NCBI RefSeq assembly: GCF_021010565.1
Contig: NZ_JAJNAY010000001.1
Location: 2,522,001-2,586,000, forward strand
Source: Chryseobacterium turcicum
GTDB lineage: Bacteria > Bacteroidota > Bacteroidia > Flavobacteriales > Weeksellaceae
Direction: 5' to 3'
Length of the DNA: 64,000 nt
Positions 1 through 64,000 of the stretch are shown here, piece after piece. The notes below the pieces were generated by a model that was not told the origin of the DNA, ran no database searches, and was given only the letters and a program-made list of their open reading frames with translations. Position numbers and translations under genes: made by a program. Each line of letters begins with the position of its first letter. Within the stretch, counting starts at the first letter, position 1.

Positions 1-60
1 AGAATGCCAAAAGTTACTGTAAAAGCAGGTCATCAAATAATTTTGGTGGCTAAGAATTAA
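1..60 (+). CDS. C-terminal end of a conjugal transfer protein, probably TraM (partial)
   Basis: An open frame enters from the left edge and stops at TAA 58-60, encoding a short beta-strand-like tail ending ILVAKN. It lies 21 bases before a TraN gene on the same strand. In Bacteroidota conjugative elements the gene before traN is traM, whose periplasmic C-terminal domain ends in a comparable strand; element B in this window has that order too. The identity is inferred mainly from gene order because only about 19 codons are visible. Confidence 0.5.
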   Translation, partial: RMPKVTVKAGHQIILVAKN

Positions 61-81
61 CTCAAAATAAATTAAAATTCA

Positions 82-969
82 ATGAAAAATATTATAAATA
101 AATGGATATCATTACTTCTATTTACAATCATTTGTCATTCAGTAGATGCACAGGATAAAGATGGTTTAATGTCGCTAAATCAGGGGAGAATTGAATCCTA
201 CAAAATGGAAGTAACTTATAACTTATTATTTCCATCACCCATCAAATATGTTGATTTAGGAAGTGAAAACCTAATTGCTAACAAGGCAGATGATGTCGCC
301 AATGTGTTAAGAGTTAAAGCATCAACCAGAGATTTTGAAGAAGAGACCAATTTTTCAGTAGTTACTGAAGACGGAAAGTTTTATAGCTTCGATGTTTTTT
401 ACAGTTCTTATCCTGATACTTTGAACTACGACCTGCTCAAACTTCAAAGAAATAATGAAAAAGATTATGCATCGGAGGTTGCTTTTGAAGACATGAAGGG
501 GAGCTCATCTTTGCTTAGCAACTTAATCATGCAGTCCTTGTATGAAAACCCAAAAAGAAGCATTAAACATATTGGAAACAAGAGTTTTGGAATTCAGTTT
601 CTGCTTCGGGGACTGTATGTGCATGAAGGCAAATATTACTTTATCCTCCATCTAAAAAACTCTGGCAACATTCCGTATCCGGTAGATTTCATCAGTTTTA
701 AAATAATCGATGAAAAGAAAATGAAAAGGACTGTTATCCAAGACAGGATATTGTCTCCAATTCGAAATTTCTCAACAATATCAACTGTGGAAGAGCATCA
801 GGAATCTTTTGATGTTTTCCTATTAAATCAGTTTACGCTGACGGAAGGACAACTTTTAGAAATAGAGGTTTTAGAGAAAAAGGGAGGCCGTAATTTAAAA
901 ATGCAGGTGACCAATAATGAACTGATTGAAGCATCTGTTTTTAAAGACATGAATCTAAAACTGAAATAA
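82..969 (+). CDS. traN: Conjugative transposon protein TraN (DUF4138), element A
   Basis: 295 residues with an N-terminal signal peptide (hydrophobic residues 10-18, cleavage near VDAQ). The mature part has the TraN layout: a PSPIKYVDLGSENL strand near the N-terminus and a C-terminal beta domain with FDVFLLNQFTL. It aligns by eye with the 295-residue TraN of element B (24046-24933), which has PEPIQYVDLSTEQL and the same length, but the two are clearly divergent. TraN is the VirB9-like periplasmic/outer-membrane part of the type IV secretion channel. It sits between the traM tail and traO with one base to spare, as in the CTnDOT tra operon. Confidence 0.85.
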   Translation: MKNIINKWISLLLFTIICHSVDAQDKDGLMSLNQGRIESYKMEVTYNLLFPSPIKYVDLGSENLIANKADDVANVLRVKASTRDFEEETNFSVVTEDGKFYSFDVFYSSYPDTLNYDLLKLQRNNEKDYASEVAFEDMKGSSSLLSNLIMQSLYENPKRSIKHIGNKSFGIQFLLRGLYVHEGKYYFILHLKNSGNIPYPVDFISFKIIDEKKMKRTVIQDRILSPIRNFSTISTVEEHQESFDVFLLNQFTLTEGQLLEIEVLEKKGGRNLKMQVTNNELIEASVFKDMNLKLK

Positions 970-970
970 T

Positions 971-1534
971 ATGAAAAATCTACACCTCTGGATAATCGGA
1001 TTATTGCTCATGAGCTTAACGACAACAAATGCTCAGCGGTTAATTCCTAAACAAAAAGCGATTGAATTGAATACAGGACTAGTTTTAAATAACTCTAAGA
1101 GTGAGAATTATTTTGTCAGCGCAGGAATGACAATTCAGTCCGGAAAAGGAAATTATAGTTTTGTTGGCTTCGAGTATAATAGAGAAATACAGAATTACAA
1201 AACGGTCACCATCCCTATTGAAACATACATTGCTGAAGCAGCTTACAGTTTAAATCTAATAGCTGACCGAAGAAAAAATGTTCTTATTAATTTTTCGTTA
1301 TCCGCAATAGCTGGTTTTGAACGTATCAATAAAGGAGAAGAATTACTTTTTGACGGAGCTATGATTTTGAGTGAATCCAATTTTGTGTATGGTGGAGTAG
1401 GTAAACTTTCAGTTGAAGTTTATATTTCAGACCGCATTGTTTTAATTCCACATGTTAAAACAAAAGCGTTGTGGAATACCTCCCGTGAACTGTTCAGACC
1501 ATCTGCTGGATTAGGCATTAGAATTAACCTTTAA
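971..1534 (+). CDS. traO: Conjugal transfer protein TraO, element A
   Basis: 187 residues starting one base after the traN stop, so probably translationally coupled. An N-terminal signal peptide ends near TTTNAQR. The rest alternates short amphipathic strands and ends in an aromatic/hydrophobic beta strand (LGIRINL), as expected for a small outer-membrane beta-barrel. Size, position after TraN and the barrel-like C-terminus match the TraO family of Bacteroidota conjugative elements. Element B has no counterpart. The exact role of TraO in the channel is not established. Confidence 0.85.
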   Translation: MKNLHLWIIGLLLMSLTTTNAQRLIPKQKAIELNTGLVLNNSKSENYFVSAGMTIQSGKGNYSFVGFEYNREIQNYKTVTIPIETYIAEAAYSLNLIADRRKNVLINFSLSAIAGFERINKGEELLFDGAMILSESNFVYGGVGKLSVEVYISDRIVLIPHVKTKALWNTSRELFRPSAGLGIRINL

Positions 1535-1543
1535 AATTTAACA

Positions 1544-1990
1544 ATGAAAAATATAAGAAAGCAAATTAAAAGAGGAATTGGTTTATTACTGATTATTCCT
1601 GTCATGATTCTTTTTGAGTTAACTCTCTCATCATGTTCAACAGAAGAAATAGAAATACAGCAGAACTTTCCTTTTGAAGTTTCAGTCATGCCTATTCCAA
1701 AAGATATTGCGAACGGTGAAACCATTGAAATTAGACTCAAAATTATTCCAAAAGGGAATTTTTCTGAAACCAAATACTATCTAAGGTATTTTCAGTTTGA
1801 TGGAAGTGGAACTCTTCAACATTCTAATGATCCACCTTATCAGCCTAATGATGCTTATGAACTTGTTAAAAAGGAATTCAGACTATATTACACTTCAACA
1901 TCAAATGTCTCGCAAAGTTTCAATGTCTGGATATTTGATAATTTTGGAAATGAAAAGCATATTAGTTTTCAATTGAATAGCAAAAATTAG
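1544..1990 (+). CDS. traQ: TraQ-like lipoprotein (DUF3872), element A
   Basis: 148 residues with a basic N-terminus (KQIKRG), a hydrophobic segment and a lipobox LSSC, so probably an acylated lipoprotein. The mature domain is a compact beta sandwich (NFPFEVSVMPIPKDIANGE ... YYLRYFQFDGSG) that fits the DUF3872/TraQ family found after traO in Bacteroidota tra operons. It starts 9 bases after the traO stop and is followed directly by a strong hairpin terminator, so it is the last gene of the element A tra operon. TraP, which often stands between traO and traQ, is absent. Confidence 0.8.
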   Translation: MKNIRKQIKRGIGLLLIIPVMILFELTLSSCSTEEIEIQQNFPFEVSVMPIPKDIANGETIEIRLKIIPKGNFSETKYYLRYFQFDGSGTLQHSNDPPYQPNDAYELVKKEFRLYYTSTSNVSQSFNVWIFDNFGNEKHISFQLNSKN

Positions 1991-1993
1991 CAC

Positions 1994-2030
1994 TTATAAA
2001 GCCTACTTTTCTAGTGGGCTTTATAATTTT
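1994..2030 (+). terminator. Rho-independent terminator of the element A tra operon
   Basis: A 13-bp stem (1994-2006 pairs with 2014-2026, one G-T pair, core AAAGCCTAC/GTGGGCTTT) encloses a 7-base loop and is followed by TTTT at 2027-2030. It begins four bases after the DUF3872 stop codon. Confidence 0.8.
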
Positions 2031-2224
2031 AAGATCAAATATATTTTTATCTTTCTGCCTAAATATTCTGTAGGTAAGAGCCATTAAATTCTTAAAACAT
2101 AAATACTTCTTTAAAAATTGATTTTTAAACTGTTTTTTCTTTTGATGTGAATATTTTTCTATAGTCACTTCTTTTACATTTATAGATTCTTTTACTAAAA
2201 CACTCAGGTTGAAATAGTAAATTC

Positions 2225-2482
2225 TTATTTGATGAGAACTACATCAGCAATGTCATTTTCATCAAATCCTATAAATGTTTTCTTTCTTCTAAACAAAAAC
2301 ATTCTCACAGAATAAATTATATTTCCTTCAGAATCCTCAACATATTTATTTCCTAATATTGATATTATTTCAGTTTTTGTTTTGCCTGTCAATTTTATAT
2401 TTTTAGAAATATAGTCATTATTGTTTTTCCTCATCTTTACTAATTCATTGGTGTTAAATAGTTTTGGACAGTTTTCATTCAT
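2225..2482 (-). CDS. Small hypothetical protein, BamE/SmpA-like fold suspected
   Basis: 85 residues without a signal peptide. The segment LTGKTKTEIISILG followed by strands (NIIYSVRMFLF, TFIGFDENDIADVVLI) resembles the helix-then-beta-sheet pattern of BamE/SmpA-type proteins, but the usual lipoprotein signal is missing, so it may be cytosolic or have lost its 5' end. A 12-codon reading frame (2520-2480 area, minus strand) ends in a TGA that overlaps the start region. Convergent to the tra operon; function not recognised. Confidence 0.5.
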   Translation of the reverse strand: MNENCPKLFNTNELVKMRKNNNDYISKNIKLTGKTKTEIISILGNKYVEDSEGNIIYSVRMFLFRRKKTFIGFDENDIADVVLIK

Positions 2483-2902
2483 CGATTACCTGGAAATTTA
2501 TTTTTCATTACTTTCATTTTTTTATAATTTCTTTATCTGAACATTCAAAATATGATGATAACCTTAAACTCTGAGTTGCGTCAATTCTAGCAACACAAAC
2601 TCATTAAAACATTACCTATCATCAATTTACCTCCTAAAATATCTACAAATCTATTATTCTAAAACATAGATACTGTTTCAAATCATTGGCTCATCGTTCT
2701 GCCAAATATTTAAAACAGTATTGGTTACAAAAACAGATAAGTACATAAAAAACATTTCACTTTATTTTTAAGCTTCTGAAACATGCAGCAAACTACATAT
2801 AAAACAACAAAAAACACAAAAACACAATCATTTATCATCTGAATGCTTTTACATTTAATTTTTTTACAATAAATTTACAATTGAATCACTAAATTAATAT
2901 CG
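2483..2902. other. Intergenic region, no gene recognised
   Basis: About 420 AT-rich bases between divergently transcribed genes. No long open frame with coding character, no clear stem-loop and no RNA gene seen. It must hold promoters for both flanking genes; I could not fix the elements with confidence. Confidence 0.5.
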
Positions 2903-3697
2903 ATGAAAAACTTATCTATTTCATTTTTTTGCTCCTTTCTATTATTTACTGCATGTACAGTATCAAATAAAACCACTACAGAAAACAAAACCAGTATGAT
3001 TACAAATTCTTTAGTCGATACTCAATGGAAGCTTATAGAACTTAATGGCAAACCTGTTGACGACAAAATAAATGGCAAAGAACCATTTTTAAGACTTCAG
3101 CAAGCAGACAAACGATATATGGCTTCAGCAGGTTGTAATGGTATTGGTGGACAATTTACCCTTTTGGAAAATGGAAGAATAAAGTTTTCTCAAGGTATGT
3201 CTACAATGATGGCATGTGAAAATATGGAGGTCGAAACTCAACTTGCGAATGTATTGATAGCAGCAGACAATTATACTATAAACGGAAGTACTTTATCATT
3301 AAATAAAGGGAGAATGGCACCTCTTGCCCGTTTTCAAGCAATTGAAGCGTCTACCGCTAATAATGAATTGAACGGAACCTGGGAAGTTGATTATGTTTCA
3401 GGATCAAGAATAGCTTTTGACGGCTTGTATCCTAACAAAAAACCAATCATTACATTTAATACTGCAGACAATAAACTAACGGGAAACAGCAGTTGTAATA
3501 ACTTTAATACTACTTTTAAAATTGATGGAAATTTCATAAAATTCAATAGCCCAATGGCTACAAAAATGGCGTGCCCAGGAGAAGGTGAAACTGTTTTTTT
3601 TAATACGCTTAAAACTGTTAACAAATATGATGTTAATGGTAATACGCTAAACCTTATCATGGGAGATATTGCCGTAATGCGTTTACAAAAGAAATAA
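2903..3697 (+). CDS. Lipoprotein with two META (HslJ-like) domains
   Basis: 264 residues. Signal peptide with lipobox (LLFTAC) gives a lipoprotein. Two tandem META domains follow: residues about 35-140 with SAGCNGIGGQF and STMMACENMEVE, and about 155-262 with GNSSCNNFNTTF and ATKMACPGEGE. Each repeat keeps the two conserved cysteines of the family. HslJ-type META domains are envelope proteins linked in other bacteria to heat-inducible functions and novobiocin tolerance. Here it is a single-gene unit and probably cargo of element A; the substrate or partner is unknown. Confidence 0.9.
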   Translation: MKNLSISFFCSFLLFTACTVSNKTTTENKTSMITNSLVDTQWKLIELNGKPVDDKINGKEPFLRLQQADKRYMASAGCNGIGGQFTLLENGRIKFSQGMSTMMACENMEVETQLANVLIAADNYTINGSTLSLNKGRMAPLARFQAIEASTANNELNGTWEVDYVSGSRIAFDGLYPNKKPIITFNTADNKLTGNSSCNNFNTTFKIDGNFIKFNSPMATKMACPGEGETVFFNTLKTVNKYDVNGNTLNLIMGDIAVMRLQKK

Positions 3698-3897
3698 ACG
3701 ATGACCTAAAAGCATCATTTTAAACACAATCAATTTAGCTAAGCTCAATCACTTAGCTAAATTTGACACTATCTCGCTACATTCATTATTTTGTTTGAAT
3801 GAAAGAACTCGTTTTTTTTGAGCTTAGCAACATATTACAGTAATTTACGATTAAATTGCCGTGTTTAATTTTCACTTAACAATAAAGCAGAAATACT

Positions 3898-4869
3898 ATG
3901 TTCAAGAAAGTTGTGGTTATGCTGTGTATCTTTATTGCACTAATTTACCTCGCATTCCAAATATCACCTTGGCCTGCTGCTCTGGTTATTCGAAAGCTAT
4001 TTGATAGTAATGGTGAAAAGATGAATAAAGCATTACTGAAAAATGTTCCTGCTGAAATAATCTCTGTAAAAAATCAACAATACGATCTAAAAAACACTTC
4101 TTTACTATTTGATGTCTATTACCCAAAAACAGATTCTCTACTTCCTGCTATTATCTGGACACATGGTGGTGGCTTTCTTTCAGGAAACAAAGGGCAGATA
4201 GAAAATTACGCCAAAATTCTCGCATCAAAAGGCTATGTCGTGTTTTGTTTAGATTACAGTATTGCGCCTGAAAAAAAATATCCTACTCCTGTAATTGAGA
4301 TAAATAAAGCATTGCAATATATCTCGACACACCATCAAAAATATTTTGCAGATAAGAATTTCATTGTTTTAGCAGGAGATTCAGCTGGTTCTATGATTTC
4401 GGCACAGGTCGCTAATATTATTACAAATCCTGAATACTCAACCATAATGAAGATACAGCCCGGAATAGATTCTGAGCAATTAAAAGGATTATTGCTTTAT
4501 TGCGGTTTTTACGATTTGAATCTGATTATAGAAAATGGCACTTCTGGTTTTTTTCTAAAAACGGTCGCATGGTCATACTTTGGAAAAAAAGACTTCAAAA
4601 TTGATGAATCTCTAAAAACAGCTTCTGTTGGCAATTATCTCACAAAAAAATTTCCTCCTGTTTTTATTTCGGCAGGAAATACTGACCCCCTACTTTATCA
4701 ATCTGAATTTTTTACTCAAAAATTAAAGGACAACGGAATTAAAACACATACATTGTTTTTTGAAAGAAACCTTTCTCCTGGGCTCAATCATGAATATCAA
4801 TTTAAGATGGATCATTATGGCGAACAAGCTTTAGGTTGCTCTTTAGGGTTTCTTAATTCATTAAAATGA
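3898..4869 (+). CDS. Alpha/beta hydrolase (hormone-sensitive-lipase-type esterase)
   Basis: 323 residues. An N-terminal hydrophobic segment (residues 5-20) suggests a membrane anchor or signal. The oxyanion-hole motif HGGG is at residues 89-92 and the nucleophile elbow GDSAG at 160-164 (Ser162). A later AGNTDP segment and NHEYQF segment plausibly supply Asp and His. This is the motif set of the HSL/carboxylesterase family, which hydrolyses ester bonds of small substrates. Own transcription unit after a roughly 200-base gap; probably cargo. The natural substrate cannot be read from sequence. Confidence 0.9.
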   Translation: MFKKVVVMLCIFIALIYLAFQISPWPAALVIRKLFDSNGEKMNKALLKNVPAEIISVKNQQYDLKNTSLLFDVYYPKTDSLLPAIIWTHGGGFLSGNKGQIENYAKILASKGYVVFCLDYSIAPEKKYPTPVIEINKALQYISTHHQKYFADKNFIVLAGDSAGSMISAQVANIITNPEYSTIMKIQPGIDSEQLKGLLLYCGFYDLNLIIENGTSGFFLKTVAWSYFGKKDFKIDESLKTASVGNYLTKKFPPVFISAGNTDPLLYQSEFFTQKLKDNGIKTHTLFFERNLSPGLNHEYQFKMDHYGEQALGCSLGFLNSLK

Positions 4870-5061
4870 AGAATCATTACACAACAATTCAAGAAAAGAA
4901 TGTATATCCGTTTTCACTACTATTTTATAATTTAACGCAAAAGCAAACAAAGAATATTAAAATTTCATTGTTTTAAAATGATACTAAAGGGCGTAAACTT
5001 AGCAAAGAAATACAAAAAGTTATAAAATATGAGAAATTGCGGACAAGCAGTAAAAATAATC

Positions 5062-5526
5062 TCAATTTCTATTGTTAAGGATATTTTTTCTGTAATCTAT
5101 TGGTGAAATTTGATAATAGATATTAAATGTTCTGTAGAATGACGAGCGAGAATTAAAGCCACTTTCCATCCCAATTTCTTCAATAGCATCAAAAAAAGAA
5201 AATGCTTCACGGTTTTGTACAATGTGGTAATCTTTGCCGACTACCCCTAAAACGGTATTGTTGTCGGTTCTGATATTGGCAAAATAGTTGGAAACTTCCA
5301 ATTCGGAATTGGTTATTTCGATACCGTCGGCTTGTTCAATAATGCCCGAGCCTTTGGTAAAAATAGGCGATTTTTCTACCTCATAATCCAGACCTGCAAA
5401 TTTGATTGCTTCTTCACTCGTTGGATGTTCCTTGACAATTTGTCCCAAGCTGTGCCATGCTTTTTCTTTGACGCTGAAAAAAGAATATTTTCCTGTTCTG
5501 TTGTTGAAATTAAGATTGTGTGCCAT
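5062..5526 (-). pseudogene. Chimeric remnant: N-terminal DUF932 protein joined to an AraC-type HTH tail
   Basis: 154 residues. Residues 1 to about 115 match the start of the DUF932 (phage/plasmid-like TIGR03299) family, including AWHSLGQIV and GVVGKDYHIVQNREAFSFFDA, whose full proteins are about 300 residues or more. From about residue 116 the sequence changes to ESGFNSRSSFYRTF and ISPIDYRKNI, the signature of the last helix-turn-helix of AraC-family regulators. The frame is kept across the join, near base 5185. I infer a deletion fusing two unrelated genes. It lies just downstream of ssb, where DUF932 genes are common in these elements. Probably non-functional as DUF932. Confidence 0.75.
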
Positions 5527-5566
5527 GATGTTAATATTTAATTGTTAGAAATTTTGTTTTGTAGTT

Positions 5567-5977
5567 TTAAAATGGTAAATCGTCATCTTTGTCGCTGTTA
5601 TTCTCATTGGATTTCGGTTTGGCTTCTTCTGCTTTGTGTTGAGATTTGACAGTGGTGTTTTCATTCTTTTTGCCACCGCCATGAATTTTTATTTGTGAGG
5701 TGTGAAAATTCATTCCTGCGTGCGGTTCTCCGTCTTTTCCTATCCATGCTGTTGCGTAAGCTCTGCCGTTGAGTTCTACCAGAGTTCCTTTGGTTAAGAA
5801 GTCGGCAACCTTTTCAGAAATCCAGTAGGAGCATTCAAAATAGGTGGTCTGTTCAATTTTTTCGCCTTGTTTGTTGCGATAGTTGTCATTGGTAGCAATA
5901 GAGAAATTGACTACTTTTTTGTCTTTCGGCAAGTTGCGGACTTCCGCATTTCTTGTCAGTCTTCCGATAACGTTCAT
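5567..5977 (-). CDS. ssb: Single-stranded DNA-binding protein
   Basis: 136 residues: an OB-fold at residues 1 to about 100 (MNVIGRLTRNAEVR, VNFSIATNDNYRN, TYFECSYWISEK, LVELNGRAYATAW), then an acidic, disordered linker and the canonical SSB tip DDDLPF that recruits repair and replication partners. It protects single-stranded DNA, here probably during conjugative transfer and re-synthesis of element A. It lies 40 bases upstream of the DUF932 remnant and shares its orientation, a pairing usual in Bacteroidota mobile elements. Confidence 0.93.
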   Translation of the reverse strand: MNVIGRLTRNAEVRNLPKDKKVVNFSIATNDNYRNKQGEKIEQTTYFECSYWISEKVADFLTKGTLVELNGRAYATAWIGKDGEPHAGMNFHTSQIKIHGGGKKNENTTVKSQHKAEEAKPKSNENNSDKDDDLPF

Positions 5978-6508
5978 AACTGTTTTGTTTTAAGATTGTA
6001 CATTTTGATTTATTCTCAATCTGTTCTCCGACCCATCTCCTAAAAGCCTTTCAGGCTTCGCTGAATATTTTTCAAAAGAAAAACCGGAAAAAAGAAAGCA
6101 GATAATCAAAGCGGTCAATGCTGAAAGCCAAAAGGAAACGGAATAATTGGAGGGCACCTTCAGGGAGGAAACCGTTTATGCCGTAGTCTTTTGGCTGGGA
6201 ATGGTGATGCTGGCCGCTCTAACTTAGCTGCCTTTTTACAGGTTGATTATGAAAAGAATTCTCAATGAATCAATCCGATAAAATCCAGCATTTTTAGGGA
6301 TTTATAATGAAATATAAGAGCAAAAGAGATTAATAACAGGAATTTTATTTTTTGACTAAGAACAAGCAAACAATTTATGTGATGGTACATAGAGAGTTCA
6401 TGATTTAATTATCATAGCTTACCATTTAATGCCAAGTTAAGCTTCACACTACCTAATGTTGTAATACATTAAATACAAAAAATAACTTTATTTTCTAAAA
6501 TTGAAGAT
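5978..6508. other. Structured non-coding region upstream of ssb
   Basis: No coding frame recognised in 530 bases. The less AT-rich core (about 6100-6225) contains nested inverted repeats: AGCGG at 6110 with CCGCT near 6215, AGCCAAAAG at 6126-6134 with CTTTTGGCT at 6188-6196, and AAACGG at 6136-6141 with CCGTTT at 6172-6177. Together these could fold into one long interrupted stem. It could be a regulatory RNA, a remnant of a deleted gene, or an origin-like site; nothing decides between these. Confidence 0.45.
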
Positions 6509-6778
6509 ATGGAAAATATTACCCGCGCAGATCTAAGGGATCTAAAGATTGAGATTATCAATGAGTTTAAAAGAATTGCCGCAGAAGAAATTTCTAAAGA
6601 TTCTTACACTGAAAATGATTTCGAATGGCTACGAAGTAAATCAATCAGGAAGATTATGAATATTTCCCCAGCGACTTTACAAAACCTACGGGTAAGTGAG
6701 AAAATAAGATATAAAAAAGTAATGGGCTCTTACTATTACAACAAAAAGGATCTTTATAAACTATTTGAATCTGAATAA
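6509..6778 (+). CDS. Helix-turn-helix DNA-binding protein (excisionase/MerR-like HTH_17)
   Basis: 89 residues. N-terminal helix (RADLRDLKIEIINEFKRI) then a winged-helix segment: WLRSKSIRKIMNISPATLQNLR and a wing KKVMGSYYYNKKDL. This matches the small excisionase-type DNA-binding proteins that sit beside integrases in Bacteroidota mobile elements. A similar protein (10982-11242) shares the layout WLRSSEVKELLKISSGTLQTLR. Followed one base later by a second DNA-binding gene; the integrase is convergent. Likely role: control of excision or of element genes. Confidence 0.8.
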   Translation: MENITRADLRDLKIEIINEFKRIAAEEISKDSYTENDFEWLRSKSIRKIMNISPATLQNLRVSEKIRYKKVMGSYYYNKKDLYKLFESE

Positions 6779-6779
6779 T

Positions 6780-7058
6780 ATGGATCGTAAATGGATTAAT
6801 TTTTTGCAAAAAATTTCTGATGACAAAAGACTGAATGTATGGCATATTGCTATTATTGTAGCAATTATCCAAATTGCGATTGCCCAGAATGATATAGATC
6901 GAATTAAAATCAGTCGAAGTAAACTGATGAAAAAATCACATATCAAAACCATTCCTACGTATCACAAATATTTTAGAGAATTACAGCTTTTCGGCTATAC
7001 AAAATATACACCTTCCTATCATCCACAAGGCAGGAGTTATATTGAGATATTTTACTAA
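6780..7058 (+). CDS. Small winged-helix protein paired with the HTH gene
   Basis: About 92 residues from the ATG at 6780, one base after the previous stop. I prefer this start because the paralogue at 10552-10908 begins equivalently (MNYIKHLTGFF versus MDRKWINFLQ); an in-frame ATG at 6765 would overlap the upstream gene. Shared features are a hydrophobic helix after the start, a recognition-like segment SRSKLMKKSHIKTIPTYHKYF, and LxxxGYxxYxPSYxP before a final strand. Truncated at the C-terminus relative to the 118-residue paralogue. DNA-binding regulator by inference. Confidence 0.65.
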   Translation: MDRKWINFLQKISDDKRLNVWHIAIIVAIIQIAIAQNDIDRIKISRSKLMKKSHIKTIPTYHKYFRELQLFGYTKYTPSYHPQGRSYIEIFY

Positions 7059-7122
7059 TTTTTTTGATAATTAAGATATTTACACTCATTAATTTTTCAG
7101 GGCGTTCTTTCCATTTTTCAGA

Positions 7123-7156
7123 AAAAATCCGTTAATTTTTTATTTAACGGATTTTT
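7123..7156. terminator. Bidirectional terminator between the wHTH gene and the integrase gene
   Basis: A perfect 13-bp inverted repeat: arm 7123-7135 (AAAAATCCGTTAA) and arm 7144-7156 with an 8-base loop. A-rich and T-rich ends give T runs on both strands, fitting two convergent genes. Confidence 0.85.
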
Positions 7157-7168
7157 ATTGTTTGAATT

Positions 7169-8500
7169 TTATTTCATCTTTAAAATCATATTTTTAACTA
7201 ACTCAAAATCTTTGAGAATCCTAAGATCCTCTTCATTAAGAATTTGAGAAAGTCTTCCCGTGTCTGGTATTGCCACCTCATTCTTATCCAACTTCTGCTT
7301 GAGTTTCAACATTTCGCTATTGATCATTTCCTGAGTTGTCAATGCATACTGCTCAGTTTGAGTAACAGAATAATGCCCCATCATTTCCTTTACAACATTT
7401 ATCGGCACACCGTTTTTCAGAGTAACTGTACTGCCGAATGTTCTTCTAGCTCTATGGGTGTTCAAGTCACCGTCTATCTCGCATAAAATTGCAATCTCCT
7501 TCAAATATTCATTCATCTTCTGATTTGACTTTACAGGCAACACTAAATTATATTCTTTGCAAATAAGATCATCCTTGTACTTTTTCATTATTTCAATAGC
7601 ATTTTTTAATAATGGAATATTTGTGGAAGAGTTAGTTTTTTGCCGTTTCGACATAATCCACATACTGCCATCAATTTCAATTTTGATATCTTTATAAGAA
7701 AGTTGCTTAATATCCATGTAAGCCAAACCTGTGTAGCATTGGAAGACAAAAATATCTCTGATCGCTGTTAAGCGCTTAGTTGAAAATATTTTATTTTCCA
7801 AGACATTCAGTTCATACGTACTCAAAGGTTTTTTATCCAGTTTTGTTTTTTTGGCCTTAAATAATTTGAAAGGATCTTTTAAAATTATTTCCTTTGCTAT
7901 TGCTCGAAGGACAATCTTCTTGAAATTGGCAATATACTTAAGGGTGGTATTATTAGAGCATTTTCTAACAGTTTTTAAAAAAAAATCATATTCTGTAACA
8001 AAAGTATAATCAAGCTCTCTAAATTCAATATCTTCACGTTGATAACGATGCTTAATGAATTCTTCTACATGAGATCTTGCAGTGACGTATCTTTTATAAG
8101 TTCCGATTGCGAATTGTTTGTTGTCAACCAACTGTAGCATTTCATCGTTATGATTTTGAAATTCTTCTAAAACCATAACTCTGGAAACATCTTTTCCTTT
8201 AATATGATCAATTATTTTCTGTGCAGTGGCGAACTGACCACTATTATGCAGCTCAGTCCGCAATTTGGTAATGCTTAAGACAATAGAATCTAAAAAATAG
8301 TTGAGTGATCTCGCATCCTCCTTACTACCACTAGCTCTTTCGGTTTTTTGATTCCAGCGATCCAGTTCCCATCTAAGCATGGTTGAAACCTCTTTTGAGA
8401 TTCCGTCAACGGTAACTCTTAAATAGATTGTTCTATTAGTTACTTTCTTCTTACTTGGCGATTTTAAAAAAAATGTAGTGCCAAAACTTTTTTCTAACAT
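7169..8500 (-). CDS. int: Tyrosine recombinase/integrase of element A (IntDOT-like)
   Basis: 443 residues: an N-terminal arm-binding domain (residues 1-100), a SAM-like core-binding domain (about 110-215) and a catalytic domain (225-400). Visible catalytic residues are Lys288 in the beta hairpin (KRQKT), His349 and Arg352 (HRAR), His376 (MMGHYS) and Tyr385 (TEQYA). The usual first arginine (TGLR) is replaced: residues 257-260 read TGLA, as in many Bacteroidota integrases related to IntDOT. It catalyses integration and excision of element A. It is transcribed away from the attachment core at 10175-10195, from which it is now separated by an IS. Confidence 0.95.
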   Translation of the reverse strand: MLEKSFGTTFFLKSPSKKKVTNRTIYLRVTVDGISKEVSTMLRWELDRWNQKTERASGSKEDARSLNYFLDSIVLSITKLRTELHNSGQFATAQKIIDHIKGKDVSRVMVLEEFQNHNDEMLQLVDNKQFAIGTYKRYVTARSHVEEFIKHRYQREDIEFRELDYTFVTEYDFFLKTVRKCSNNTTLKYIANFKKIVLRAIAKEIILKDPFKLFKAKKTKLDKKPLSTYELNVLENKIFSTKRLTAIRDIFVFQCYTGLAYMDIKQLSYKDIKIEIDGSMWIMSKRQKTNSSTNIPLLKNAIEIMKKYKDDLICKEYNLVLPVKSNQKMNEYLKEIAILCEIDGDLNTHRARRTFGSTVTLKNGVPINVVKEMMGHYSVTQTEQYALTTQEMINSEMLKLKQKLDKNEVAIPDTGRLSQILNEEDLRILKDFELVKNMILKMK

Positions 8501-8598
8501 AATTCAAAAATTTCATTTAATAAATTTCGAATTAAATTGCTTATTAATCAAGACGTTAATACCATTTACTAGTTTGATATTCAAATGGTTATAACGTA

Positions 8599-8610
8599 TT
8601 TTGTGGCACG
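8599..8610. repeat. Inverted repeat near the attachment end, partner at 10051-10060
   Basis: TTTTGTGGCA (8599-8608) is the exact inverse of TGCCACAAAA (10051-10060). A related GTGCCACGA copy lies at 10040-10048. Removing the IS puts these sites within about 60 bases of each other, upstream of int. They are candidate integrase or excisionase binding sites; this is inference from position. Confidence 0.5.
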
Positions 8611-8632
8611 AATATTTTTACTGGTCGTTGTG

Positions 8633-8655
8633 GGCTCAATGCCAAAACCTGGGGA
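8633..8655 (+). repeat. Left terminal inverted repeat of the IS
   Basis: 23 bp beginning GGCTCAATGCC and ending CCTGGGGA; differs from the inverse of the right repeat only at the third base (C versus A). Confidence 0.92.
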
Positions 8656-8683
8656 GAAAAATAAAAATACTTAATTTTGGGGT

Positions 8684-9037
8684 ATGATTAACGATGCCGG
8701 GCTACTCAAATTATTATTACCAGAATATTTAATCGAGCACTTCGATATTATAAATTTTGAAGAAGAAAACAAAATTTTACATCTTTATTTCGAAGAGAAA
8801 AGTAGGATTCCAAAAGAGTTTTCTTCTTTAACCTTGTATTCCAAAGGTTTTTTAGAAGAAATTACGGTGGATGATTTTCCGCTTCGTGGAAAAACCGTAA
8901 AACTCCACATCAAACGAAGAAGGTGGACAGACACGAAAACGGGGAATATTCTCCAAAGAGATTGGACTCTTATTGCCCAAGGAACACGCATGACACAAGA
9001 TTTTGCCGAGTTCTTAAAAAAAATCTGCCGATGCTAA
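8684..9037 (+). CDS. ISAon1-type transposase, N-terminal frame (orfA)
   Basis: 117 residues covering the N-terminal zinc-ribbon/HTH-equivalent part of an ISL3 transposase (LLKLLLPEYLIEHFDI near the start, KTVKLHIKRRRWTD later). The frame ends at TAA shortly after a run of eight A residues (9016-9023). Leaving out one A, or a +1 shift, would join it smoothly to the next frame (reading KKSADAKALS), so a full transposase could come from slippage on the A run. ISAon1 relatives are commonly found as such two-frame pairs. Confidence 0.85.
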   Translation: MINDAGLLKLLLPEYLIEHFDIINFEEENKILHLYFEEKSRIPKEFSSLTLYSKGFLEEITVDDFPLRGKTVKLHIKRRRWTDTKTGNILQRDWTLIAQGTRMTQDFAEFLKKICRC

Positions 9038-9041
9038 AGCC

Positions 9042-10010
9042 TTGTCCTGCAAAACCATTGGAGAGCTTTACGGTGTGGAGGGCAGAAAATTTCAAAGACA
9101 GTACAAACATTCCCTCAGCGATTTTAAAAATTGGGAGCAAAAACCGCACGCCGAAGACTGGATTTTGCATCCTCAAAATATTTCAGAGCAGCTCTCTCTG
9201 GATGAAGTTGCCCTTTCTGATGGCGAACTCTATACCGTTCTCACCTCAAAAAAGGGAAAGGGTAGAAAAGGCTCAATTGTAGCCATTATCAGAGGAATAC
9301 AGAGTGAAACAGTAATTGAACATCTTTTTAAAATCAACAGAAAATTAAGAATAAAAGTAACGGAAATTACTTTAGATATGGCTGGGTCTATGAAACTTAT
9401 TGCCAAAAAATGTTTTCCTAATGCAACACCGGTTATCGATCGCTTCCATGTTCAGAAACTCGCCACAGAAGCCCTTCAGGAAATAAGGATTAAGCATCGC
9501 TGGCAGGCCATTGAGCAAGAAAATAACTTGCTCACGGAAGCGAAACAAAAGAAGCGAAAACCTATAATTAAAGTTTTTGAAAACGATGACACCCGAAAGC
9601 AACTTTTAGCAAGAAGCAGATACCTGCTTTATAAAACTAGAGAAAAGTGGACTTTATCACAAAAACAAAGAGCAAAAATCCTATTTAAGGAGTATCCCGA
9701 TTTAGAAAAGGCGTACAATTTATCAGATGGGCTCAGGAAAATTTATAATCAGAACATTCAAAAATCTGTCGCTATGTTAAAGTTAGTCCATTGGTTTAGA
9801 GAAGTGGAAGAATCTGGATTTAAATCCTTTAATACCTTAACAAAAACTATTATGCATAACTACAACGGCATTCTCAATTATTTTAACCAGCGAAGCACAA
9901 ATGCTTCAGCAGAATCTTTCAATGCCAAAATAAAAAACTTCAGGTTACAACTTCGAGGTGTACGAGATAAAGCATTTTTCCTATTCAGATTATCAAAACT
10001 TTTTGCCTAG
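9042..10010 (+). CDS. ISAon1-type DDE transposase, catalytic frame (orfB)
   Basis: 322 residues counted from a TTG at 9042; the frame actually continues from the A8 run upstream. The ISL3 DDE catalytic residues are visible: Asp in LSLDEVALSDGEL, Asp in ATPVIDRFHV, and Glu in SAESFNAKIKNFR, followed by the typical RGVRDKAFFLFRL tail. It would cut and join the IS ends during transposition. No internal stop, so the element looks potentially active. The stop codon lies one base before the right inverted repeat. Confidence 0.88.
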   Translation: MSCKTIGELYGVEGRKFQRQYKHSLSDFKNWEQKPHAEDWILHPQNISEQLSLDEVALSDGELYTVLTSKKGKGRKGSIVAIIRGIQSETVIEHLFKINRKLRIKVTEITLDMAGSMKLIAKKCFPNATPVIDRFHVQKLATEALQEIRIKHRWQAIEQENNLLTEAKQKKRKPIIKVFENDDTRKQLLARSRYLLYKTREKWTLSQKQRAKILFKEYPDLEKAYNLSDGLRKIYNQNIQKSVAMLKLVHWFREVEESGFKSFNTLTKTIMHNYNGILNYFNQRSTNASAESFNAKIKNFRLQLRGVRDKAFFLFRLSKLFA

Positions 10011-10033
10011 TCCCCAGGTTTTGGCATTGATCC
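10011..10033 (-). repeat. Right terminal inverted repeat of the IS
   Basis: 23 bp starting TCCCCAGG and ending ATTGATCC, followed directly by the second copy of the TCGTTGTG target duplication. Confidence 0.92.
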
Positions 10034-10103
10034 TCGTTGTGCCACGATTTTGCCACAAAAATTATGAGTAATTATAAAAATTTTGCGCATCTTATAAACA
10101 CAA

Positions 10104-10136
10104 AAAAAGCTGTAAATCGTTAATTTACAGCTTTTT
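10104..10136. terminator. Hairpin terminator next to the attachment core
   Basis: A perfect 14-bp stem (10104-10117 with 10123-10136) with a 5-base loop, A-rich on one side and T-rich on the other, so it can terminate in both directions. It may insulate the element end from outside transcription. Confidence 0.75.
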
Positions 10137-10174
10137 AAATAAATTTTTGAGCGTTTTTGAAAAGTTTGCTTTTC

Positions 10175-10195
10175 CTACTCTGCGGAGAGAGAGGG
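10175..10195 (-). other. Attachment-site core: 3' end of a tRNA-Ser gene
   Basis: On the minus strand the bases read CCCTC-TCTCTCC-G-CA, that is a 3' T-stem strand, an acceptor 3' strand, a G73-like discriminator base and CA, as at the 3' end of bacterial tRNA-Ser. No T-loop or tRNA body follows: beyond 10195 the plus strand continues TTTTTGTAAC instead of a GATTCGAACCC-type loop. So only the duplicated 3' fragment is present, as expected for an att core between two elements integrated at the same tRNA. Identification is by eye from the tRNA consensus. Confidence 0.65.
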
Positions 10196-10551
10196 TTTTT
10201 GTAACTTCTTCTCGTCCTTTTATTGATAAGCGTTTCGCTGTAGCATCTTGTGAAAGGCCTTAAATAGGACATTTGCAAAAAGCGGTAAAATCCATTATAA
10301 AAATTTTACGTAGTAAAAGTAGAAATTTTCGTTCGGATTCACAAACATTTTTTTGAAAATTCACTCAGATTCAAACATCTCAAAGTATGAAATTACGAGT
10401 CGGTATTTCGTAATTTAAACACTTAACTACAAGACCTGAAAAAATTATCTATTTAAGAAAATCTGGATTTATGATTTTGAAGTTATTTGTTAAAAATGAT
10501 TTTTGTATCAAATGAAAATTTTACTCAAGAAAATAATCAATGCCTCGAAAT
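10196..10551. other. Left terminal region of element B, non-coding
   Basis: About 355 AT-rich bases between the att core and the first element B gene. There are imperfect short repeats (ATTCACAAACATTTTTTTG and AGATTCAAACAT near 10340-10380) that could be recombinase arm sites, but no coding frame or RNA gene was recognised. Confidence 0.4.
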
Positions 10552-10908
10552 CTATAGTTCAATAAGCTTGGTACAATCTATTTTTATTTTTGTTTGCTTT
10601 AGATGAGGTTTTAATTCATCTGTGAAATCCAACATAAAAACTTGGCTTCCTGTGAATGGATTGTAGGATGGTTGATAATCTATATATCCTAAAGAATGTA
10701 GATTCTTTAGGCATTTATGATATGTCGCTCTTGAATATATTTTACTTATCCGCATAACTTCATCTCTGGAAATATTAATCGGATTTCTGAAACGGTTGAA
10801 GTTCCAAAATTGAAATAAAGCTATATATAAGCTAATATGTGTAGGATTTAATGTTTTGTCCTGAGCTACTTTTTCAAAAAAACCTGTTAAATGTTTAATG
10901 TAATTCAT
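10552..10908 (-). CDS. Small winged-helix DNA-binding protein (element B)
   Basis: 118 residues. Helical N-terminus (YIKHLTGFFEKVAQDKTLNP), then a winged-helix-like unit: ISLYIALFQFWN, a recognition segment ISRDEVMRISKIYSRATYHKCLKNL, and a wing LGYIDYQPSYNPFTGS. It resembles the 6780-7058 protein throughout. The layout recalls replication-initiator or regulator winged helices of Bacteroidota elements. It lies 73 bases after the partner HTH gene on the same strand. Role in element control inferred from the conserved pair. Confidence 0.75.
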   Translation of the reverse strand: MNYIKHLTGFFEKVAQDKTLNPTHISLYIALFQFWNFNRFRNPINISRDEVMRISKIYSRATYHKCLKNLHSLGYIDYQPSYNPFTGSQVFMLDFTDELKPHLKQTKIKIDCTKLIEL

Positions 10909-10981
10909 TGCGAATAATGATTATTAGTTGATAGAAATTTCTCATACGTCAGAATGCCAGCCAAAGTGCGATATACTAAAA

Positions 10982-11242
10982 TTAACCATCGCTGTTTAGC
11001 AATTCTTCTATATCTTTATAATTATAGTATAATGTTGCCCCGACACGAGTGTAGGATATTGTTCCCTTGTCACGAAGGGTTTGTAGGGTTCCAGAGGAAA
11101 TTTTTAAAAGTTCTTTAACCTCTGATGAACGTAGCCATAATTTCTGTTCTGAAGTCTTGATTTTAAATAATTTTTTAATATCTTCAAGCAATTCACTTTT
11201 AAATTCTTGAAGATCCTCTGTGGTAATGATATTTACTTTCAT
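10982..11242 (-). CDS. Helix-turn-helix DNA-binding protein (excisionase-like HTH_17, element B)
   Basis: 86 residues. Coiled N-terminus (ITTEDLQEFKSELLEDIKKLF) then WLRSSEVKELLKISSGTLQTLRDKG and the wing VGATLYYNYKDIEELL. The pattern is that of small DNA-binding excisionase-type proteins and of the 6509-6778 protein of element A. It is the first gene of a two-gene unit pointing toward the left end of element B. Confidence 0.82.
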   Translation of the reverse strand: MKVNIITTEDLQEFKSELLEDIKKLFKIKTSEQKLWLRSSEVKELLKISSGTLQTLRDKGTISYTRVGATLYYNYKDIEELLNSDG

Positions 11243-11605
11243 AACTATTTATTTCACTTTGTTATTGATTAAAAATTAATGTAAAGTTGAAGTATATGAA
11301 TAGTAAAAACAATAGTACTCAAGAGTTTTGGACTGAATAAGATGAATATGGAATGTTTAAAAAAATGTAGGAACTAATAACGTGTGTTTTGTGTCAATTA
11401 CTATTGTCCCTGAGACAAAGAAACATTTACCATCAAAGTTTTGCATCAAGAAAAAACAAATGACAGAATTGGGAATTAATGATACAAATCTATATCATTT
11501 TCAATGGATAAAGGTTTCAAACCCTATTATAAGCTATTGATTTTATGAAATTTGCAACATTTACACTTCATATATGATTGATTCGAAATTGATTTTAGAA
11601 AATCG
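11243..11605. other. Intergenic region, nothing recognised
   Basis: About 360 AT-rich bases between the giant methylase-helicase gene and the HTH gene. No coding frame, RNA gene or convincing hairpin seen. Confidence 0.45.
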
Positions 11606-14600
11606 TTATCGTTTTCTAGAAAGTCCCAAATTTTGATCTTGCCTTGGAATATCATTAACTTTTTTTTGATCTGGAATCTCCAAGCTCATATTATTTATTT
11701 TTAAAAACTGAACATTCTCAATAGCTCTTTCTTTTATGTAATCCCAATGTTCATTAATCTTCAGTTGTTGCTTTTTTTCAATAATATATTGAATTGTAAG
11801 ATTATTCTTAACCTCCGGAAGATCTTCAAGTTGCTTATCCAGTTCCGCAATTTTATCTTCGGTAGTTTTGGTTTGAAATTCAATTTGAGTAACATTTATT
11901 CCTTTTTGAGCCAAATTATCAATTACTTCTTGAACTTGAGCTTTATGCAGGGCTATTGTTTTCTGATAAGAAGGGAGCTGATTTTTCCAGTAGTCAGAAT
12001 CTCCATCTCCATTTTTTGAATAACCTTCAATCCTGTTATAAGAATGTTCAGCTTTTGTAACCAATTCTTTCACTTTTATGAAATCTTCATACTTTCTCAA
12101 AACAAATGCACTATCTGCGAGTTGTTTATTTTTCTCACTTTCAATCCTTTTTTTCATCAATTCAATTTCAATATTTGCCCTGGTTTCAGGATTTGTTATG
12201 ATGGAAGTTTTCAATTCCTGTGTACTGATGTCTGAAATATCCAAAACATCTGCGCCTTTTTTCATCGCTTCCAAATATCTTGCCTGCTTAGCTTGCAACT
12301 TTTGAAGCATAAAAACATCAATACTGTCATTGGTCAGCATAAAATTTATTCTTACATTTTCGTTTTTATTTCCTTGTCTGTGTGCTCGTCCTTCCACTTG
12401 TCGCAGGGAAGTAAAATTGTAAGGCAAAGAAAGAAAATACACATCCGTGGTATTTTCCTGAAGATTCATTCCTTCTTGAATCGCCTCACTTCCAATAACA
12501 ACTTTTATTTTTCCCTCATTAAAATCATTTTGGATATTTATTCTTTGATTTTTATTGATTGCCCCTGTAATAACTCCAATTTCTTCCGGTTTGTAACCAA
12601 TTTCAGTAATGAGATATTCTTTCAGCTTTGAAAATTGAGCAACAGCTAATTCAGAATATATAATTTGTCCCGATTCCGGAATGTCCTTTTTATTCTGAGC
12701 GATTAAATCCATCGTTTGTTTCAACTTCGGAGAATTTTCAATAAATTCTTTTAAGGTTGGTTCTTCATCTTCATAATAAGGCGAGAGATAAGGTGAAATG
12801 GCGATGAGACGGGCATTGAGAATATGTGTAAGAATTGCCCCTTTTTCAGTTTCATTGAAATTTTCATTAAGTAGATCGTATTGTTCTTTCGTCAGATCGT
12901 TCTGCTCAATTTTATATTCTTTATTGATCTTACTAGGACGGATCAATTCCGGATTATCTTCTTCTCCTTTGATGTCAATAAATTCAGATAAGAGCTGTTG
13001 AAAGAGAGAATTATTTTTAAATCTTCTAACGTTGGCTTTGAATTTCACATCGCCTTTTGCATCGATCTCCATATCATTATCCGCTTCCATAAAGGTTTCA
13101 AAGAAGGTATTGACATTGAAGTAACCTGATTCCTCCAATCGTTTATTTGCGATCAGTGATAAGATGGAATAATATTCTAATGGTTTATTGGTGAAAGGTG
13201 TTGCAGATAATAAGGTAACATTTCTTCCGTCGTTTTTATCCTGTATATATTGACATGCCATCCAAGTATTAATCCCCAGTTTGGAGGTCTGCTGGTTCTG
13301 ACCTCTAAAATCAGAAGCAAATCGTCGGTCTTCAATCTTTACTTTTCCAACGATATGATTGGCGTTATGAACTTCGTCATAGGTCAAATGGTCAAACCCA
13401 AAATCTTCCCAGTCGTAGATTTTCCCACGTTTCATCTTACCTTCAATCTCTTTTTCTTTCTGCAGCTCAATTTGAATATCCCTTTCTGTATTGGTAATAC
13501 TTTTCAACTCACTTGCAGAGATATAATTGAATTTTGAACATAAGCTTTCGGTGATCTCATTAGAAAATCCAATGTTATTAAAACCTTCATAAGTAACGAT
13601 GGTAATTTCTCCGTCCTTATTATCAAATTTTGAAAGGTCATAGTCTATGCCAAGATTTCCGAGCACATTGACTTTAGCATTGGGAATGATTTCAAAAATC
13701 GTTTCTACCCATTGCTTCAAAATACTGTCATTTGGAACTACGATGAGTGGTCTTCTTATATTTCCTCTCCCCATTGCTTCGTGCATTGATAAGATTCCCG
13801 ACAATGTTTTCCCAAAACCAACTTCGTGCGCCAGCAAACCAACACCTTTTGTGGTTTGTCTTCCAATTCCTGCTTTCTGAACTTCGGTCAATCTAAGTTC
13901 TTTGCCTTTGAAATTTAGATGAATTTTAGAAAACAAAGGAAATTTAGAATAATCAGGGACGTGAATGTTGTTATAATTCCTGTTGAATTCTTTTACAAAT
14001 CGATCTCTTATTTCATCGGACAATTCTTCTCTCAGAAATTTATAAAACAAATCATTGGCAGCTGCTTTTCTTCTTTCTCTGACTAAAGCATTTCTTTCTT
14101 TATCACTTCCCGTGACCGTTTCGTTATCTACGAAACTTTTGACTTCCCAAGCAGAAGAACCTGCAAAAGCTTCACTCGGTAAATTGCCAGCAAAATCCTT
14201 GAAATTTTCTGCAAGATTATAATTTTCTGTTACAAGTTCTGTAGCTCTTGAAGCGGAATTGTATCTTAGCTTCTCAATAGTTCCCAAATCAAATTTGTGG
14301 ACAAATTCGTGGTTAGGACTGATGAAAATCTCATCAAGTGATTTGGGCTTTGGCAAAACATTTTCTAAGAGTGCTTTTTGCTTTTTATAATATTTCTTTT
14401 CAAGACTACCTATTCCCCAATCTTCAATAAAATCTTTTTCTAATTGATTTAACTTTTCATAAATATTTCCTTCGACATAATAAAAATCGTGAACATATTC
14501 TCCATTATAATAATTAACGAATTCAAAATGTCTTGAATAATTTTTTATAATTCCATCATAGGAGGTGGCTTTAAACGCTGCAATTTGTTCTTCAGTAATG

Positions 14601-16756
14601 TCAGAATTATTTTGCAGAGAAGCTTCAACAATTTCATCAGCTTTGGAAAATTGATATTTTAAAATACCTTTCTTGATTTCCGGTTTTGTCTGGAATTTAT
14701 ATTCCGTATTTTTTTTTCCGTTTTGAGATTGGATGATCTTATCCGCTTTCTGATGAATTTCCTCAATGCTTTTTTTATTGAATTTTTTAGGTTCATCAAT
14801 AATTTGGGATTGAAGTTTCATGTATTTATCGATTTCTTTTATAACTGCAGGAGATTTGAATTTGATATCATCTAATTTGGAAAGAACTTCACTAATTTTC
14901 TCTTGAACCTCGGTTACATTCCATTTAGTTGCATTTTTACTCACAAGCTTTACCGAACTTTCGGTTATTGCAGTAATTTCTTTTTGTCTGGATTCTTTAT
15001 TTTCAACCTTAATTTCAGAATCATCTAAAAATAGATCTTCAAAAAGATTTCCGATTCGCTGAGTTTCTTTCCTGTTTTTAAACTGTTCAATTTTAAATAA
15101 GGCTTCCTCTAAGCTTCCGTATACGTATTCTTCCAAACGACCGAAACGGTTGGTTTTTTCTTTGGTTTCACCTAAGATTCTATCCGGATTAATTTCAAAA
15201 TATTCGGAAATGTCGGTAGGTATTTTTTGAGAATCCTTTTTTAAAATGATAATATCCGTTCCGATTTGCGTTTCTGCAAAAGTACCAGTTGGCAGCCTAA
15301 AGCCCTCCAAAATATGGGCGTTTGACAAATTATTTTGTCGGTTTAACCAACCTGATGGAAGCACCATTGCTAAAATTCCGTTTGGCTTTAATGAGTCCAA
15401 AGACCGTTTAGTAAAATAATCTTCGTATTTAGAAATTTTCGGTTCTTCGCCCAAACCTTTATACAATCCACGATGTTCACCATAAGGTGGATTACCAATA
15501 ACCAGATCATATTTTTCAGAAAAGTTTTCAGATTCCTTTTTGTTTCCTTTATCATCGATGAATTCAGTTTCAAAAGAACGAAGGTTAACATTCGCTTCAG
15601 GATGAAGTATTTTTGCAATTTTTGCGGTAGTTTCATTGATTTCAAAACCAGTAATAGCAGTTTTTATTCCTAAATCTTTCGCAGCGTAAAGAAAATTTCC
15701 CGTTCCAACACTTGGTTCTAAAACTGAAATTTCAGTTTTATTTTTAAATTGGTCTTTAATTAAATTGCGAACAGCATTAACGATTTTAGAATGTGTGTAA
15801 TATTCATCTAAAATTCCTCTCCCCTCTTTTGCTGTTCCGCCACTTTGGAATTGGCTGCAAATTTCTTTTAGATCATCAGTAATTTGAAGGTTTTCTTTCA
15901 GATTGATTTTGTGATTGTCAGAAACAAAACAAGCTGAAGAAACCACTTCTGCAACTTGCTCATTGGTCAGTTTTTGACCTTTATATTGTTCTATAAGGTT
16001 TTCTACATCGGAAACTGGTCTTCCTCCTTCTCTTCTATCGGATACGATTCCGCCCAAGGAATGTTCTCTTCCCTCATTTTTTTCATCATCTTGCGGTTGT
16101 GTTCCGTCATCGGATCCTCTTCTTTGTTCTCCGTGGTTTCCCAAATTGTTCCGCTCTGAGCCTGCAGATCCATTTCCAGCATCGTTGCTGCCCATTCTTT
16201 GTCTGCCGGAGTAATCTCCGTTTTGCTCGGATTGGATGTTTTCGCCAAGTTCTCCAAAATTTCTTCCAGAAGACTCGGATCCCAAGTGCTGAGTGTCGGA
16301 AATTTGGTCGGATTGAGTGCTGTCGTTTTCATTGATTAGAATTTTTGGTTCAACTAAATTAAGATTTTTATTTTGGATGTGTAATTTTTTTTGCAGATAC
16401 TCAGTCAGGTTATTATTCTCATTTTCAGAAATTTGATATCGTGGACGAATGTCTTTGATATTTTTGTTTTTAAATTCCGTAAGCATTTTTTTGGTTGCTG
16501 CATCTCCTGTTCTGCCTCCGTTAAGGCAAAGAAATATCTTACCCTCAAAATTCTGATACCTATTTAGAAATTTCTTCGCATTTACAATATAATTTAAAGT
16601 AATAAGGGTTCTGTCATTGCTTTGATTGTTTAATTTCAAAAGCTCCAGAAATGAAAGCGTATCGCTCCTATTTTCAAATAAAATGATTTCATCTTTACTT
16701 CCTTCAAGTATAGAAATATCTTCATTGAAATCGGCAGTATTGAATGATCTATTCAC
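11606..16756 (-). CDS. Giant DNA methylase-helicase fusion with a degenerate Toprim domain
   Basis: 1716 residues. Residues about 20-110 resemble a Toprim domain, but the usual DxD strand reads CLNGGRTGDAA, so catalysis there is doubtful. Residues 150-250 are a Gly/Asn/Ser-rich, charged linker. Residues about 315-480 are an N6-adenine methylase (motif I EPSVGTGNF at 347-355, GNPPY at 421-425). A SNF2-like helicase follows: GFGKT near residue 980, DEVH near 1126, LLSATPF near 1183, and C-terminal motifs SLPYNFTSLRQVEGRAHRQG. Such proteins are a fixed part of Bacteroidota conjugative elements; they may modify or remodel incoming DNA. The upstream gene overlaps its start by 8 bases. Confidence 0.9.
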   Translation of the reverse strand: MNRSFNTADFNEDISILEGSKDEIILFENRSDTLSFLELLKLNNQSNDRTLITLNYIVNAKKFLNRYQNFEGKIFLCLNGGRTGDAATKKMLTEFKNKNIKDIRPRYQISENENNNLTEYLQKKLHIQNKNLNLVEPKILINENDSTQSDQISDTQHLGSESSGRNFGELGENIQSEQNGDYSGRQRMGSNDAGNGSAGSERNNLGNHGEQRRGSDDGTQPQDDEKNEGREHSLGGIVSDRREGGRPVSDVENLIEQYKGQKLTNEQVAEVVSSACFVSDNHKINLKENLQITDDLKEICSQFQSGGTAKEGRGILDEYYTHSKIVNAVRNLIKDQFKNKTEISVLEPSVGTGNFLYAAKDLGIKTAITGFEINETTAKIAKILHPEANVNLRSFETEFIDDKGNKKESENFSEKYDLVIGNPPYGEHRGLYKGLGEEPKISKYEDYFTKRSLDSLKPNGILAMVLPSGWLNRQNNLSNAHILEGFRLPTGTFAETQIGTDIIILKKDSQKIPTDISEYFEINPDRILGETKEKTNRFGRLEEYVYGSLEEALFKIEQFKNRKETQRIGNLFEDLFLDDSEIKVENKESRQKEITAITESSVKLVSKNATKWNVTEVQEKISEVLSKLDDIKFKSPAVIKEIDKYMKLQSQIIDEPKKFNKKSIEEIHQKADKIIQSQNGKKNTEYKFQTKPEIKKGILKYQFSKADEIVEASLQNNSDITEEQIAAFKATSYDGIIKNYSRHFEFVNYYNGEYVHDFYYVEGNIYEKLNQLEKDFIEDWGIGSLEKKYYKKQKALLENVLPKPKSLDEIFISPNHEFVHKFDLGTIEKLRYNSASRATELVTENYNLAENFKDFAGNLPSEAFAGSSAWEVKSFVDNETVTGSDKERNALVRERRKAAANDLFYKFLREELSDEIRDRFVKEFNRNYNNIHVPDYSKFPLFSKIHLNFKGKELRLTEVQKAGIGRQTTKGVGLLAHEVGFGKTLSGILSMHEAMGRGNIRRPLIVVPNDSILKQWVETIFEIIPNAKVNVLGNLGIDYDLSKFDNKDGEITIVTYEGFNNIGFSNEITESLCSKFNYISASELKSITNTERDIQIELQKEKEIEGKMKRGKIYDWEDFGFDHLTYDEVHNANHIVGKVKIEDRRFASDFRGQNQQTSKLGINTWMACQYIQDKNDGRNVTLLSATPFTNKPLEYYSILSLIANKRLEESGYFNVNTFFETFMEADNDMEIDAKGDVKFKANVRRFKNNSLFQQLLSEFIDIKGEEDNPELIRPSKINKEYKIEQNDLTKEQYDLLNENFNETEKGAILTHILNARLIAISPYLSPYYEDEEPTLKEFIENSPKLKQTMDLIAQNKKDIPESGQIIYSELAVAQFSKLKEYLITEIGYKPEEIGVITGAINKNQRINIQNDFNEGKIKVVIGSEAIQEGMNLQENTTDVYFLSLPYNFTSLRQVEGRAHRQGNKNENVRINFMLTNDSIDVFMLQKLQAKQARYLEAMKKGADVLDISDISTQELKTSIITNPETRANIEIELMKKRIESEKNKQLADSAFVLRKYEDFIKVKELVTKAEHSYNRIEGYSKNGDGDSDYWKNQLPSYQKTIALHKAQVQEVIDNLAQKGINVTQIEFQTKTTEDKIAELDKQLEDLPEVKNNLTIQYIIEKKQQLKINEHWDYIKERAIENVQFLKINNMSLEIPDQKKVNDIPRQDQNLGLSRKR

Positions 16757-17432
16757 TTTTTCTGTTTTTTATGAAATGATTAAAGTCAAAAATTTCTTTG
16801 GCTTCTCTGTCCCAGTGTTTTCTCGCTATTAATTGAAGCGTCACAAATATGTCGGTCTTTTTATTGTACGAATCGATACGTTCCAATCTGCCTTTATAGT
16901 CTATTTCTGCGTGTTTATAAATTGAATAAGGTAAGATGGTATCAGTTGGATAAATATAAAAACGCGTGTACATCCAAGGTGAATTGATCTCAAATCGTTT
17001 GTATTTTTTCTTGAATAAAATCGTGTCTGACAAATTTTTTCTGTTTCTGTAGTTGGGGATGAGCTCCTTAGAAAATAAGATTCCTCCTTTTTTGTTTTCA
17101 ACCGGAATCGGTGTATGTTTTTTTGTAATTTCAGACAAGATAATTTTACTCGCATCTTCATTTTCAATCGTGTAGCATAATGAATCTTTAATGAAGTGAA
17201 TTTGTTTCGTTATTTCGGGTGCATCAATATCCGGAATTCTTTCTATAATGGAATCTCCTGAATAATTGAGGCTCGACAAATGAAAACTCTGTATTTTGTT
17301 CAGATTTTTAGAAGCATCGAAATAGACATTAGAAACAACATCGATTCCGCCTTTTTTCGATTTGATCTCTTTGTGGCAGGAAATCGTTGTAAATAAAAAA
17401 ATTAGGATTGAAAATAGTATTTTTTGCATCAT
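16749..17432 (-). CDS. Hypothetical lipoprotein
   Basis: 227 residues with a signal peptide and lipobox (FTTISC). The mature protein has alternating strands (SYNKKTDIFVTLQLIARKHWDREAK near the end) and no motif I recognise. It overlaps the start of the methylase-helicase gene by 8 bases and follows the DUF-type accessory gene by about 70 bases, so it belongs to the same minus-strand unit. Envelope location is supported by the signal; function unknown. Confidence 0.65.
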   Translation of the reverse strand: MMQKILFSILIFLFTTISCHKEIKSKKGGIDVVSNVYFDASKNLNKIQSFHLSSLNYSGDSIIERIPDIDAPEITKQIHFIKDSLCYTIENEDASKIILSEITKKHTPIPVENKKGGILFSKELIPNYRNRKNLSDTILFKKKYKRFEINSPWMYTRFYIYPTDTILPYSIYKHAEIDYKGRLERIDSYNKKTDIFVTLQLIARKHWDREAKEIFDFNHFIKNRKSE

Positions 17433-17499
17433 TTATAGGTTTTAAAAAGCGGCAAATATTTTAGAACTTACCGCTTTAATGATTGTTGGGTACTGTTAA

Positions 17500-18252
17500 T
17501 TATCGTTTAATACTCTGTTCTTTAGCATTGCTTTTTTCTTGTTTGTTGTCATTCTCTATGCCTTCCAAAGGTTTGTTGGTATTAATCCGACTCATATCCT
17601 GGTCGTACAGGTTCAGATTTTTATATTGCGGATTCAGAACTGCTTTTCCTTCTACAACCTTATCATCCAGTTCAAATTTCACTTTCACCACATTTCCTTT
17701 TTCCAAAGATTTTATCGTGTTTTCTTTGTATTCAGGTTTATCAAAAATGAGATTGGATTTTTCGACTATGTTAGCCGTGTCTACACCATAATTTTTGTAA
17801 AAATTCTGAAATTGATAATTTCCTTTTTCTGTTTTTGGTTCGAGAAAATCAAGTTTGACAAAGGCTGGTTCCTTTTGATTGGTTTTCGGATTCTGAAATT
17901 CAATTTTTACTGCACGCCCTTCAAGCAAATTAACCGCTTCTTTAGCAGTGAATGTATTTTCCCGATTTACAGGAAAATTATGGGAGATATTTTTTGCTTT
18001 CTCAGTATTTAAAGTAGCATTATAGGAATTAAGAAAAACACCTCCATTTTCCGTTTTGTTGAATTTTAGGGTAAAATCTACTTGGTTTCCGGGCAACGCC
18101 TTGTCAGAAGACGTTTTAATCTCAAACTGCGGTTTGACTGATTTAATGCCTTTTTCAAGATCTTTGTGAAGTTTTTCACCTTCTCCGAAACCAAGGTATT
18201 TTAATTGGTCTTTTAGGTATTGTACCTGATCGAATTCTTTTAGTGTTTCCAT
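17500..18252 (-). CDS. Conserved conjugative-element protein, function unknown
   Basis: 250 residues from the ATG at 18252 (METLKEFDQVQYL). I chose this start because FDQVQYLKDQLKYLGFGEGEKL looks like a natural N-terminus and is preceded by an AT-rich non-coding-like stretch. The frame is open further upstream to a TTG at 18690, but that part belongs to the decayed upstream gene. The body is beta-rich (PQFEIKTSS, QVDFTLKFNKTENGGVFLNSY, AVNLLEGRAVKIEFQNPKT) with a hydrophilic C-terminal tail. Common in the accessory region of flavobacterial conjugative elements; no enzyme motif seen. Confidence 0.7.
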   Translation of the reverse strand: METLKEFDQVQYLKDQLKYLGFGEGEKLHKDLEKGIKSVKPQFEIKTSSDKALPGNQVDFTLKFNKTENGGVFLNSYNATLNTEKAKNISHNFPVNRENTFTAKEAVNLLEGRAVKIEFQNPKTNQKEPAFVKLDFLEPKTEKGNYQFQNFYKNYGVDTANIVEKSNLIFDKPEYKENTIKSLEKGNVVKVKFELDDKVVEGKAVLNPQYKNLNLYDQDMSRINTNKPLEGIENDNKQEKSNAKEQSIKR

Positions 18253-18960
18253 AATTTCTGTATTTTGATTGTTAAAATTTATATCACTGGTTGTTAATGT
18301 TCTATATGATGGTAAACTATCTTCATCCATATAGATTTTTAATATTTCATAGGATTTGCCATACCTTTGTTTTTCCAAAAGGCCAAAAGCTAATTCGTAT
18401 TTATCATTCTTTGATAGATTATGTCCATCAAGTGTATCAGGAATTTTATCCAATTGTTTCTTCGTCAGAGTAAAGTCTCCATCTATTGTCGCAAAATCCT
18501 CTTCTTTTGAAAAACTCTTTCTTTGCTTGTCGGTTATGCTCAGATTTTCGAGGATGAATTTATTTTCCTTATTAAAGATTATGTAATTGAGTAGATTATT
18601 TTTTTCATCTTCGGAAAGCTTCGGAGAAAGATCATTTTGTGCCGCTCTTTCTTTCAGATCATTTTCAGCATAGGTCTTAAATTCATTCAAACTTTTAGAT
18701 CACTCATAAAAATCTTTCATACCTGTCCAACGATTGTCCAATGTTGGTGACCTATATTCCTGAGTTTGCATATCATAACTATAGTAATTGTAGCCGCTTG
18801 GACTTTTTAGTGAACCACTCCCATCATCATATTCCCGCCAAATTCAGCCGTCCGGAAGATCAGATGCGGGGACTAAAATTTCGCCAAAGTCTTCTTCCGA
18901 AAACTGACCATCAAATTCGGGACTGTTTTCTTCCCAGTCAAGTTGACGGATACTATTTGG
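18253..18960 (-). pseudogene. 3' part of a decayed gene with two TGG-to-TGA stops
   Basis: Read in the frame of the TTG at 18690, this stretch encodes a continuous protein-like sequence (RQLDWEENSPEFDGQF, REYDDGSGSLKSPSG, RSPTLDNRWTGMKDF, SLNEFKTYAENDL) broken by TGA at 18846-18844 and TGA at 18702-18700. Both stops fall where tryptophan fits (DG-stop-IWREYDD and FYE-stop-SKSLNEF). It continues without further stops into the next gene. It is the out-of-frame continuation of 18873-19493. I read the whole as one inactivated gene of roughly 400 codons. Confidence 0.7.
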
Positions 18961-19493
18961 TCTTCCGTATGCTCTTCAATAAATGGCGTTATTTCAATTC
19001 CCAACTTTTCAGCTTCAATCATATGTTTCAGTAGATGATAGGCTCGCCTTTCATCGATTTGCGTAAGCGTTAATCCTGAACTCAAATCCGTTCTCTTTTC
19101 CAATTCTTTTACCCATAAATCAGATAAAAACTTTTCTTTTTCTAATTCATTTTTAATGCAAATTTCAAATTGATTCGGAATATCTTGATAGATATAAGTG
19201 TGCTTATCTGAAAATTCTAATAAATCCATTTGACTAAAAAAAGCCTTCAAAGAAGAAATATATAATGAGCATTGTAGTCTGTTTTTATATAATACTGCTA
19301 TTTTAAAAGCATAGCCCTCTTTTGCCTTTTCGTAATTCAGTCTGTTATATATTTCAAGAAATCGTCCTTGCGTTTTGGAGAGTCCTTTATTCAAATATTC
19401 TTCAGTATTACTTTCAAACTTTTTTATAAATTTTTTATATGCCGGAATTCTTGTTGTGATATGTTTTTCAGACCAGGACAGTTCGTTTTTCAT
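18873..19493 (-). pseudogene. 5' part of the same decayed gene (206-residue frame)
   Basis: 206 residues, mostly helical and charged (SEKHITTRIPAYKKFIKKF, TQGRFLEIYNRLNYEKAKEGYAF, LSSGLTLTQIDERRAYHLL). The last 25 or so residues look like an out-of-frame extension: around 18960-18975 (after PFIEEHT) the coding character moves to another frame reading YGRPNSIRQLDWEE. A one-base indel is the simplest explanation. If the truncated product is made it would be a soluble helical protein; no family recognised. Confidence 0.6.
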
Positions 19494-19626
19494 CCGTGTA
19501 TGATTATGTTTGTTTGAATTAATAAAATAACTAGTAAATTGAACCTTAGTAGAAATAAAACACTTAAAATCAAAATTTCAGACATTTAAGTTACTCTGAA
19601 ATAAAATCTGAACACGACGTAAAATG

Positions 19627-20157
19627 CTAATCTTTAGGGATGGCTTTTGTTGTATTAATCGTATGCATTATTATTTGCTTCGGTAAAAAATTCCAACAAT
19701 AATAACTGCTGCTAAACGTGATTTTATTGTTTACTATTCCTCGACAGTTGAATCTGACTCTTTTATCAAACATTAGTAATTGTAACTCTTTTTGCATAAA
19801 AAGTTGTTTTGGAGCAGCATCATTTAACCAAGTATTTGACATTAGCAATGCAAAAGGTTTATTGAAAGCCATACATCTTTCAAAAACTTTTCTTTTATTA
19901 GTATAGGGCGGGTTTGATATGATAATGTCCCAGTTTTCTGGTTCATATCTATAAAAATCCTTACCATTATCGATATGTGAAAACTCAACTTTGTTTGTTT
20001 TAGAAATCTCTTTTACAAATCTGCTATTTTGTGTATCAAAGGGGCACCAGATAATGGCATTTTTGGGTATATATTCTATGATTGGAATAACTGCATAGTC
20101 TGGAGTATGGCATTCGTCATTATTTCCCTTTGAATATAAAATTTCATTACTCTTCAT
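19627..20157 (-). CDS. Phage-type N6-adenine DNA methyltransferase-like protein
   Basis: 176 residues. CHTPDYAVIPIIEYIP near the N-terminus is followed by WCPFDTQNSRFVKEI, the SAM-site region typical of small phage and ICE adenine methylases, then WDIIISNPPYTNKRKVFERC with the catalytic NPPY. No separate target-recognition domain, so specificity is unknown. It may methylate the element to evade host restriction. Its own AT-rich leader separates it from the decayed gene; it follows the 230-residue protein by about 20 bases. Confidence 0.75.
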   Translation of the reverse strand: MKSNEILYSKGNNDECHTPDYAVIPIIEYIPKNAIIWCPFDTQNSRFVKEISKTNKVEFSHIDNGKDFYRYEPENWDIIISNPPYTNKRKVFERCMAFNKPFALLMSNTWLNDAAPKQLFMQKELQLLMFDKRVRFNCRGIVNNKITFSSSYYCWNFLPKQIIMHTINTTKAIPKD

Positions 20158-20178
20158 AATTATTGTTCAAATAAAAAA

Positions 20179-20871
20179 TTACCTTCCTCTGCCTTTGGGT
20201 CTGTGTAGTTCTTCTTCCTCTTCCCAGTATCGCCTGGAATTTTGATACATATCAGGGTCATTGACATTCAGCTGAATGTCAGTTTTATCCAGTTTTTGAG
20301 TATCATTTTGCTTTTTAGAAATTCCATCAACCGTCCCTATTTCTTTAGCTACAATATTCAGATCATTGGTGATCTCTTTTGCCATTTCCGGGAACTGGTC
20401 AATTTTATACTGAAGGAAAGATTTTAGTTTTTGAAGTTCAGTTTTGTAGCGGTTAGTTTCAGCGATATCTCTTTTATCCGCGATAATTGCGGTGAGTTCT
20501 CTTGTATTTTTGATCAGGTCAAATTCAACCACCTTATTGGTTTCTTTGTCGAAAATGAAAGCCTTTTTTTCATAAACCATTTCTTTCTCTGATTTTGAAA
20601 GGTCTTGAATATTGGAATATTCAATATTGGCTTTACTGTTTTTAAGAATCTCATCAATACTTTTATCTCGTTCCAAAAAAATGACCTTCAGTTTGGAATT
20701 ATTTTCAGTAAGCTGAAAAGTAGCCCTGTTTTTGTTGTGGTCTGCAACGATGGTGTAGCCTTTCAGAAATTTCTGAACATCATCTGCATTTAATTTTTTA
20801 GAAAATGATAGATCTTCATTGATTATTCCGTATTTCTTTAGTTCGTCTGTTGGTAAGGTTTTAGTGTTCAT
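20179..20871 (-). CDS. Conserved conjugative-element protein, DUF4099/DUF3945-like
   Basis: 230 residues. N-terminal LPTDELKKYGIINEDLSFSKKLNADDVQKFLKGY recalls the DUF4099/DUF3945 proteins of Bacteroidota elements; a central helix pair (KRDIAETNRYKTELQKLKSFL) and a highly charged C-terminus (RYWEEEEELHRPKGRGR) follow. It overlaps the M23 peptidase gene by 11 bases, so expression is coupled. Probably a DNA- or protein-binding accessory factor; family placement is tentative. Confidence 0.6.
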   Translation of the reverse strand: MNTKTLPTDELKKYGIINEDLSFSKKLNADDVQKFLKGYTIVADHNKNRATFQLTENNSKLKVIFLERDKSIDEILKNSKANIEYSNIQDLSKSEKEMVYEKKAFIFDKETNKVVEFDLIKNTRELTAIIADKRDIAETNRYKTELQKLKSFLQYKIDQFPEMAKEITNDLNIVAKEIGTVDGISKKQNDTQKLDKTDIQLNVNDPDMYQNSRRYWEEEEELHRPKGRGR

Positions 20872-21700
20872 AATGGTTTGCTATTAAATTGTTTACTTTT
20901 ATGAGGTCGTTTAAAAATTGAGAAGGATTGATATTTTGTCCAAATTCCTTCACCGAAAAATGCAAATGTGGTCCCGTGGAGTTTCCGGTATTTCCACTTT
21001 TACCAATAATAAATCCTGCTTTTACTCTATCTCCAATCTTATAATAGATCTCGGATAAGTGCATATAGGTCGTTTCAAAACGATTGAAATGTTTTACTTT
21101 GATGAAATTTCCGCCGCCTTTAGGATCCCAACCTGTTGCAGTTACAATACCATCTATTACGGAATAAACATTTTCATAGCTGGCTTTTAGGTCGATCCCG
21201 TTGTGCATTTTTTTGCTTCCGAAAATGGGATGCGTTCTGGTTCCATAAGATGATGTCACTGTTAATTTATTTTTAAGTGGCATTACAATTTTTGAAAAAT
21301 ATTCTGTTGGTTCATCTGCAAAATCATAAGTCCTAACTGCATTCTGTTTTTTTAATGTTTCTCTTTTCTTTTCGAGCTGATTCTGAGTGAGCTGCGTTAA
21401 AGAAGTTTTCAGTTTTTCAATGTCATTTATCCTTTCATCCTTTACACTTCCATATTCTTTAATCAGCATTTTCAAGGAATCTATTTCTTGCTTTAAAGCT
21501 GATTTTGTTGTGATGTTTAAAATTTGTTTCCAAAATTTTTTATCTTTTTTTTGTTTCGCCGGGTCTTCTTGATCAGATTTTTCAGCAATTTTTAGATTTT
21601 CAGATTTCTTTGGTAATGTTGGTATCAACGTATTGAACTGGGCAAAGGAAAACCCGCTCATTAGTATGAAACCCAACAATATTATTTTTGATTTTTTCAT
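20861..21700 (-). CDS. M23 (LytM) metallopeptidase of the transfer apparatus
   Basis: 279 residues: signal peptide ending GFSFAQ, a coiled-coil region (about 55-118), then a LytM domain with the zinc ligands H166 and D170 (HNGID) and HLHF at 245-248, plus a conserved MHLSE histidine. M23 enzymes cut peptide bridges in peptidoglycan; beside the coupling protein it probably opens the wall locally for the type IV channel. In Bacteroidota elements this replaces the lysozyme-type transglycosylase used elsewhere. Confidence 0.88.
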   Translation of the reverse strand: MKKSKIILLGFILMSGFSFAQFNTLIPTLPKKSENLKIAEKSDQEDPAKQKKDKKFWKQILNITTKSALKQEIDSLKMLIKEYGSVKDERINDIEKLKTSLTQLTQNQLEKKRETLKKQNAVRTYDFADEPTEYFSKIVMPLKNKLTVTSSYGTRTHPIFGSKKMHNGIDLKASYENVYSVIDGIVTATGWDPKGGGNFIKVKHFNRFETTYMHLSEIYYKIGDRVKAGFIIGKSGNTGNSTGPHLHFSVKEFGQNINPSQFLNDLIKVNNLIANHYEH

Positions 21701-21741
21701 CTGTAGATATTTTTGTTTTTATTTTTGGTGATTTCATCAGA

Positions 21742-23730
21742 TTATGCTTTAACTAATTCGTCAACAATCAACTCCACCTCTTTGTTAATTCTTCTAAAAT
21801 TGGTCATCAGCACTTCTTCTTTACGGTTAACCCCTTTTTTATCTACAAAAGAGTAATATGACGGCATTTTCACATAGTTGCTTTCTTCTTCTTTTATCGT
21901 TTTCATATCCAAGTTGATCTTACCACTAACCGCAGAAGTCTTGTATTCTTCTGCATCATTTTCTTCTCCCTGTGCAATCATTCCAACCATTTCTCCGGTT
22001 TTCAGAGCTGCAATTTTTCCGGCAGGGATCATATTGTCCATTTTTTCATTAATGCTGGTCGTAGTTCCTTGTTGTGAAATGGATTGTGAGTATGACTTCT
22101 GTTTAATTTTTCCGAATAATTTTTCCAGCCAATCAAGTGTATTTTTGTCTCTGGCGGATCCGGAAAGAATATTTCCAACAATTGCAGAAATAGTATCGGC
22201 AACTTCTTTTTTATAAAACTGACGAAGTTGAGGAAGTTCCTGAAGACCGAGTAAAACAGCCACCCGATTGCTTCTTGCGGTAGCAACGATGTTATCAATC
22301 TTATGAATGTAAATCGTTGGAAACTCATCGGCGATAATTCCGCCAGGTAAATTGTGTTTGGAATTGATCAGTCTTAATGTTCTGTTTAATACTGATGAAT
22401 AAAGAGCCGAATTAATATCCTGTGTTCCGGGATCTGATGCTAAAATGATGATGGAAGGGTTTTCTCTGTCTGTTATTTTTAATTCAACTTCATCACCCGA
22501 AAAGACCCAAAAACTTTCTTTAGTTGCCAGTCTGGAAAGAAAAATTTTTAATGTTCCGACTTGTCCTTCCAATTGGTCAAAAGCTTTGTTTTCATAAGCA
22601 GATTTGAACGGAGAAAGCAAAGAGAAAATTTCTTCATTAGTAAAAAGGGTATCAAAAATTTCTTTATAACTTCTATTCATAAATGAAAGTATGTGCGGTA
22701 GATCTGAATATTTTCCGTTTTCGTGAGTAGCAAAAAAATAAATGCAGGATGAAAGGAAATTGATCGCAGATTGAGTGAAAAAAGCATCAGAACCACCACC
22801 TCCAGAAGAACCTCCTTTTTGAAGGGAAGAAACCATCGATTCTGCCATTTCCTGCGCTTCCGCCAAAGTTTTTACATATTCTTTTTTGAATGGGTTGACC
22901 CGTTTTGATTTTTCAACCTCATTTAGATTGATGACGTGAAAATTGTAAGCGTAGTCTGAATCTTTACTTTTTTTTAGTAAATAATGATAGTAGGCAATTT
23001 GTGCTAAATCCGGGAATTTAAAATCGTAAATACAGAGACAAAACCCTTTGGCAATCATTTGTCTGATGGCGGGATTTATAACCCCAAAAGTTTTTCCGGA
23101 TCCTGGCGTTCCTATAACTATCGTTCCACGAAATGGATCTATATTTATTACGCCTTTATTTAACTTTCCTTTCCATCTAAATTCATAAGGAATATTAATG
23201 CTTGTAGGTGTATTTACCAATTCTTGGTTTTGGTCAAATGATTCCTCTTCTATGTTCCATCGGTCTTTCCCCATCTTTTGCTGCATCAGTTTTGAAATAC
23301 TGTCAGCTCCCATTTGCAGAATTACCGCTCCCAAAAATGAAAGGATCGCATAAATGACTTGATAGAGATTAAAGCCCGGAAATACTTTTGGAAGTTTTGT
23401 ATCTCCTGCCTCATTCTGCCAAATCAATGAAGAAAATAGCATCAGTAATCCCAAAACCATCGGGATAACAATCTCAGTAGCGATATTTAAGTCTTTCTTT
23501 TTCTTCGCTTTTGTTCCGATGGCAACCAATCCAATCAAAATCAATGTTGCAAATTTCGCATTGATCGGAGGATAAATAAAACTCAACTTTGAGAAATTTT
23601 TCAGAAGGTTGGATACTACTGGAACATCGGCATTTAGGTAAAAAAGCGAAGCACAATCTAACGCAACGACCGCATACACTGCTTTCTGCAGGAATCCGTA
23701 AATCTTGATCTGATGTTGTTGCTCTTGCAT
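21742..23730 (-). CDS. mobC: Type IV coupling protein (VirD4/TraG-like; MobC of Bacteroidota)
   Basis: 662 residues. Hydrophobic N-terminal segments (about 15-35, 60-72, 88-103, 122-140) anchor it in the inner membrane. The cytosolic ATPase has Walker A GTPGSGKT at 207-214, a Walker-B-like strand GGIIADEFPTIYI and a following ARSNRVAVLLGLQELPQL. It links the relaxase-bound DNA strand to the secretion channel and powers transfer. Placed at the end of the tra block, before the M23 peptidase. Confidence 0.9.
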   Translation of the reverse strand: MQEQQHQIKIYGFLQKAVYAVVALDCASLFYLNADVPVVSNLLKNFSKLSFIYPPINAKFATLILIGLVAIGTKAKKKKDLNIATEIVIPMVLGLLMLFSSLIWQNEAGDTKLPKVFPGFNLYQVIYAILSFLGAVILQMGADSISKLMQQKMGKDRWNIEEESFDQNQELVNTPTSINIPYEFRWKGKLNKGVINIDPFRGTIVIGTPGSGKTFGVINPAIRQMIAKGFCLCIYDFKFPDLAQIAYYHYLLKKSKDSDYAYNFHVINLNEVEKSKRVNPFKKEYVKTLAEAQEMAESMVSSLQKGGSSGGGGSDAFFTQSAINFLSSCIYFFATHENGKYSDLPHILSFMNRSYKEIFDTLFTNEEIFSLLSPFKSAYENKAFDQLEGQVGTLKIFLSRLATKESFWVFSGDEVELKITDRENPSIIILASDPGTQDINSALYSSVLNRTLRLINSKHNLPGGIIADEFPTIYIHKIDNIVATARSNRVAVLLGLQELPQLRQFYKKEVADTISAIVGNILSGSARDKNTLDWLEKLFGKIKQKSYSQSISQQGTTTSINEKMDNMIPAGKIAALKTGEMVGMIAQGEENDAEEYKTSAVSGKINLDMKTIKEEESNYVKMPSYYSFVDKKGVNRKEEVLMTNFRRINKEVELIVDELVKA

Positions 23731-23735
23731 TCTTT

Positions 23736-24044
23736 CTAAATATTATTTTCTTTTAATTTTACTTTTAATCTGATCATAAAATGTTCTTCATTCTCAAAAA
23801 ACACTCTCGCTTTGGATATGTTTTTAAAATATTGTTGTCCAAATTCATTTAGAATACTCTTTTGCTGATGTGATAGTATTTTCTCCTGCATTATGCTTCT
23901 GATGGACTCACTTTCTTCCCATCTGATAACTGCTTTCATCTTATTATCAAGCAAGTATTCCCCGATATCATCTATTCCAAACGAAATTGCTTCCTGCCGA
24001 ATTTCTTTACCCTGGGATCTTGATAATTTTATGGTGTATTCCAT
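23736..24044 (-). CDS. Small conserved hypothetical protein in the tra operon
   Basis: 102 residues, charged, mixed helix and strand (MEYTIKLSRSQGKEIRQEAISF; KARVFFENEEHFMIRLKVKL). No signal peptide or known motif. It starts one base after the traN stop and ends five bases before the coupling-protein start, so it is co-translated with tra genes and probably cytosolic. Confidence 0.6.
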   Translation of the reverse strand: MEYTIKLSRSQGKEIRQEAISFGIDDIGEYLLDNKMKAVIRWEESESIRSIMQEKILSHQQKSILNEFGQQYFKNISKARVFFENEEHFMIRLKVKLKENNI

Positions 24045-24045
24045 T

Positions 24046-24933
24046 TCAGAAAGTATCGGCTTTGAGAATTTCAGAATAATTGACTTTCATTTCAATGGTT
24101 CTGCCTGAGAGTTGTTCTTCTATCAGACGAATCATCATCACCTTGGAGTTGGGATAAGTGAATTTTTTGAAAACATAAATGTTCCTGAAATTTTTCCTGA
24201 AGTGTTTTTGAGGATTAAGCTGTAAAATGGGAATCAGTTCTACACTCTGGTTGTTGGTTGCCTTATGGATTTTTTTGTCCTCTAAGGAGAATTTTAAATC
24301 TTCAATATCATAGCTCAGATTAGAATTATTCTTGATAGTCATATCTAAAAAAATATAGTCACTGATGACATATACATTATTGAGCTGAAAGCCGAGTTTC
24401 AGATTTTTTTCTTCCCGAATCGGATTTTTCTCAGATTTTTTCTGAATAATATCCATCGCAAACTTTCTTAACTCAAGATTAGAAAATGTTATTTTTTCAA
24501 ACTCAACGGGTTGCATTGCTTCGGGTTGGATATGGATATTGGTAATCGTGTTTAGATTATCCTGATTTCGATAAACCACTTTGTACTGTGCAATGAAAGA
24601 CTGTGCAACAACGGTGATAATACCAATATTACTTCCATTGGTATAAATATTACTATTGGCGTTAACGATAGCTTTTTTTAGTTTCTCTTCTTTGGTAGCA
24701 GTAGTATTATCCGTGATTTTAATTCTGGCAATATTTCCAGCCGGAAGATCTCCTGTTAATTGTTCTGTTGACAAATCCACATATTGTATAGGCTCTGGTG
24801 AAATAATATGCAGGTTGATGCCTTCAGTCAATTCAATCTCCGGTAAATCGGAAATAATTTGTTCCTTGGTGGCGGTTTGTGCCGTTAATAAATTTGCAAT
24901 AAATAGTAACAGAGTGTATAATGTAATTCTCAT
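24046..24933 (-). CDS. traN: Conjugative transposon protein TraN (DUF4138), element B
   Basis: 295 residues with a signal peptide (LLLFIANLLTAQTA). PEPIQYVDLSTEQL and FRNIYVFKKFTYPNSKVMMIRLIEEQLSGR mark it as TraN, the VirB9-like outer-envelope channel protein. Same length as TraN of element A but divergent in sequence, showing that the two tra systems are of different lineages rather than a recent duplication. Five bases after the traM stop. Confidence 0.88.
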   Translation of the reverse strand: MRITLYTLLLFIANLLTAQTATKEQIISDLPEIELTEGINLHIISPEPIQYVDLSTEQLTGDLPAGNIARIKITDNTTATKEEKLKKAIVNANSNIYTNGSNIGIITVVAQSFIAQYKVVYRNQDNLNTITNIHIQPEAMQPVEFEKITFSNLELRKFAMDIIQKKSEKNPIREEKNLKLGFQLNNVYVISDYIFLDMTIKNNSNLSYDIEDLKFSLEDKKIHKATNNQSVELIPILQLNPQKHFRKNFRNIYVFKKFTYPNSKVMMIRLIEEQLSGRTIEMKVNYSEILKADTF

Positions 24934-24937
24934 TTGT

Positions 24938-26149
24938 TTATTTTTTTTGTTGGTTTTGTGAATCTTTCAGTTGTTTTTCGTCGATCAAAAAGACGTAAGA
25001 ATTGTATTTTAGTTTTGCTTTGTTTTCTTTGATCAGATTGGCAATTGATTTGGAAGTTGAAGTAAACAAGCTGGTTCCAATACTTGAGAAGAATCCTTTC
25101 CCACCCATATCCATCTGGGTTCCCTGAACCGAATTACTTCCCATCTCCCGCATCATATCTCTGAAAACACTTTGCGGAACGTACAGTCCTTTCATCCCAT
25201 CAATATCATAAATGGAAAGGTTGACAGGAAAAATTTCTCCTTTGGTAAATACTGATACAATACTCAGATTAACTCTTTGCATTGAAAATCCTGAGATCTG
25301 CCCATATAATATTGAACCTTTGCTTATTTTTCTGTTTCCGACAAAGATGTCTTCCAATAATCGGAATCTGATTCTGCTTCCGAGAAAGCCTTTGTTATTC
25401 TCGTCAACAACAGCTTTAATAAAGCTGTTTTCTTTTTCCTTATAAAAAGCATTGAACTCATTGTTAATTCCTGACTTGCTGACATTGAACGTGGAATTAA
25501 GAAAATCTTCCATTTTGTCTTTATTTGCTTTGAGTTTTTGCTCAGCCGCCAATTTGTTTTGATACTCAGGATCACGGGATTTTTCTAAAGAATCCATCAC
25601 AAGCATTTGTTCTTTCAGGTATTTTACAGGATCTGGCTGGACACTTTGTGGTTTTTCTTTTGGTATATCTCCATATTTGTTATCGTCTTTTCCATAAGAT
25701 TTTTCATTCAACATTTTGATGATCTCTGAAGACCTTTTATAATCTTTGTCATCCCGTTGCTGATTGGGATTGTAATAGGAAGATTGATCTCCTTTTGCCT
25801 GGTATTTATTCTGTCTCCCGTTGACTGTCTTTAATGAATCAATTTTTCTTTTTTGGTCTAATGATAATTGATCATCGTAGCTTAATAAACTGTCTGATTC
25901 CTTATCTAAACCACCAAGCATCGTTCGGTTGTCTTCTTTTTTAAAGAATTCATCATAAGCATCGTTTTTAGTCATAATAGAATCCTGCGTATCGCCCAAT
26001 GAGAGAGACAATTCTTTTGGTTTATTTTTTTCAGACGTGTCTTCCTTCATAAACTGCGCTCCCACATAGCCGAAAAGAAAAAGAAATGGCAGAGCCAAAA
26101 GCGGCAAAACGTATTTTTTATCTTTAAAATTGATTTTTTTAATGTCCAT
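24938..26149 (-). CDS. traM: Conjugative transposon protein TraM (VirB10-like)
   Basis: 403 residues: a short cytosolic N-terminus, one membrane helix (residues about 14-31), a long charged, low-complexity periplasmic linker (about 33-190, Asp/Lys/Ser/Gln-rich) and a C-terminal beta domain (from NSFIKAVVDENNKGFLGSRIRFRL to the end). This is the TraM/VirB10 layout that spans the periplasm and connects inner membrane to outer-membrane core. It overlaps the upstream TraL-position gene by 11 bases. Confidence 0.88.
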   Translation of the reverse strand: MDIKKINFKDKKYVLPLLALPFLFLFGYVGAQFMKEDTSEKNKPKELSLSLGDTQDSIMTKNDAYDEFFKKEDNRTMLGGLDKESDSLLSYDDQLSLDQKRKIDSLKTVNGRQNKYQAKGDQSSYYNPNQQRDDKDYKRSSEIIKMLNEKSYGKDDNKYGDIPKEKPQSVQPDPVKYLKEQMLVMDSLEKSRDPEYQNKLAAEQKLKANKDKMEDFLNSTFNVSKSGINNEFNAFYKEKENSFIKAVVDENNKGFLGSRIRFRLLEDIFVGNRKISKGSILYGQISGFSMQRVNLSIVSVFTKGEIFPVNLSIYDIDGMKGLYVPQSVFRDMMREMGSNSVQGTQMDMGGKGFFSSIGTSLFTSTSKSIANLIKENKAKLKYNSYVFLIDEKQLKDSQNQQKK

Positions 26150-26492
26150 TTTTTAAATTTTGATATTGGTTAAACAGATAGTCAATTCGTAAACTGTCTT
26201 CTTTTTTCAGAGTATTTTGGTCTCTTTTCACTTTTAAAATTTTGAGTTCGTTCACAATCTGCTCCATCTCTTTATCATTGTTCACGGGAAAACTTTGATT
26301 CACCTTATTTTTAGAATAGAGAACCGGAGGTCTTATTTTGAAGGCTGTTTCGGAAGGAAAAAATATACCCTGAATAATCGATGCTATAAAAGAGACTGAC
26401 AGCAGGATCATTGAATAGGTAAAGAATTTCTTCGGATTTTGAACTGCCCATTGTATCCATTTTTGTCCCTTTTGTTTTAATATATTACTCAT
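26139..26492 (-). CDS. Small inner-membrane tra protein in TraL position
   Basis: 117 residues with one membrane helix (residues about 22-45, FFTYSMILLSVSFIASIIQGIFF) and a charged C-terminal helix. It lies two bases after traK and overlaps traM by 11 bases, the position of TraL in Bacteroidota tra operons. The sequence is too short and simple to name with certainty. Probably an inner-membrane component of the transfer complex. Confidence 0.65.
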   Translation of the reverse strand: MSNILKQKGQKWIQWAVQNPKKFFTYSMILLSVSFIASIIQGIFFPSETAFKIRPPVLYSKNKVNQSFPVNNDKEMEQIVNELKILKVKRDQNTLKKEDSLRIDYLFNQYQNLKNGH

Positions 26493-26494
26493 TT

Positions 26495-27109
26495 TTAATA
26501 AGAATTTTTAGTTTGATTTGATAACTCTTCATTATTAATGATCCGCCAGTTTTTAAGAATCACGCCGTGAGGATTATTCGGACTTCGGATAATATCCTCA
26601 AAGAAGCCTTCCGTGATCAGCTTCCTAGTAATGACTGAAGATTTTCTTGCGATCATCTGCTTGCCGAAAAAACCAAATTTCTTCTGTTCCATATTGATGG
26701 TAATAGAATCGGTATGGATGCTGACCATTGAACTGGAGGCGATGATCTGATTATAAAATCCTTTCTCCTTTAGATTAGTATATTCTTTTTTTCCACTGTC
26801 ATCAATGAGATACATTGACTTTTGAATATTATCCTTGATGTAAGCATCATCCGGAGCCAGTGTGAAAAACAGTCTGTGGAAAAGCTCTATCTGAGCTTTG
26901 TATTCCACAGGTCTGTTCAACAGCACATCGGTTTGTTTGGCGAGAACCGGAACACCATTGTCTAAAATGTAAATTGATTTTCGTGAATCTTCAATCATTT
27001 TGTAGGCAAAGAAAAATCCGCCAATGACTATGAAAACAGCAAAAGCAATGGTTGCTATGGACACTACTTTATTTACTTTAATTCTTTGTTCTATATTTTT
27101 TATTAGCAT
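26495..27109 (-). CDS. traK: Conjugative transposon protein TraK (VirB8-like)
   Basis: 204 residues: a short cytosolic start (LIKNIEQRIKVNKVVSI), one membrane helix (about 16-37), then a periplasmic domain with RPVEYKAQIELFHRLFFTLAPDD and IDDSGKKEYTNLKEKGFYN, the TraK signature. It plays the VirB8 role of nucleating the inner-membrane complex. It sits between traJ and the TraL-position gene, in the standard order. Confidence 0.9.
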   Translation of the reverse strand: MLIKNIEQRIKVNKVVSIATIAFAVFIVIGGFFFAYKMIEDSRKSIYILDNGVPVLAKQTDVLLNRPVEYKAQIELFHRLFFTLAPDDAYIKDNIQKSMYLIDDSGKKEYTNLKEKGFYNQIIASSSMVSIHTDSITINMEQKKFGFFGKQMIARKSSVITRKLITEGFFEDIIRSPNNPHGVILKNWRIINNEELSNQTKNSY

Positions 27110-27162
27110 TTTTATTTAGTTGTTGGTTGATCGTGTTTGGTTATTGGTCATTCTTAATAGAG

Positions 27163-28410
27163 CTATTTTCCGTTTTTCATCGCACTATTTACCCTACCAG
27201 ATGCAGAACCGGCTGCTGCATTTTTAGCTGTGGCAGCTGCTACAGAAGCACCTCCTGTTTTGGCAGCCAATATTGCTGTTTTGGTACCGCTGGCTATTTT
27301 TCCGGCTGCATTTTTCATTTTGGTCATTGAGCCCGCTCCTCCTGCTGAAACAATACTGTCTGCAATAGTTGGCGTCATTAGAACCCCGATTCCTGTCACA
27401 ACATAAGCAACACAGGTAAATAACTGGTTGTAGATCATTCCCGAATTACTCACATAGACCATCAACGCGTCCAAGTTTGTAATCATTCCGTTGGATAATA
27501 AGGTGTCATATCGTTCTATTTCCATCTCATAGCCGGAAGCGATCAACTGCTGACCAATATTGATGATGGTATAGGCAACAAAAGTGTAGAGATTGATATT
27601 GATAAATTTCGATACCCAGCTATATAATGAATTTTCAAAGCCTGGAACTAGCGCCATTCCTACGGCTATCGGTCCTAAAATGATGAGTATATAAGCCCAT
27701 ATTTTTTGAATGAAGAAAATGAGATATACACAGATTCGAAGGATGGAAAGGCAGACAAATTCAATGAGTTCTGCTACCAATTTTTGCATCTGGAATTCCA
27801 TTCTTATGGACCATTCTTTGATAGGCTGAATTAATTTATCCAAGCCCTCACTGATATCAAACCAAGAATCATCTACATCTTCAGTGGTGTTTTCAATGAC
27901 TTCCTGCTTCGCATCTTCTTCCGCTTTCAGTTTTATGACGGCATCCAATAATTGTTGCTGCTTTTTGAATCTCTCAACACGCAGGTCATTTACTTCAGAT
28001 TCTATTTCGCTGAAAATTGATATTCCTGGTTCTGCAATGGCTTCAAAGGGTGCCTGGATCATACTGACAAATCCGTTCCAATATACAAGCGTAAATCCTA
28101 TCAGAATTGGTTTCAGCATCGGCGTGATTTCCCATTCTCTGTCTCCGGCTGCCATTTGCCAGCCCATATATCCGAGATACATCAGAGCACCTAAACCGCC
28201 TATTGCTTTTCCGACCAAAGCAGAACCCGCAGCGCTATCTTGTATAGTGGTGTCGAGTTTTGCGAAAACTTCCATAAACCATTTCTCAAACGCGCCGTCA
28301 CCCTTCAAAAATTGGAGTAAATTACTGTAATCACTATCTGTCTGGGCGAAACCCATTGCAGGTAAAAGCATTGCCAGCAGGCAACAAAAAATTGTGAGAT
28401 TTTTATTCAT
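27163..28410 (-). CDS. traJ: Conjugative transposon protein TraJ (VirB6-like)
   Basis: 415 residues with a signal peptide (LLAMLLPAMGFAQ) and several membrane helices (for example VGKAIGGLGALMYLGYMGWQ, ILRICVYLIFFIQKIWAYIL, IYNQLFTCVAYVVTGIGVL). An Ala/Gly-rich C-terminus follows. This is the polytopic VirB6-type channel protein TraJ. The stop is about 50 bases before traK. Confidence 0.88.
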   Translation of the reverse strand: MNKNLTIFCCLLAMLLPAMGFAQTDSDYSNLLQFLKGDGAFEKWFMEVFAKLDTTIQDSAAGSALVGKAIGGLGALMYLGYMGWQMAAGDREWEITPMLKPILIGFTLVYWNGFVSMIQAPFEAIAEPGISIFSEIESEVNDLRVERFKKQQQLLDAVIKLKAEEDAKQEVIENTTEDVDDSWFDISEGLDKLIQPIKEWSIRMEFQMQKLVAELIEFVCLSILRICVYLIFFIQKIWAYILIILGPIAVGMALVPGFENSLYSWVSKFININLYTFVAYTIINIGQQLIASGYEMEIERYDTLLSNGMITNLDALMVYVSNSGMIYNQLFTCVAYVVTGIGVLMTPTIADSIVSAGGAGSMTKMKNAAGKIASGTKTAILAAKTGGASVAAATAKNAAAGSASGRVNSAMKNGK

Positions 28411-28411
28411 T

Positions 28412-29242
28412 TTAATATCTGTGTTTATAATGTTGCATCGTGCTATGGACGATCTGCCCGTCTGATGCCGGTGTCCATGCAGGCGGTAAAGCGTAATTTG
28501 AATGGTTTTTTAAAATGTTCTTGTAATCAGTGAGAAGTGTCGTCTTGTTATTGTGATTTCTTAATTCCCATACAAATTTTCTCCATTTCATAAGGGTTTC
28601 GTGGTACATCAGGAATCGTTTTCCTCTTGGCATATCCATACTTCTGGACATTGTATATTTTTCTTTGATGAGATCCAGTTCTTCCTGAAGCCTTTTTATC
28701 GTCCCTGTGATATTAAGGGTTTCATAGGTTTGTGGGTCTTTCAGCTTCCATTCTAAAAAATTCTGTGGATGATCGGGGAATTCAGTAATGGGTTTTAACA
28801 TTCGTTTGTAATAAAGCAGCCAAAGAGGGTCTGCATCAACTGTAGCGGAAGTCCAGTGGGCAAAATCCTGAACGCTTCTTTTATGAATAGTATCCGAAGC
28901 GGTTTTTATCTTTTTTGCTTCTTCTTCCTGAAATTTCAATTGGGCGAATCGTTGATTTTGAACTCCAGTAGGTTTTAACGGTCTGATGTCTTCACCATCT
29001 TTGTAATCCCTGTTGATATTAGGTGCCCACATTCCCCAAACCGTAGCGTAAGCAAAATTGGTTTGGATTCCCAGAAAATATTTGGGATATGGTCGCCAGT
29101 CTCCCCAGCTTTCAAATGTCATTCTCTTATGCTGGGCTACAATTGATGGGTCATTCAATCTTTTCACACTGACTTGTCCAAAAACATTTGTTACAATCAA
29201 TAATAAGAGGAAAAATTTTCCTTTTCTTAATAAATTTTCCAT
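28412..29242 (-). CDS. Conserved secreted hypothetical protein of the tra operon
   Basis: 276 residues with a signal peptide ending VTNVFGQ. The mature protein is rich in Trp and Tyr (ESWGDWRPYPKYF, YATVWGMWAPNINRDY, WLLYYKRMLKPITEFPDHP). It is one base upstream of traJ and directly after a TraI-like gene, so it is probably a periplasmic part of the flavobacterial transfer apparatus. No named family recognised. Confidence 0.65.
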   Translation of the reverse strand: MENLLRKGKFFLLLLIVTNVFGQVSVKRLNDPSIVAQHKRMTFESWGDWRPYPKYFLGIQTNFAYATVWGMWAPNINRDYKDGEDIRPLKPTGVQNQRFAQLKFQEEEAKKIKTASDTIHKRSVQDFAHWTSATVDADPLWLLYYKRMLKPITEFPDHPQNFLEWKLKDPQTYETLNITGTIKRLQEELDLIKEKYTMSRSMDMPRGKRFLMYHETLMKWRKFVWELRNHNNKTTLLTDYKNILKNHSNYALPPAWTPASDGQIVHSTMQHYKHRY

Positions 29243-29247
29243 AGTTT

Positions 29248-29916
29248 TTAATTAAAAATGTATTTGTATTTTTGAATAATATCGCCAACAATAAGTTTGT
29301 CTATATTGATGTAATTTCTTAGTACAGGAACCTGATACAGATAAGGGATCTTCTTGGCATTCTCTAATCGTAAATTGATGTACAGTATATTCCCGTTAAT
29401 GTTTCTGACCCTTATAAATATTTTTTCAATGAGCATTTCCCTATCCATCGAATCCATCAGAAAACCTTTGTCTTCTTTTAGGATATCTTCCGTAACTTCT
29501 TGCTGAAGCTTCAAAGTCTGCTTGCCGATTTCTACATAGTATTTTGAAACCAAGACAGCATATTCGGGATGTTGTGCAGATAGATCCAACATTTTGTTGG
29601 AGTTGGTCACTATTTTACTGAGATATTGATACAGGTATATGAGCTTTTTACTCTGTATCAGTGCGGAATTGACATTTTTCAGTTGTTGATAGATGTATTC
29701 CTGAATCGCTATAATTTGCGTTATTTTATTATTGACGTCATCATACAATTCTTTTTGCTTTTCATAAGAATCTAAAAAAGTCTGCTCGCTTCCTAACCGA
29801 ACACCATGATTGACAGTGATCTGTGATAACAATTTGTCATTAATCACTATTTGCTGGCTGTTTACAGGTGCTATAGTGAAAAATAAAGCTCCAAAAAGAA
29901 TTGCTTTTTTGCTCAT
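29248..29916 (-). CDS. TraI-like secreted coiled protein, paralogue 3
   Basis: 222 residues with a signal peptide (LFFTIAPVNSQ) and mainly long helices (TQIIAIQEYIYQQLKNVNSAL, LSKIVTNSNKMLDLSAQHPEY). The segments SAQHPEYAVLVSKYYVE and INIDKLIVGDIIQKYKYIF correspond to ASQHPQYAIFGVKASQK and INTDKAIVENIMDRYKKNF of the protein at 30746-31399, so the two are paralogues. The position after traG and before traJ is that of TraI (DUF4141-type). Periplasmic, function unknown. Confidence 0.7.
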   Translation of the reverse strand: MSKKAILFGALFFTIAPVNSQQIVINDKLLSQITVNHGVRLGSEQTFLDSYEKQKELYDDVNNKITQIIAIQEYIYQQLKNVNSALIQSKKLIYLYQYLSKIVTNSNKMLDLSAQHPEYAVLVSKYYVEIGKQTLKLQQEVTEDILKEDKGFLMDSMDREMLIEKIFIRVRNINGNILYINLRLENAKKIPYLYQVPVLRNYINIDKLIVGDIIQKYKYIFN

Positions 29917-30013
29917 ATCATTATTATTTCATTAAGGAATTTGCCAAATACATTGGCTACGCCGAATCTTCGATTTCATCGACTGACAGGAGATAATCTT
30001 AGATTTCTCATTT

Positions 30014-30736
30014 CTAAAAAGATTTAATGTTTACCATTATGTTTTCAACCACCTGCCTGTCTCTATTGACATAGTATTGGAAGGTTCTTTTATTACGCTT
30101 TACTTTGGCTTTTATATCTCTTATCTTCAAAAGCATATGCGTGGAATTCCTGCTCAATGTTTTTACTTCACCCAAAGCATAATCCAGTAAAATCTTACGT
30201 TCTGATTTCTCCATTTGGTTGATGGCTCCGTAAGACAAAATGATTCCGGTTACAAGCCGTGTTATCATTTGCAAATCATTCACAAACTGAACTTGAGCAG
30301 GCAAAACAGCTATAATTGAATAGGGTGCATCATTAATTTCGTTGATGATTGCGGTCTGATTTTGTGTGATCTTCGTAATCTCCCTGCTCATTGCAATTCC
30401 GGCTGGAATTGCCTGAATGGCAAATGAAACAATCCTCAATCTGTCCTGAATTTTAGTAACCTTATCTTTAAAATTGTTCCATTGCGTTCTGTTGGCTGTT
30501 TCGACCGTAGCATTCAGTGTTTGCTTTTGGCGCATTTCTGTTTGCCTTTCGTGTTCTTTCATCGTGGCATTGATCTCTAAATCCATCATAGGAAATGATA
30601 CATTTTCCTGCTGCCACGCAGGTGTAGAACCACCACCAGAAGAAGTGATAACAATGTATATTACAGAAAAAAGCAAACTTAAAAGCAATTTATTTTTGCC
30701 TCCGTAAAGTCGGCGAATCTCATCCTTCGATTTCAT
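30014..30736 (-). CDS. Membrane-anchored helical tra protein, paralogue 2
   Basis: 240 residues. A membrane or signal segment (LLLSLLFSVIYIVITSSGGGS) is followed by helical, Gln/Glu/Arg-rich sequence (MKEHERQTEMRQKQTLNATVETANRTQ) and a hydrophobic stretch (IRLVTGIILSYGAI). The C-terminus NRDRQVVENIMVNI resembles the tails of the two flanking TraI-like proteins. It lies 9 bases after 30746-31399. A component of the periplasmic transfer machinery by context. Confidence 0.62.
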   Translation of the reverse strand: MKSKDEIRRLYGGKNKLLLSLLFSVIYIVITSSGGGSTPAWQQENVSFPMMDLEINATMKEHERQTEMRQKQTLNATVETANRTQWNNFKDKVTKIQDRLRIVSFAIQAIPAGIAMSREITKITQNQTAIINEINDAPYSIIAVLPAQVQFVNDLQMITRLVTGIILSYGAINQMEKSERKILLDYALGEVKTLSRNSTHMLLKIRDIKAKVKRNKRTFQYYVNRDRQVVENIMVNIKSF

Positions 30737-30745
30737 CTTATGCTT

Positions 30746-31399
30746 TTAAAAATTCTTTTTATACCGATCCATAATATTTTCAACAATAGCTTTGTCTGTA
30801 TTGATATAGCCTGCCAATGGGTTGATGGAATTCCAAAACCCCAATCGGTTGGCTTTTTCCAGTCTTAATTTGATCGCCAAAAGCCAAAGCTTCAGATTCT
30901 TTACATTACCCGAAATATTGTGTAAAAGCTTGTAGCGATCTCCTGCCGTTGCCAAATTCAGTTCTCCAGAGGTTAATAGATCCGAAACATCTGTCACTAT
31001 CTTTAAACTTTGCTCGTAGGTCTTTTGTGAAGCTTTAACCCCGAAAATCGCGTACTGCGGATGTTGTGATGCCAATTGTACCACCTGTGATGAATAATTG
31101 TAACATTTATTGAGCTCAGAGTAGATTTCCTGTACCTGAATACCATTCTGCAGTGTTCCTGAAACTTCTTTTAAGCCTTTCAGAATTTTATTCTGAATAT
31201 CATTTGCTGCCACCATTTGGGTTCCGACCCAGGTTTGAGCATCTTTTAATTTTGAAGTTTCTTCAATGACCTCATTCTGCTTGGCTTTCAGATTTTCAGA
31301 ATACAGAATCATTGCCGCCGTTACCGTAGGATCGATATAGGTATTTTGTGAATAAAGTAATCCTCCAAATCCTAAGAAAATAATGCTAAACTTTTTCAT
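30746..31399 (-). CDS. TraI-like secreted coiled protein, paralogue 1
   Basis: 217 residues with a signal peptide (IIFLGFGGLLYSQ) and long helices (KAKQNEVIEETSKLKDAQTW, VSGTLQNGIQVQEIYSELNK). Paralogue of 29248-29916 through ASQHPQYAIF and INTDKAIVENIMDRYK. It overlaps the traG 3' end by 14 bases. Position matches traI, downstream of traG, in Bacteroidota operons; a VirB5-like structural role is possible but unproven. Confidence 0.7.
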   Translation of the reverse strand: MKKFSIIFLGFGGLLYSQNTYIDPTVTAAMILYSENLKAKQNEVIEETSKLKDAQTWVGTQMVAANDIQNKILKGLKEVSGTLQNGIQVQEIYSELNKCYNYSSQVVQLASQHPQYAIFGVKASQKTYEQSLKIVTDVSDLLTSGELNLATAGDRYKLLHNISGNVKNLKLWLLAIKLRLEKANRLGFWNSINPLAGYINTDKAIVENIMDRYKKNF

Positions 31400-34300
31400 A
31401 TTGCTGTTTGTTGATTAATACTGAAAAACTGATATTACGGTCTTCTAATTCCTGTGAGATGATTTTGAAAACATTCTTTCCTTTATGCTGTATTTTCATC
31501 ATTCTGTAATAAGAATTGATTTTTTCATCCAAAGGATTCTGATATAAATTCACGAGTGATACCAAGTTTTCCAGACTGTCTCCGAAGATTTTTAAATCAC
31601 CAACTATTCTGCGTAATGCTTCGTCATAATCCCCATATTGATGTACATAATATTCAACAGCTAATTTTTCAGGCTTTTCTGTCGTGTAGGTCAGATACTG
31701 CTCCAATGAAACCTCGTTTCCATAGACTTCCCCTTTCGAACCCCGTTTCAGATAAAATTCCTTGAATCGGCTTCGTCCGAATTTATTATTGAGATTATTG
31801 ATGGTGAAAATCTTGTTCTGCTCGACTTTATTGAGTGAAAGCAATGAAGCGATTTTGTCAAAGTTGTCCTTGAATTTGGTTTGATCAAGCAAAATGAATG
31901 TATCCGAGTTGTTGATGATACTGTCTTTTACGACTGCGTTTCCGATAATGTCATCCAGTTCCTGCGTTACCACCACCGCTTCTCCCCAAAATTTCCTTAC
32001 CGTTTTATACAAATAAAGAATGTAACCTCCCATCAGTTTACTGGCAATCGCTTTCCAGGCTTCTTCAATGATGAGGGCTTTTCTACGGTCTTTTCTGAGT
32101 CTCATTTTCTGAATAAAAGTGTCCATAATAATGAGCGTTACAATCGGAAACAGTTTCGGATTGTCTTTTACATTGTCGATCTCAAACACAATAAATGTTT
32201 CGTCAAACAGCGTATTATCCGTACTTTCATTTAGCGTTGTTCCATACCTTCCACCTTTGTAAAAATCTCTCAGAACAAACAAAAATGTTCGAAGATTAAA
32301 CTCCTTCTCAATGATGTTGTGCTTCTTATTATTCAGATAGATTGGAAGAAATTGGTCGCAATAATCATAAAATCCATTGAAAGAAAGTTCAGTTACAAGC
32401 AGCTTTTCTTCTAGTTCTTTGATTTTTCTAATGATCGCTTTTCTAAAAGATTCATTCCAATCATCAGCTGATCTTGGTTGCTTGATGATATCGCTCGACT
32501 TAATTAAAATCAATTGGGTTTCATTGTATATTTTCCGCCTTTCTTCATCATTCAGCGTGTCATAAGCTTCATAGACTTTATAAAAAATTTCACTTTCATA
32601 TTCCGGATTGTTGATGTTCTTATCAGGATGATAAAATTTCAACAGTTTTCTTCCCGCTTCTTTTATTTCATCGGAACTGGCGTCGAAAGTAATTCCTAAA
32701 ACATCGTAATAGTTTTGCTGCCACTTAACTTCATTCTCATATTCAGAAAATAGATCCTCTTCGTGAATATTGTATTTATTGAGATATAGAATTAATTCTT
32801 CCGAAGTTTTTCCCTCATACCACTCTTGTCCGGAATTAAAATACTGATGATAATACGACATCAACACATTGTCTAATATAGATTTTTGTGCAGATGACAT
32901 TGCAGCATCAGGACCTTGCCAGATCAGGAAAATCAAATTGGTTAAGAATTCAATTTTTTCAATATTAAATTCTTTTTTATCCATTAGAAAAGGATTCATT
33001 GTGATTGGTTTTTCTTCTGTGTATTGGATATATCTTCCTCCTTTATATTTGCAGGTTCCAGAATAGGAATCTCCGGTATCAACAATTACGACATCATAAT
33101 TATAGGTCAGATACTGCTCAATAATATTGTTCATTAAAAAACTCTTGCCTGACCCGCTGGGTCCAAGAACAAACTTATTTCTGTTGTTGATTCTTCCTAT
33201 TTTCATCGGTAAATCCGAAGGATCAACTTTCAGCGGAACACCTTGCCTGTCTGTAAATCTCAGGTAGAAATTGGAATCTTCATTGACGGGGTAACTTTCC
33301 TTAAAAAAAAAACACAAGGCCGCTTCGCTTGTCGTCATAAATAGATCGTATTCTCTGAGTTCGGTTCCATTACCCGGAATGGCCGCCCTCCAAAGTTCCA
33401 ATTGATTGTAGGCATTTTTAGAAACAATGATGCCTTTCGTAAAAAGCTTATTTTCAATCATCGACTGAATGTTCTCCATTTTTTCCAAAGTATCTGCGGA
33501 AAATAAGATTGAAAAATGTGCATTGACAACGAGCTGTCCGTCAATGGCTATGTTATGAAGCAAAGTCTGAATTTCATCTGCTATAATCGCATTGGACGGA
33601 GAATTGTTGGCTGCTCCTTCGTGCTTTTTCTTCTTTTTATCAAGCTCCCTTTGCTGTTGTGCCTGAAGCGGAATCGTAATGATTTGATTGTAAACAATGG
33701 TCTCATAATCTTCCAGTTCATTGATGAAACTAAAATTGTCAACTGCCGTCTCAGCTGCAGCTCCGTTTCCTCCAAGAACAGAATAAGGTTCAATTTCTGA
33801 AGGCAGATCAATGTTTTCTACATCGACGTAAGCAATGTTTTTCACAAACCTGTTTCCTATCTGCAGAAATTCATTGGTACTTTTTATATTATCAAAGGTT
33901 GGAGACTTAGAAAACTGCATCGACAATACGCCTGATATATAGTATTCCAGATCTTTCTCGAATAAAAACTGTGGTTCGCAGTCGCTTTGTTTCAAAAGCA
34001 TAAATACTTTCTGACATTTGTCCCGTAATTCTTTGTAGCTTTTTTCAGAGAATTGGTAATGTTTAGTTTTCTTTTTCAGTTTGTCATCGATGATATCCGT
34101 GAAGAATAGCACGGTTTCAATGGTCTTAAAAAGCCTGCCTTCAAAATGTTCTGAATATTTTTGCTGTAGAAATTGATTGGATTGTTCTGCAGTATATTTC
34201 TTTTTAGAAAAAATGTCAAGCTTCTGGACAATTCTTCCTTCTCCAATAATCGATACCACCTGATTTAAGACTGTATGAAAATGCAGGTACGTATCCGGAT

Positions 34301-34451
34301 CTGCAGAATATTGCTCAACAATGTTTTTTATCCTGATGCCAATGATAGGATTTCCGTACTGCCCAAAAAGAACATCAAAATCCCAATTGAAATCTTTGGC
34401 ATAGTCATACCCGATAAAAGGGATATTAAATGCTTGTTTTTCCTTTTTCAT
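31386..34451 (-). CDS. traG: Conjugation ATPase TraG (VirB4-like) with an inserted DnaJ domain
   Basis: 1021 residues. The N-terminal domain (1-400) is VirB4-like; Walker A GPSGSGKS is at 430-437 and the Walker B region KALIIEEAW at about 791-799, followed by VVVTQELDDIIGNAVVKDSI. VirB4/TraG is the main secretion ATPase at the inner membrane. Unusually, residues about 580-645 are a complete J-domain (YYDVLGITFDASSDEIKEAG, HPD at 608-610, FYKVYEAYDTLNDEERRKIY), placed between the two ATPase motifs. Usual TraG proteins are near 830 residues, so this one is about 190 longer. A J-domain would let it call an Hsp70 such as host DnaK. Confidence 0.92.
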   Translation of the reverse strand: MKKEKQAFNIPFIGYDYAKDFNWDFDVLFGQYGNPIIGIRIKNIVEQYSADPDTYLHFHTVLNQVVSIIGEGRIVQKLDIFSKKKYTAEQSNQFLQQKYSEHFEGRLFKTIETVLFFTDIIDDKLKKKTKHYQFSEKSYKELRDKCQKVFMLLKQSDCEPQFLFEKDLEYYISGVLSMQFSKSPTFDNIKSTNEFLQIGNRFVKNIAYVDVENIDLPSEIEPYSVLGGNGAAAETAVDNFSFINELEDYETIVYNQIITIPLQAQQQRELDKKKKKHEGAANNSPSNAIIADEIQTLLHNIAIDGQLVVNAHFSILFSADTLEKMENIQSMIENKLFTKGIIVSKNAYNQLELWRAAIPGNGTELREYDLFMTTSEAALCFFFKESYPVNEDSNFYLRFTDRQGVPLKVDPSDLPMKIGRINNRNKFVLGPSGSGKSFLMNNIIEQYLTYNYDVVIVDTGDSYSGTCKYKGGRYIQYTEEKPITMNPFLMDKKEFNIEKIEFLTNLIFLIWQGPDAAMSSAQKSILDNVLMSYYHQYFNSGQEWYEGKTSEELILYLNKYNIHEEDLFSEYENEVKWQQNYYDVLGITFDASSDEIKEAGRKLLKFYHPDKNINNPEYESEIFYKVYEAYDTLNDEERRKIYNETQLILIKSSDIIKQPRSADDWNESFRKAIIRKIKELEEKLLVTELSFNGFYDYCDQFLPIYLNNKKHNIIEKEFNLRTFLFVLRDFYKGGRYGTTLNESTDNTLFDETFIVFEIDNVKDNPKLFPIVTLIIMDTFIQKMRLRKDRRKALIIEEAWKAIASKLMGGYILYLYKTVRKFWGEAVVVTQELDDIIGNAVVKDSIINNSDTFILLDQTKFKDNFDKIASLLSLNKVEQNKIFTINNLNNKFGRSRFKEFYLKRGSKGEVYGNEVSLEQYLTYTTEKPEKLAVEYYVHQYGDYDEALRRIVGDLKIFGDSLENLVSLVNLYQNPLDEKINSYYRMMKIQHKGKNVFKIISQELEDRNISFSVLINKQQYEKV

Positions 34452-34475
34452 ATGAATTTATTTATTTTTTATTGG

Positions 34476-34796
34476 TCATATGAACCTTTCGGTTTCATCA
34501 CTTTTTAAAAGTCTTTTGTTGGTTAATTTTTTTGGAAAGATCAAGATCTGATCGAAATTTTTGGTCTTGTCATACAATCCATATTTATCCTGTCTTTTGA
34601 AGATCAGATAAACGCCTCCTGCAGTTATTGCTAATCCGAGTAAAGAACCCAGTAATCCGAATTTGGATAGTATTAATGATGCAATTACTCCGCTTCCGAT
34701 CACACCTACTGCGTAAAAAATGTATTTCCCTTTCAGTCCAAAAAACACAAGGGGTTTTTTGAGCCCCTTGTATAAATAAAATCCCATTTTAGGCAA
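34476..34796 (-). CDS. traF: Conjugal transfer protein TraF (DUF4133)
   Basis: 106 residues: MGFYLYKGLKKPLVFFGLKG, two membrane helices (about 26-42 and 47-66) and a charged C-terminal tail (KRQDKYGLYDKTKN). This is the DUF4133/VirB3-like layout of TraF. It overlaps the traE gene by 8 bases and is 24 bases upstream of traG, as usual. Confidence 0.88.
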   Translation of the reverse strand: MPKMGFYLYKGLKKPLVFFGLKGKYIFYAVGVIGSGVIASLILSKFGLLGSLLGLAITAGGVYLIFKRQDKYGLYDKTKNFDQILIFPKKLTNKRLLKSDETERFI

Positions 34797-35109
34797 AGAA
34801 TGCGGTTACAAATTCTGGAACTACAAGCAGGAAGATCATTGCTCCTCCATAACCAAGGATCTCTTTGTTGACATCCTGGTCTCCATTCGTCCATTTGTTG
34901 TACACTCTCAAACCTCCGATGAATCCTACCAATCCACCAACTGCTTTTAAAATAAGCTTGATAGGATCCCAGTAATCTTTAATATCGTTGGCGGCATTCG
35001 AGATTGCTGTTGCACCGCCTTGTGCAAATGCAGGTGTTAGTGCCATCACTACCAAGGCGAGGGTTAGAACTTTTTTCATCATTTGGTGCTTTTTGAATTT
35101 TTGCTTCAT
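34789..35109 (-). CDS. traE: Conjugal transfer protein TraE (DUF4134, pilin-like VirB2)
   Basis: 106 residues in the longest frame. Start at M10 or M11 (MKKVLTLALVVMALTPAFAQ, ATG near 35079) gives a normal signal peptide and is more likely. The mature part is Gly/Ala-rich with two hydrophobic helices (AVGGLVGFIGGLRVYNKW, YGGAMIFLLVVPEFVTAFF), the VirB2-like DUF4134 pattern. Probably the pilin-like or channel-lining subunit. Confidence 0.88.
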   Translation of the reverse strand: MKQKFKKHQMMKKVLTLALVVMALTPAFAQGGATAISNAANDIKDYWDPIKLILKAVGGLVGFIGGLRVYNKWTNGDQDVNKEILGYGGAMIFLLVVPEFVTAFFA

Positions 35110-35231
35110 AATAAATGTGCTTTTAGAAGGTTAATAAATGGGTTGATTTTTGGTTTTTGGGCGTAGAACACCCTGCATCGTAATTTTAATACGTTGATTA
35201 TTAATACTTTATAATTATTTAGATTTTAGAA

Positions 35232-35822
35232 CTACATCGTGGAGTTATACACTTTGTGTCCGTCGTAGTTGGCAACCATTTGAACTAAAGTTTCAGATAG
35301 ATTAAGCATCTTCTTCCATTCTTTTATTCTGGAATTTTCTGTGTCTTTATCGATAGTAGTTTTGTTTTGGAGAACTTCGTTAGGTTTTTGGATTTCCTGT
35401 TCGTTTATTATTTTTTTCGTTTGCTCAGGATATGTTTCGCGTGATTCAGATTTTTCGGGACTAGATTGATTTTCAGTTTCCGCAGAATCATTTTTTGTTA
35501 CAGTGTCCAGTTCCTCCAAATCTTGCTCAGATTCAAACTTACCTTTCAAAAACTGTAAATACTGTCGTTCATTCGATTCTTCCCCAGCATCAGGAATCAA
35601 TTCTTTTCTGTTGAATGATTTTGGAGTTATAATGTTTTCTACATCTTCAATCCCGATAGTTCTCGTTAATTCTTCGTATTGATCGGAGATTTCTGATAAA
35701 GAAAATTCCTGAGTCTCTTCTTTATAAGCTTCTTTTTCTTTTTTGAGAAACAGATCGTATAAAATATTACCTGCATAATACATCAGGTAAACAGCCAGTA
35801 TGCTAAGTGAAATTTTTATCAT
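35232..35822 (-). CDS. Anchored acidic protein in TraD position
   Basis: 196 residues: an N-terminal membrane helix (ISLSILAVYLMYYAGNILYDL) and a long, acidic, Glu/Ser/Lys-rich and probably disordered region, ending in a short folded helix-strand element (KEWKKMLNLSETLVQMVANY). Placed between traA and traE, where traB-D genes stand in related operons. No motif allows a firm name. Confidence 0.6.
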   Translation of the reverse strand: MIKISLSILAVYLMYYAGNILYDLFLKKEKEAYKEETQEFSLSEISDQYEELTRTIGIEDVENIITPKSFNRKELIPDAGEESNERQYLQFLKGKFESEQDLEELDTVTKNDSAETENQSSPEKSESRETYPEQTKKIINEQEIQKPNEVLQNKTTIDKDTENSRIKEWKKMLNLSETLVQMVANYDGHKVYNSTM

Positions 35823-35867
35823 TTTTTATTGATTTAGTGGTCATTTGAGAGTGGTCTGTGTTGGTAT

Positions 35868-36551
35868 TTAGTCTTTGGTTTTTTCCTTCTTTTTCAGAAT
35901 TTCTATTTTGAGTTTTGAATTTTCATTGATATGCTTTATAAGTTCATCGAACGTATTTTCTACTGCATATTTTTGCTTGCCAGCCAAGTTTCTGGTATTA
36001 ATAGTTTGCAGGATGTTTCTTTTGAATACCGGACTTGGCAGAAGCATTCCATATTTTGCCAGCTCAATATCCATTGCTTCCTGATTTAGGTATTTGTATC
36101 CTTTATCATATTTGGAACGGATAAAAATTCTTTCAGCCTCACTTTCAAGTAATCCCAGCATATTTATGAAAACTAAAGTCGATTTTACAGAAACATCTGA
36201 ATATTCAAATGGAATCACAATAAAATCGCTGTATATCAAAAGATCGCTGTATTTTGCATCGAGTGTTCCTGCCAAGTCAAAGAGGTTGATCTCCTCACTT
36301 TCTTTCAGATCAATAAGAGTATCAAAGTCCGAAAACGGCTGCTGATCATCTTCACCAATAATCTCAACATCATACAGTTTCGGGATTTCCAATGCTTCAT
36401 CTTCTTTCCATTTATAGTAAAAGGACTTCTGATAATCAAAATCGAATACATTTATTTTTCTTTCCGAATTGGTGGAAATATAATTGGCAAAAGCAATCGC
36501 CAATGTTGTTTTTCCGGTTCCTCCTTTTTGAGTAGCAAAAGTGATAATCAT
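35868..36551 (-). CDS. traA: ParA-family ATPase TraA
   Basis: 227 residues with the deviant Walker A KGGTGKTT at residues 9-16, a DFDYQKS switch-like segment and INLFDLAGTLDAKYSDLLIY as the Walker B region. This is the ParA/MinD fold. In Bacteroidota elements TraA stands first in the tra operon and probably positions or partitions the transfer complex or the excised circle. It follows the relaxase gene by about 60 bases. Confidence 0.88.
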   Translation of the reverse strand: MIITFATQKGGTGKTTLAIAFANYISTNSERKINVFDFDYQKSFYYKWKEDEALEIPKLYDVEIIGEDDQQPFSDFDTLIDLKESEEINLFDLAGTLDAKYSDLLIYSDFIVIPFEYSDVSVKSTLVFINMLGLLESEAERIFIRSKYDKGYKYLNQEAMDIELAKYGMLLPSPVFKRNILQTINTRNLAGKQKYAVENTFDELIKHINENSKLKIEILKKKEKTKD

Positions 36552-36611
36552 ACGCTTTTTGATGGTTTTTGGTTGATAGTTGTTGACTCTAATTAAAAGC
36601 CGAACTTCGGC

Positions 36612-38090
36612 CTACCTTCTCTTCTTCCTTCGTTTTTTGAGTGCATTTTCAGCAGGGTCGTTTGCAGTTCCTGAATTCTTCATCCATTCAAAAAGCATTT
36701 CATTGACCGCTTTATTTAATTCTGCTTCTTCCTTAATATCAGTTAAGGTTTCACTTACATTAAGCGGATTTAGAAATTTCTGATACTCCTTTTCTCCAAT
36801 TAATGATTGAAGTTCTCCGATGTAGTGAAAGCGGGTATGAACTGCATACCTATTCCCGTCTTCGCCTATGGTTATTGTAATATTTTTCTCATCATTTGTA
36901 TTTTTGTAATTCCTGATAAATTCCTTTACTTCAGACTGAACTTTTCGGTAGGTTTCCAAATCTTTTTTTCCTCTGTTTTCAAAAAGCATAAATGCCTTGA
37001 TCTCTGTCCCTGGATATTGTTTTTGTAAAAACTCCAACAATATTTTTTTTGATTCCTGATTCCGAATGTTATAATCTTTTAAGACTTCAAAAAGCTTCTT
37101 GTCCAACGTTTCAGTAGTGAATTCAAACAACTCATTCATTTTTAAAATATCACTTCCTTTATATACTCTATCTGTTTTATGGTCGATCAAAGTATAACCA
37201 AATGGTTTCAAACCTTCTTTTTGATGAAAAACAATATCTATCCCGAATACATCCTTCAGCTTTTTCTGAAGCTCACTTTCAAATTCAATTTTAGCCTTTG
37301 AATGATTTTCTCCTTCAGCTTTTCTTTCTTGTGGGAGCATCGATTCTTTTCGTCTGTTGTCTTCCACCTTAAAAACTTTGTTGGAATACAGTTCCTTATA
37401 TTTTTTTAGGATGGCTTTAATCTGTCCGGCTCTTTTGTCGTTCTTTTGGTTGTCAAATACAATTTGATTTCCTGAAAGTGTCCGTTGTACTACTCCGTTT
37501 TTTAAAATGTTGTAAAAATTTTCAACATTTGTGTTTCTGTTTATTTTGTAACCATTTCTATTCAGTAAAGTTTCCAGTTGATTGATCGAACTTATTCTGT
37601 AATTCAACAGTTTGTCCAAATCTGTGCTTATATTCAGACCGTACAATTTTTCCATTGTACTGCTTAATGCCTTTTGAGCTTTAAGTCTCTCGTAGCTATC
37701 ATTGATTTTCTTTCCGGATTGTTTATCAACCCGCGATGAAACAATATGGACGTGGTTGTTATCTGTGTCCTTATGGAATACCAAAATAAATGGCTGGTTC
37801 CCGTAACCCATTTCGTCCATAAAATTTTCTGCAACTTTTGTCAGTTCTTCTTTGCTGTGCTCCTGAAATTTGGTTGAAATAACGGCGTGGAATTGAGGTT
37901 TTTTTACTTTTTCGTTTTTTGATATTGATTTTAAATAATCCCTGACTTCCTTTTGACTGCTGGCTTCATTAATGAACGAAGGAAAATTTTTCATCAGCAT
38001 CAATTCCCCTGTTCCTTTATTTACTTTTTTATCGTTGTAATTGACTCCCGGAAAGCTGGAACCAGATGGTTTCATTATTTTAACGATCAT
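36612..38090 (-). CDS. mobB: Relaxase/mobilization nuclease MobB
   Basis: 492 residues. The N-terminal relaxase domain (1 to about 180) has the metal-binding histidine motif HKDTDNNHVHIV (H106, H113, H115 visible) and an upstream FHAVISTKFQEHS strand. The C-terminal part is helical and charged and ends in a Lys/Arg tail. It nicks oriT and leads the strand through the coupling protein. It overlaps mobA by 4 bases, so the two are coupled; oriT should lie near or upstream of mobA. Confidence 0.9.
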   Translation of the reverse strand: MIVKIMKPSGSSFPGVNYNDKKVNKGTGELMLMKNFPSFINEASSQKEVRDYLKSISKNEKVKKPQFHAVISTKFQEHSKEELTKVAENFMDEMGYGNQPFILVFHKDTDNNHVHIVSSRVDKQSGKKINDSYERLKAQKALSSTMEKLYGLNISTDLDKLLNYRISSINQLETLLNRNGYKINRNTNVENFYNILKNGVVQRTLSGNQIVFDNQKNDKRAGQIKAILKKYKELYSNKVFKVEDNRRKESMLPQERKAEGENHSKAKIEFESELQKKLKDVFGIDIVFHQKEGLKPFGYTLIDHKTDRVYKGSDILKMNELFEFTTETLDKKLFEVLKDYNIRNQESKKILLEFLQKQYPGTEIKAFMLFENRGKKDLETYRKVQSEVKEFIRNYKNTNDEKNITITIGEDGNRYAVHTRFHYIGELQSLIGEKEYQKFLNPLNVSETLTDIKEEAELNKAVNEMLFEWMKNSGTANDPAENALKKRRKKRR

Positions 38091-38437
38091 TGTCCGAGCA
38101 AAGAATATATTTTAATAAAAATGTTATTCTGTATGATCTTTAAATCAGCTATTTCAGATAGTTTGTTTGAAAAATATTGCAAGTCTGTTGGACTGATATA
38201 TTTTTGAGCATTTGCAAATTTTGCAACTTGATTGATATTGGTTTCTATTTTCACGAATAGGTTATCCTGTTTTTCAATGAACGCTAATACTTTTCTTCTC
38301 TCATCATCCATTATTCTGTTCTCTACCGAATCGATGATTAAATTGGTTAGAGAAATTTGCTTTTTGGAACACAGTTCTTTCCAGTTTTCTTTCCGATCTT
38401 TTTGAATCCTTATGAAAATACGTACTTCTTTTTCCAT
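38087..38437 (-). CDS. mobA: Relaxosome accessory protein MobA (ribbon-helix-helix)
   Basis: 116 residues: RIFIRIQKDRKENWKELCSKKQISLTNLIIDSV is a ribbon-helix-helix type DNA-binding start, followed by helices (DDERRKVLAFIEKQDNLFVKIETNINQVAKFAN) of the MobC-like relaxosome family. It binds near oriT and helps the relaxase. The 4-base overlap with mobB means translational coupling. Confidence 0.85.
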   Translation of the reverse strand: MEKEVRIFIRIQKDRKENWKELCSKKQISLTNLIIDSVENRIMDDERRKVLAFIEKQDNLFVKIETNINQVAKFANAQKYISPTDLQYFSNKLSEIADLKIIQNNIFIKIYSLLGQ

Positions 38438-38465
38438 ACTTCATCATGTGTTATTTTTAAAAATA

Positions 38466-39266
38466 TTATGGTAAATAAGGTTTTATCCAATTAGAATACC
38501 CTTGAACTTCTCCGTACGTGTAGTACATTGTGGACATTGCACTTAAAGAGGTTTGAGGAATTATAAGAGAGCTAAATTCGAGCAATGCCGGGAAAAATTG
38601 TGTTGAACCTTCGGTATGCAACAACGCGATCTGATGAGGAACATATCCTATATCATTGTATATATCTGCAAGGCTAATAAAAGCATTACCGATAATAGGA
38701 TTCGAATCAGTCGACCTGTATATTTGAAATTTTATGTTGACAATACCTTGAACTTTTCTAAATAAAATAGACCCTTTTAAGCCTCCATAATTTTTGGTTC
38801 CTATAGTATAATATTTTGAAGACGTTAAATAGGCATTGGTATTGCCATTATAATTTACCGGAGCGGACCAGATAGAAGTTGCACTAAGTCCTGCGGTGCT
38901 GTTATGGTCAAATGTTAATAAAATTCTGTATTCAGTGGGCTGCTTTTCTTTTGAAAACCCTTGCCACAAAACACCATCAAAATAATATAAGCCGGGGTCT
39001 GTTACATTAATTACCTGACCCGAAAAATTGGTTGCAGGAGAAGTTGCAAATACTACAGCTCCTTTTTTTGCAGAAGAATATGTCTTTGTAGCGAGCTGGT
39101 TTCCTGTGATACGTGGCGGAATGATTCCGTCATAATGATTGACATCGTTTGGCTTTCCTACTACTTCTAAAGTAGCTTCGGGTATTTGGGTATTGATGCC
39201 CACTTGTCCGAAAAGTAATGTTGTGCTTAAAAATAATAGAAGGTAATTCAACTTTTTCATTTGCAT
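38466..39266 (-). CDS. Secreted fibre-like surface protein
   Basis: 266 residues with a signal peptide (YLLLFLSTTLLFGQVG). The segment GINTQIPEATLEVVGKPND and IIPPRITGNQLA, then LYYFDGVLWQGFSKE, is the pattern of flavobacterial extracellular proteins with tail-fibre-like N-terminal parts. The C-terminal domain is beta-rich and Ser/Thr/Tyr-rich without cysteine. It is about 28 bases upstream of mobA on the same strand but may have its own promoter. Possible surface adhesin; role in conjugation untested. Confidence 0.65.
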   Translation of the reverse strand: MQMKKLNYLLLFLSTTLLFGQVGINTQIPEATLEVVGKPNDVNHYDGIIPPRITGNQLATKTYSSAKKGAVVFATSPATNFSGQVINVTDPGLYYFDGVLWQGFSKEKQPTEYRILLTFDHNSTAGLSATSIWSAPVNYNGNTNAYLTSSKYYTIGTKNYGGLKGSILFRKVQGIVNIKFQIYRSTDSNPIIGNAFISLADIYNDIGYVPHQIALLHTEGSTQFFPALLEFSSLIIPQTSLSAMSTMYYTYGEVQGYSNWIKPYLP

Positions 39267-39433
39267 TCTGATTTAATATTCTGATGCAAAATTGAGCGTT
39301 AAAATTCTTCAAAACAATAGTATTCAAGGGAGTTGGGCTAACTAGGAATACTCTGGATGAGTCTGGAATCTTCAAAGATTAAAAAAGAATAAATTGGATT
39401 ATTTTGGATTCCTACTATTCTATTAAAATATTT

Positions 39434-39452
39434 ATCGTAATATTGCAATATT
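39434..39452. promoter_or_regulatory. ArsR operator candidate upstream of arsR
   Basis: ATCGTAATATTGCAATATT contains the perfect palindrome AATATTGCAATATT (39439-39452), 14 bases before the arsR start. A nearly identical half (ATCGCAATATTGCA) recurs before the DUF6428 gene. ArsR proteins bind such AT-rich palindromes and leave on arsenite binding. Confidence 0.7.
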
Positions 39453-39465
39453 AAATACATTAGAA

Positions 39466-39792
39466 ATGGGAGCAACGAAGACTGAACATTTTACAAACCG
39501 ACAAAATCAAATTGCAACAATTGCAAAAGCGTTAGGACATCCTGCAAGAATTGCCATCATCGAGTATTTGATGAAAGTTAATGAGTGTATTTGTGGAGAT
39601 ATTGTCAATGAATTACCATTAGCTCAACCAACCGTTTCTCAACACTTAAAAGAATTGAAAAATGCTGGTATTATAAAGGGTAATATTTCTGGAAATGCAA
39701 TTTGCTATTGCATAGACGAAAAAACCATAGAAATTTTAAATACATATTTCTCCCAAATAGTACAAACTGTTTCAAAAACAAGATGCTGTTAA
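39466..39792 (+). CDS. arsR: ArsR-family arsenite-responsive repressor
   Basis: 108 residues: winged helix with recognition region AQPTVSQHLKELKNAGII (about 53-70). Cys41 and Cys43 in NECICGDI form the metalloid site of the E. coli type, and the protein ends in a Cys107-Cys108 pair. Binding of arsenite should release it from the palindromes at 39434-39452 and 39813-39827. First gene of the arsenic operon, followed by a 56-base gap holding the second operator. Confidence 0.9.
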   Translation: MGATKTEHFTNRQNQIATIAKALGHPARIAIIEYLMKVNECICGDIVNELPLAQPTVSQHLKELKNAGIIKGNISGNAICYCIDEKTIEILNTYFSQIVQTVSKTRCC

Positions 39793-39812
39793 GCATTTTT
39801 TTAACAAAGTAT

Positions 39813-39827
39813 ATCGCAATATTGCAT
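39813..39827. promoter_or_regulatory. Second ArsR operator candidate between arsR and the DUF6428 gene
   Basis: ATCGCAATATTGCAT holds the perfect palindrome GCAATATTGC (39816-39825) and shares 13 of 14 bases with part of the arsR-proximal site. Suggests a separately repressed promoter for the resistance genes. Confidence 0.6.
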
Positions 39828-39848
39828 TTTAACTATAAAGATTTAATT

Positions 39849-40319
39849 ATGAAATTATCAGAAGTAAAACAAATTTTACCAACATTGGAAAATGTAGAAT
39901 TCCAATTAGAAAATGGAACTTTTGTTCCGGAACATTTTCACGTTACAGAGATAGGAATGATTACCAAAAACTTTATTGATTGTGGTGGTGTTATCCGTTC
40001 TGAGAAAGTAGTGAATTTTCAATTGTGGAATGCTGACGATTTTGAACATCGTTTGAAGCCAAACAAATTACTCAACATAATCACACTTTCCGAAGATAAA
40101 CTAGGAATTGAAGATTTTGATATTGAGGTTGAATATCAAAGTGAAACTATCGGAAAATACGATTTAGAATTTAATGGGAAAACATTTGTGTTAAAAAGCA
40201 AAACCACAGCTTGTTTAGCACAAGAAGCTTGCGGAATTCCATCAGAAAAACAAAAGAAGAATTTAATTGAACTGGTTAGCAACCAAAACAATTACACCCA
40301 AAATTCAGGATGTTGCTAA
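39849..40319 (+). CDS. DUF6428 family protein of the arsenic operon
   Basis: 156 residues from the ATG at 39849 (MKLSEVKQILPTLENVEFQL); the longer open frame from 39702 overlaps arsR and is not credible. Beta-rich and cytosolic, with HFHVTEIGMITKNFIDCGG and CLAQEACGIPSEKQK segments and a C-terminal NSGCC. DUF6428 proteins are found next to arsR in Bacteroidota. The exposed cysteine pair could bind arsenite, parallel to the CC end of ArsR here; function unknown. Confidence 0.8.
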   Translation: MKLSEVKQILPTLENVEFQLENGTFVPEHFHVTEIGMITKNFIDCGGVIRSEKVVNFQLWNADDFEHRLKPNKLLNIITLSEDKLGIEDFDIEVEYQSETIGKYDLEFNGKTFVLKSKTTACLAQEACGIPSEKQKKNLIELVSNQNNYTQNSGCC

Positions 40320-40329
40320 TCAAATTTCT

Positions 40330-40821
40330 ATGGAAATAAAATTGATTACCAAGGATAATTTTGCGGAGTTAATAGAAATCTATCGTCAAGGACTAGCAAC
40401 GAATATCGCAACTTTTCAAAATGATTCGCCCATATGGAAAGATTGGGATAAGGGACACCTTGATTTTTGTAGAATTTGTATATATGAAAATAGCAAGATG
40501 CTTGGTTGGACTGCGCTATCTCCAGTTTCAAGCAGATGCGTTTATTCAGGTGTAGCTGAAGTAAGTGTTTATGTCGCAACAGATTCAAGAGGAAAAGGTA
40601 TAGGCAAACTGCTACTGAATGAATTGATTAAGCAGAGTGAATCAAATGGAATATGGACGTTGCAATGCGGAATATTTTCAGAAAACCAAAGTAGCATAAA
40701 ATTACACGAGAAATGCGGTTTTAGAATTGTTGGCTACAGGGAAAAAATTGGAAAGAAAAATGGCGTTTGGAAAGACAATGTATTGATGGAGTACAGAAGT
40801 AAAATTGTCGGAATAGATTAA
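40330..40821 (+). CDS. arsN: GNAT acetyltransferase, ArsN/phosphinothricin-acetyltransferase-like
   Basis: 163 residues from the ATG at 40330; an in-frame ATG at 40267 overlaps the previous gene. It has IYRQGLATNIATFQNDSP near the N-terminus, typical of phosphinothricin acetyltransferases, the acetyl-CoA loop DSRGKGIGKLLL, and IFSENQSSIKLHEKCGF with IVGYREKIGKKNGVWKD. In ars operons such enzymes (ArsN1) N-acetylate the organoarsenical arsinothricin. Substrate by analogy only. Confidence 0.82.
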   Translation: MEIKLITKDNFAELIEIYRQGLATNIATFQNDSPIWKDWDKGHLDFCRICIYENSKMLGWTALSPVSSRCVYSGVAEVSVYVATDSRGKGIGKLLLNELIKQSESNGIWTLQCGIFSENQSSIKLHEKCGFRIVGYREKIGKKNGVWKDNVLMEYRSKIVGID

Positions 40822-40845
40822 AATAAAATTATAAAATCAATAAAA

Positions 40846-41619
40846 ATGAAAATTGCATTATTCAGCGACATTCACGCTAATCTCCCTGCATTAGAAGCAT
40901 TCTTTGCAGATGTCGAGAAAAGAAATCCAGATAGCATCTATTGTTTGGGCGATTTAGTTGGCTACAACATTTGGCCAAACGAAGTTGTAAATGAAATTCG
41001 TAAAAGGAAAATACCAACTATTGCTGGTAACTACGATTTTGGCATTGGAAGAATGAGTAACGAATGTGGTTGTGCATACAAAACTGATAGCGAAAAAGAT
41101 AATGGAAATATTTCTATTTCCTTTACCAATTACTTGATGAAAGACGATGAACGAGCTTACTTGCGTACACTTCCAGCTCACATCAAAGTCGAATTTCAGC
41201 TGAATGAAGACAAATTAAATCTGCTCTTGGTACACGGTAGCCCACGAAAAATAAATGAATATCTTTTTGAAGACCGTGAAGAAAAAAGTATGATTCGAAT
41301 TATGGAGCAAGCCGATGCTGACATTATGTGCTTCGGACATACACACAAACCTTATCACAGAGTTTTGAATTCTGGTAGTGGGGGACAAAATCATTTTCGT
41401 CACGCAGTAAATATCGGTTCGGTAGGAAAACCAAAAGACAATGATATTAGAGGTGGTTATGTGATGTTGACAATCAATGAAAACAGCTCAATACTAGATA
41501 AAGAGAGTATTGGCATAGAGTTTATTCGCTTTGATTATGATTTTGAAAAAGCTGCAAAGGCTGTAGAAGAAAGTCCTCTTCCAAACGAGTATGCAGAAAA
41601 TCTAAGACGTGGCTATTAA
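40846..41619 (+). CDS. Metallophosphoesterase (YfcE/MJ0936-like) of the arsenic operon
   Basis: 257 residues with all two-metal phosphoesterase motifs: D8-x-H10 (FSDIHAN), G35-D36 (CLGDLVGYN), G61-N62-Y-D (AGNYD), a VHGSPR histidine and CFGHTHKPYH. A CGC group (NECGCAYKT, near residues 73-76) is unusual. Probably a soluble phosphodiesterase or phosphatase. Nothing in the sequence names the substrate; the operon suggests an arsenic-linked one, perhaps a phosphate/arsenate ester or a signal nucleotide (inference). Confidence 0.85.
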   Translation: MKIALFSDIHANLPALEAFFADVEKRNPDSIYCLGDLVGYNIWPNEVVNEIRKRKIPTIAGNYDFGIGRMSNECGCAYKTDSEKDNGNISISFTNYLMKDDERAYLRTLPAHIKVEFQLNEDKLNLLLVHGSPRKINEYLFEDREEKSMIRIMEQADADIMCFGHTHKPYHRVLNSGSGGQNHFRHAVNIGSVGKPKDNDIRGGYVMLTINENSSILDKESIGIEFIRFDYDFEKAAKAVEESPLPNEYAENLRRGY

Positions 41620-41637
41620 TCTTTAAAATCTAAAAAA

Positions 41638-42015
41638 ATGGAACTTCCAAACGATTTATATTACTCTAAAGAACATACTTGGGTTCGTATTGACAACGAG
41701 ACTGCAACTATCGGTATTACAGAATTTGCTCAGAAGGAGTTGGGCGAAATCGTATATGTTGACTTACCGAATACTAATCATAGTTTCAAACAAGACGAGG
41801 TATTTGGTTCTGTAGAAGCTATTAAAACTGTCAGTGATTTGTTTATGCCTCTATCAGGAGAAGTAACTGAAATTAATGAGCAACTTTTAAGAGAACCAAC
41901 ACTGGTAAACTCTAATCCCTTCGATAAGGGTTGGATGATAAAAATTGAAATTGAGGACTTAAAAGAAACTGAAAATTTATTAACAGCGGAACAATACGCT
42001 CAACTAAACAATTAG
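41638..42015 (+). CDS. gcvH: GcvH-like lipoyl-carrier protein inside the arsenic operon
   Basis: 125 residues, full length for glycine cleavage H protein. Conserved features: YYSKEHTWVRI, IGITEFAQKELGEIVYVDLP, and the lipoylation motif GSVEAIKTVSDLFMPLSGEV with Lys63 as the expected lipoyl-lysine. No gcvT or gcvP is nearby; it starts 18 bases after the phosphoesterase stop and ends 3 bases before the ACR3 gene, so it belongs to the arsenic operon. A dihydrolipoyl group binds trivalent arsenic tightly, so a role as arsenite carrier, buffer or sensor is plausible but inferred. Confidence 0.9.
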   Translation: MELPNDLYYSKEHTWVRIDNETATIGITEFAQKELGEIVYVDLPNTNHSFKQDEVFGSVEAIKTVSDLFMPLSGEVTEINEQLLREPTLVNSNPFDKGWMIKIEIEDLKETENLLTAEQYAQLNN

Positions 42016-42018
42016 AGA

Positions 42019-43050
42019 ATGCAACCAAAATTAAAATTCCTCGACCGCTTTCTTACACTTTGGATTTTTTTAGCAATGCTTTCAGGTGTTGGTTTAGGAT
42101 ATTTCTTTCCTAATATATCTAACATTACAAACTCTCTTTCTGTAGGAACGACTAATATTCCCTTAGCAATAGGATTAATTTTGATGATGTACCCGCCTTT
42201 GGCAAAAGTAGATTATTCTCTATTACCAATGGCTTTTAAAGATAAAAAAGTGATGTCGGTATCTTTACTTCTAAATTGGATTATCAGTCCAGTTTTAATG
42301 TTCGTATTGGCAATTATTTTTCTTAGTGATGAGCCGGACTATATGATTGGCTTAATCTTGATTGGTTTGGCTAGATGCATTGCTATGGTAATTGTTTGGA
42401 ATGATTTAGCAAAAGGTAATAGAGAGTATGCAGCTCTGCTAATAGCATTAAACAGTATCTTCCAATTAGTTTTTTACAGTTTTTATGTTTGGCTTTTCAT
42501 TAATATATTACCTCAAAAACTTGGACTAGGAACCTTTAACGTTGTTGTACCGATGAAAGACGTTGCCGAAAGTGTTTTCATTTATTTAGGAATTCCATTT
42601 ATTGCAGGATTTTTGAGCCGATATTTTTTGATTAAATTAAAAGGACAAGACTGGTTCAACAGAAAATTTATTCCTGCTATTTCTCCAATGACATTGTATG
42701 CTTTACTTTTTACAATAGTATTAATGTTCAGTTTGAAAGGAGATAAAATTTTAGAATTGCCAATGGACGTTGTGAAAGTAGCCATCCCATTAATAATTTA
42801 CTTCGTCCTTACATTCTTTATCAGCTTTTTCATAAGTAAAGCATTGAAAGTTCCTTACGACAAAAATGCATCTATCGCCTTTACGGCAATAGGAAATAAT
42901 TTTGAATTGGCTATTGCTGTTGCCATAGCGGTTTTTGGAATTCATTCATCACAGGCATTTGTAGGAGTTATTGGACCTTTAGTAGAAGTGCCTATTTTAA
43001 TTCTATTGGTTAGGGTTAGTTTATGGTTGAAACAGAAATATTACAAATAA
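42019..43050 (+). CDS. acr3: ACR3-type arsenite efflux permease
   Basis: 343 residues with about ten membrane helices. The hallmark [16 protein letters not shown] carries the conserved cysteine of ACR3 transporters; [18 protein letters not shown] and [21 protein letters not shown] are also family signatures. It expels arsenite across the inner membrane using the proton gradient. Last gene of the operon. No ArsC arsenate reductase is encoded in this cluster. Confidence 0.95.
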
Positions 43051-43634
43051 TATGCGTGAATAACGTTATTTCTAAATACTCCACGTAACAGTATTATTAC
43101 ATATATCTAATTTAAAGCAGAAAAAAAACAAGTTCCGCCGTTTTCCCCCTTTTTGCAAAAAAGGCAAGATCGTCTTTGTGTATCAGACTTGAAAAGTTTG
43201 TACGTACAAAGACACATCTTGCCATTACTTTGTGATAAATAAATACAAATATTTTACAGGTCTAAAATACTGAAGCCATTTCATACAAATAACTAATAAT
43301 CAGTATTTTAATTTTCAAATTAATAATTAGTGCATTTGAAAGAAAAGAGAGCAATAGTTTTGGAAGAAAAAACGAAAGCTATCATCATTTTTGACAGGTT
43401 GAATATTGACCTATAGCTATTTTATACATATTTAACGATAACCTATATTTATTATTCAGCATATGAAAATGCTAATGAAAAATAATAACCTGTGTATAAT
43501 AAACACAGGTTTAGATATAACTAGTATCTAAAATGAACAGATTTAATAAATGATCTGCAAATTACTTAGAACTGTTAGATAATACTCATTAATAAAAAAC
43601 CTAGAACACTTTAAAATGCCCTATGTTTTGTATC
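43051..43634. other. Non-coding region after the arsenic operon
   Basis: About 580 AT-rich bases with no coding frame recognised. It contains the palindrome AATAACGTTATT shortly after the acr3 stop and a long hairpin at 43163-43223. The rest shows no structure I can support. It probably marks the boundary between the arsenic module and the plasmid-like module. Confidence 0.45.
43163..43223. terminator. Long hairpin, terminator-like on the minus strand
   Basis: GGCAAGAT (43163-43170) pairs with ATCTTGCC (43216-43223), extended by GTCTTTG (43172-43178) with CAAAGAC after a small internal loop. On the minus strand it is followed by CTTTTTT, giving a terminator for transcripts coming from the remnant gene at 43635-43811. 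The loop is long for a simple terminator. Confidence 0.5.
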
Positions 43635-43811
43635 CTAAGGGGCTCTTGATTCCACGATCAGAAAGTGGGCAATTCGTTCTTTAATGAGCCATTTTCCGTT
43701 TTGAATAAAATATTGGTCATCATATTTTACGCTGTAATCCGTTAAAATATCTTTGCTTTCAACCTCTCTAATCATTTTATCTGACTCTAAGATACACCTG
43801 GAGTACCGCCG
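43635..43811 (-). pseudogene. Remnant of an NTF2/SnoaL-like protein gene
   Basis: Minus-strand frame ending at TAG 43637-43635 encodes a protein-like C-terminus: ILESDKMIREVESKDILTDY, YDDQYFIQNGKWLIKER and IAHFLIVESRAP. This resembles the terminal strands of NTF2-fold (SnoaL/DUF4440-like) proteins. No upstream part or credible start exists; a TGA precedes the segment in frame. I infer a 5'-truncated gene. Confidence 0.5.
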
Positions 43812-43967
43812 TCAATTTTTACAGTTTGCTGTCCGTTGCAATAGTAAAAAGCCAAACCTCAGTAGAGGTGATTAAAATGAGGGAAGTAACATTCCGGAAT
43901 GTGGAAAAATTTAGCAGAATAAACAACGGTTTTTTAAAGATTAGAAAATTTCAATTCTTTCAACATG

Positions 43968-43989
43968 TAAACAAATTTGTTTATATTTG
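43968..43989 (+). promoter_or_regulatory. Promoter and operator of the XRE/AbiEii pair
   Basis: The perfect palindrome TAAACAAATTTGTTTA (43968-43983) overlaps TATATTTG (43982-43989), a match to the Bacteroidota -7 element TAnnTTTG. The gene starts at 43994, so transcription would begin at or next to the ATG (nearly leaderless). The palindrome is well placed for repression by the XRE protein. Confidence 0.6.
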
Positions 43990-43993
43990 TACT

Positions 43994-44482
43994 ATGAGTT
44001 CATTGTTAAAATATAAAGGAATCCATCCGGGAATCATTCTTGAACGAGAGCTAGAGAAGCGATCGCTTAAGAAGCGTCCTTTTGCTTTATCTATAGGTGA
44101 ATCTGCACAAACGATTAATAATATTACAACCGGAAAAAGAAATATTCCTGTTGCGCTAGCACTAAAAATAGAAAGAAAACTCAAATTGGAAGAAGGTAGT
44201 ATTGTTCTTCTGCAAAGCTATTATGACATCAAAATTGAAAAAGAAAAAATAAAGGAGTCCCCAAAACTTTCTGTGCTTCGCAGATCTTTATTTTGGGACA
44301 CAGAAATCAACCATATCGATTGGGATAGGCAATATAAGGCTGTCATTAACAGGATTTATGAACGTGGAAATGATGATGAAAAAAATGAAGCGATCCGTTT
44401 TTATGGAAAAATAAAGGTCGAAATTGCATTAAAGTCAAAAACAACACAGCCTATGAAGCTGCAAAAAAAATCTTCCTCATAA
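43994..44482 (+). CDS. XRE-family antitoxin-like protein (HigA-type HTH)
   Basis: 162 residues from ATG 43994; the longer frame from 43826 is rejected because it crosses the promoter. HTH at about residues 8-60: GIHPGIILERELEKRSLKKR and SIGESAQTINNITTGKRNIP, the HigA-like pattern. The C-terminal half (RRSLFWDTEINHIDWDRQYKAV) looks like a partner-binding region. It ends two bases before the AbiEii-type gene, so it is the likely antitoxin and autoregulator. Confidence 0.82.
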   Translation: MSSLLKYKGIHPGIILERELEKRSLKKRPFALSIGESAQTINNITTGKRNIPVALALKIERKLKLEEGSIVLLQSYYDIKIEKEKIKESPKLSVLRRSLFWDTEINHIDWDRQYKAVINRIYERGNDDEKNEAIRFYGKIKVEIALKSKTTQPMKLQKKSSS

Positions 44483-44484
44483 GT

Positions 44485-45132
44485 ATGTATTACAATACCG
44501 TAAATGATTTACTGAAAAGCAGCTTGCAGATCCTTATGGCTTCAAAGGTTTTTGATGATTTCAGGCTTGTAGGTGGGACATCTTTAAGTCTTCAGCTAGG
44601 ACACCGTATATCAATAGACATCGATCTATTTAGTGACGTACCCTACGGAAGCATTAATTTTACTGAAATTGATCTTTTTCTTAAATCTGCGTTTACCTAT
44701 GTTGATGGTTTTTCAGACCTAGATCCTGCTATGGGTAAATCCTACCTTATTGGAACCGATAAGCAGAACTCAGTAAAACTTGACTTATACTATACAGACA
44801 GTTACATACGACCTGCTATACTAGCCGAAGAAATAAGATTAGCAACGGTAGACGAGATCATTGCGATGAAGGTAGATGTAGTCCAAAGAGGCGGTCGTAA
44901 AAAAGATTTTTGGGATCTTCACGAATGTCTTCCCGAATATGGTATCGGAAAAATGCTGGAGCTTCACGAGGAGCGCTATCCATATGATCACGACAAGGAA
45001 TTAATTCTGAAAAAATTTATTGACTTTATTATCGCAGATGATGATTTTGACCCTATCTGCCTGCACGGCAAATATTGGGAATTTATAAAAGAGGATATTG
45101 AAGAGGCGGTCAGCAAATATCAGAATTTGTAA
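44485..45132 (+). CDS. AbiEii/AbiGii-type nucleotidyltransferase toxin
   Basis: 215 residues with the nucleotidyltransferase motif GGTSLSLQLGHRISIDIDLF (GG/TS plus DxD) and the third acidic strand KLDLYYTD, then LATVDEIIAMKVDVVQRGGRKKDFWDLHE, characteristic of the AbiEii/AbiGii family. Such toxins modify tRNA 3' ends and cause growth arrest or abortive infection. Paired with the XRE gene upstream, giving a type IV-like addiction or anti-phage module. Confidence 0.88.
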   Translation: MYYNTVNDLLKSSLQILMASKVFDDFRLVGGTSLSLQLGHRISIDIDLFSDVPYGSINFTEIDLFLKSAFTYVDGFSDLDPAMGKSYLIGTDKQNSVKLDLYYTDSYIRPAILAEEIRLATVDEIIAMKVDVVQRGGRKKDFWDLHECLPEYGIGKMLELHEERYPYDHDKELILKKFIDFIIADDDFDPICLHGKYWEFIKEDIEEAVSKYQNL

Positions 45133-45978
45133 TTATCTGCGGTAATTACAAAACCACTCGTTCATATCTTTAAAATCACTGTATATTAATGAACAATCCT
45201 CCACTTTTTCATAATTCATTTGGATTGTTTCTTTGGTCAATCTACCATTAGTATCATTGTCCAGAAATAGTGATATTAGATCATATTCATTCAAGGCATC
45301 CCTGACCTTAAAAAGCAATGCTGTTGAATTCAGAATCAGATAATCCGCTTTTGAACTCTCTTCTCGAGTCATATTTCTGTACGCCAGATAATCAAAAAAA
45401 CCTTCAAAAATAAGTACCTCATTATTTACGTTCGGCTCATTTTTGACCCAAGTAACATCCTTTTGGCCTAAACATATCTTTGTATATTTATTTCTGATTT
45501 CATAACCTCCCGAATTATTTAGAAAGCCAATTGCGAATAATGTTTTGCCGTCCAAACGATAAAGTATCTCTTCTACTAAATGTTTCTGTTCAAAGACCTC
45601 TCGAGATTTTAAATATTGGATCAATGCAAGGTGTCTGATTTCACTAACTTTAATGATCTGGTAATTCTTAACTTCAGTAATCATTTTAACGTCTACATTT
45701 CTAAAAACAGGAATATTAAAGCTTAGAAGATATTTCAGCGCTTCAGAAACAGAACATTTATTCATCTGCTGAACTAGTGATATTACATCATAATTTTTAC
45801 CAGTGCCAAAATCAAATGCCGTATTTTTCACAAAATCGACTGACAGGCTGGGAACAGTTTCCTCCCTATCAAGTGCAAAATAAAAAGCAGTTTTCCTGTT
45901 TTCTTTCACAGGAAAAAGATTGAACGATTCCAAAATCGTTCTGATCTTTATTTTTTGTCTGGCTTCCTCGCAGTTCAT
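45133..45978 (-). CDS. Toprim-domain plasmid primase-like protein
   Basis: 281 residues. The N-terminal region (1 to about 105) resembles a primase zinc-binding domain fold (FDFGTGKNYDVISLVQQMNKCSVSEALKYLL) but lacks the zinc cysteines. The Toprim domain shows EGFFDYLAY (catalytic Glu) and LFLDNDTNGR (DxD). Such proteins act in replication of Bacteroidota plasmids and phages. It is convergent to the AbiEii gene with no gap and downstream of the iteron region. Confidence 0.82.
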   Translation of the reverse strand: MNCEEARQKIKIRTILESFNLFPVKENRKTAFYFALDREETVPSLSVDFVKNTAFDFGTGKNYDVISLVQQMNKCSVSEALKYLLSFNIPVFRNVDVKMITEVKNYQIIKVSEIRHLALIQYLKSREVFEQKHLVEEILYRLDGKTLFAIGFLNNSGGYEIRNKYTKICLGQKDVTWVKNEPNVNNEVLIFEGFFDYLAYRNMTREESSKADYLILNSTALLFKVRDALNEYDLISLFLDNDTNGRLTKETIQMNYEKVEDCSLIYSDFKDMNEWFCNYRR

Positions 45979-46103
45979 TTTTTTTTCTTAAGCAATTTTA
46001 TTATCTATTTTCTTTTTAATAAAAAAGAACTTTTATATTCTTTTGAAATACTTTTAATAAGTTATCCGACCCCTTTCACCAAAGGGTAATAGCGGACTTT
46101 ACA

Positions 46104-46379
46104 ATGAGTATTATTCCGAAATTGGAATGAGTATAATTCCGAAATTGGAAGAAGTTCAAATCCGAATGTAGTTCTATTTTGTAATGAGTACTATTCCGAA
46201 TGGTTAGCATTATAAAGAACTTTTATGCATATTCTCGTTTCAAAAATTCGGTGAAATGAGTACAATTCCGAAAACTCAACATTTTAGATCCGCTATTTAA
46301 TATTTTCTTAACGCCAGTGAGCGTAATTCCGAAATACGGATGAGTACAATTCCGAAAGTGAGATGAGCGCAAATCCGAA
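46104..46379. repeat. Iteron array: candidate plasmid replication origin
   Basis: Eight copies of a 17-bp direct repeat, consensus ATGAGTACAATTCCGAA, start at 46104, 46127, 46150 (degenerate), 46184, 46256, 46317, 46340 and 46363. Spacing is 23 bases within two clusters. The last copy ends two bases before the rep stop codon. Iterons beside a Rep_3-like initiator are the standard origin layout of theta-replicating plasmids; initiator binding melts adjacent AT-rich DNA (45979-46100 and 46201-46255 are AT-rich). Confidence 0.9.
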
Positions 46380-46380
46380 T

Positions 46381-47478
46381 TCAGATAATGTGTGGGTAAC
46401 CGTTTGGGAGCAACTCTCCCATTTTTGTTCTCCTGTAGAAAAGAATAATATATTCCTGAATTTTGTTCAAAAATTCCAAACCTTTAAAATTTGTTGACTT
46501 AACATTTCTTATTCTGCAATTTTTGATAAATTCTTTAAAGCATTTTTCGATCATCTCTCTCGTCTGGTGAATATTCCGATACTGATAACTGAACTGAACC
46601 ATTTCATCAACTGTTAGGCAGTATCTCTTTTTAAAATAATTCAGTCTCCTAGTGACGATTGAGTGTTCCGCTACATTTGTCTTTAATTTATCCTGTGGAA
46701 TTGATTTGGTGTAGTAAGGAATAATATATATCAGGTCTTTTTTATATTTATAGTTGAAAGACAGATTATTGAACTGATCCAGATTGATCCTGGCCGATTT
46801 TAGAAATTTAAAACAAAAATCATTGGTAGTTTTATAATTGAGTCCGAATCTTTCGTTCAATGTAGAAAGCTTTATGGCGGTACCTTTTTCAGGAAGCTTT
46901 GAAAGCCATATGGCAAAGATGATATGTTTGTTATTTCGTATAGTGTATACCAAATTGTAAAGTATATAATTGTACTCGGGAATGACCAGTAATTTTTTGA
47001 GCCAGTAACTGCTGATCAAAAATGTGGTAAAACCTCTCTGGTCATAACTCGGATTTGAGATCAAACCGCCAAATGTTTTGATTTCCCGACCCTTTAAATT
47101 GACGGATTTGTACCAGCCCATCTTGTATCTCGCTAAAAACTCATAAGCATCGATAACTTGCTTAGTAGAACCACTTGGAGAAATTTTGTTATTCCTGATC
47201 CGAAGTGACGCAAACACATTATTCTCCGTTTCAAATTCCTCATCAAACAGCGACAATTGTTTAGGCCTATCTTCCGGACGAAATTGTTCGTTACCAATAA
47301 TAGAAATTATATTAAATATCACGCGTAGGGCATTGATGGGAATATCGGCAGTCTGCTGGCCCTCAAAAATAAAATCATCAATAAATCCGTTACCCAAACG
47401 GATTCTTTCAGATGCTCCATTGTCCTTTTCCACAAAAATCCTACGGATCAATTTAGAATTCTTATCATTATCACTCAT
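46381..47478 (-). CDS. rep: Plasmid replication initiator, Rep_3-like
   Basis: 365 residues. Two winged-helix-like halves: FIDDFIFEGQQTADIPINALRVIFNIIS with RYKMGWYKSVNLKGREIKTFGG in the first, and LSTLNERFGLNYKTTNDFCFKFLKSARINLDQFN in the second. This is the arrangement of RepB/Rep_3 initiators, which bind iterons; eight iterons abut its 3' end. Expected to start replication of the module as a plasmid or of the excised element. Confidence 0.85.
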   Translation of the reverse strand: MSDNDKNSKLIRRIFVEKDNGASERIRLGNGFIDDFIFEGQQTADIPINALRVIFNIISIIGNEQFRPEDRPKQLSLFDEEFETENNVFASLRIRNNKISPSGSTKQVIDAYEFLARYKMGWYKSVNLKGREIKTFGGLISNPSYDQRGFTTFLISSYWLKKLLVIPEYNYILYNLVYTIRNNKHIIFAIWLSKLPEKGTAIKLSTLNERFGLNYKTTNDFCFKFLKSARINLDQFNNLSFNYKYKKDLIYIIPYYTKSIPQDKLKTNVAEHSIVTRRLNYFKKRYCLTVDEMVQFSYQYRNIHQTREMIEKCFKEFIKNCRIRNVKSTNFKGLEFLNKIQEYIILFYRRTKMGELLPNGYPHII

Positions 47479-47528
47479 TTCAAAAATATTAATTACAAAT
47501 CAGTCTCCAACCACAGTACTAAAAAGTG

Positions 47529-48266
47529 CTATTTATTTTTATCTGACGGATATTGAGGACGTCTAATCTTTGGAATTGTGCCTTCATAAAGCGTTTTACC
47601 TAGATTCGAATCAAGTAGGAAGGGCAATGCACTTTTTAAAGAAGACTTCCAGTTCGTAATAGGTCTTTTTGCATTATTGCACCAGCCTTTTTCAAGCCAT
47701 TCACTGTATTTTTTTCGAATTTTAAATTCAAGAGTGGAATCATAACCATCCAATGTTTTTGCATATTCCAGGTATTCTTCGATTTCTGGTATTATCATCT
47801 TCATTTTTAATGGCAAAATATCCTTTGACGGCACTATAGCATTTTCCTTCGAACTATTACCATTCAAGCAACTACTCACGTTTGCTTCAGTACCTATGTC
47901 CTCTGCCATCTTTATGTCCAGCGATGTTTTATCGTTGATGGATTCTTCCATATTGATTTTCAACAACTCTAATTGCCCGGAATTATCTATCGGGTAATTG
48001 ATAATCATCCTATATCTGCAAGGAAGTCCGTTTTTTGTCTTAAAATCTATCAATCTCAATTTTCGAAGTCGACCCTTCGTTGTAATAACCGTGTTCCGGC
48101 TTAGCCCTAAATCCCTGCTAATGGCTACATCTGAAATTGTAAAATCGTAATGTCCATTGCTGTATGCAGTTTTCAAAAGATACAGATACATTGCAACAGC
48201 GGTAGATCCGACCTGAGCATTTTGATTGTAGGTCCAGAAACGTTGTATCAGTTCAAGATAGTACAT
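47529..48266 (-). CDS. DnaD/replisome-organiser-like winged-helix protein
   Basis: 245 residues. The N-terminal winged helix (AVAMYLYLLKTAYSNGHYDFTISDVAISRDLGLSRNTVITTKGRLRKLRLI) is that of phage and plasmid replisome organisers. After a disordered linker the C-terminal region KYSEWLEKGWCNNAKRPITNWKSSLKSALPFL resembles the conserved tail of DnaD-like loaders. It probably helps the primase/helicase load at the iteron origin. It lies about 50 bases upstream of rep and is adjacent to the DUF3853 gene. Confidence 0.72.
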   Translation of the reverse strand: MYYLELIQRFWTYNQNAQVGSTAVAMYLYLLKTAYSNGHYDFTISDVAISRDLGLSRNTVITTKGRLRKLRLIDFKTKNGLPCRYRMIINYPIDNSGQLELLKINMEESINDKTSLDIKMAEDIGTEANVSSCLNGNSSKENAIVPSKDILPLKMKMIIPEIEEYLEYAKTLDGYDSTLEFKIRKKYSEWLEKGWCNNAKRPITNWKSSLKSALPFLLDSNLGKTLYEGTIPKIRRPQYPSDKNK

Positions 48267-48518
48267 CTATTTTTTACCAAAAAGCTGAAGAGCTTTTTCT
48301 TTATCAATAATGATAATATTTCCATTTTGAACAATCGCAGCATCCAACATGCCCGAGGATTTTACTTCTGAAGCTTTGGAAAGAGAACATCCTAAAATTT
48401 TTGCCAGTCCTTTCAGTCCATACTCGTATTTTTTTTCAGAATTAATATTCTTTGAAACCTCTAAGAATTCCCCTACTGTCAATTGCCAAATAGGTGTAGC
48501 AGGATCAATTTTCTTCAT
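48267..48518 (-). CDS. DUF3853 family protein
   Basis: 83 residues: PIWQLTVGEFLEVS, YEYGLKGLAKILGCSLSKASEVKSSGMLDAAIVQNG, IIIIDKEKALQLF. This is the DUF3853 pattern, an HTH-type small protein in Bacteroidota mobile elements. It ends directly at the start of the DnaD-like gene, so it is first in the replication operon (DUF3853, DnaD-like, rep). Likely transcriptional control. Confidence 0.85.
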   Translation of the reverse strand: MKKIDPATPIWQLTVGEFLEVSKNINSEKKYEYGLKGLAKILGCSLSKASEVKSSGMLDAAIVQNGNIIIIDKEKALQLFGKK

Positions 48519-49048
48519 TTTTATATTTTTTTTCCAGATTAATTAAGAATTATAATAACTTAAATTTCGCAGTCGTCCAATGATTTTTATAAAATCAAGA
48601 CCTTCAACTAATACAAATTTCAGAATTGCATTTGATTATTTTTCGGTAGTTTCTCGTATGTACCGAGTGAATCTTCTATGTTTGTATTCAATGTTTAATC
48701 TCTTATTCTTAAGTTATTCCATCAGAATCCAGATATGAGGTACTAGTTGTATTTTTTAGCGAGGGCTAACAAAAGGAAAAAATTACCAAACCAGATAAAT
48801 TCATCTGTTTGTACATTTCCACATTTTACATATTGCGCCTCATCATTGGAATTTTTAAATTATTTAAACAAATCAAATCCCGAGAAGATCTGCTCTCTAA
48901 TTCATCGAATCTCAACTCAAATGATCATATAACACAGAGAGAATACGGTAGCATGGAAAAACTACCGTACACAAATTTTACAGTCAAAAGCAGATATAAA
49001 CTACTGGAACATAAATTTAAAATTCATCATTTAAAGGAGTACAATATA
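48519..49048. other. Non-coding region with one perfect inverted repeat
   Basis: About 530 AT-rich bases without a believable gene. TACGGTAG (48944-48951) and CTACCGTA (48962-48969) form a perfect 8-bp stem with a 10-base loop, without a T run. It could be a protein-binding site or a weak terminator downstream of rteC. Promoters for the DUF3853-rep operon should lie at its left side. Confidence 0.45.
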
Positions 49049-49894
49049 TCATTGATCAGAATTTTCCAGATAACTCTGCATATTTTGCTGGATAAGCTTT
49101 AGAAACCTGGTTTGATCTGTTTTTCTCTGTCTGATCTCGCTTAAAGTTTTATGGTAATTTCCAAGATTGATATTCAATGCGGTTTCTGCCCAGCGGAAGA
49201 CATCTATAGCATCGCACTGACCTCCATTGAAACATTTGGTCAGATATAAAGCATATAGCAATTCGGTCATTGCCACCTTTGGAGCTGTCCATTCGAGCTG
49301 ACTGCTCTGAAAAACCATCCGCTCGAGAATATTTTCTGAGCTGATCTTCTCTGCCAGATAAGACTCAAGAAGGTCATTGGCTAAGATCTGTGAAACCGTA
49401 TGGTCGTGAGATGTAGAAAAATCCTGATCGTAGCTATAGAATTCAGGACTTAACTTCAATTTAAAATCAAAATTACGCCTTACAAAATACTTTTTATCCA
49501 AGTACATTGCCTGACGCCTGTAGTAACTTATAAAATCTCTGTTTTCTTGATAAAAATAAATGAGATTGCTCCTTTCCTTTTCATAGTACGATCTCAATAT
49601 CTCAGGGTCTGCATATGGTCTACCACTCTCAATGGCCAAGATCTTGGAATAATAGATGTACAGTGAGACAAATTTGGGTTTTGTCGTTTTAAAAAAATCT
49701 ATTTCCTCACGCCAACCCTTAAACTCGTTCTCCCCGGCATATTCCTTAAGTTTACGCAAGGCACTATCTATTTCCATCAGGATTTCTTCTGATTTTAGAA
49801 TAATGTCATTCTCTGTCCTATTAATCTGATCGATCTGTGTGTTAAGATCCTTCCACAATTGCCCTGTAATCGACTTAAAATTCTCTCCATTCAT
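49049..49894 (-). CDS. rteC: RteC-family regulator
   Basis: 281 residues, mainly helical (LWKDLNTQIDQINRTENDIIL; FKGWREEIDFFKTTKPKFVSLYIYY). The C-terminal LEWTAPKVAMTELLYALYLTKCFNGG is the RteC signature; RteC activates excision functions of CTnDOT in response to tetracycline. In flavobacteria relatives stand at the edges of conjugative elements. It follows the AraC-type gene by 46 bases on the same strand. Confidence 0.85.
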   Translation of the reverse strand: MNGENFKSITGQLWKDLNTQIDQINRTENDIILKSEEILMEIDSALRKLKEYAGENEFKGWREEIDFFKTTKPKFVSLYIYYSKILAIESGRPYADPEILRSYYEKERSNLIYFYQENRDFISYYRRQAMYLDKKYFVRRNFDFKLKLSPEFYSYDQDFSTSHDHTVSQILANDLLESYLAEKISSENILERMVFQSSQLEWTAPKVAMTELLYALYLTKCFNGGQCDAIDVFRWAETALNINLGNYHKTLSEIRQRKTDQTRFLKLIQQNMQSYLENSDQ

Positions 49895-49940
49895 ACGTAT
49901 ATATTTTTAGTAACGTAAAAATCGGATAAAAAATCAGTGT

Positions 49941-51725
49941 TTAGAGTCGATCTAGTTCCGCAAACCGTTTCTTTACAAAATCCTTTGGGGTCATACCGTT
50001 GATCTCCTGAAAATGTACTCTGAAAACTTGCCTGCTAGCCATTCCGCAAATTTCCGCAAGACTTTCAATCTTATACTGCAGGTATTTTTTGTCTTCCAAT
50101 ATTAATTTAGTAATATAATTAATCCTCAACCCTTTGATATACTCGGGGTATCCAATGTTCATATGCTCGTTCAATATATAGGACAAGGTAGTCCTGTTAG
50201 TACCTACGAGAATAGCAACGTCAGGCAATTTGAGATTTTTGTTGAGGTACAGTTCTTTTTGTTCGAAAATTTTCAATTTATTTAATACTTTTTCAACAAG
50301 CTCTGTATTGTACAATTCTTTCGCATTTCCATCTTCATCCATTGATTCCTTTTGATCTTCTACGCTGAAATGAGGGTCGATATATTTCGTATTACCATCA
50401 TTGCATATTTTAACATCATAAGCTGATAAAGAATTTTTTCCAAGCTGGTTCATCTTAGCTAAAATCAGATTATATTTATCCGTAAGGATTCTTTTCTTTC
50501 TTTTAAACCGGTGTAACACAAGAGATAGAAAAAAAACACCGACGGTAGTTGTAGATGCAAATGCTATGGTTCCCAAATGCTTAATTTTCATCAAGTCGTT
50601 TTTTTCAGCCATAAGCCGCTCCGTATCATATTCGTATTTCATTTTTGAGGATAACGGTGGGAAGTCTGTTATAATAATCGAATCTGCTTTCAACAGTTGG
50701 GTTGTGTAGTAGAGACGTTTATCCTTGTTACCGTGTTCCTTAGTGTCATTGATCAGATATTCGTAGCTAGACCTAATTTCTGGCGTTATCATTTTATATT
50801 TGTTGAACATTGCATCCACTTTATTGAGATGCACCAGAGACTCTTTCCTTTTGCCAGCATTCCAGTAGAGCTTCCCTAAATAAAAATTAACCGTGGCCAG
50901 AGAAGCAACGTCTTGCTTATGCATAAGAATATCTTCTGCAATCTTAAAATGGAGCAAAGCTTCATCAGGTCTTTGCTGACGTATCAATTGAATTCCCCTT
51001 CCTTTCTGAAAATATGCAAATTCGGTCGAGAGCTTGTCAGATCCATCTATTTTGTCAAGGCCAATCTTAATCAAGGAATCTTCCTTAACGTAAAGCTTCA
51101 AGTTATGATAACATTTACTAAGTCTGTAGATACTGTTGAAATATCCAGACTCATAATTCAGCCGTGTATTTTCGTGCAGACCATCGGATTTCATATTTGT
51201 TTCAAAATAACTTGCTGTTTCAACAAAATGTCCCGCAGCTTCACTATTGTATCCTAAATAGCACTTTACAATACCTAAATGATAAATGATCTTGTTTTTC
51301 AGATATTCATCTTCTGAGCCTTTAGAATATTGGTATGCCCTAATGTATTCTGCCAACGCTTTTTTAAAGTTTCTGACATTGTAGTAGTAAATAATACCTT
51401 TACCTAAATAAGAACGTGATATCTGATCTTTATCTTCCGCTTTCAGTGCCGTAATTATGGTACTGTCGCTATATTTTAACTTGCGCTCTATTAACGACGA
51501 GTAATAAATTGCCTCTTCATATCCCACGATAAGTCTTTTCAGATCGGATTCTTCCTTAGCTTTTTGTATATATAAATTAACATATACCATTGCCCGTTCA
51601 TCATTTTCGACATACTTATTAAAAATTGACGAAAGTTTTTTATAGGAATTTTGCTGTTCCTGACTTTGAAAAAGATTCACGAACAGAAAAAAAACAAATG
51701 CGATATGTCCTTTGAGAATGAGCAT
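49941..51725 (-). CDS. Membrane TPR sensor with C-terminal AraC-type HTH
   Basis: 594 residues. Signal peptide (IAFVFFLFVNLFQSQ), periplasmic TPR-like helices (about 25-350), one membrane helix (LGTIAFASTTTVGVFFLSLVL, about 385-405) and a cytosolic AraC HTH (KLPDVAILVGTNRTTLSYIL, GMASRQVFRVHFQEINGMTP). Such one-component sensors bind an envelope signal and regulate adjacent secreted-protein genes. It is divergent from the lipoprotein/MauE operon across a 260-base region with a repeated operator-like motif. Confidence 0.88.
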   Translation of the reverse strand: MLILKGHIAFVFFLFVNLFQSQEQQNSYKKLSSIFNKYVENDERAMVYVNLYIQKAKEESDLKRLIVGYEEAIYYSSLIERKLKYSDSTIITALKAEDKDQISRSYLGKGIIYYYNVRNFKKALAEYIRAYQYSKGSEDEYLKNKIIYHLGIVKCYLGYNSEAAGHFVETASYFETNMKSDGLHENTRLNYESGYFNSIYRLSKCYHNLKLYVKEDSLIKIGLDKIDGSDKLSTEFAYFQKGRGIQLIRQQRPDEALLHFKIAEDILMHKQDVASLATVNFYLGKLYWNAGKRKESLVHLNKVDAMFNKYKMITPEIRSSYEYLINDTKEHGNKDKRLYYTTQLLKADSIIITDFPPLSSKMKYEYDTERLMAEKNDLMKIKHLGTIAFASTTTVGVFFLSLVLHRFKRKKRILTDKYNLILAKMNQLGKNSLSAYDVKICNDGNTKYIDPHFSVEDQKESMDEDGNAKELYNTELVEKVLNKLKIFEQKELYLNKNLKLPDVAILVGTNRTTLSYILNEHMNIGYPEYIKGLRINYITKLILEDKKYLQYKIESLAEICGMASRQVFRVHFQEINGMTPKDFVKKRFAELDRL

Positions 51726-51843
51726 ATGATATAAATCATATCAAATTTAGTTAAAAAGTATCTTTAAATCCTTGGGATAAATGGTTTACGCTTCGATAAT
51801 CCACAATACATTGAACAACAATACAATAAAGGCTAATAAACAG

Positions 51844-51886
51844 GGAATAATGGATCAATTATTCCTTTTAAATGGTCCATTATTCC
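51844..51886. promoter_or_regulatory. Operator-like repeats between the AraC regulator and the lipoprotein operon
   Basis: GGAATAATGGATCA (51844-51857) meets ATTATTCC (51858-51865) head to head, and a third copy in inverse form, TGGTCCATTATTCC, is at 51873-51886. The 14-base unit GGAATAATGGAYCA thus occurs complete twice and as one half. Placement between divergent genes supports a binding site for the TPR-AraC regulator. Confidence 0.55.
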
Positions 51887-51983
51887 AGAATAAACTTTTT
51901 TGATGGATGAGATCATTCTAATTTCGAATCAGAATTCTAATCACCCCGGCCGGGATAATTTTTCAACATTCAAATAAAAAATT

Positions 51984-52253
51984 ATGAAAAAGTATATCTC
52001 AATTTTTAGCTTAATAAGCATATTTCTATTGCACTCATGTGAAAGATCCACTGGCGGTATAATTTCCGAAAATCAGGACTTTACCCATACGAACAAAAGC
52101 AGCCTAAAAGATCAACAGTTAAACACCACCGCTAAAAATGAGGAGCCATCAGCAAGTGATATTCCCTCTGCAAATAATTTTAACGTCAACGATGAAGACG
52201 AACCAAGAAGGGATAAACAACATTGGAGAACTGTGCAAGACAGTATTCGGTAA
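51984..52253 (+). CDS. Small lipoprotein, possibly frameshifted
   Basis: 89 residues with a clear lipobox (IFLLHSCERS, Cys19). The mature part is Ser/Asn/Asp-rich and disordered (SASDIPSANNFNVNDEDEP), ending RRDKQHWRTVQDSIR. The next frame overlaps and continues with compatible composition, so the two may once have been a single precursor of about 155 residues broken by a -1 shift near 52248. First gene of the plus-strand operon. Confidence 0.6.
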   Translation: MKKYISIFSLISIFLLHSCERSTGGIISENQDFTHTNKSSLKDQQLNTTAKNEEPSASDIPSANNFNVNDEDEPRRDKQHWRTVQDSIR

Positions 52254-52456
52254 AAAGAAAATCACGGGATTCAAAAACAAAAGATATGAATGATGGAAAG
52301 AAGACCAGTGCTCTCGAGTCAGGAAAACTTTGTACGGTAAGCGGTGAATATGAAAAAGTAGGATCTATAACCACTATTGTTTTTTTATCTAGAGGTGATG
52401 TGATGCCTGAATATTGTGGTAAGAAGGTTAAATGGATTTTAGTTAGAAAAGGATAA
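52223..52456 (+). CDS. Small cysteine-containing protein, probable continuation of the lipoprotein
   Basis: 77 residues in the longest frame; an internal ATG at 52286 (MNDGKKTSALESGKLCTVSG) is an alternative start. The C-terminal part LCTVSGEYEKVGSITTIVFL and MPEYCGKKVKWILV with two cysteines looks like a small folded domain. It has no signal of its own, which fits either a frameshifted second half of the lipoprotein or a separate cytosolic protein. It ends 11 bases before the MauE gene. Confidence 0.55.
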   Translation: MENCARQYSVKRKSRDSKTKDMNDGKKTSALESGKLCTVSGEYEKVGSITTIVFLSRGDVMPEYCGKKVKWILVRKG

Positions 52457-52467
52457 ATACCTAAGTT

Positions 52468-53973
52468 ATGAAAACGATCATAATAAGATTTGTAGAATTT
52501 GTGTGCTACTTTTTCATCCTGCTGTTTTGTTATGCCAGCATCAGTAAAATTATCGATTTTGAAAATTTTCAGGTTCAGATAGCGCAATCCCCTATTTTAA
52601 GTTCAGTTGCAGGATTTATTTCTTATGGTGTGCTGATTATAGAATTGGTGGTTTGTTTTCTGCTTATTTTCGAAAGAACTAGAATTATCGGACTGTACTC
52701 ATCTTTTTTCCTGATGGTCTCGTTTACGATCTACATTTATGTAATTCTAAATTACAGCGATAATGTCCCCTGTTCTTGCGGTGGAATATTGGAAAAAATG
52801 GGATGGAGAACCCATCTCATTTTTAACATTGCAACCGTCATACTTTCATCGTCTGCGATTCTTTTGCACACAGGCCAGAGAAGGAAAAAAATAATTACTT
52901 CTGTTTTTGTACAACTTCTCTTATCTGTACTTAGCACCGCAATGATCCTCGTACTATATCACCGCTCTGATTATATGATAAAGAAAGAAAATCATTTTAT
53001 AAGAAGATTTCTTCAACATCCGATCACGGAAGAGAAGCGGTACGATCTTGAGGTTAATTCTTACTATTTCGCAGGTTCATCAAAAGACTCTGTTTATCTC
53101 GGAAATTACACCACTCCCTTCTCGCTGATATCTTTAGATACAGGACTAAAAGGAATGAATGAAAAAAAGATCATTCCGGATCGTTTTGATTTCAATTTCA
53201 AGAGAGCTATTTTACAGATCAATGCGCCTTATTATTATCTGTATGATGGAACCGTTCCTGTCATTTATAAAGGCTTGCTGGGAAATGAGAAAGTGCATAC
53301 TTATAGTAGATCACAAGCCTACTTCAGTCAGCTAATCAATTGGGATCAGCGTTCTTTCATTTTCAGTACCTACTATGCGCCTTTGAAAAAACAGTCGTTA
53401 GGCATTTTGTCTCCTGAAGAAAAGAATCCTCTTCAATTAAAACCAGATCTTTTACAGAAATCTAAAGATGGGGTTTTTGACACAGACGGAGTGATACTTT
53501 TTGATAGTGAAAACCAAAGTCTGGTCTATGTTCATTACTATAAAAATCAGCTTTTGATGATGGATAAAGACCTGAATATAAAAGGTAATTTCAAAACCAT
53601 CGATACCATAAGCCAGCCCCAAATTGATGTTGCTGAATTAAGCGATGGGAGAAGAAAGATGAATAAGCCCCCGCTTAAGGTCAATTTTACATCCACCGTT
53701 AAATATGGTCTGCTGTTTAACCAATCTAATTTAATGGGCAGATATGAAAACAGTAAGAATTGGGAAAATAATGCTGTAATCGATGTGTATTCCATTGCTG
53801 AGCAAAATTATATAGGCAGCTTTTACCTTTCAAAACCTAAAGAAATTAAAAAAATACAATTGGAAATCGTAGGAGATCATCTTTTTGTATTAGTCGGAAA
53901 TGAAATCATCAGGTATCGTTTTGCGCAGAACATTACCAGGCATTTCATTAAAGGGGAAAGCCGAAAACCCTGA
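52468..53973 (+). CDS. MauE/DoxX-type redox-associated membrane protein with a large extracytoplasmic domain
   Basis: 501 residues. The first 180 form four to five membrane helices of the MauE/DoxX family, with the cysteine motif PCSCGGILEKMGWRTHLIFN between helices. The remaining 320 residues are beta-rich without cysteine and may be a propeller-like periplasmic domain. MauE-type proteins support disulfide formation or reduction in secreted proteins. Following gene encodes a four-cysteine secreted peptide, a plausible client. Confidence 0.78.
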   Translation: MKTIIIRFVEFVCYFFILLFCYASISKIIDFENFQVQIAQSPILSSVAGFISYGVLIIELVVCFLLIFERTRIIGLYSSFFLMVSFTIYIYVILNYSDNVPCSCGGILEKMGWRTHLIFNIATVILSSSAILLHTGQRRKKIITSVFVQLLLSVLSTAMILVLYHRSDYMIKKENHFIRRFLQHPITEEKRYDLEVNSYYFAGSSKDSVYLGNYTTPFSLISLDTGLKGMNEKKIIPDRFDFNFKRAILQINAPYYYLYDGTVPVIYKGLLGNEKVHTYSRSQAYFSQLINWDQRSFIFSTYYAPLKKQSLGILSPEEKNPLQLKPDLLQKSKDGVFDTDGVILFDSENQSLVYVHYYKNQLLMMDKDLNIKGNFKTIDTISQPQIDVAELSDGRRKMNKPPLKVNFTSTVKYGLLFNQSNLMGRYENSKNWENNAVIDVYSIAEQNYIGSFYLSKPKEIKKIQLEIVGDHLFVLVGNEIIRYRFAQNITRHFIKGESRKP

Positions 53974-54008
53974 CCAAGAGTAGGCACCAATAACAAATTT
54001 CAACCATT

Positions 54009-54287
54009 ATGAAAAATTTCAGAAAAATCGCATTGCCCGTAGCAATCCTATTGATGGGTGCCGGAAGTGCGTATGCTACCACAGCATTCAAGTCAGCAAA
54101 AACAGATTTCCAAGGCTATCGTTTTGATCCTGCAGCACCTGTCGGACAAAGATGTGTTCTGACGGAAAAAATGTGTACTGATATTCGAGGAGAAGTCTGT
54201 ACCTACAGCGATGCTTCCGGAACACACAATCTATCCAAGAACATCGACGGGACTTCTTGCGGAGATCAGTTGTTTGAGATCGAATAA
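54009..54287 (+). CDS. DUF6520 family secreted cysteine-containing peptide
   Basis: 92 residues. MKNFRKIALPVAILLMGAGSAYA is the typical DUF6520 signal peptide, followed by a 70-residue mature part with four cysteines (49, 56, 64, 84). Comparable to the NVEAL-like secreted peptides of Bacteroidota, whose function is unknown. About 35 bases after the MauE gene; ends at a hairpin shared with the convergent peptidase gene. Confidence 0.82.
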   Translation: MKNFRKIALPVAILLMGAGSAYATTAFKSAKTDFQGYRFDPAAPVGQRCVLTEKMCTDIRGEVCTYSDASGTHNLSKNIDGTSCGDQLFEIE

Positions 54288-54297
54288 TTTTTAAAAG

Positions 54298-54325
54298 ATG
54301 AAGGATGCTAATAAGCATCCTTCAT
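54298..54325. terminator. Bidirectional terminator between the DUF6520 and S9 peptidase genes
   Basis: A perfect 12-bp stem (54298-54309 with 54314-54325, core GAAGGATGCT) with a 4-base loop, followed by TTTG on the plus strand. It includes the peptidase stop codon, so it serves two convergent genes. Confidence 0.8.
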
Positions 54326-56824
54326 TTGTTTATCTATCCAAGGGATATTTCTTTTATCCTTTAAAAAATATTCGAACCAATCCAGCATTCTTAATGTATA
54401 GTCCTTTTGTGCAGGATATTGCGTTATTGTATGCCCTTCGCCTGCATAAAACAATGCTATAACTGTTTTCCTGTATTTTCTCAGCGCACTGAAAAATGTT
54501 CTGGTCTCCTCCTGATCAACATTCTTATCCTCGGTACCTGTCCATAAAAGCATCGGCGCAATCACTTTTGATGCGTGATAAATAGGATTGTTATCAAAAT
54601 ATTTCTGCTTATTACTCTCAAAACTTTCAACCATTCTAAATTGTCCACCTTCAATACGATAATAATCAGGTGATTTGAAGTTATAGTTAAACGAATTAGC
54701 CATATGAATGATGTCTGACGGAGATGCCCCGGAAATATATGCAGCAAAACGATTGCTGTGTGTAGCGATAAAATTGGTCTCATAGCCACCAAACGACTGC
54801 CCCATAAGTGCAATCTTTCTCATATCGAACTGCTCCAATTTTGCAAGCTCATCCAAAGCATTGTTTATACACTGTAAGGCTGACAGTCCTGCTCCTTTAT
54901 TGTCATAATTAATATCTGGCACCAGCACCATATATCCAGATTCGAGCAATAATCTGGCATTAAAACCGCGTCTATTTTTAAAGGTAGGCACTAAATACTT
55001 ATCGGTAAACTCTTGTTGTTTTTCGTAGATCCATAATACGACAGGATATTTTTTTTGAGGATCAAAATTTGCAGGTAAGAACAGGCTTGCCTGAAGATCT
55101 TCATTATTGACACCTTTATAGTACAGCTGCTTTTTAGTAATTGTTCTGGCTCCTTTATCCTGAGAATTATATTGATAAACTGCTCTGGAAGCTGAGGATT
55201 TTATTTTCGCCATTACCACAGGCGGCTTATTGTAATTCTCTTCAGTCCATATAAAATTTTTACCATCATTACTTACCTGAAGATGTTTGATTCGATCTGT
55301 GCTTTCTTGAATAATGACAAACTTCTTGCCTTGATCCAACATATAGTAGGTTGATCGCAGATCGTTATCGTAATGTGCAGCAATTAGTGGGTAAGAATCA
55401 TCCAAATAATAATACTTTCTGTGAAAACCTGCTTCTGTTGATTTTTTCACTACGTTGATAACCTCAATGCTATCCGCGTTGACCGACATTATTTTTTTCT
55501 TTTGAAGGTCATTTGTATTCTGCTCCCATAATTCACCTTTTGAAGACCATAAAATTGTTCCTGACGAACTAAAGTATGGAACTGCTTTGGATGGCATACC
55601 TACAAATTTATCCGTCATTGTTCTGGTGTCCAAAAGTTTCCAGTTAGCCCCTACATACCTAAGAATAAAATTCCCTTCTTTATCAAAATACATCACATCT
55701 CCATCTTTATCAAGCAATTCATCCGCACCTGTTACAGCGTTCCATAAATGCATCTCACCATGATCTACCTTATCAGCGCCTTCTATTACATCTACTTTTT
55801 CTTTGTCCACCCTTCTTCTGAGAAAAAGATTTGACCTGCCGATGCCCGTATATCCGGCATAATCTGAATCCAATTTAATGACTTTCTGTTCCTCAGGATA
55901 CCATAAAACATCAATGGAGGGTCTTTCTCCATAAAAATAATTGCTTAAATCTTTTTCTTTGCCATACCAGACACTTACTATCTTATTATCTGCAGGAAGC
56001 CTTTTGCTGAGTGTCAGGAATATAGCATTTGCATCTGACGACTTCTTAACATTGATCTGAGTGTAATTACCGATCGAAGGAGCATCCAGTTCCACGATAG
56101 TCAGATCAGAACTCACAAAATAAGTTTTCAGTCCTTTTGCTGCTGATACAGAAACTACATATCCTTTTTTTTCTGTGTCCGATTTTGCCACATTGTAAAT
56201 TTCATCCTCCGATGACCAAATTGTTCTATTTGAACGGCCGTCTGAACTGATCTTCAATAAATTTTTCTTTTCTCCCTTATCCTCAAAAATGATCAGATCT
56301 CCTTCTGTTTTCTGCCATCGTGAGACTGATTCAATTCGTTGTCTCAAAATAAAGTGATCATCATAAATTTCCAGCATATTGTTTTTACTGATGTCATAAT
56401 GAATCAATAGCTGTTTTTCAGCTTCTAAAAAATCAATGGTCTTGATGTTTTGTATTTCAGATTCCTTCTGAGACTTTAGATCTATCTTCTGAAAGACACT
56501 CCCTACCTGCAGAACCAATACATCATTGCTCAAAAAGAAATTCTTTGAAACATTGGTCTTGTGGATCTTTCTGAAAGGTTTCTGAGTTTCAGAAATGATA
56601 AGACTTATTTTTGAATCCTCATTGGTCTCAAACATCAGCACATACTTTCCGTCCGGAGATAGTTGAGTTACCAAAGGTTCCACTATATCCTTTGCTAATT
56701 TTTCAAGCTCAGGTCTGGGTGTTTGTGCTTGCAATACCAAGTGATACCTTATGACGAACATCCCCAACAACATCATTATGATGTAGATGACTTTACATAA
56801 AAAACTATTCATAAGAGCCTTCAT
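54308..56824 (-). CDS. S9-family (prolyl oligopeptidase-like) peptidase
   Basis: 838 residues: signal-anchor N-terminus, a beta-propeller (about 35-570), and an alpha/beta hydrolase domain with nucleophile GQSFGG (Ser near residue 675), WTGTEDKNVD (Asp) and GEGHTI (His). It cleaves peptides, in this family often after proline or as di-/tripeptidyl peptidase. Its start overlaps the SusD stop in TAATG, so translation is coupled to the SusC/SusD genes. Confidence 0.92.
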   Translation of the reverse strand: MKALMNSFLCKVIYIIMMLLGMFVIRYHLVLQAQTPRPELEKLAKDIVEPLVTQLSPDGKYVLMFETNEDSKISLIISETQKPFRKIHKTNVSKNFFLSNDVLVLQVGSVFQKIDLKSQKESEIQNIKTIDFLEAEKQLLIHYDISKNNMLEIYDDHFILRQRIESVSRWQKTEGDLIIFEDKGEKKNLLKISSDGRSNRTIWSSEDEIYNVAKSDTEKKGYVVSVSAAKGLKTYFVSSDLTIVELDAPSIGNYTQINVKKSSDANAIFLTLSKRLPADNKIVSVWYGKEKDLSNYFYGERPSIDVLWYPEEQKVIKLDSDYAGYTGIGRSNLFLRRRVDKEKVDVIEGADKVDHGEMHLWNAVTGADELLDKDGDVMYFDKEGNFILRYVGANWKLLDTRTMTDKFVGMPSKAVPYFSSSGTILWSSKGELWEQNTNDLQKKKIMSVNADSIEVINVVKKSTEAGFHRKYYYLDDSYPLIAAHYDNDLRSTYYMLDQGKKFVIIQESTDRIKHLQVSNDGKNFIWTEENYNKPPVVMAKIKSSASRAVYQYNSQDKGARTITKKQLYYKGVNNEDLQASLFLPANFDPQKKYPVVLWIYEKQQEFTDKYLVPTFKNRRGFNARLLLESGYMVLVPDINYDNKGAGLSALQCINNALDELAKLEQFDMRKIALMGQSFGGYETNFIATHSNRFAAYISGASPSDIIHMANSFNYNFKSPDYYRIEGGQFRMVESFESNKQKYFDNNPIYHASKVIAPMLLWTGTEDKNVDQEETRTFFSALRKYRKTVIALFYAGEGHTITQYPAQKDYTLRMLDWFEYFLKDKRNIPWIDKQMKDAY

Positions 56825-58209
56825 TAGTAACCTGTATTCTGTGGATTAAGCTTCGGATTTAAAAGCAGTTCTTTTTGAGGCAGTGGCCAGTTTGAATGAA
56901 AGCTTTTCCAATTTGGTTTTACCATGACCAGTTGATCCAGCAGTCCCCATCGCTTCAGATCAAAAAACCTGATGCCGTGTTCAGTAAAAAACTCTCTCCT
57001 TTTTTCTTCACGCATCTGGATCTTGACATCATTTGCAGATAATGTATTGCTCAATGTCGGAAGCCCTGCACGCTGTCTTGATCTGTTAATAAGCGGAATT
57101 GCTTCTGAAGAACGATCCAGCTCGGTTAGGATTTCTGCCTGCATCAGATAAACCTCATCAAGGCGGTATATAATTGAATATTCTGTAGGATTATTCACCG
57201 CAAGATTTTTATATTTTGCAGAACGGTAATTTGTCTGCTGACCGAAAGGCACCGTTGCGATATAGTTTTGACGACGCAGATCAGTCGCAGCAAATAAACT
57301 GATCAGCTCAGGTCTTAACACAAATGATGTAGGAGCTCCAGAAAAAGTATACAATGAAGCTTCTTTTGTTGCATCATTGGTATTCTTCGGTTTAAGCTGC
57401 CATATAATATGGGTACCGCTTTTCTGGAAAACTTTTGTAATATCGGTCTGATAAACGTAAGTAGAATTCTGCATAATCGTGGAACAAAGGATTTCTGCCT
57501 CATTCCATTTCTTTAACAACATTTTCATTTTAGCCAATACCATATAACCTGCATATTTGTTGGGATAGATTCTTTCTGCATTTTTATATGTGGTAGGTAA
57601 TAGGTTGATAGCTTCCGAAAGATCGGTCTCGATCTTCAACAGCAGTTCGTTTTTAGGCATTCGGCCAAGTTGACTGTTTACGACATAATCTGTGGTGTCA
57701 GCGTATGGTATTTCACCAAAGATCTGGTACAGCTGCATATAAAGTATGGATCTTACAAAAAGTGCCTCACCTGTGATTCTGTCTTTGACTGCATCAGAAA
57801 GTGTTTTGGAATTTCTCACACCTTCAATAATGCTGTTTGCAGCGTAAATCTGCTGATAGGCAAATGTCCAGAACGAGGTCACTGCCGTATTTGTTGGAAT
57901 CTGCTGATTATTGAACAGATCGAGTGCGCCATTGGAAGAACTAGTATAAACACACGATAGGTCATCGGTATATGTTCCTAACAGTGCGCCCATTCCCTCA
58001 ACTCCGCCTGAGTACATTGAATTAGTCCAAAGGCTGGAATATAGTCCTGCCAATGCGGCATCCGCAGTCTGTTCATCTTCAAACACCAATTGGGTCGGAA
58101 TTTGATTGGATGGAAAATCCGTCTCTATGAATTTTTCACAAGAGATATTACATAACAAAGCAGTGCTTAACATTCCTGCTGCTATTATATATTTGATTTT
58201 TATTGTCAT
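56824..58209 (-). CDS. SusD/RagB-family outer-membrane lipoprotein
   Basis: 461 residues with lipobox (LLCNISCEKF), TPR-like helices and the RagB/SusD start (FIETDFPSNQIPTQLVFEDEQTADAALAGLYSSL). C-terminal EEKRREFFTEHGIRFFDLKRWG is the family signature. It caps the SusC barrel and captures substrate at the cell surface. The S9 peptidase downstream suggests a peptide or protein substrate rather than glycan. Confidence 0.93.
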   Translation of the reverse strand: MTIKIKYIIAAGMLSTALLCNISCEKFIETDFPSNQIPTQLVFEDEQTADAALAGLYSSLWTNSMYSGGVEGMGALLGTYTDDLSCVYTSSSNGALDLFNNQQIPTNTAVTSFWTFAYQQIYAANSIIEGVRNSKTLSDAVKDRITGEALFVRSILYMQLYQIFGEIPYADTTDYVVNSQLGRMPKNELLLKIETDLSEAINLLPTTYKNAERIYPNKYAGYMVLAKMKMLLKKWNEAEILCSTIMQNSTYVYQTDITKVFQKSGTHIIWQLKPKNTNDATKEASLYTFSGAPTSFVLRPELISLFAATDLRRQNYIATVPFGQQTNYRSAKYKNLAVNNPTEYSIIYRLDEVYLMQAEILTELDRSSEAIPLINRSRQRAGLPTLSNTLSANDVKIQMREEKRREFFTEHGIRFFDLKRWGLLDQLVMVKPNWKSFHSNWPLPQKELLLNPKLNPQNTGY

Positions 58210-58243
58210 AATTATTATTTAGAATGTTATCAAAAAAAGGTCA

Positions 58244-61234
58244 TTAAAATATGATCTGAAAGCCCAGAGAATAAGTCTTCAAAGGCGGAAGGAATCCATT
58301 CAGGACAAACTCCGGATCTAATCCAAAATACTTAGTCACCGTTAAAAGGTTCTGTCCCTGAACATAGATGGTCGCCTCTTTAATTCCCAGATCATTTACA
58401 GGAATCTTGTAACTGATCTGCACATTTTTCAATCGAATGAATGAAGCATCACCAATGGCAGCGGTTGAATTCTGAAAGAATGAATGCGCCGAAGTTTTTG
58501 CGGCAATACTTCCTGAACTGTAAGGCATATAAGCTCCCGAAGGATTAGCAGTTGACCACACATCCAGAACTTCAGCAGGCTGATTGTTCATAGATCCCGG
58601 AATCACCATCTGGCGGTTATAATTCCAGTTTCTCTGCTTCACGAAATACCAAAGAAAAGAAGCCGACCAAGGGCCATAGCTCAAATTATTCGACCATCCG
58701 CTAAAGAACTTCATTCCGATCTTTTCAACAACTTTGTTATCATCAGGCGACGATATTTTCCCGTCGCTATTAAAGTCCGTGAATTGATACAATCCAGTTA
58801 TCGGATTGATGCCTTCAAACTGATAGACTTTAACTAACGTTGTCGGATATCCTATAACATACTGATTGGAATAGGTGGAACCTTCAAGATTAGGAAATTC
58901 CACCAATTTACTGTTGGGAATTGATAGGTTAATTGAAGTATTGTATCTGAATTTTGAGTTTCTCAATACCTGTACGGAAGTTTCCAGCTCCCAGCCTGTA
59001 TTCTTAACCTTGGCAGGCAGGTTAGACTGTATAGAAGAAAATCCCGTAGTCGCAGGCAGAGGAATCCCGACCAGCTGATTGGATGAGGTATTATCGTAAT
59101 AGGCACCCGATAGGTTCCATCGGTTCTTGAAAAACGAAAACTCTGCAGCCAGTTCCTTTTTCAAGGTCTTCTCCCAGCTAAAATTCGGGTTATACAACCT
59201 CGAAGGATTAAGTCCGGTCGTATTATTGTAAATATTGGTGGAGACGGTATAAGTGTCCAAATATTGGTAATCCCCTATCCTATCATTTCCTGAAGTTCCT
59301 ATACTACCTCTTATCTTAGCAAGACTCAGCCAAGAAACATTTTTCACCCAAGGTTCTTCTGAAACCAGCCACGCAGCACCCACTGCACCAAAATTCCCGA
59401 AACGATTATTAGGTCCAAAACGGCTCGAACCGTCCCTTCTGCCTGTCACATTCACAATATATCTTTTCAGATATTTATAGTTCAGCCTTGCAAAAACAGC
59501 TGTATAGTTGTACTGGTTATTGACCTGATCACCCACCACCTTTGTTTTAGCAGCCGCAATGTTCCTTATCAAGGCATTGCTTTCAAAACCATAACCCTGT
59601 ATTGTTCCAGACTTGGTCTCCGACTGCTGCAAAGTCGCTCCGATGAGCATTTCAACACTATGGTCGTTCCAACTGTAATCCCCTACAATTTGCGGTTCAA
59701 GAATATATGAGAAACTTGAACTGTTGTTTTTAGAAGAATTGGAAGTCGAACTATTAAGCCCAAATGAAGGATTGTACATCGTATGTGGCTTCAGAGAATA
59801 TTCCTCAAAAATATTATAGGTCAGCCCTCCATTAAATTTCAGAGAAACAAAGGGAAACAGCTTATAAGACAACTGAGTTCCCGTATTGATAAAGCTTGAG
59901 GAATTGAGGTATTCACTTACAAATGATGCCACCGGATTGGTAAATGTACTATTTTCCCAGTTGAGAGAACCATCCGCATTATACAGAGCCGGAGCATTCG
60001 GACTTAGCGTTAGACTTCGTTTTGTAAGATCATCATTTACCACATTATTGTCCTGAAATGAAAAAGTATTGGTCAGATTGATCTCCAATTTTCTGTCTGG
60101 ACTCCTGTATCCAAAATTCCCGGTCAGATTATTCGACCTGTATCTGAAACCCGCAGGTAAGACAGTAGACTGTTCATTATGACCATAGCTGATAAGGTAA
60201 GACGAGTTTTCGGAACCACCACTTAAGGATAACTGTACCACAGAAGCGTCAGCATTATTACCTATCAGTTGTCTCTGCCAGTCGGTCTCCCTTTCCTGAC
60301 TCCAAGTGTTGAGGTCATAAGCTATTGCAGGAACAGCAGTAATCCCGTCATTCTGAAAAGCCTGTCTGCGCATTCCGAGATACTCGGAAGTATTCATCAT
60401 TTTCAGACGGTTTGCCACTGTGCTGATCGAATAGGATGTATTAAACTTAAGTACAGACCTGCCTTTCTTCCCTTTCTTAGTCGTCACAATGATTACTCCA
60501 TTAGCGCCACGACTCCCATAAATAGCAGTAGCATCAGCATCTTTTAACACCTCAAAACTCTCAATATCATTAGGATTGATTGCATTGAGCGGGCTGATTG
60601 CCCCATACGGCAAGACCGCTGCACTATAGGTAGAAGGCGATTCAGAAAGAATCGGTATCCCGTCAATAATATACAGAGGCTCATTCCCCTCACGCCTAAT
60701 ACTGTTCTTACCCCTGATCTGAATATCAAATCCACCTCCTGGAGTTCCTGAATTCTGGGTAATTGAAACCCCTGCCATTCTCCCCTGCGCTGAAGCAAGA
60801 ACATTCGTGACAGGTTGGTTCTCAATATCCCTTGCAGAGATCTTCGCAATATTTCCTGTCCTCTCCTTATCCTTTACCTTATAATATCCTGCATTAAGAA
60901 CCACTTCCTCAATTGCCTTCTCTCCTTCCCTACCCAATGAGACATCTATCGTTGGTTTGCTACCAAGCACAACTTTACGGTCTGGATAATCTGGATGTTT
61001 ATACATAAGGACAGGATTTTTTCCTGATACCTGCAGACTATAAATACCGGAAGCATTACTTACTGCAACTATATCGCTACCCTCTTGAGATACATAAACA
61101 CCTGATATTGGTCTGTTATTATTTGTGACAGTGCCTGTGATCACACGCATCTGCCCTATTGCTACGCCGGAGGCTAGCAAGGTGAAGCCAAAAGCCAATT
61201 GAATATGACTTAGGCTGCAAAAGTTTTTTTTCAT
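58244..61234 (-). CDS. SusC/RagA-family TonB-dependent outer-membrane transporter
   Basis: 996 residues. Signal peptide, carboxypeptidase-regulatory-like domain (about 30-105, ITGTVTNNNRPISGVYVSQ), TonB-box-like region, plug (NVLASAQGRMAGVSITQNSG, ADATAIYGSRGANGVIIVTT) and a barrel of about 22 strands ending YSLGFQIIF. It imports substrate with SusD using TonB energy. It is the first gene of the SusC-SusD-S9 peptidase operon; no adjacent anti-sigma factor is seen. Confidence 0.94.
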   Translation of the reverse strand: MKKNFCSLSHIQLAFGFTLLASGVAIGQMRVITGTVTNNNRPISGVYVSQEGSDIVAVSNASGIYSLQVSGKNPVLMYKHPDYPDRKVVLGSKPTIDVSLGREGEKAIEEVVLNAGYYKVKDKERTGNIAKISARDIENQPVTNVLASAQGRMAGVSITQNSGTPGGGFDIQIRGKNSIRREGNEPLYIIDGIPILSESPSTYSAAVLPYGAISPLNAINPNDIESFEVLKDADATAIYGSRGANGVIIVTTKKGKKGRSVLKFNTSYSISTVANRLKMMNTSEYLGMRRQAFQNDGITAVPAIAYDLNTWSQERETDWQRQLIGNNADASVVQLSLSGGSENSSYLISYGHNEQSTVLPAGFRYRSNNLTGNFGYRSPDRKLEINLTNTFSFQDNNVVNDDLTKRSLTLSPNAPALYNADGSLNWENSTFTNPVASFVSEYLNSSSFINTGTQLSYKLFPFVSLKFNGGLTYNIFEEYSLKPHTMYNPSFGLNSSTSNSSKNNSSSFSYILEPQIVGDYSWNDHSVEMLIGATLQQSETKSGTIQGYGFESNALIRNIAAAKTKVVGDQVNNQYNYTAVFARLNYKYLKRYIVNVTGRRDGSSRFGPNNRFGNFGAVGAAWLVSEEPWVKNVSWLSLAKIRGSIGTSGNDRIGDYQYLDTYTVSTNIYNNTTGLNPSRLYNPNFSWEKTLKKELAAEFSFFKNRWNLSGAYYDNTSSNQLVGIPLPATTGFSSIQSNLPAKVKNTGWELETSVQVLRNSKFRYNTSINLSIPNSKLVEFPNLEGSTYSNQYVIGYPTTLVKVYQFEGINPITGLYQFTDFNSDGKISSPDDNKVVEKIGMKFFSGWSNNLSYGPWSASFLWYFVKQRNWNYNRQMVIPGSMNNQPAEVLDVWSTANPSGAYMPYSSGSIAAKTSAHSFFQNSTAAIGDASFIRLKNVQISYKIPVNDLGIKEATIYVQGQNLLTVTKYFGLDPEFVLNGFLPPLKTYSLGFQIIF

Positions 61235-61926
61235 ACTTTTGAAAAGATTTAATTCGTTAAATTTTAGGCTCTTCTCTGCATTGTGTAAACTCGAAAATAC
61301 GTTTATGCAGGGAGGGCTTTTCTTTTTCTATGGCTACTTATTTTACACTTTCTGTTTCTTAATACTTGATTTTTACTTTAGAATTTCTTGATGATCTTAT
61401 TTCTCTTCGCTTCATTCCAAAATAATCGATAATGCTTGGGGGAAGTCTCAGTAAGAACATAGCAAAACCTCCTGCCCCAGAGCACATCTAAAAAAATTAA
61501 TCTGAATGAAAATTGTGTCCTATAAAAGCTTTAAAGCCGCAATGAGTTGTACACCCCATTGTATCGTGCAGTCTGATACCGTATTTTAAGGAAGCGGCTT
61601 AGGTTTAATTGTAGAGAAAGCGGACAGCATTGGAAAAAAACGGCGTGGGACTCTACATTATCCAATTCGGGGTACTGGTATACCTTTGACACAGATAAGA
61701 GAGCCCACGCCTAGGTCGTGAGCTTCCTGCTTATCGTCTCGTGTCATAAAAATTACCAGTTTTCGAATTGAGATTCTAAGCAATAGCTTCTAATATTTCG
61801 TTGAAGTATCGCAAAATTACACTTCTGTAACTTATTTTACAAATATAATAAAAATATCCAAATCATTCGCTATAGCGAACAGTATTTTTCATTTTAATCT
61901 TTTCTTTTGATAAAGATTATAATAAA
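61235..61926. other. Long intergenic region upstream of the SusC operon
   Basis: About 690 bases between divergent genes. No gene or RNA recognised. Part of it (61430-61750) is less AT-rich than usual intergenic DNA here and may be the remains of a lost gene or an untranslated leader of the SusC transcript. A short duplicated region could not be confirmed by eye. Confidence 0.4.
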
Positions 61927-62223
61927 ATGCAAGATAAAGAGATACGTAATAGTAAAAATGCGCTTGTTAATAAGCATTTATGCAATTATATTGAAGGTAA
62001 ATTCTTGCGGGAATATCGTAACCAACAAGGGGAAATACTTTCACAAAATGAATATGCTAAACTCTGTGGAATAACTTCTTCTACAATTTCAAAGTTAAAA
62101 TTACCTGAAGGTTATAATATTCCGATGTCAACAATTTATAATATTCTTAGACACGAACAATATTCTTTGGAAAGATTCTTTAAAGAATTTGAAAATTCCA
62201 AGGGCATAAATATTCCAGATTAA
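61927..62223 (+). CDS. XRE-like helix-turn-helix regulator
   Basis: 98 residues. SQNEYAKLCGITSSTISKLKLPEGYNIPMSTIYNILRHEQYSLERFF is an XRE-type HTH. No extra domain. It precedes the HNH-like gene by about 50 bases on the same strand, so it probably regulates the HNH-HIT unit. Confidence 0.75.
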   Translation: MQDKEIRNSKNALVNKHLCNYIEGKFLREYRNQQGEILSQNEYAKLCGITSSTISKLKLPEGYNIPMSTIYNILRHEQYSLERFFKEFENSKGINIPD

Positions 62224-62275
62224 AATTATAACGATAATTGGTTTACTGTAACTAAAATGTAAATTCATTAACAAA

Positions 62276-63304
62276 ATGTCCCTAAATTTCCAGGAAAATG
62301 ACCCAAGTTTAGAATCCCAATGGCGAGCGATTATATTGTTTGGGAAAAATTCTGCGACTTATAAATTTGCATTCGGAAAGATCCTCTTAAAATTAGTTTC
62401 AAAAGAAACAAATACGTTTTCACTTAAAGACATCTCATCACTCTTTGTCGACAGTATTTTAGAACACCTTAAAAGAAACGATAAACAAGGAAACTCTAAC
62501 TCTAGTGCATTTTTGAATGCTTGCCGAAAATACAATCATGGTGATATTGATTATGATAATCTGCTAAATATTACGGAAAAATATGGATTTGTAAATGTAG
62601 TTGATGCCTTCCAAAATGTTAATGGAGGAATTATAGCAAACAAATTTTACGAAAAAGATTACAACGGAACCAACAAGAACATTGTAGTAAGAGATGAATT
62701 GTTAAAACTTAAAGAAAGTATTCAATTCACTAATTTCAACGAAGAGGTAGAAGCACGATGGAACCTTGTAGAAACTGCTTGGAATTTAAAAATAAACCCA
62801 GATCTACTTGAAGTTAAAATTGATAACGATCTGCAAACTCTCTTTATCGAAAGTGATTTTATGAGAAGAAAAGACATCTCCTCTGCTAAAGCTTCATTAA
62901 ACGGATATCAGAAAGGTAAATGCTTCTACTCCTTTCAGGATATATCAATAAAATCAGGAGATGAAAATTTATGCACGGTTGATCATTTTTTTCCTCACGT
63001 TCATAAAATCAGGATAAATGAATCGGGAGCGAATGTAAATGGAGTTTGGAATTTGGTTTTATCAGACAAGTTTGTGAATCTATCGAAGAGTTCTAAAATC
63101 CCCGAGTTAAAATACTTAGAAAGGCTTTTTACAAGAAATGAATTTTACATTGCAAGCAAACATCCCCTTGGTGAAACGATAGTAAATCAGACCGGGAAAA
63201 CTTCATTAGATAGAAAACGTTTTTTACAAAAGCAATACAATTTATCAGTAAATTTATCACTCCAAAAATGGAAACCTTTAGTTGAATTTGCCCCTCTTTT
63301 CTAA
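62276..63304 (+). CDS. HNH endonuclease-like protein
   Basis: 342 residues. The N-terminal 200 are helical with no known motif (SQWRAIILFGKNSATYKFAF; FVNVVDAFQNVNGGIIANKFY). Near the C-terminus a His-Asn-type nuclease core appears: GKCFYSFQDI (C216), TVDHFFPHVHK (D236, H237), NVNGVWNLVLSDKFVNLSKS (N259 and N268). The protein stops with TAA sharing a base with the next ATG. Predicted DNA or RNA cleaving enzyme; a defence role is inferred. Confidence 0.75.
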   Translation: MSLNFQENDPSLESQWRAIILFGKNSATYKFAFGKILLKLVSKETNTFSLKDISSLFVDSILEHLKRNDKQGNSNSSAFLNACRKYNHGDIDYDNLLNITEKYGFVNVVDAFQNVNGGIIANKFYEKDYNGTNKNIVVRDELLKLKESIQFTNFNEEVEARWNLVETAWNLKINPDLLEVKIDNDLQTLFIESDFMRRKDISSAKASLNGYQKGKCFYSFQDISIKSGDENLCTVDHFFPHVHKIRINESGANVNGVWNLVLSDKFVNLSKSSKIPELKYLERLFTRNEFYIASKHPLGETIVNQTGKTSLDRKRFLQKQYNLSVNLSLQKWKPLVEFAPLF

Positions 63305-63669
63305 TGAAAGATTTCACAACAATATCAGACGATAGAATTTTATACAAAGGCAATTATTTCTTCATAATAGAAGATGGGTTCCCTGTTTCCCCAGGTCATT
63401 TATTAATAATTTCAAACGAAATTAGAAAGGATTTTTTTGAACTCACCGAAGAAGAAAAAAATAACCTTCCCGAAATGATCGAAAAAGCTAAAGAATTTAT
63501 CTTAACTAAATATCAGCCCAATGCTTACAATATAGGAATGAACTGCGGAGTTGATGCAGGGCAAACGGTTTTTCATTTCCATTGTCATATAATTCCAAGA
63601 TATAAAGGTGATATGGAAAACCCAAGAGGTGGTGTTCGTCACGTTATTCCGAGTAAAGGAAGTTATTAA
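63304..63669 (+). CDS. HIT-family nucleotide-binding hydrolase
   Basis: 121 residues with the histidine triad H91-F-H93-C-H95 in VFHFHCHIIPRYKGD and the SPGHLLIIS strand. HIT proteins hydrolyse or transfer nucleotidyl groups (for example Ap4A or nucleotide-protein adducts). The start shares the TAATG with the HNH gene, so the two are made together. Ends GGVRHVIPSKGSY, common in bacterial HIT proteins. Confidence 0.9.
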   Translation: MKDFTTISDDRILYKGNYFFIIEDGFPVSPGHLLIISNEIRKDFFELTEEEKNNLPEMIEKAKEFILTKYQPNAYNIGMNCGVDAGQTVFHFHCHIIPRYKGDMENPRGGVRHVIPSKGSY

Positions 63670-63880
63670 TTCTATCTTGTTTAAGCACATTTTTATACTA
63701 TTAAGACTCCTCTCATTTTATATTTTGGCAATGTATAATCATAGCATTTTTGCAAAAACTTATTTTAATCCTTTTAAAATTTTCAATGATTTTCCTAAAA
63801 ATACTCACTTACATTAGTTTTGACATTTAAAAAATGAAGTAATTCATAATTTGATAACTTTATAACTAAAAGGAAATCCA

Positions 63881-64000
63881 ATGAAATACAGTCGTGAAAA
63901 ATTAAATTCATTTTCAGGAGAAAAGGTTGACAAATCAGAATATGACTCCATTGCGCAGGAACTTGTTAAATCTGTGTTAGAAGGAAAAAATGTTAGTCTC
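63881..64000 (+). CDS. Start of an unidentified gene, cut by the window edge
   Basis: ATG at 63881, preceded by an A-rich stretch with AAAGGAAA, opens a 40-codon frame (MKYSREKLNSFSGEKVDKSE, then SIAQELVKSVLEGKN) running off the right edge. Charged and helical; no family recognised. It lies about 210 bases after the HIT gene on the same strand and may be the fourth member of that locus. Confidence 0.55.
   Translation, partial: MKYSREKLNSFSGEKVDKSEYDSIAQELVKSVLEGKNVSL

Follow-up and report, generated by a model that had tools for sequence, protein, structure and literature searches.

An altered GcvH beside a predicted Car1-type enzyme in a mobile operon points to a possible role of a lipoyl arm in arsenate detoxification

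Arsenite is well known for poisoning lipoyl groups. The locus described in this work raises the question of why an arsenic operon carries a gene for GcvH, a lipoyl carrier protein. The locus was identified in a window of 64,000 nucleotides from Chryseobacterium turcicum (assembly GCF_021010565.1, contig NZ_JAJNAY010000001.1, positions 2,522,001 to 2,586,000), and the window is the whole stretch of DNA that was analysed. The arsR, DUF6428, ArsN-like GNAT, metallophosphoesterase, GcvH, and ACR3 genes are arranged head to tail at 39466-43050. A Bacteroidota ars operon is marked by a co-directional string that includes both arsR and ACR3, and the window string has the two genes. The operon is embedded among conjugative-element genes. 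The features are as follows.

7169-8500: integrase-like gene of the conjugative element
between 21742 and 34451: coupling-protein-like gene, TraM, and TraG P-loop genes of the conjugative element
36612-38090: relaxase of the conjugative element
39466..39792, + strand: arsR, ArsR/SmtB repressor, 108 aa (PF01022 47.7 bits, NF033788 69.7 bits)
39849..40319, + strand: DUF6428 protein, 156 aa, cysteine-rich (PF20001 209.5 bits)
40330..40821, + strand: ArsN-like GNAT acetyltransferase, 163 aa (closest NCBIfam model NF040503 ArsN1 family A, 128.6 bits, under the cut-off of 170)
40846..41619, + strand: predicted Car1-type arsenate reductase of metallophosphoesterase fold, 257 aa (PF12850 74.4 bits, PF00149 60.8 bits)
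41065..41073, + strand: Cys74-Gly-Cys76 motif of the Car1-type enzyme, conserved among Car1-type rows
41638..42015, + strand: ars-type GcvH, lipoyl carrier protein, 125 aa (PF01597 144.4 bits, TIGR00527 152.6 bits)
41677..41679, + strand: Thr14 codon of GcvH (Glu in housekeeping GcvH)
41824..41826, + strand: Lys63 codon, lipoyl attachment site of GcvH
42019..43050, + strand: acr3, arsenite efflux transporter, 343 aa (TIGR00832 440.5 bits, cut-off 282.8)

The gene content and coordinates given for this operon in the initial annotation were confirmed from the sequence and profile matches, as were the spacers that flank GcvH (18 bases on the metallophosphoesterase side and 3 bases on the ACR3 side). 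That annotation did not include the DUF6428 gene, the Car1-type identity of the phosphoesterase, or another ars operon that the genome has outside this locus. This second operon consists of arsR, DUF6428, ArsC-like, and ACR3 genes. Its ArsC-like gene sits where the window operon has GNAT, Car1, and GcvH, which we counted in favour of a joint role of Car1 and GcvH.

The GcvH had been described as full-length, with an intact lipoyl-lysine and no gcvT or gcvP nearby. Its score is above the TIGR00527 cut-off and its Lys63 is intact. No gcvT was identified within the window by tblastn with the GcvT of the same genome, and GcvP was not found among the four window ORFs longer than 800 aa, so that the gcvT/gcvP linkage of a glycine cleavage H protein is not exhibited here. 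Such linkage, as in E. coli, is usual and not universal. The genome has three GcvHs, namely the ars copy of the window, one that adjoins gcvT about 100 kb away, and one that is free of gcvT in the 3.4 kb seen. The ars GcvH is 55% and 52% identical to the two others.

The ars GcvHs form a single clade with support of 100/96 in a tree of 70 rows. The tree consists of 37 ars-type rows (the window, the loci described below, and 7 hand-picked database proteins) and one Glu14 exception, set against 32 housekeeping copies. The 30 sampled housekeeping GcvHs are best-scoring copies, and some families are under-represented among them. Lys63 is kept in 48/48 ars copies, of which 47 come from the loci and one is the window copy. 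The residues around Lys63 match those of the housekeeping copies, and the ars GcvH should therefore still be a substrate of the usual lipoylation enzymes.

The two groups are separated at position 14. The ars copies exhibit Thr (48/48), whereas the housekeeping copies exhibit Glu (32/32), and the separation is complete after thinning at 90% identity (Thr in 39/39 against Glu in 27/27). The database proteins nearest to the ars GcvH also exhibit Thr14 (119/120). The sole Glu14 row inside the ars clade, P0112, was counted as an exception and looks like an N-terminal chimera. In the E. coli H protein, the aminomethyl nitrogen is held by charged hydrogen bonds from Glu-12 and Glu-14 (PMC7733448). 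The window GcvH retains Glu12 and has lost Glu14, and thus does not have the Glu12/Glu14 pair of a glycine cleavage H protein. Among 13 other positions flagged between the two groups, position 37 is the only one with a complete replacement, in that all thinned ars rows have Glu in place of Asp. Positions 75, 84, 88, and 104 exhibit mostly charge changes, and the window copy keeps Glu75.

The ars GcvH therefore shares with the glycine cleavage H protein its fold family, its length, and the lipoyl lysine with its surroundings. It differs in Thr14, in Glu37, in 12 further positions that mostly differ, and in its place in an arsenic operon with no adjoining gcvT. Based on the single clade, the kept Lys63, and the replacement of the aminomethyl-holding Glu14 by Thr, the ars GcvH looks like a repurposed lipoyl carrier. 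A spare GcvH for glycine cleavage was rejected as the leading idea because Glu14 is lost in every ars copy. Other dedicated lipoyl carriers are LbpA of the sHdr pathway and GcvH-L of SirTM operons, which are likewise GcvH-like proteins diverted from glycine cleavage. They differ from the ars GcvH in their operons and their cargo. The median dN/dS is ~0.13 for GcvH, 0.02-0.03 for Car1 (rough, with dS >1, near saturation), and 0.03-0.06 for ACR3. The ars GcvH thus evolves faster than its neighbours, yet it is under purifying selection.

The enzyme encoded upstream of GcvH exhibits a calcineurin-like metallophosphoesterase domain, as indicated by the two Pfam matches listed above. Its metal ligands (D8, H10, D36, N62, H130, H165, and H167) show no variation in any row that covers them. 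Over 89 ORF rows of >=75% identity from 88 loci, one of which is in two pieces, Cys74 is present in 87/88 covering rows (Phe in L086) and Cys76 in 88/88. The 12 weaker metallophosphoesterase paralogues have neither cysteine. Passages of PMC12124457 (2025) report that Car1 of Rufibacter tibetensis is an As(V) reductase for which Cys74 and Cys76 are essential. The same passages describe a metallophosphoesterase of ars operons, orf1, that is ~40% identical to Car1 and keeps both cysteines. The link of the window enzyme to Car1 is indirect and runs through Paraclostridium, since homologues of that genus are ~39% identical to the window enzyme and orf1 of that genus, in those passages, is ~40% identical to Car1. 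By its fold, context, and Cys74/Cys76, the window phosphoesterase is predicted to be a Car1 homologue. Both enzymes share the metallophosphoesterase fold, the two cysteines, and an origin in Bacteroidota. They differ in that a lipoyl carrier gene follows the enzyme in the window.

The phosphoesterase had been proposed to act on an arsenic-linked or signal nucleotide. That proposal found no support, as the two Car1 cysteines are present, and the signal-nucleotide role was rejected because the CxC motif is conserved here, whereas the 12 paralogues lack it. The Cys-Gly-Cys motif is retained by distant homologues encoded on plasmids of Paraclostridium and Rubrobacter. It is present in 6/7 enzymes from seven plasmid regions, and GcvH was not found in the gene tables of these regions, which are incomplete. 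A second metallophosphoesterase follows Car1 in L107, L110, L111, L120, L123, L124, L125, L195, L202, and L204. It is of the MrMe2 type by gene order, and it is without CxC in those checked (all except L202 and L204). The ars operons of Mucilaginibacter gossypii P3 (PMC10652896) share arsR, MrArsU, ArsN, ACR3, and the metallophosphoesterases MrMe1 and MrMe2 with the loci in this work. They differ in that no GcvH is named, and MrMe1 and MrMe2 are called uncharacterised there.

The pairing of Car1 and GcvH is not unique to one strain, and the same neighbourhood is found in many other Bacteroidota loci. A set of 92 loci was collected through the phosphoesterase, which consists of 12 stretches around 12 of 30 places (59 genomes) and, from GTDB genomes, the best 80 of 339. 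This set contains at least two places in duplicate. The 88 loci with a Car1-type gene consist of 47 with intact GcvH (29 distinct proteins), 8 with broken GcvH, and 33 with none. Four of the 41 Car1 loci without intact GcvH end within 1.5 kb downstream of Car1. When counted by distinct Car1 and state, 65 rows consist of 28 with GcvH, 1 with GcvH and ArsC, 7 with broken GcvH, 10 with ArsC, and 19 with neither; this count omits two Car1 loci, as well as paralogues of the L042 type and L076, which is split. Broken or remnant gcvH beside intact Car1 was identified in L046, L052, L055, L057, L058, L089, L090, and L091.

Since the sample seeded with the phosphoesterase is biased, the window GcvH also served as a query, with an E threshold of 1e-44 that admits close relatives only. 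In the family (296 genomes), 30 places of ars GcvH were identified in 27 genomes, the window included. All 30 places lie between Car1 and ACR3. Two of them carry an internal stop, and position 14 is Thr in 29 and unreadable in one. In the phylum (395 genomes), three GcvH places were identified at the same threshold. The window and G217 are in Car1-ACR3 operons, and the remaining place holds a housekeeping GcvH, which has Glu14. A survey of 198 phylum genomes identified 124 with ACR3 and, among the GcvH matches listed, 197 with GcvH and 10 with more than one. A Car1-like gene (>=70% identity) is present in 6/198, with GcvH beside it in 2 and not in 4; GcvH near some other ACR3 is possible, as the GcvH places are those among the matches listed. 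The Car1-GcvH-ACR3 arrangement is real and recurrent, and the Car1-GcvH module is mobile, rare in the phylum, and more frequent in the home family. The orphan lipoyl carrier tied to arsenic genes, as first proposed, is thus supported by the conserved lipoyl lysine and by a neighbourhood that recurs across Bacteroidota.

Gene order was considered as a guide to the partner of GcvH. Intact GcvH is directly after Car1 in 43/47 loci, with a gap of 16-18 bases in 37 of these, and directly before ACR3 in 42/47. GcvH touches Car1 only in L105, L115, and L116, ACR3 only in L095 and L119, and neither in L114 and L101, the latter being a locus without ACR3. The argument that gene order favours Car1 over ACR3 was dropped (43 against 42 of 47). 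Car1 is preferred as the partner mainly on chemical grounds, because a CxC disulfide needs a dithiol reductant.

The distribution of ArsC-like genes was also compared. An ArsC-like gene is present in the Car1 string of 1/47 loci with GcvH versus 15/42 without (p 3.6e-5; p 0.017 after removal of duplicates), where L042, a paralogue locus, and L123, whose ArsC is short, are counted among the 42 strings. Most ArsC-like genes fall into a main cluster that is only distantly related to thioredoxin-type ArsC and scores below the NCBIfam cut-offs. The near-exclusion was given no weight because it is not independent of descent, and the tree offers too few pairs for an independent-pairs test. The idea that GcvH stands in for ArsC was set aside, as the anti-association, strong in the raw counts, may not survive correction for descent.

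These findings lead to a tentative answer, to which we assign a rough probability of 0.42. The operon would be a mobile arsenate/arsenite cassette in which GcvH is a repurposed carrier that serves Car1. The Car1-type enzyme, with its metallophosphoesterase fold and Cys74/Cys76, would reduce arsenate, and each round would leave a Cys74-Cys76 disulfide on the enzyme. We infer that a lipoylated GcvH interacts with Car1, and that electrons flow from its dihydrolipoyl arm to this disulfide. The arm would be recharged by the lipoamide dehydrogenase of the cell with NADH, and two lipoamide dehydrogenases over the cut-off are present in the genome. The dithiol may briefly hold newly formed arsenite, which ACR3 would pump out. 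Lipoyl proteins with Lpd drive Ohr, and DlaT with Lpd drives mycobacterial AhpC/AhpD, so the proposed chemistry has precedent. In those systems a lipoyl protein and Lpd likewise reduce a detoxifying cysteine enzyme, and the parts are what is seen here (the carrier, the CxC enzyme, and two Lpd). The systems differ in that they act on peroxides rather than arsenate and have no dedicated GcvH.

Several findings argue against the lipoyl arm as the reductant of Car1. GcvH is absent or broken in 41/88 Car1 loci (33 and 8), it is missing from the gene tables of the seven plasmid regions, it evolves faster than its neighbours (dN/dS 0.13 against 0.02-0.06), and gene order hardly separates Car1 from ACR3 as its partner. 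A dithiol that is recharged amid arsenite also risks being trapped. The Car1 of R. tibetensis is reportedly recycled by thioredoxin in vitro, a donor that differs from the one proposed here. If thioredoxin suffices for that enzyme, Car1 may be able to work without a lipoyl donor. For P. dentum IIB4 and T. petrolearius IIB7, a thioredoxin-family gene, orf2, is listed in the ars operons in a figure legend of PMC12124457, which fits thioredoxin as the donor elsewhere.

The explanation that ranks second is that of the initial annotation, in which GcvH is an arsenite carrier or buffer. Its dihydrolipoyl arm would chelate arsenite, here the product of Car1, and hand it to ACR3. Dithiols are tight binders of As(III), which is established chemistry, and the loss of Glu14 fits a cargo that is not an amine. 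The position of ACR3 directly downstream of GcvH in 42/47 loci, the two loci in which GcvH touches ACR3 and not Car1, and the 30/30 places between Car1 and ACR3 are also consistent with it. We consider this explanation possible but less probable, since ACR3 is on the opposite side of Car1 in L105, L114, L115, and L116, while L101 has GcvH and Car1 without ACR3. Tight chelation by the lipoyl arm would block its recharging too.

DUF6428 is an alternative candidate for such a carrier. It lies between arsR and GNAT in the window operon, is present in 72/88 Car1 loci, and exhibits invariant Cys45, 122, 128, 155, and 156 across 31 aligned sequences. A fold comparison of its structure model (pLDDT 79.9, pTM 0.69) with the PDB gave nothing at E of 0.001 or below, and a search with its sequence returned no convincing match. 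By gene order, DUF6428 may be the MrArsU of Mucilaginibacter P3 (PMC10652896). Its cysteines make it a candidate arsenic-binding protein.

A further explanation is that the extra lipoyl-GcvH is a backup or decoy, which sustains glycine cleavage or lipoate supply, or soaks up arsenite, while lipoyl groups are poisoned. Lipoyl enzymes are classic arsenite targets, and the Lys63 region is unchanged. Passages of PMC10138600 report that a GcvH gene, gcvH3, is induced by arsenite in Pseudomonas pseudoalcaligenes. This explanation is improbable because Glu14, one of the two aminomethyl-holding residues, is lost in 48/48 ars copies, the ars GcvHs are one clade and not repeated copies of the host gcvH, and a decoy has no need to stay by Car1 and ACR3 in 30/30 places. 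Least probable is that GcvH is a passenger caught up in a successful mobile operon to which it contributes little. Its breakage or absence in 8 and 33 of 88 Car1 loci, the internal stop in 2/30 places, and its fast change relative to its neighbours are in favour of this. Against it, the dN/dS is ~0.13, Lys63 is kept in all 48 intact copies, residues are clade-specific, and the gene is maintained in several families and in rearranged operons.

The reading of GcvH as the reductant of Car1 would imply a third route of power for arsenate reductases, besides thioredoxin and glutathione/glutaredoxin. In this route, electrons would pass from NADH through lipoamide dehydrogenase and a dedicated lipoylated GcvH, in which part of the glycine-cleavage anchor is gone, to the CxC disulfide of Car1, and the carrier may pass arsenite on. 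We regard this wider claim as possible but short of probable. The open-licence literature searched yielded no lipoyl carrier dedicated to an arsenate reductase, and neither the combination of lipoyl, arsenite, and GcvH nor that of arsenic, GcvH, and metallophosphoesterase turned up there, which is no proof that none has been published. If the reading is true, an arsenic operon with its own altered lipoyl protein turns a lipoyl liability into a tool, a lipoyl-coupled branch is added to arsenate reduction, and GcvH has evolved into a dithiol carrier outside glycine cleavage.

Other observations concern the mobile setting of these operons. The loci L060-L072, from records of Chryseobacterium, Pedobacter, Sphingobacterium, and Flavobacterium, are closely similar ars islands that also hold SulP, DoxX, and chromate-transporter genes, and their similarity across genera is a sign of recent transfer. 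In the window, the TraG-type ATPase at 31386-34451 has an additional DnaJ domain (PF00226). The 1716-aa protein encoded at 11606-16756 exhibits helicase and Eco57I-type methylase domains and is likely the product of a restriction or defence gene. An AbiEii-type nucleotidyltransferase (PF08843) is encoded at 44485-45132, downstream of the ars operon, and is likely part of a toxin-antitoxin pair.
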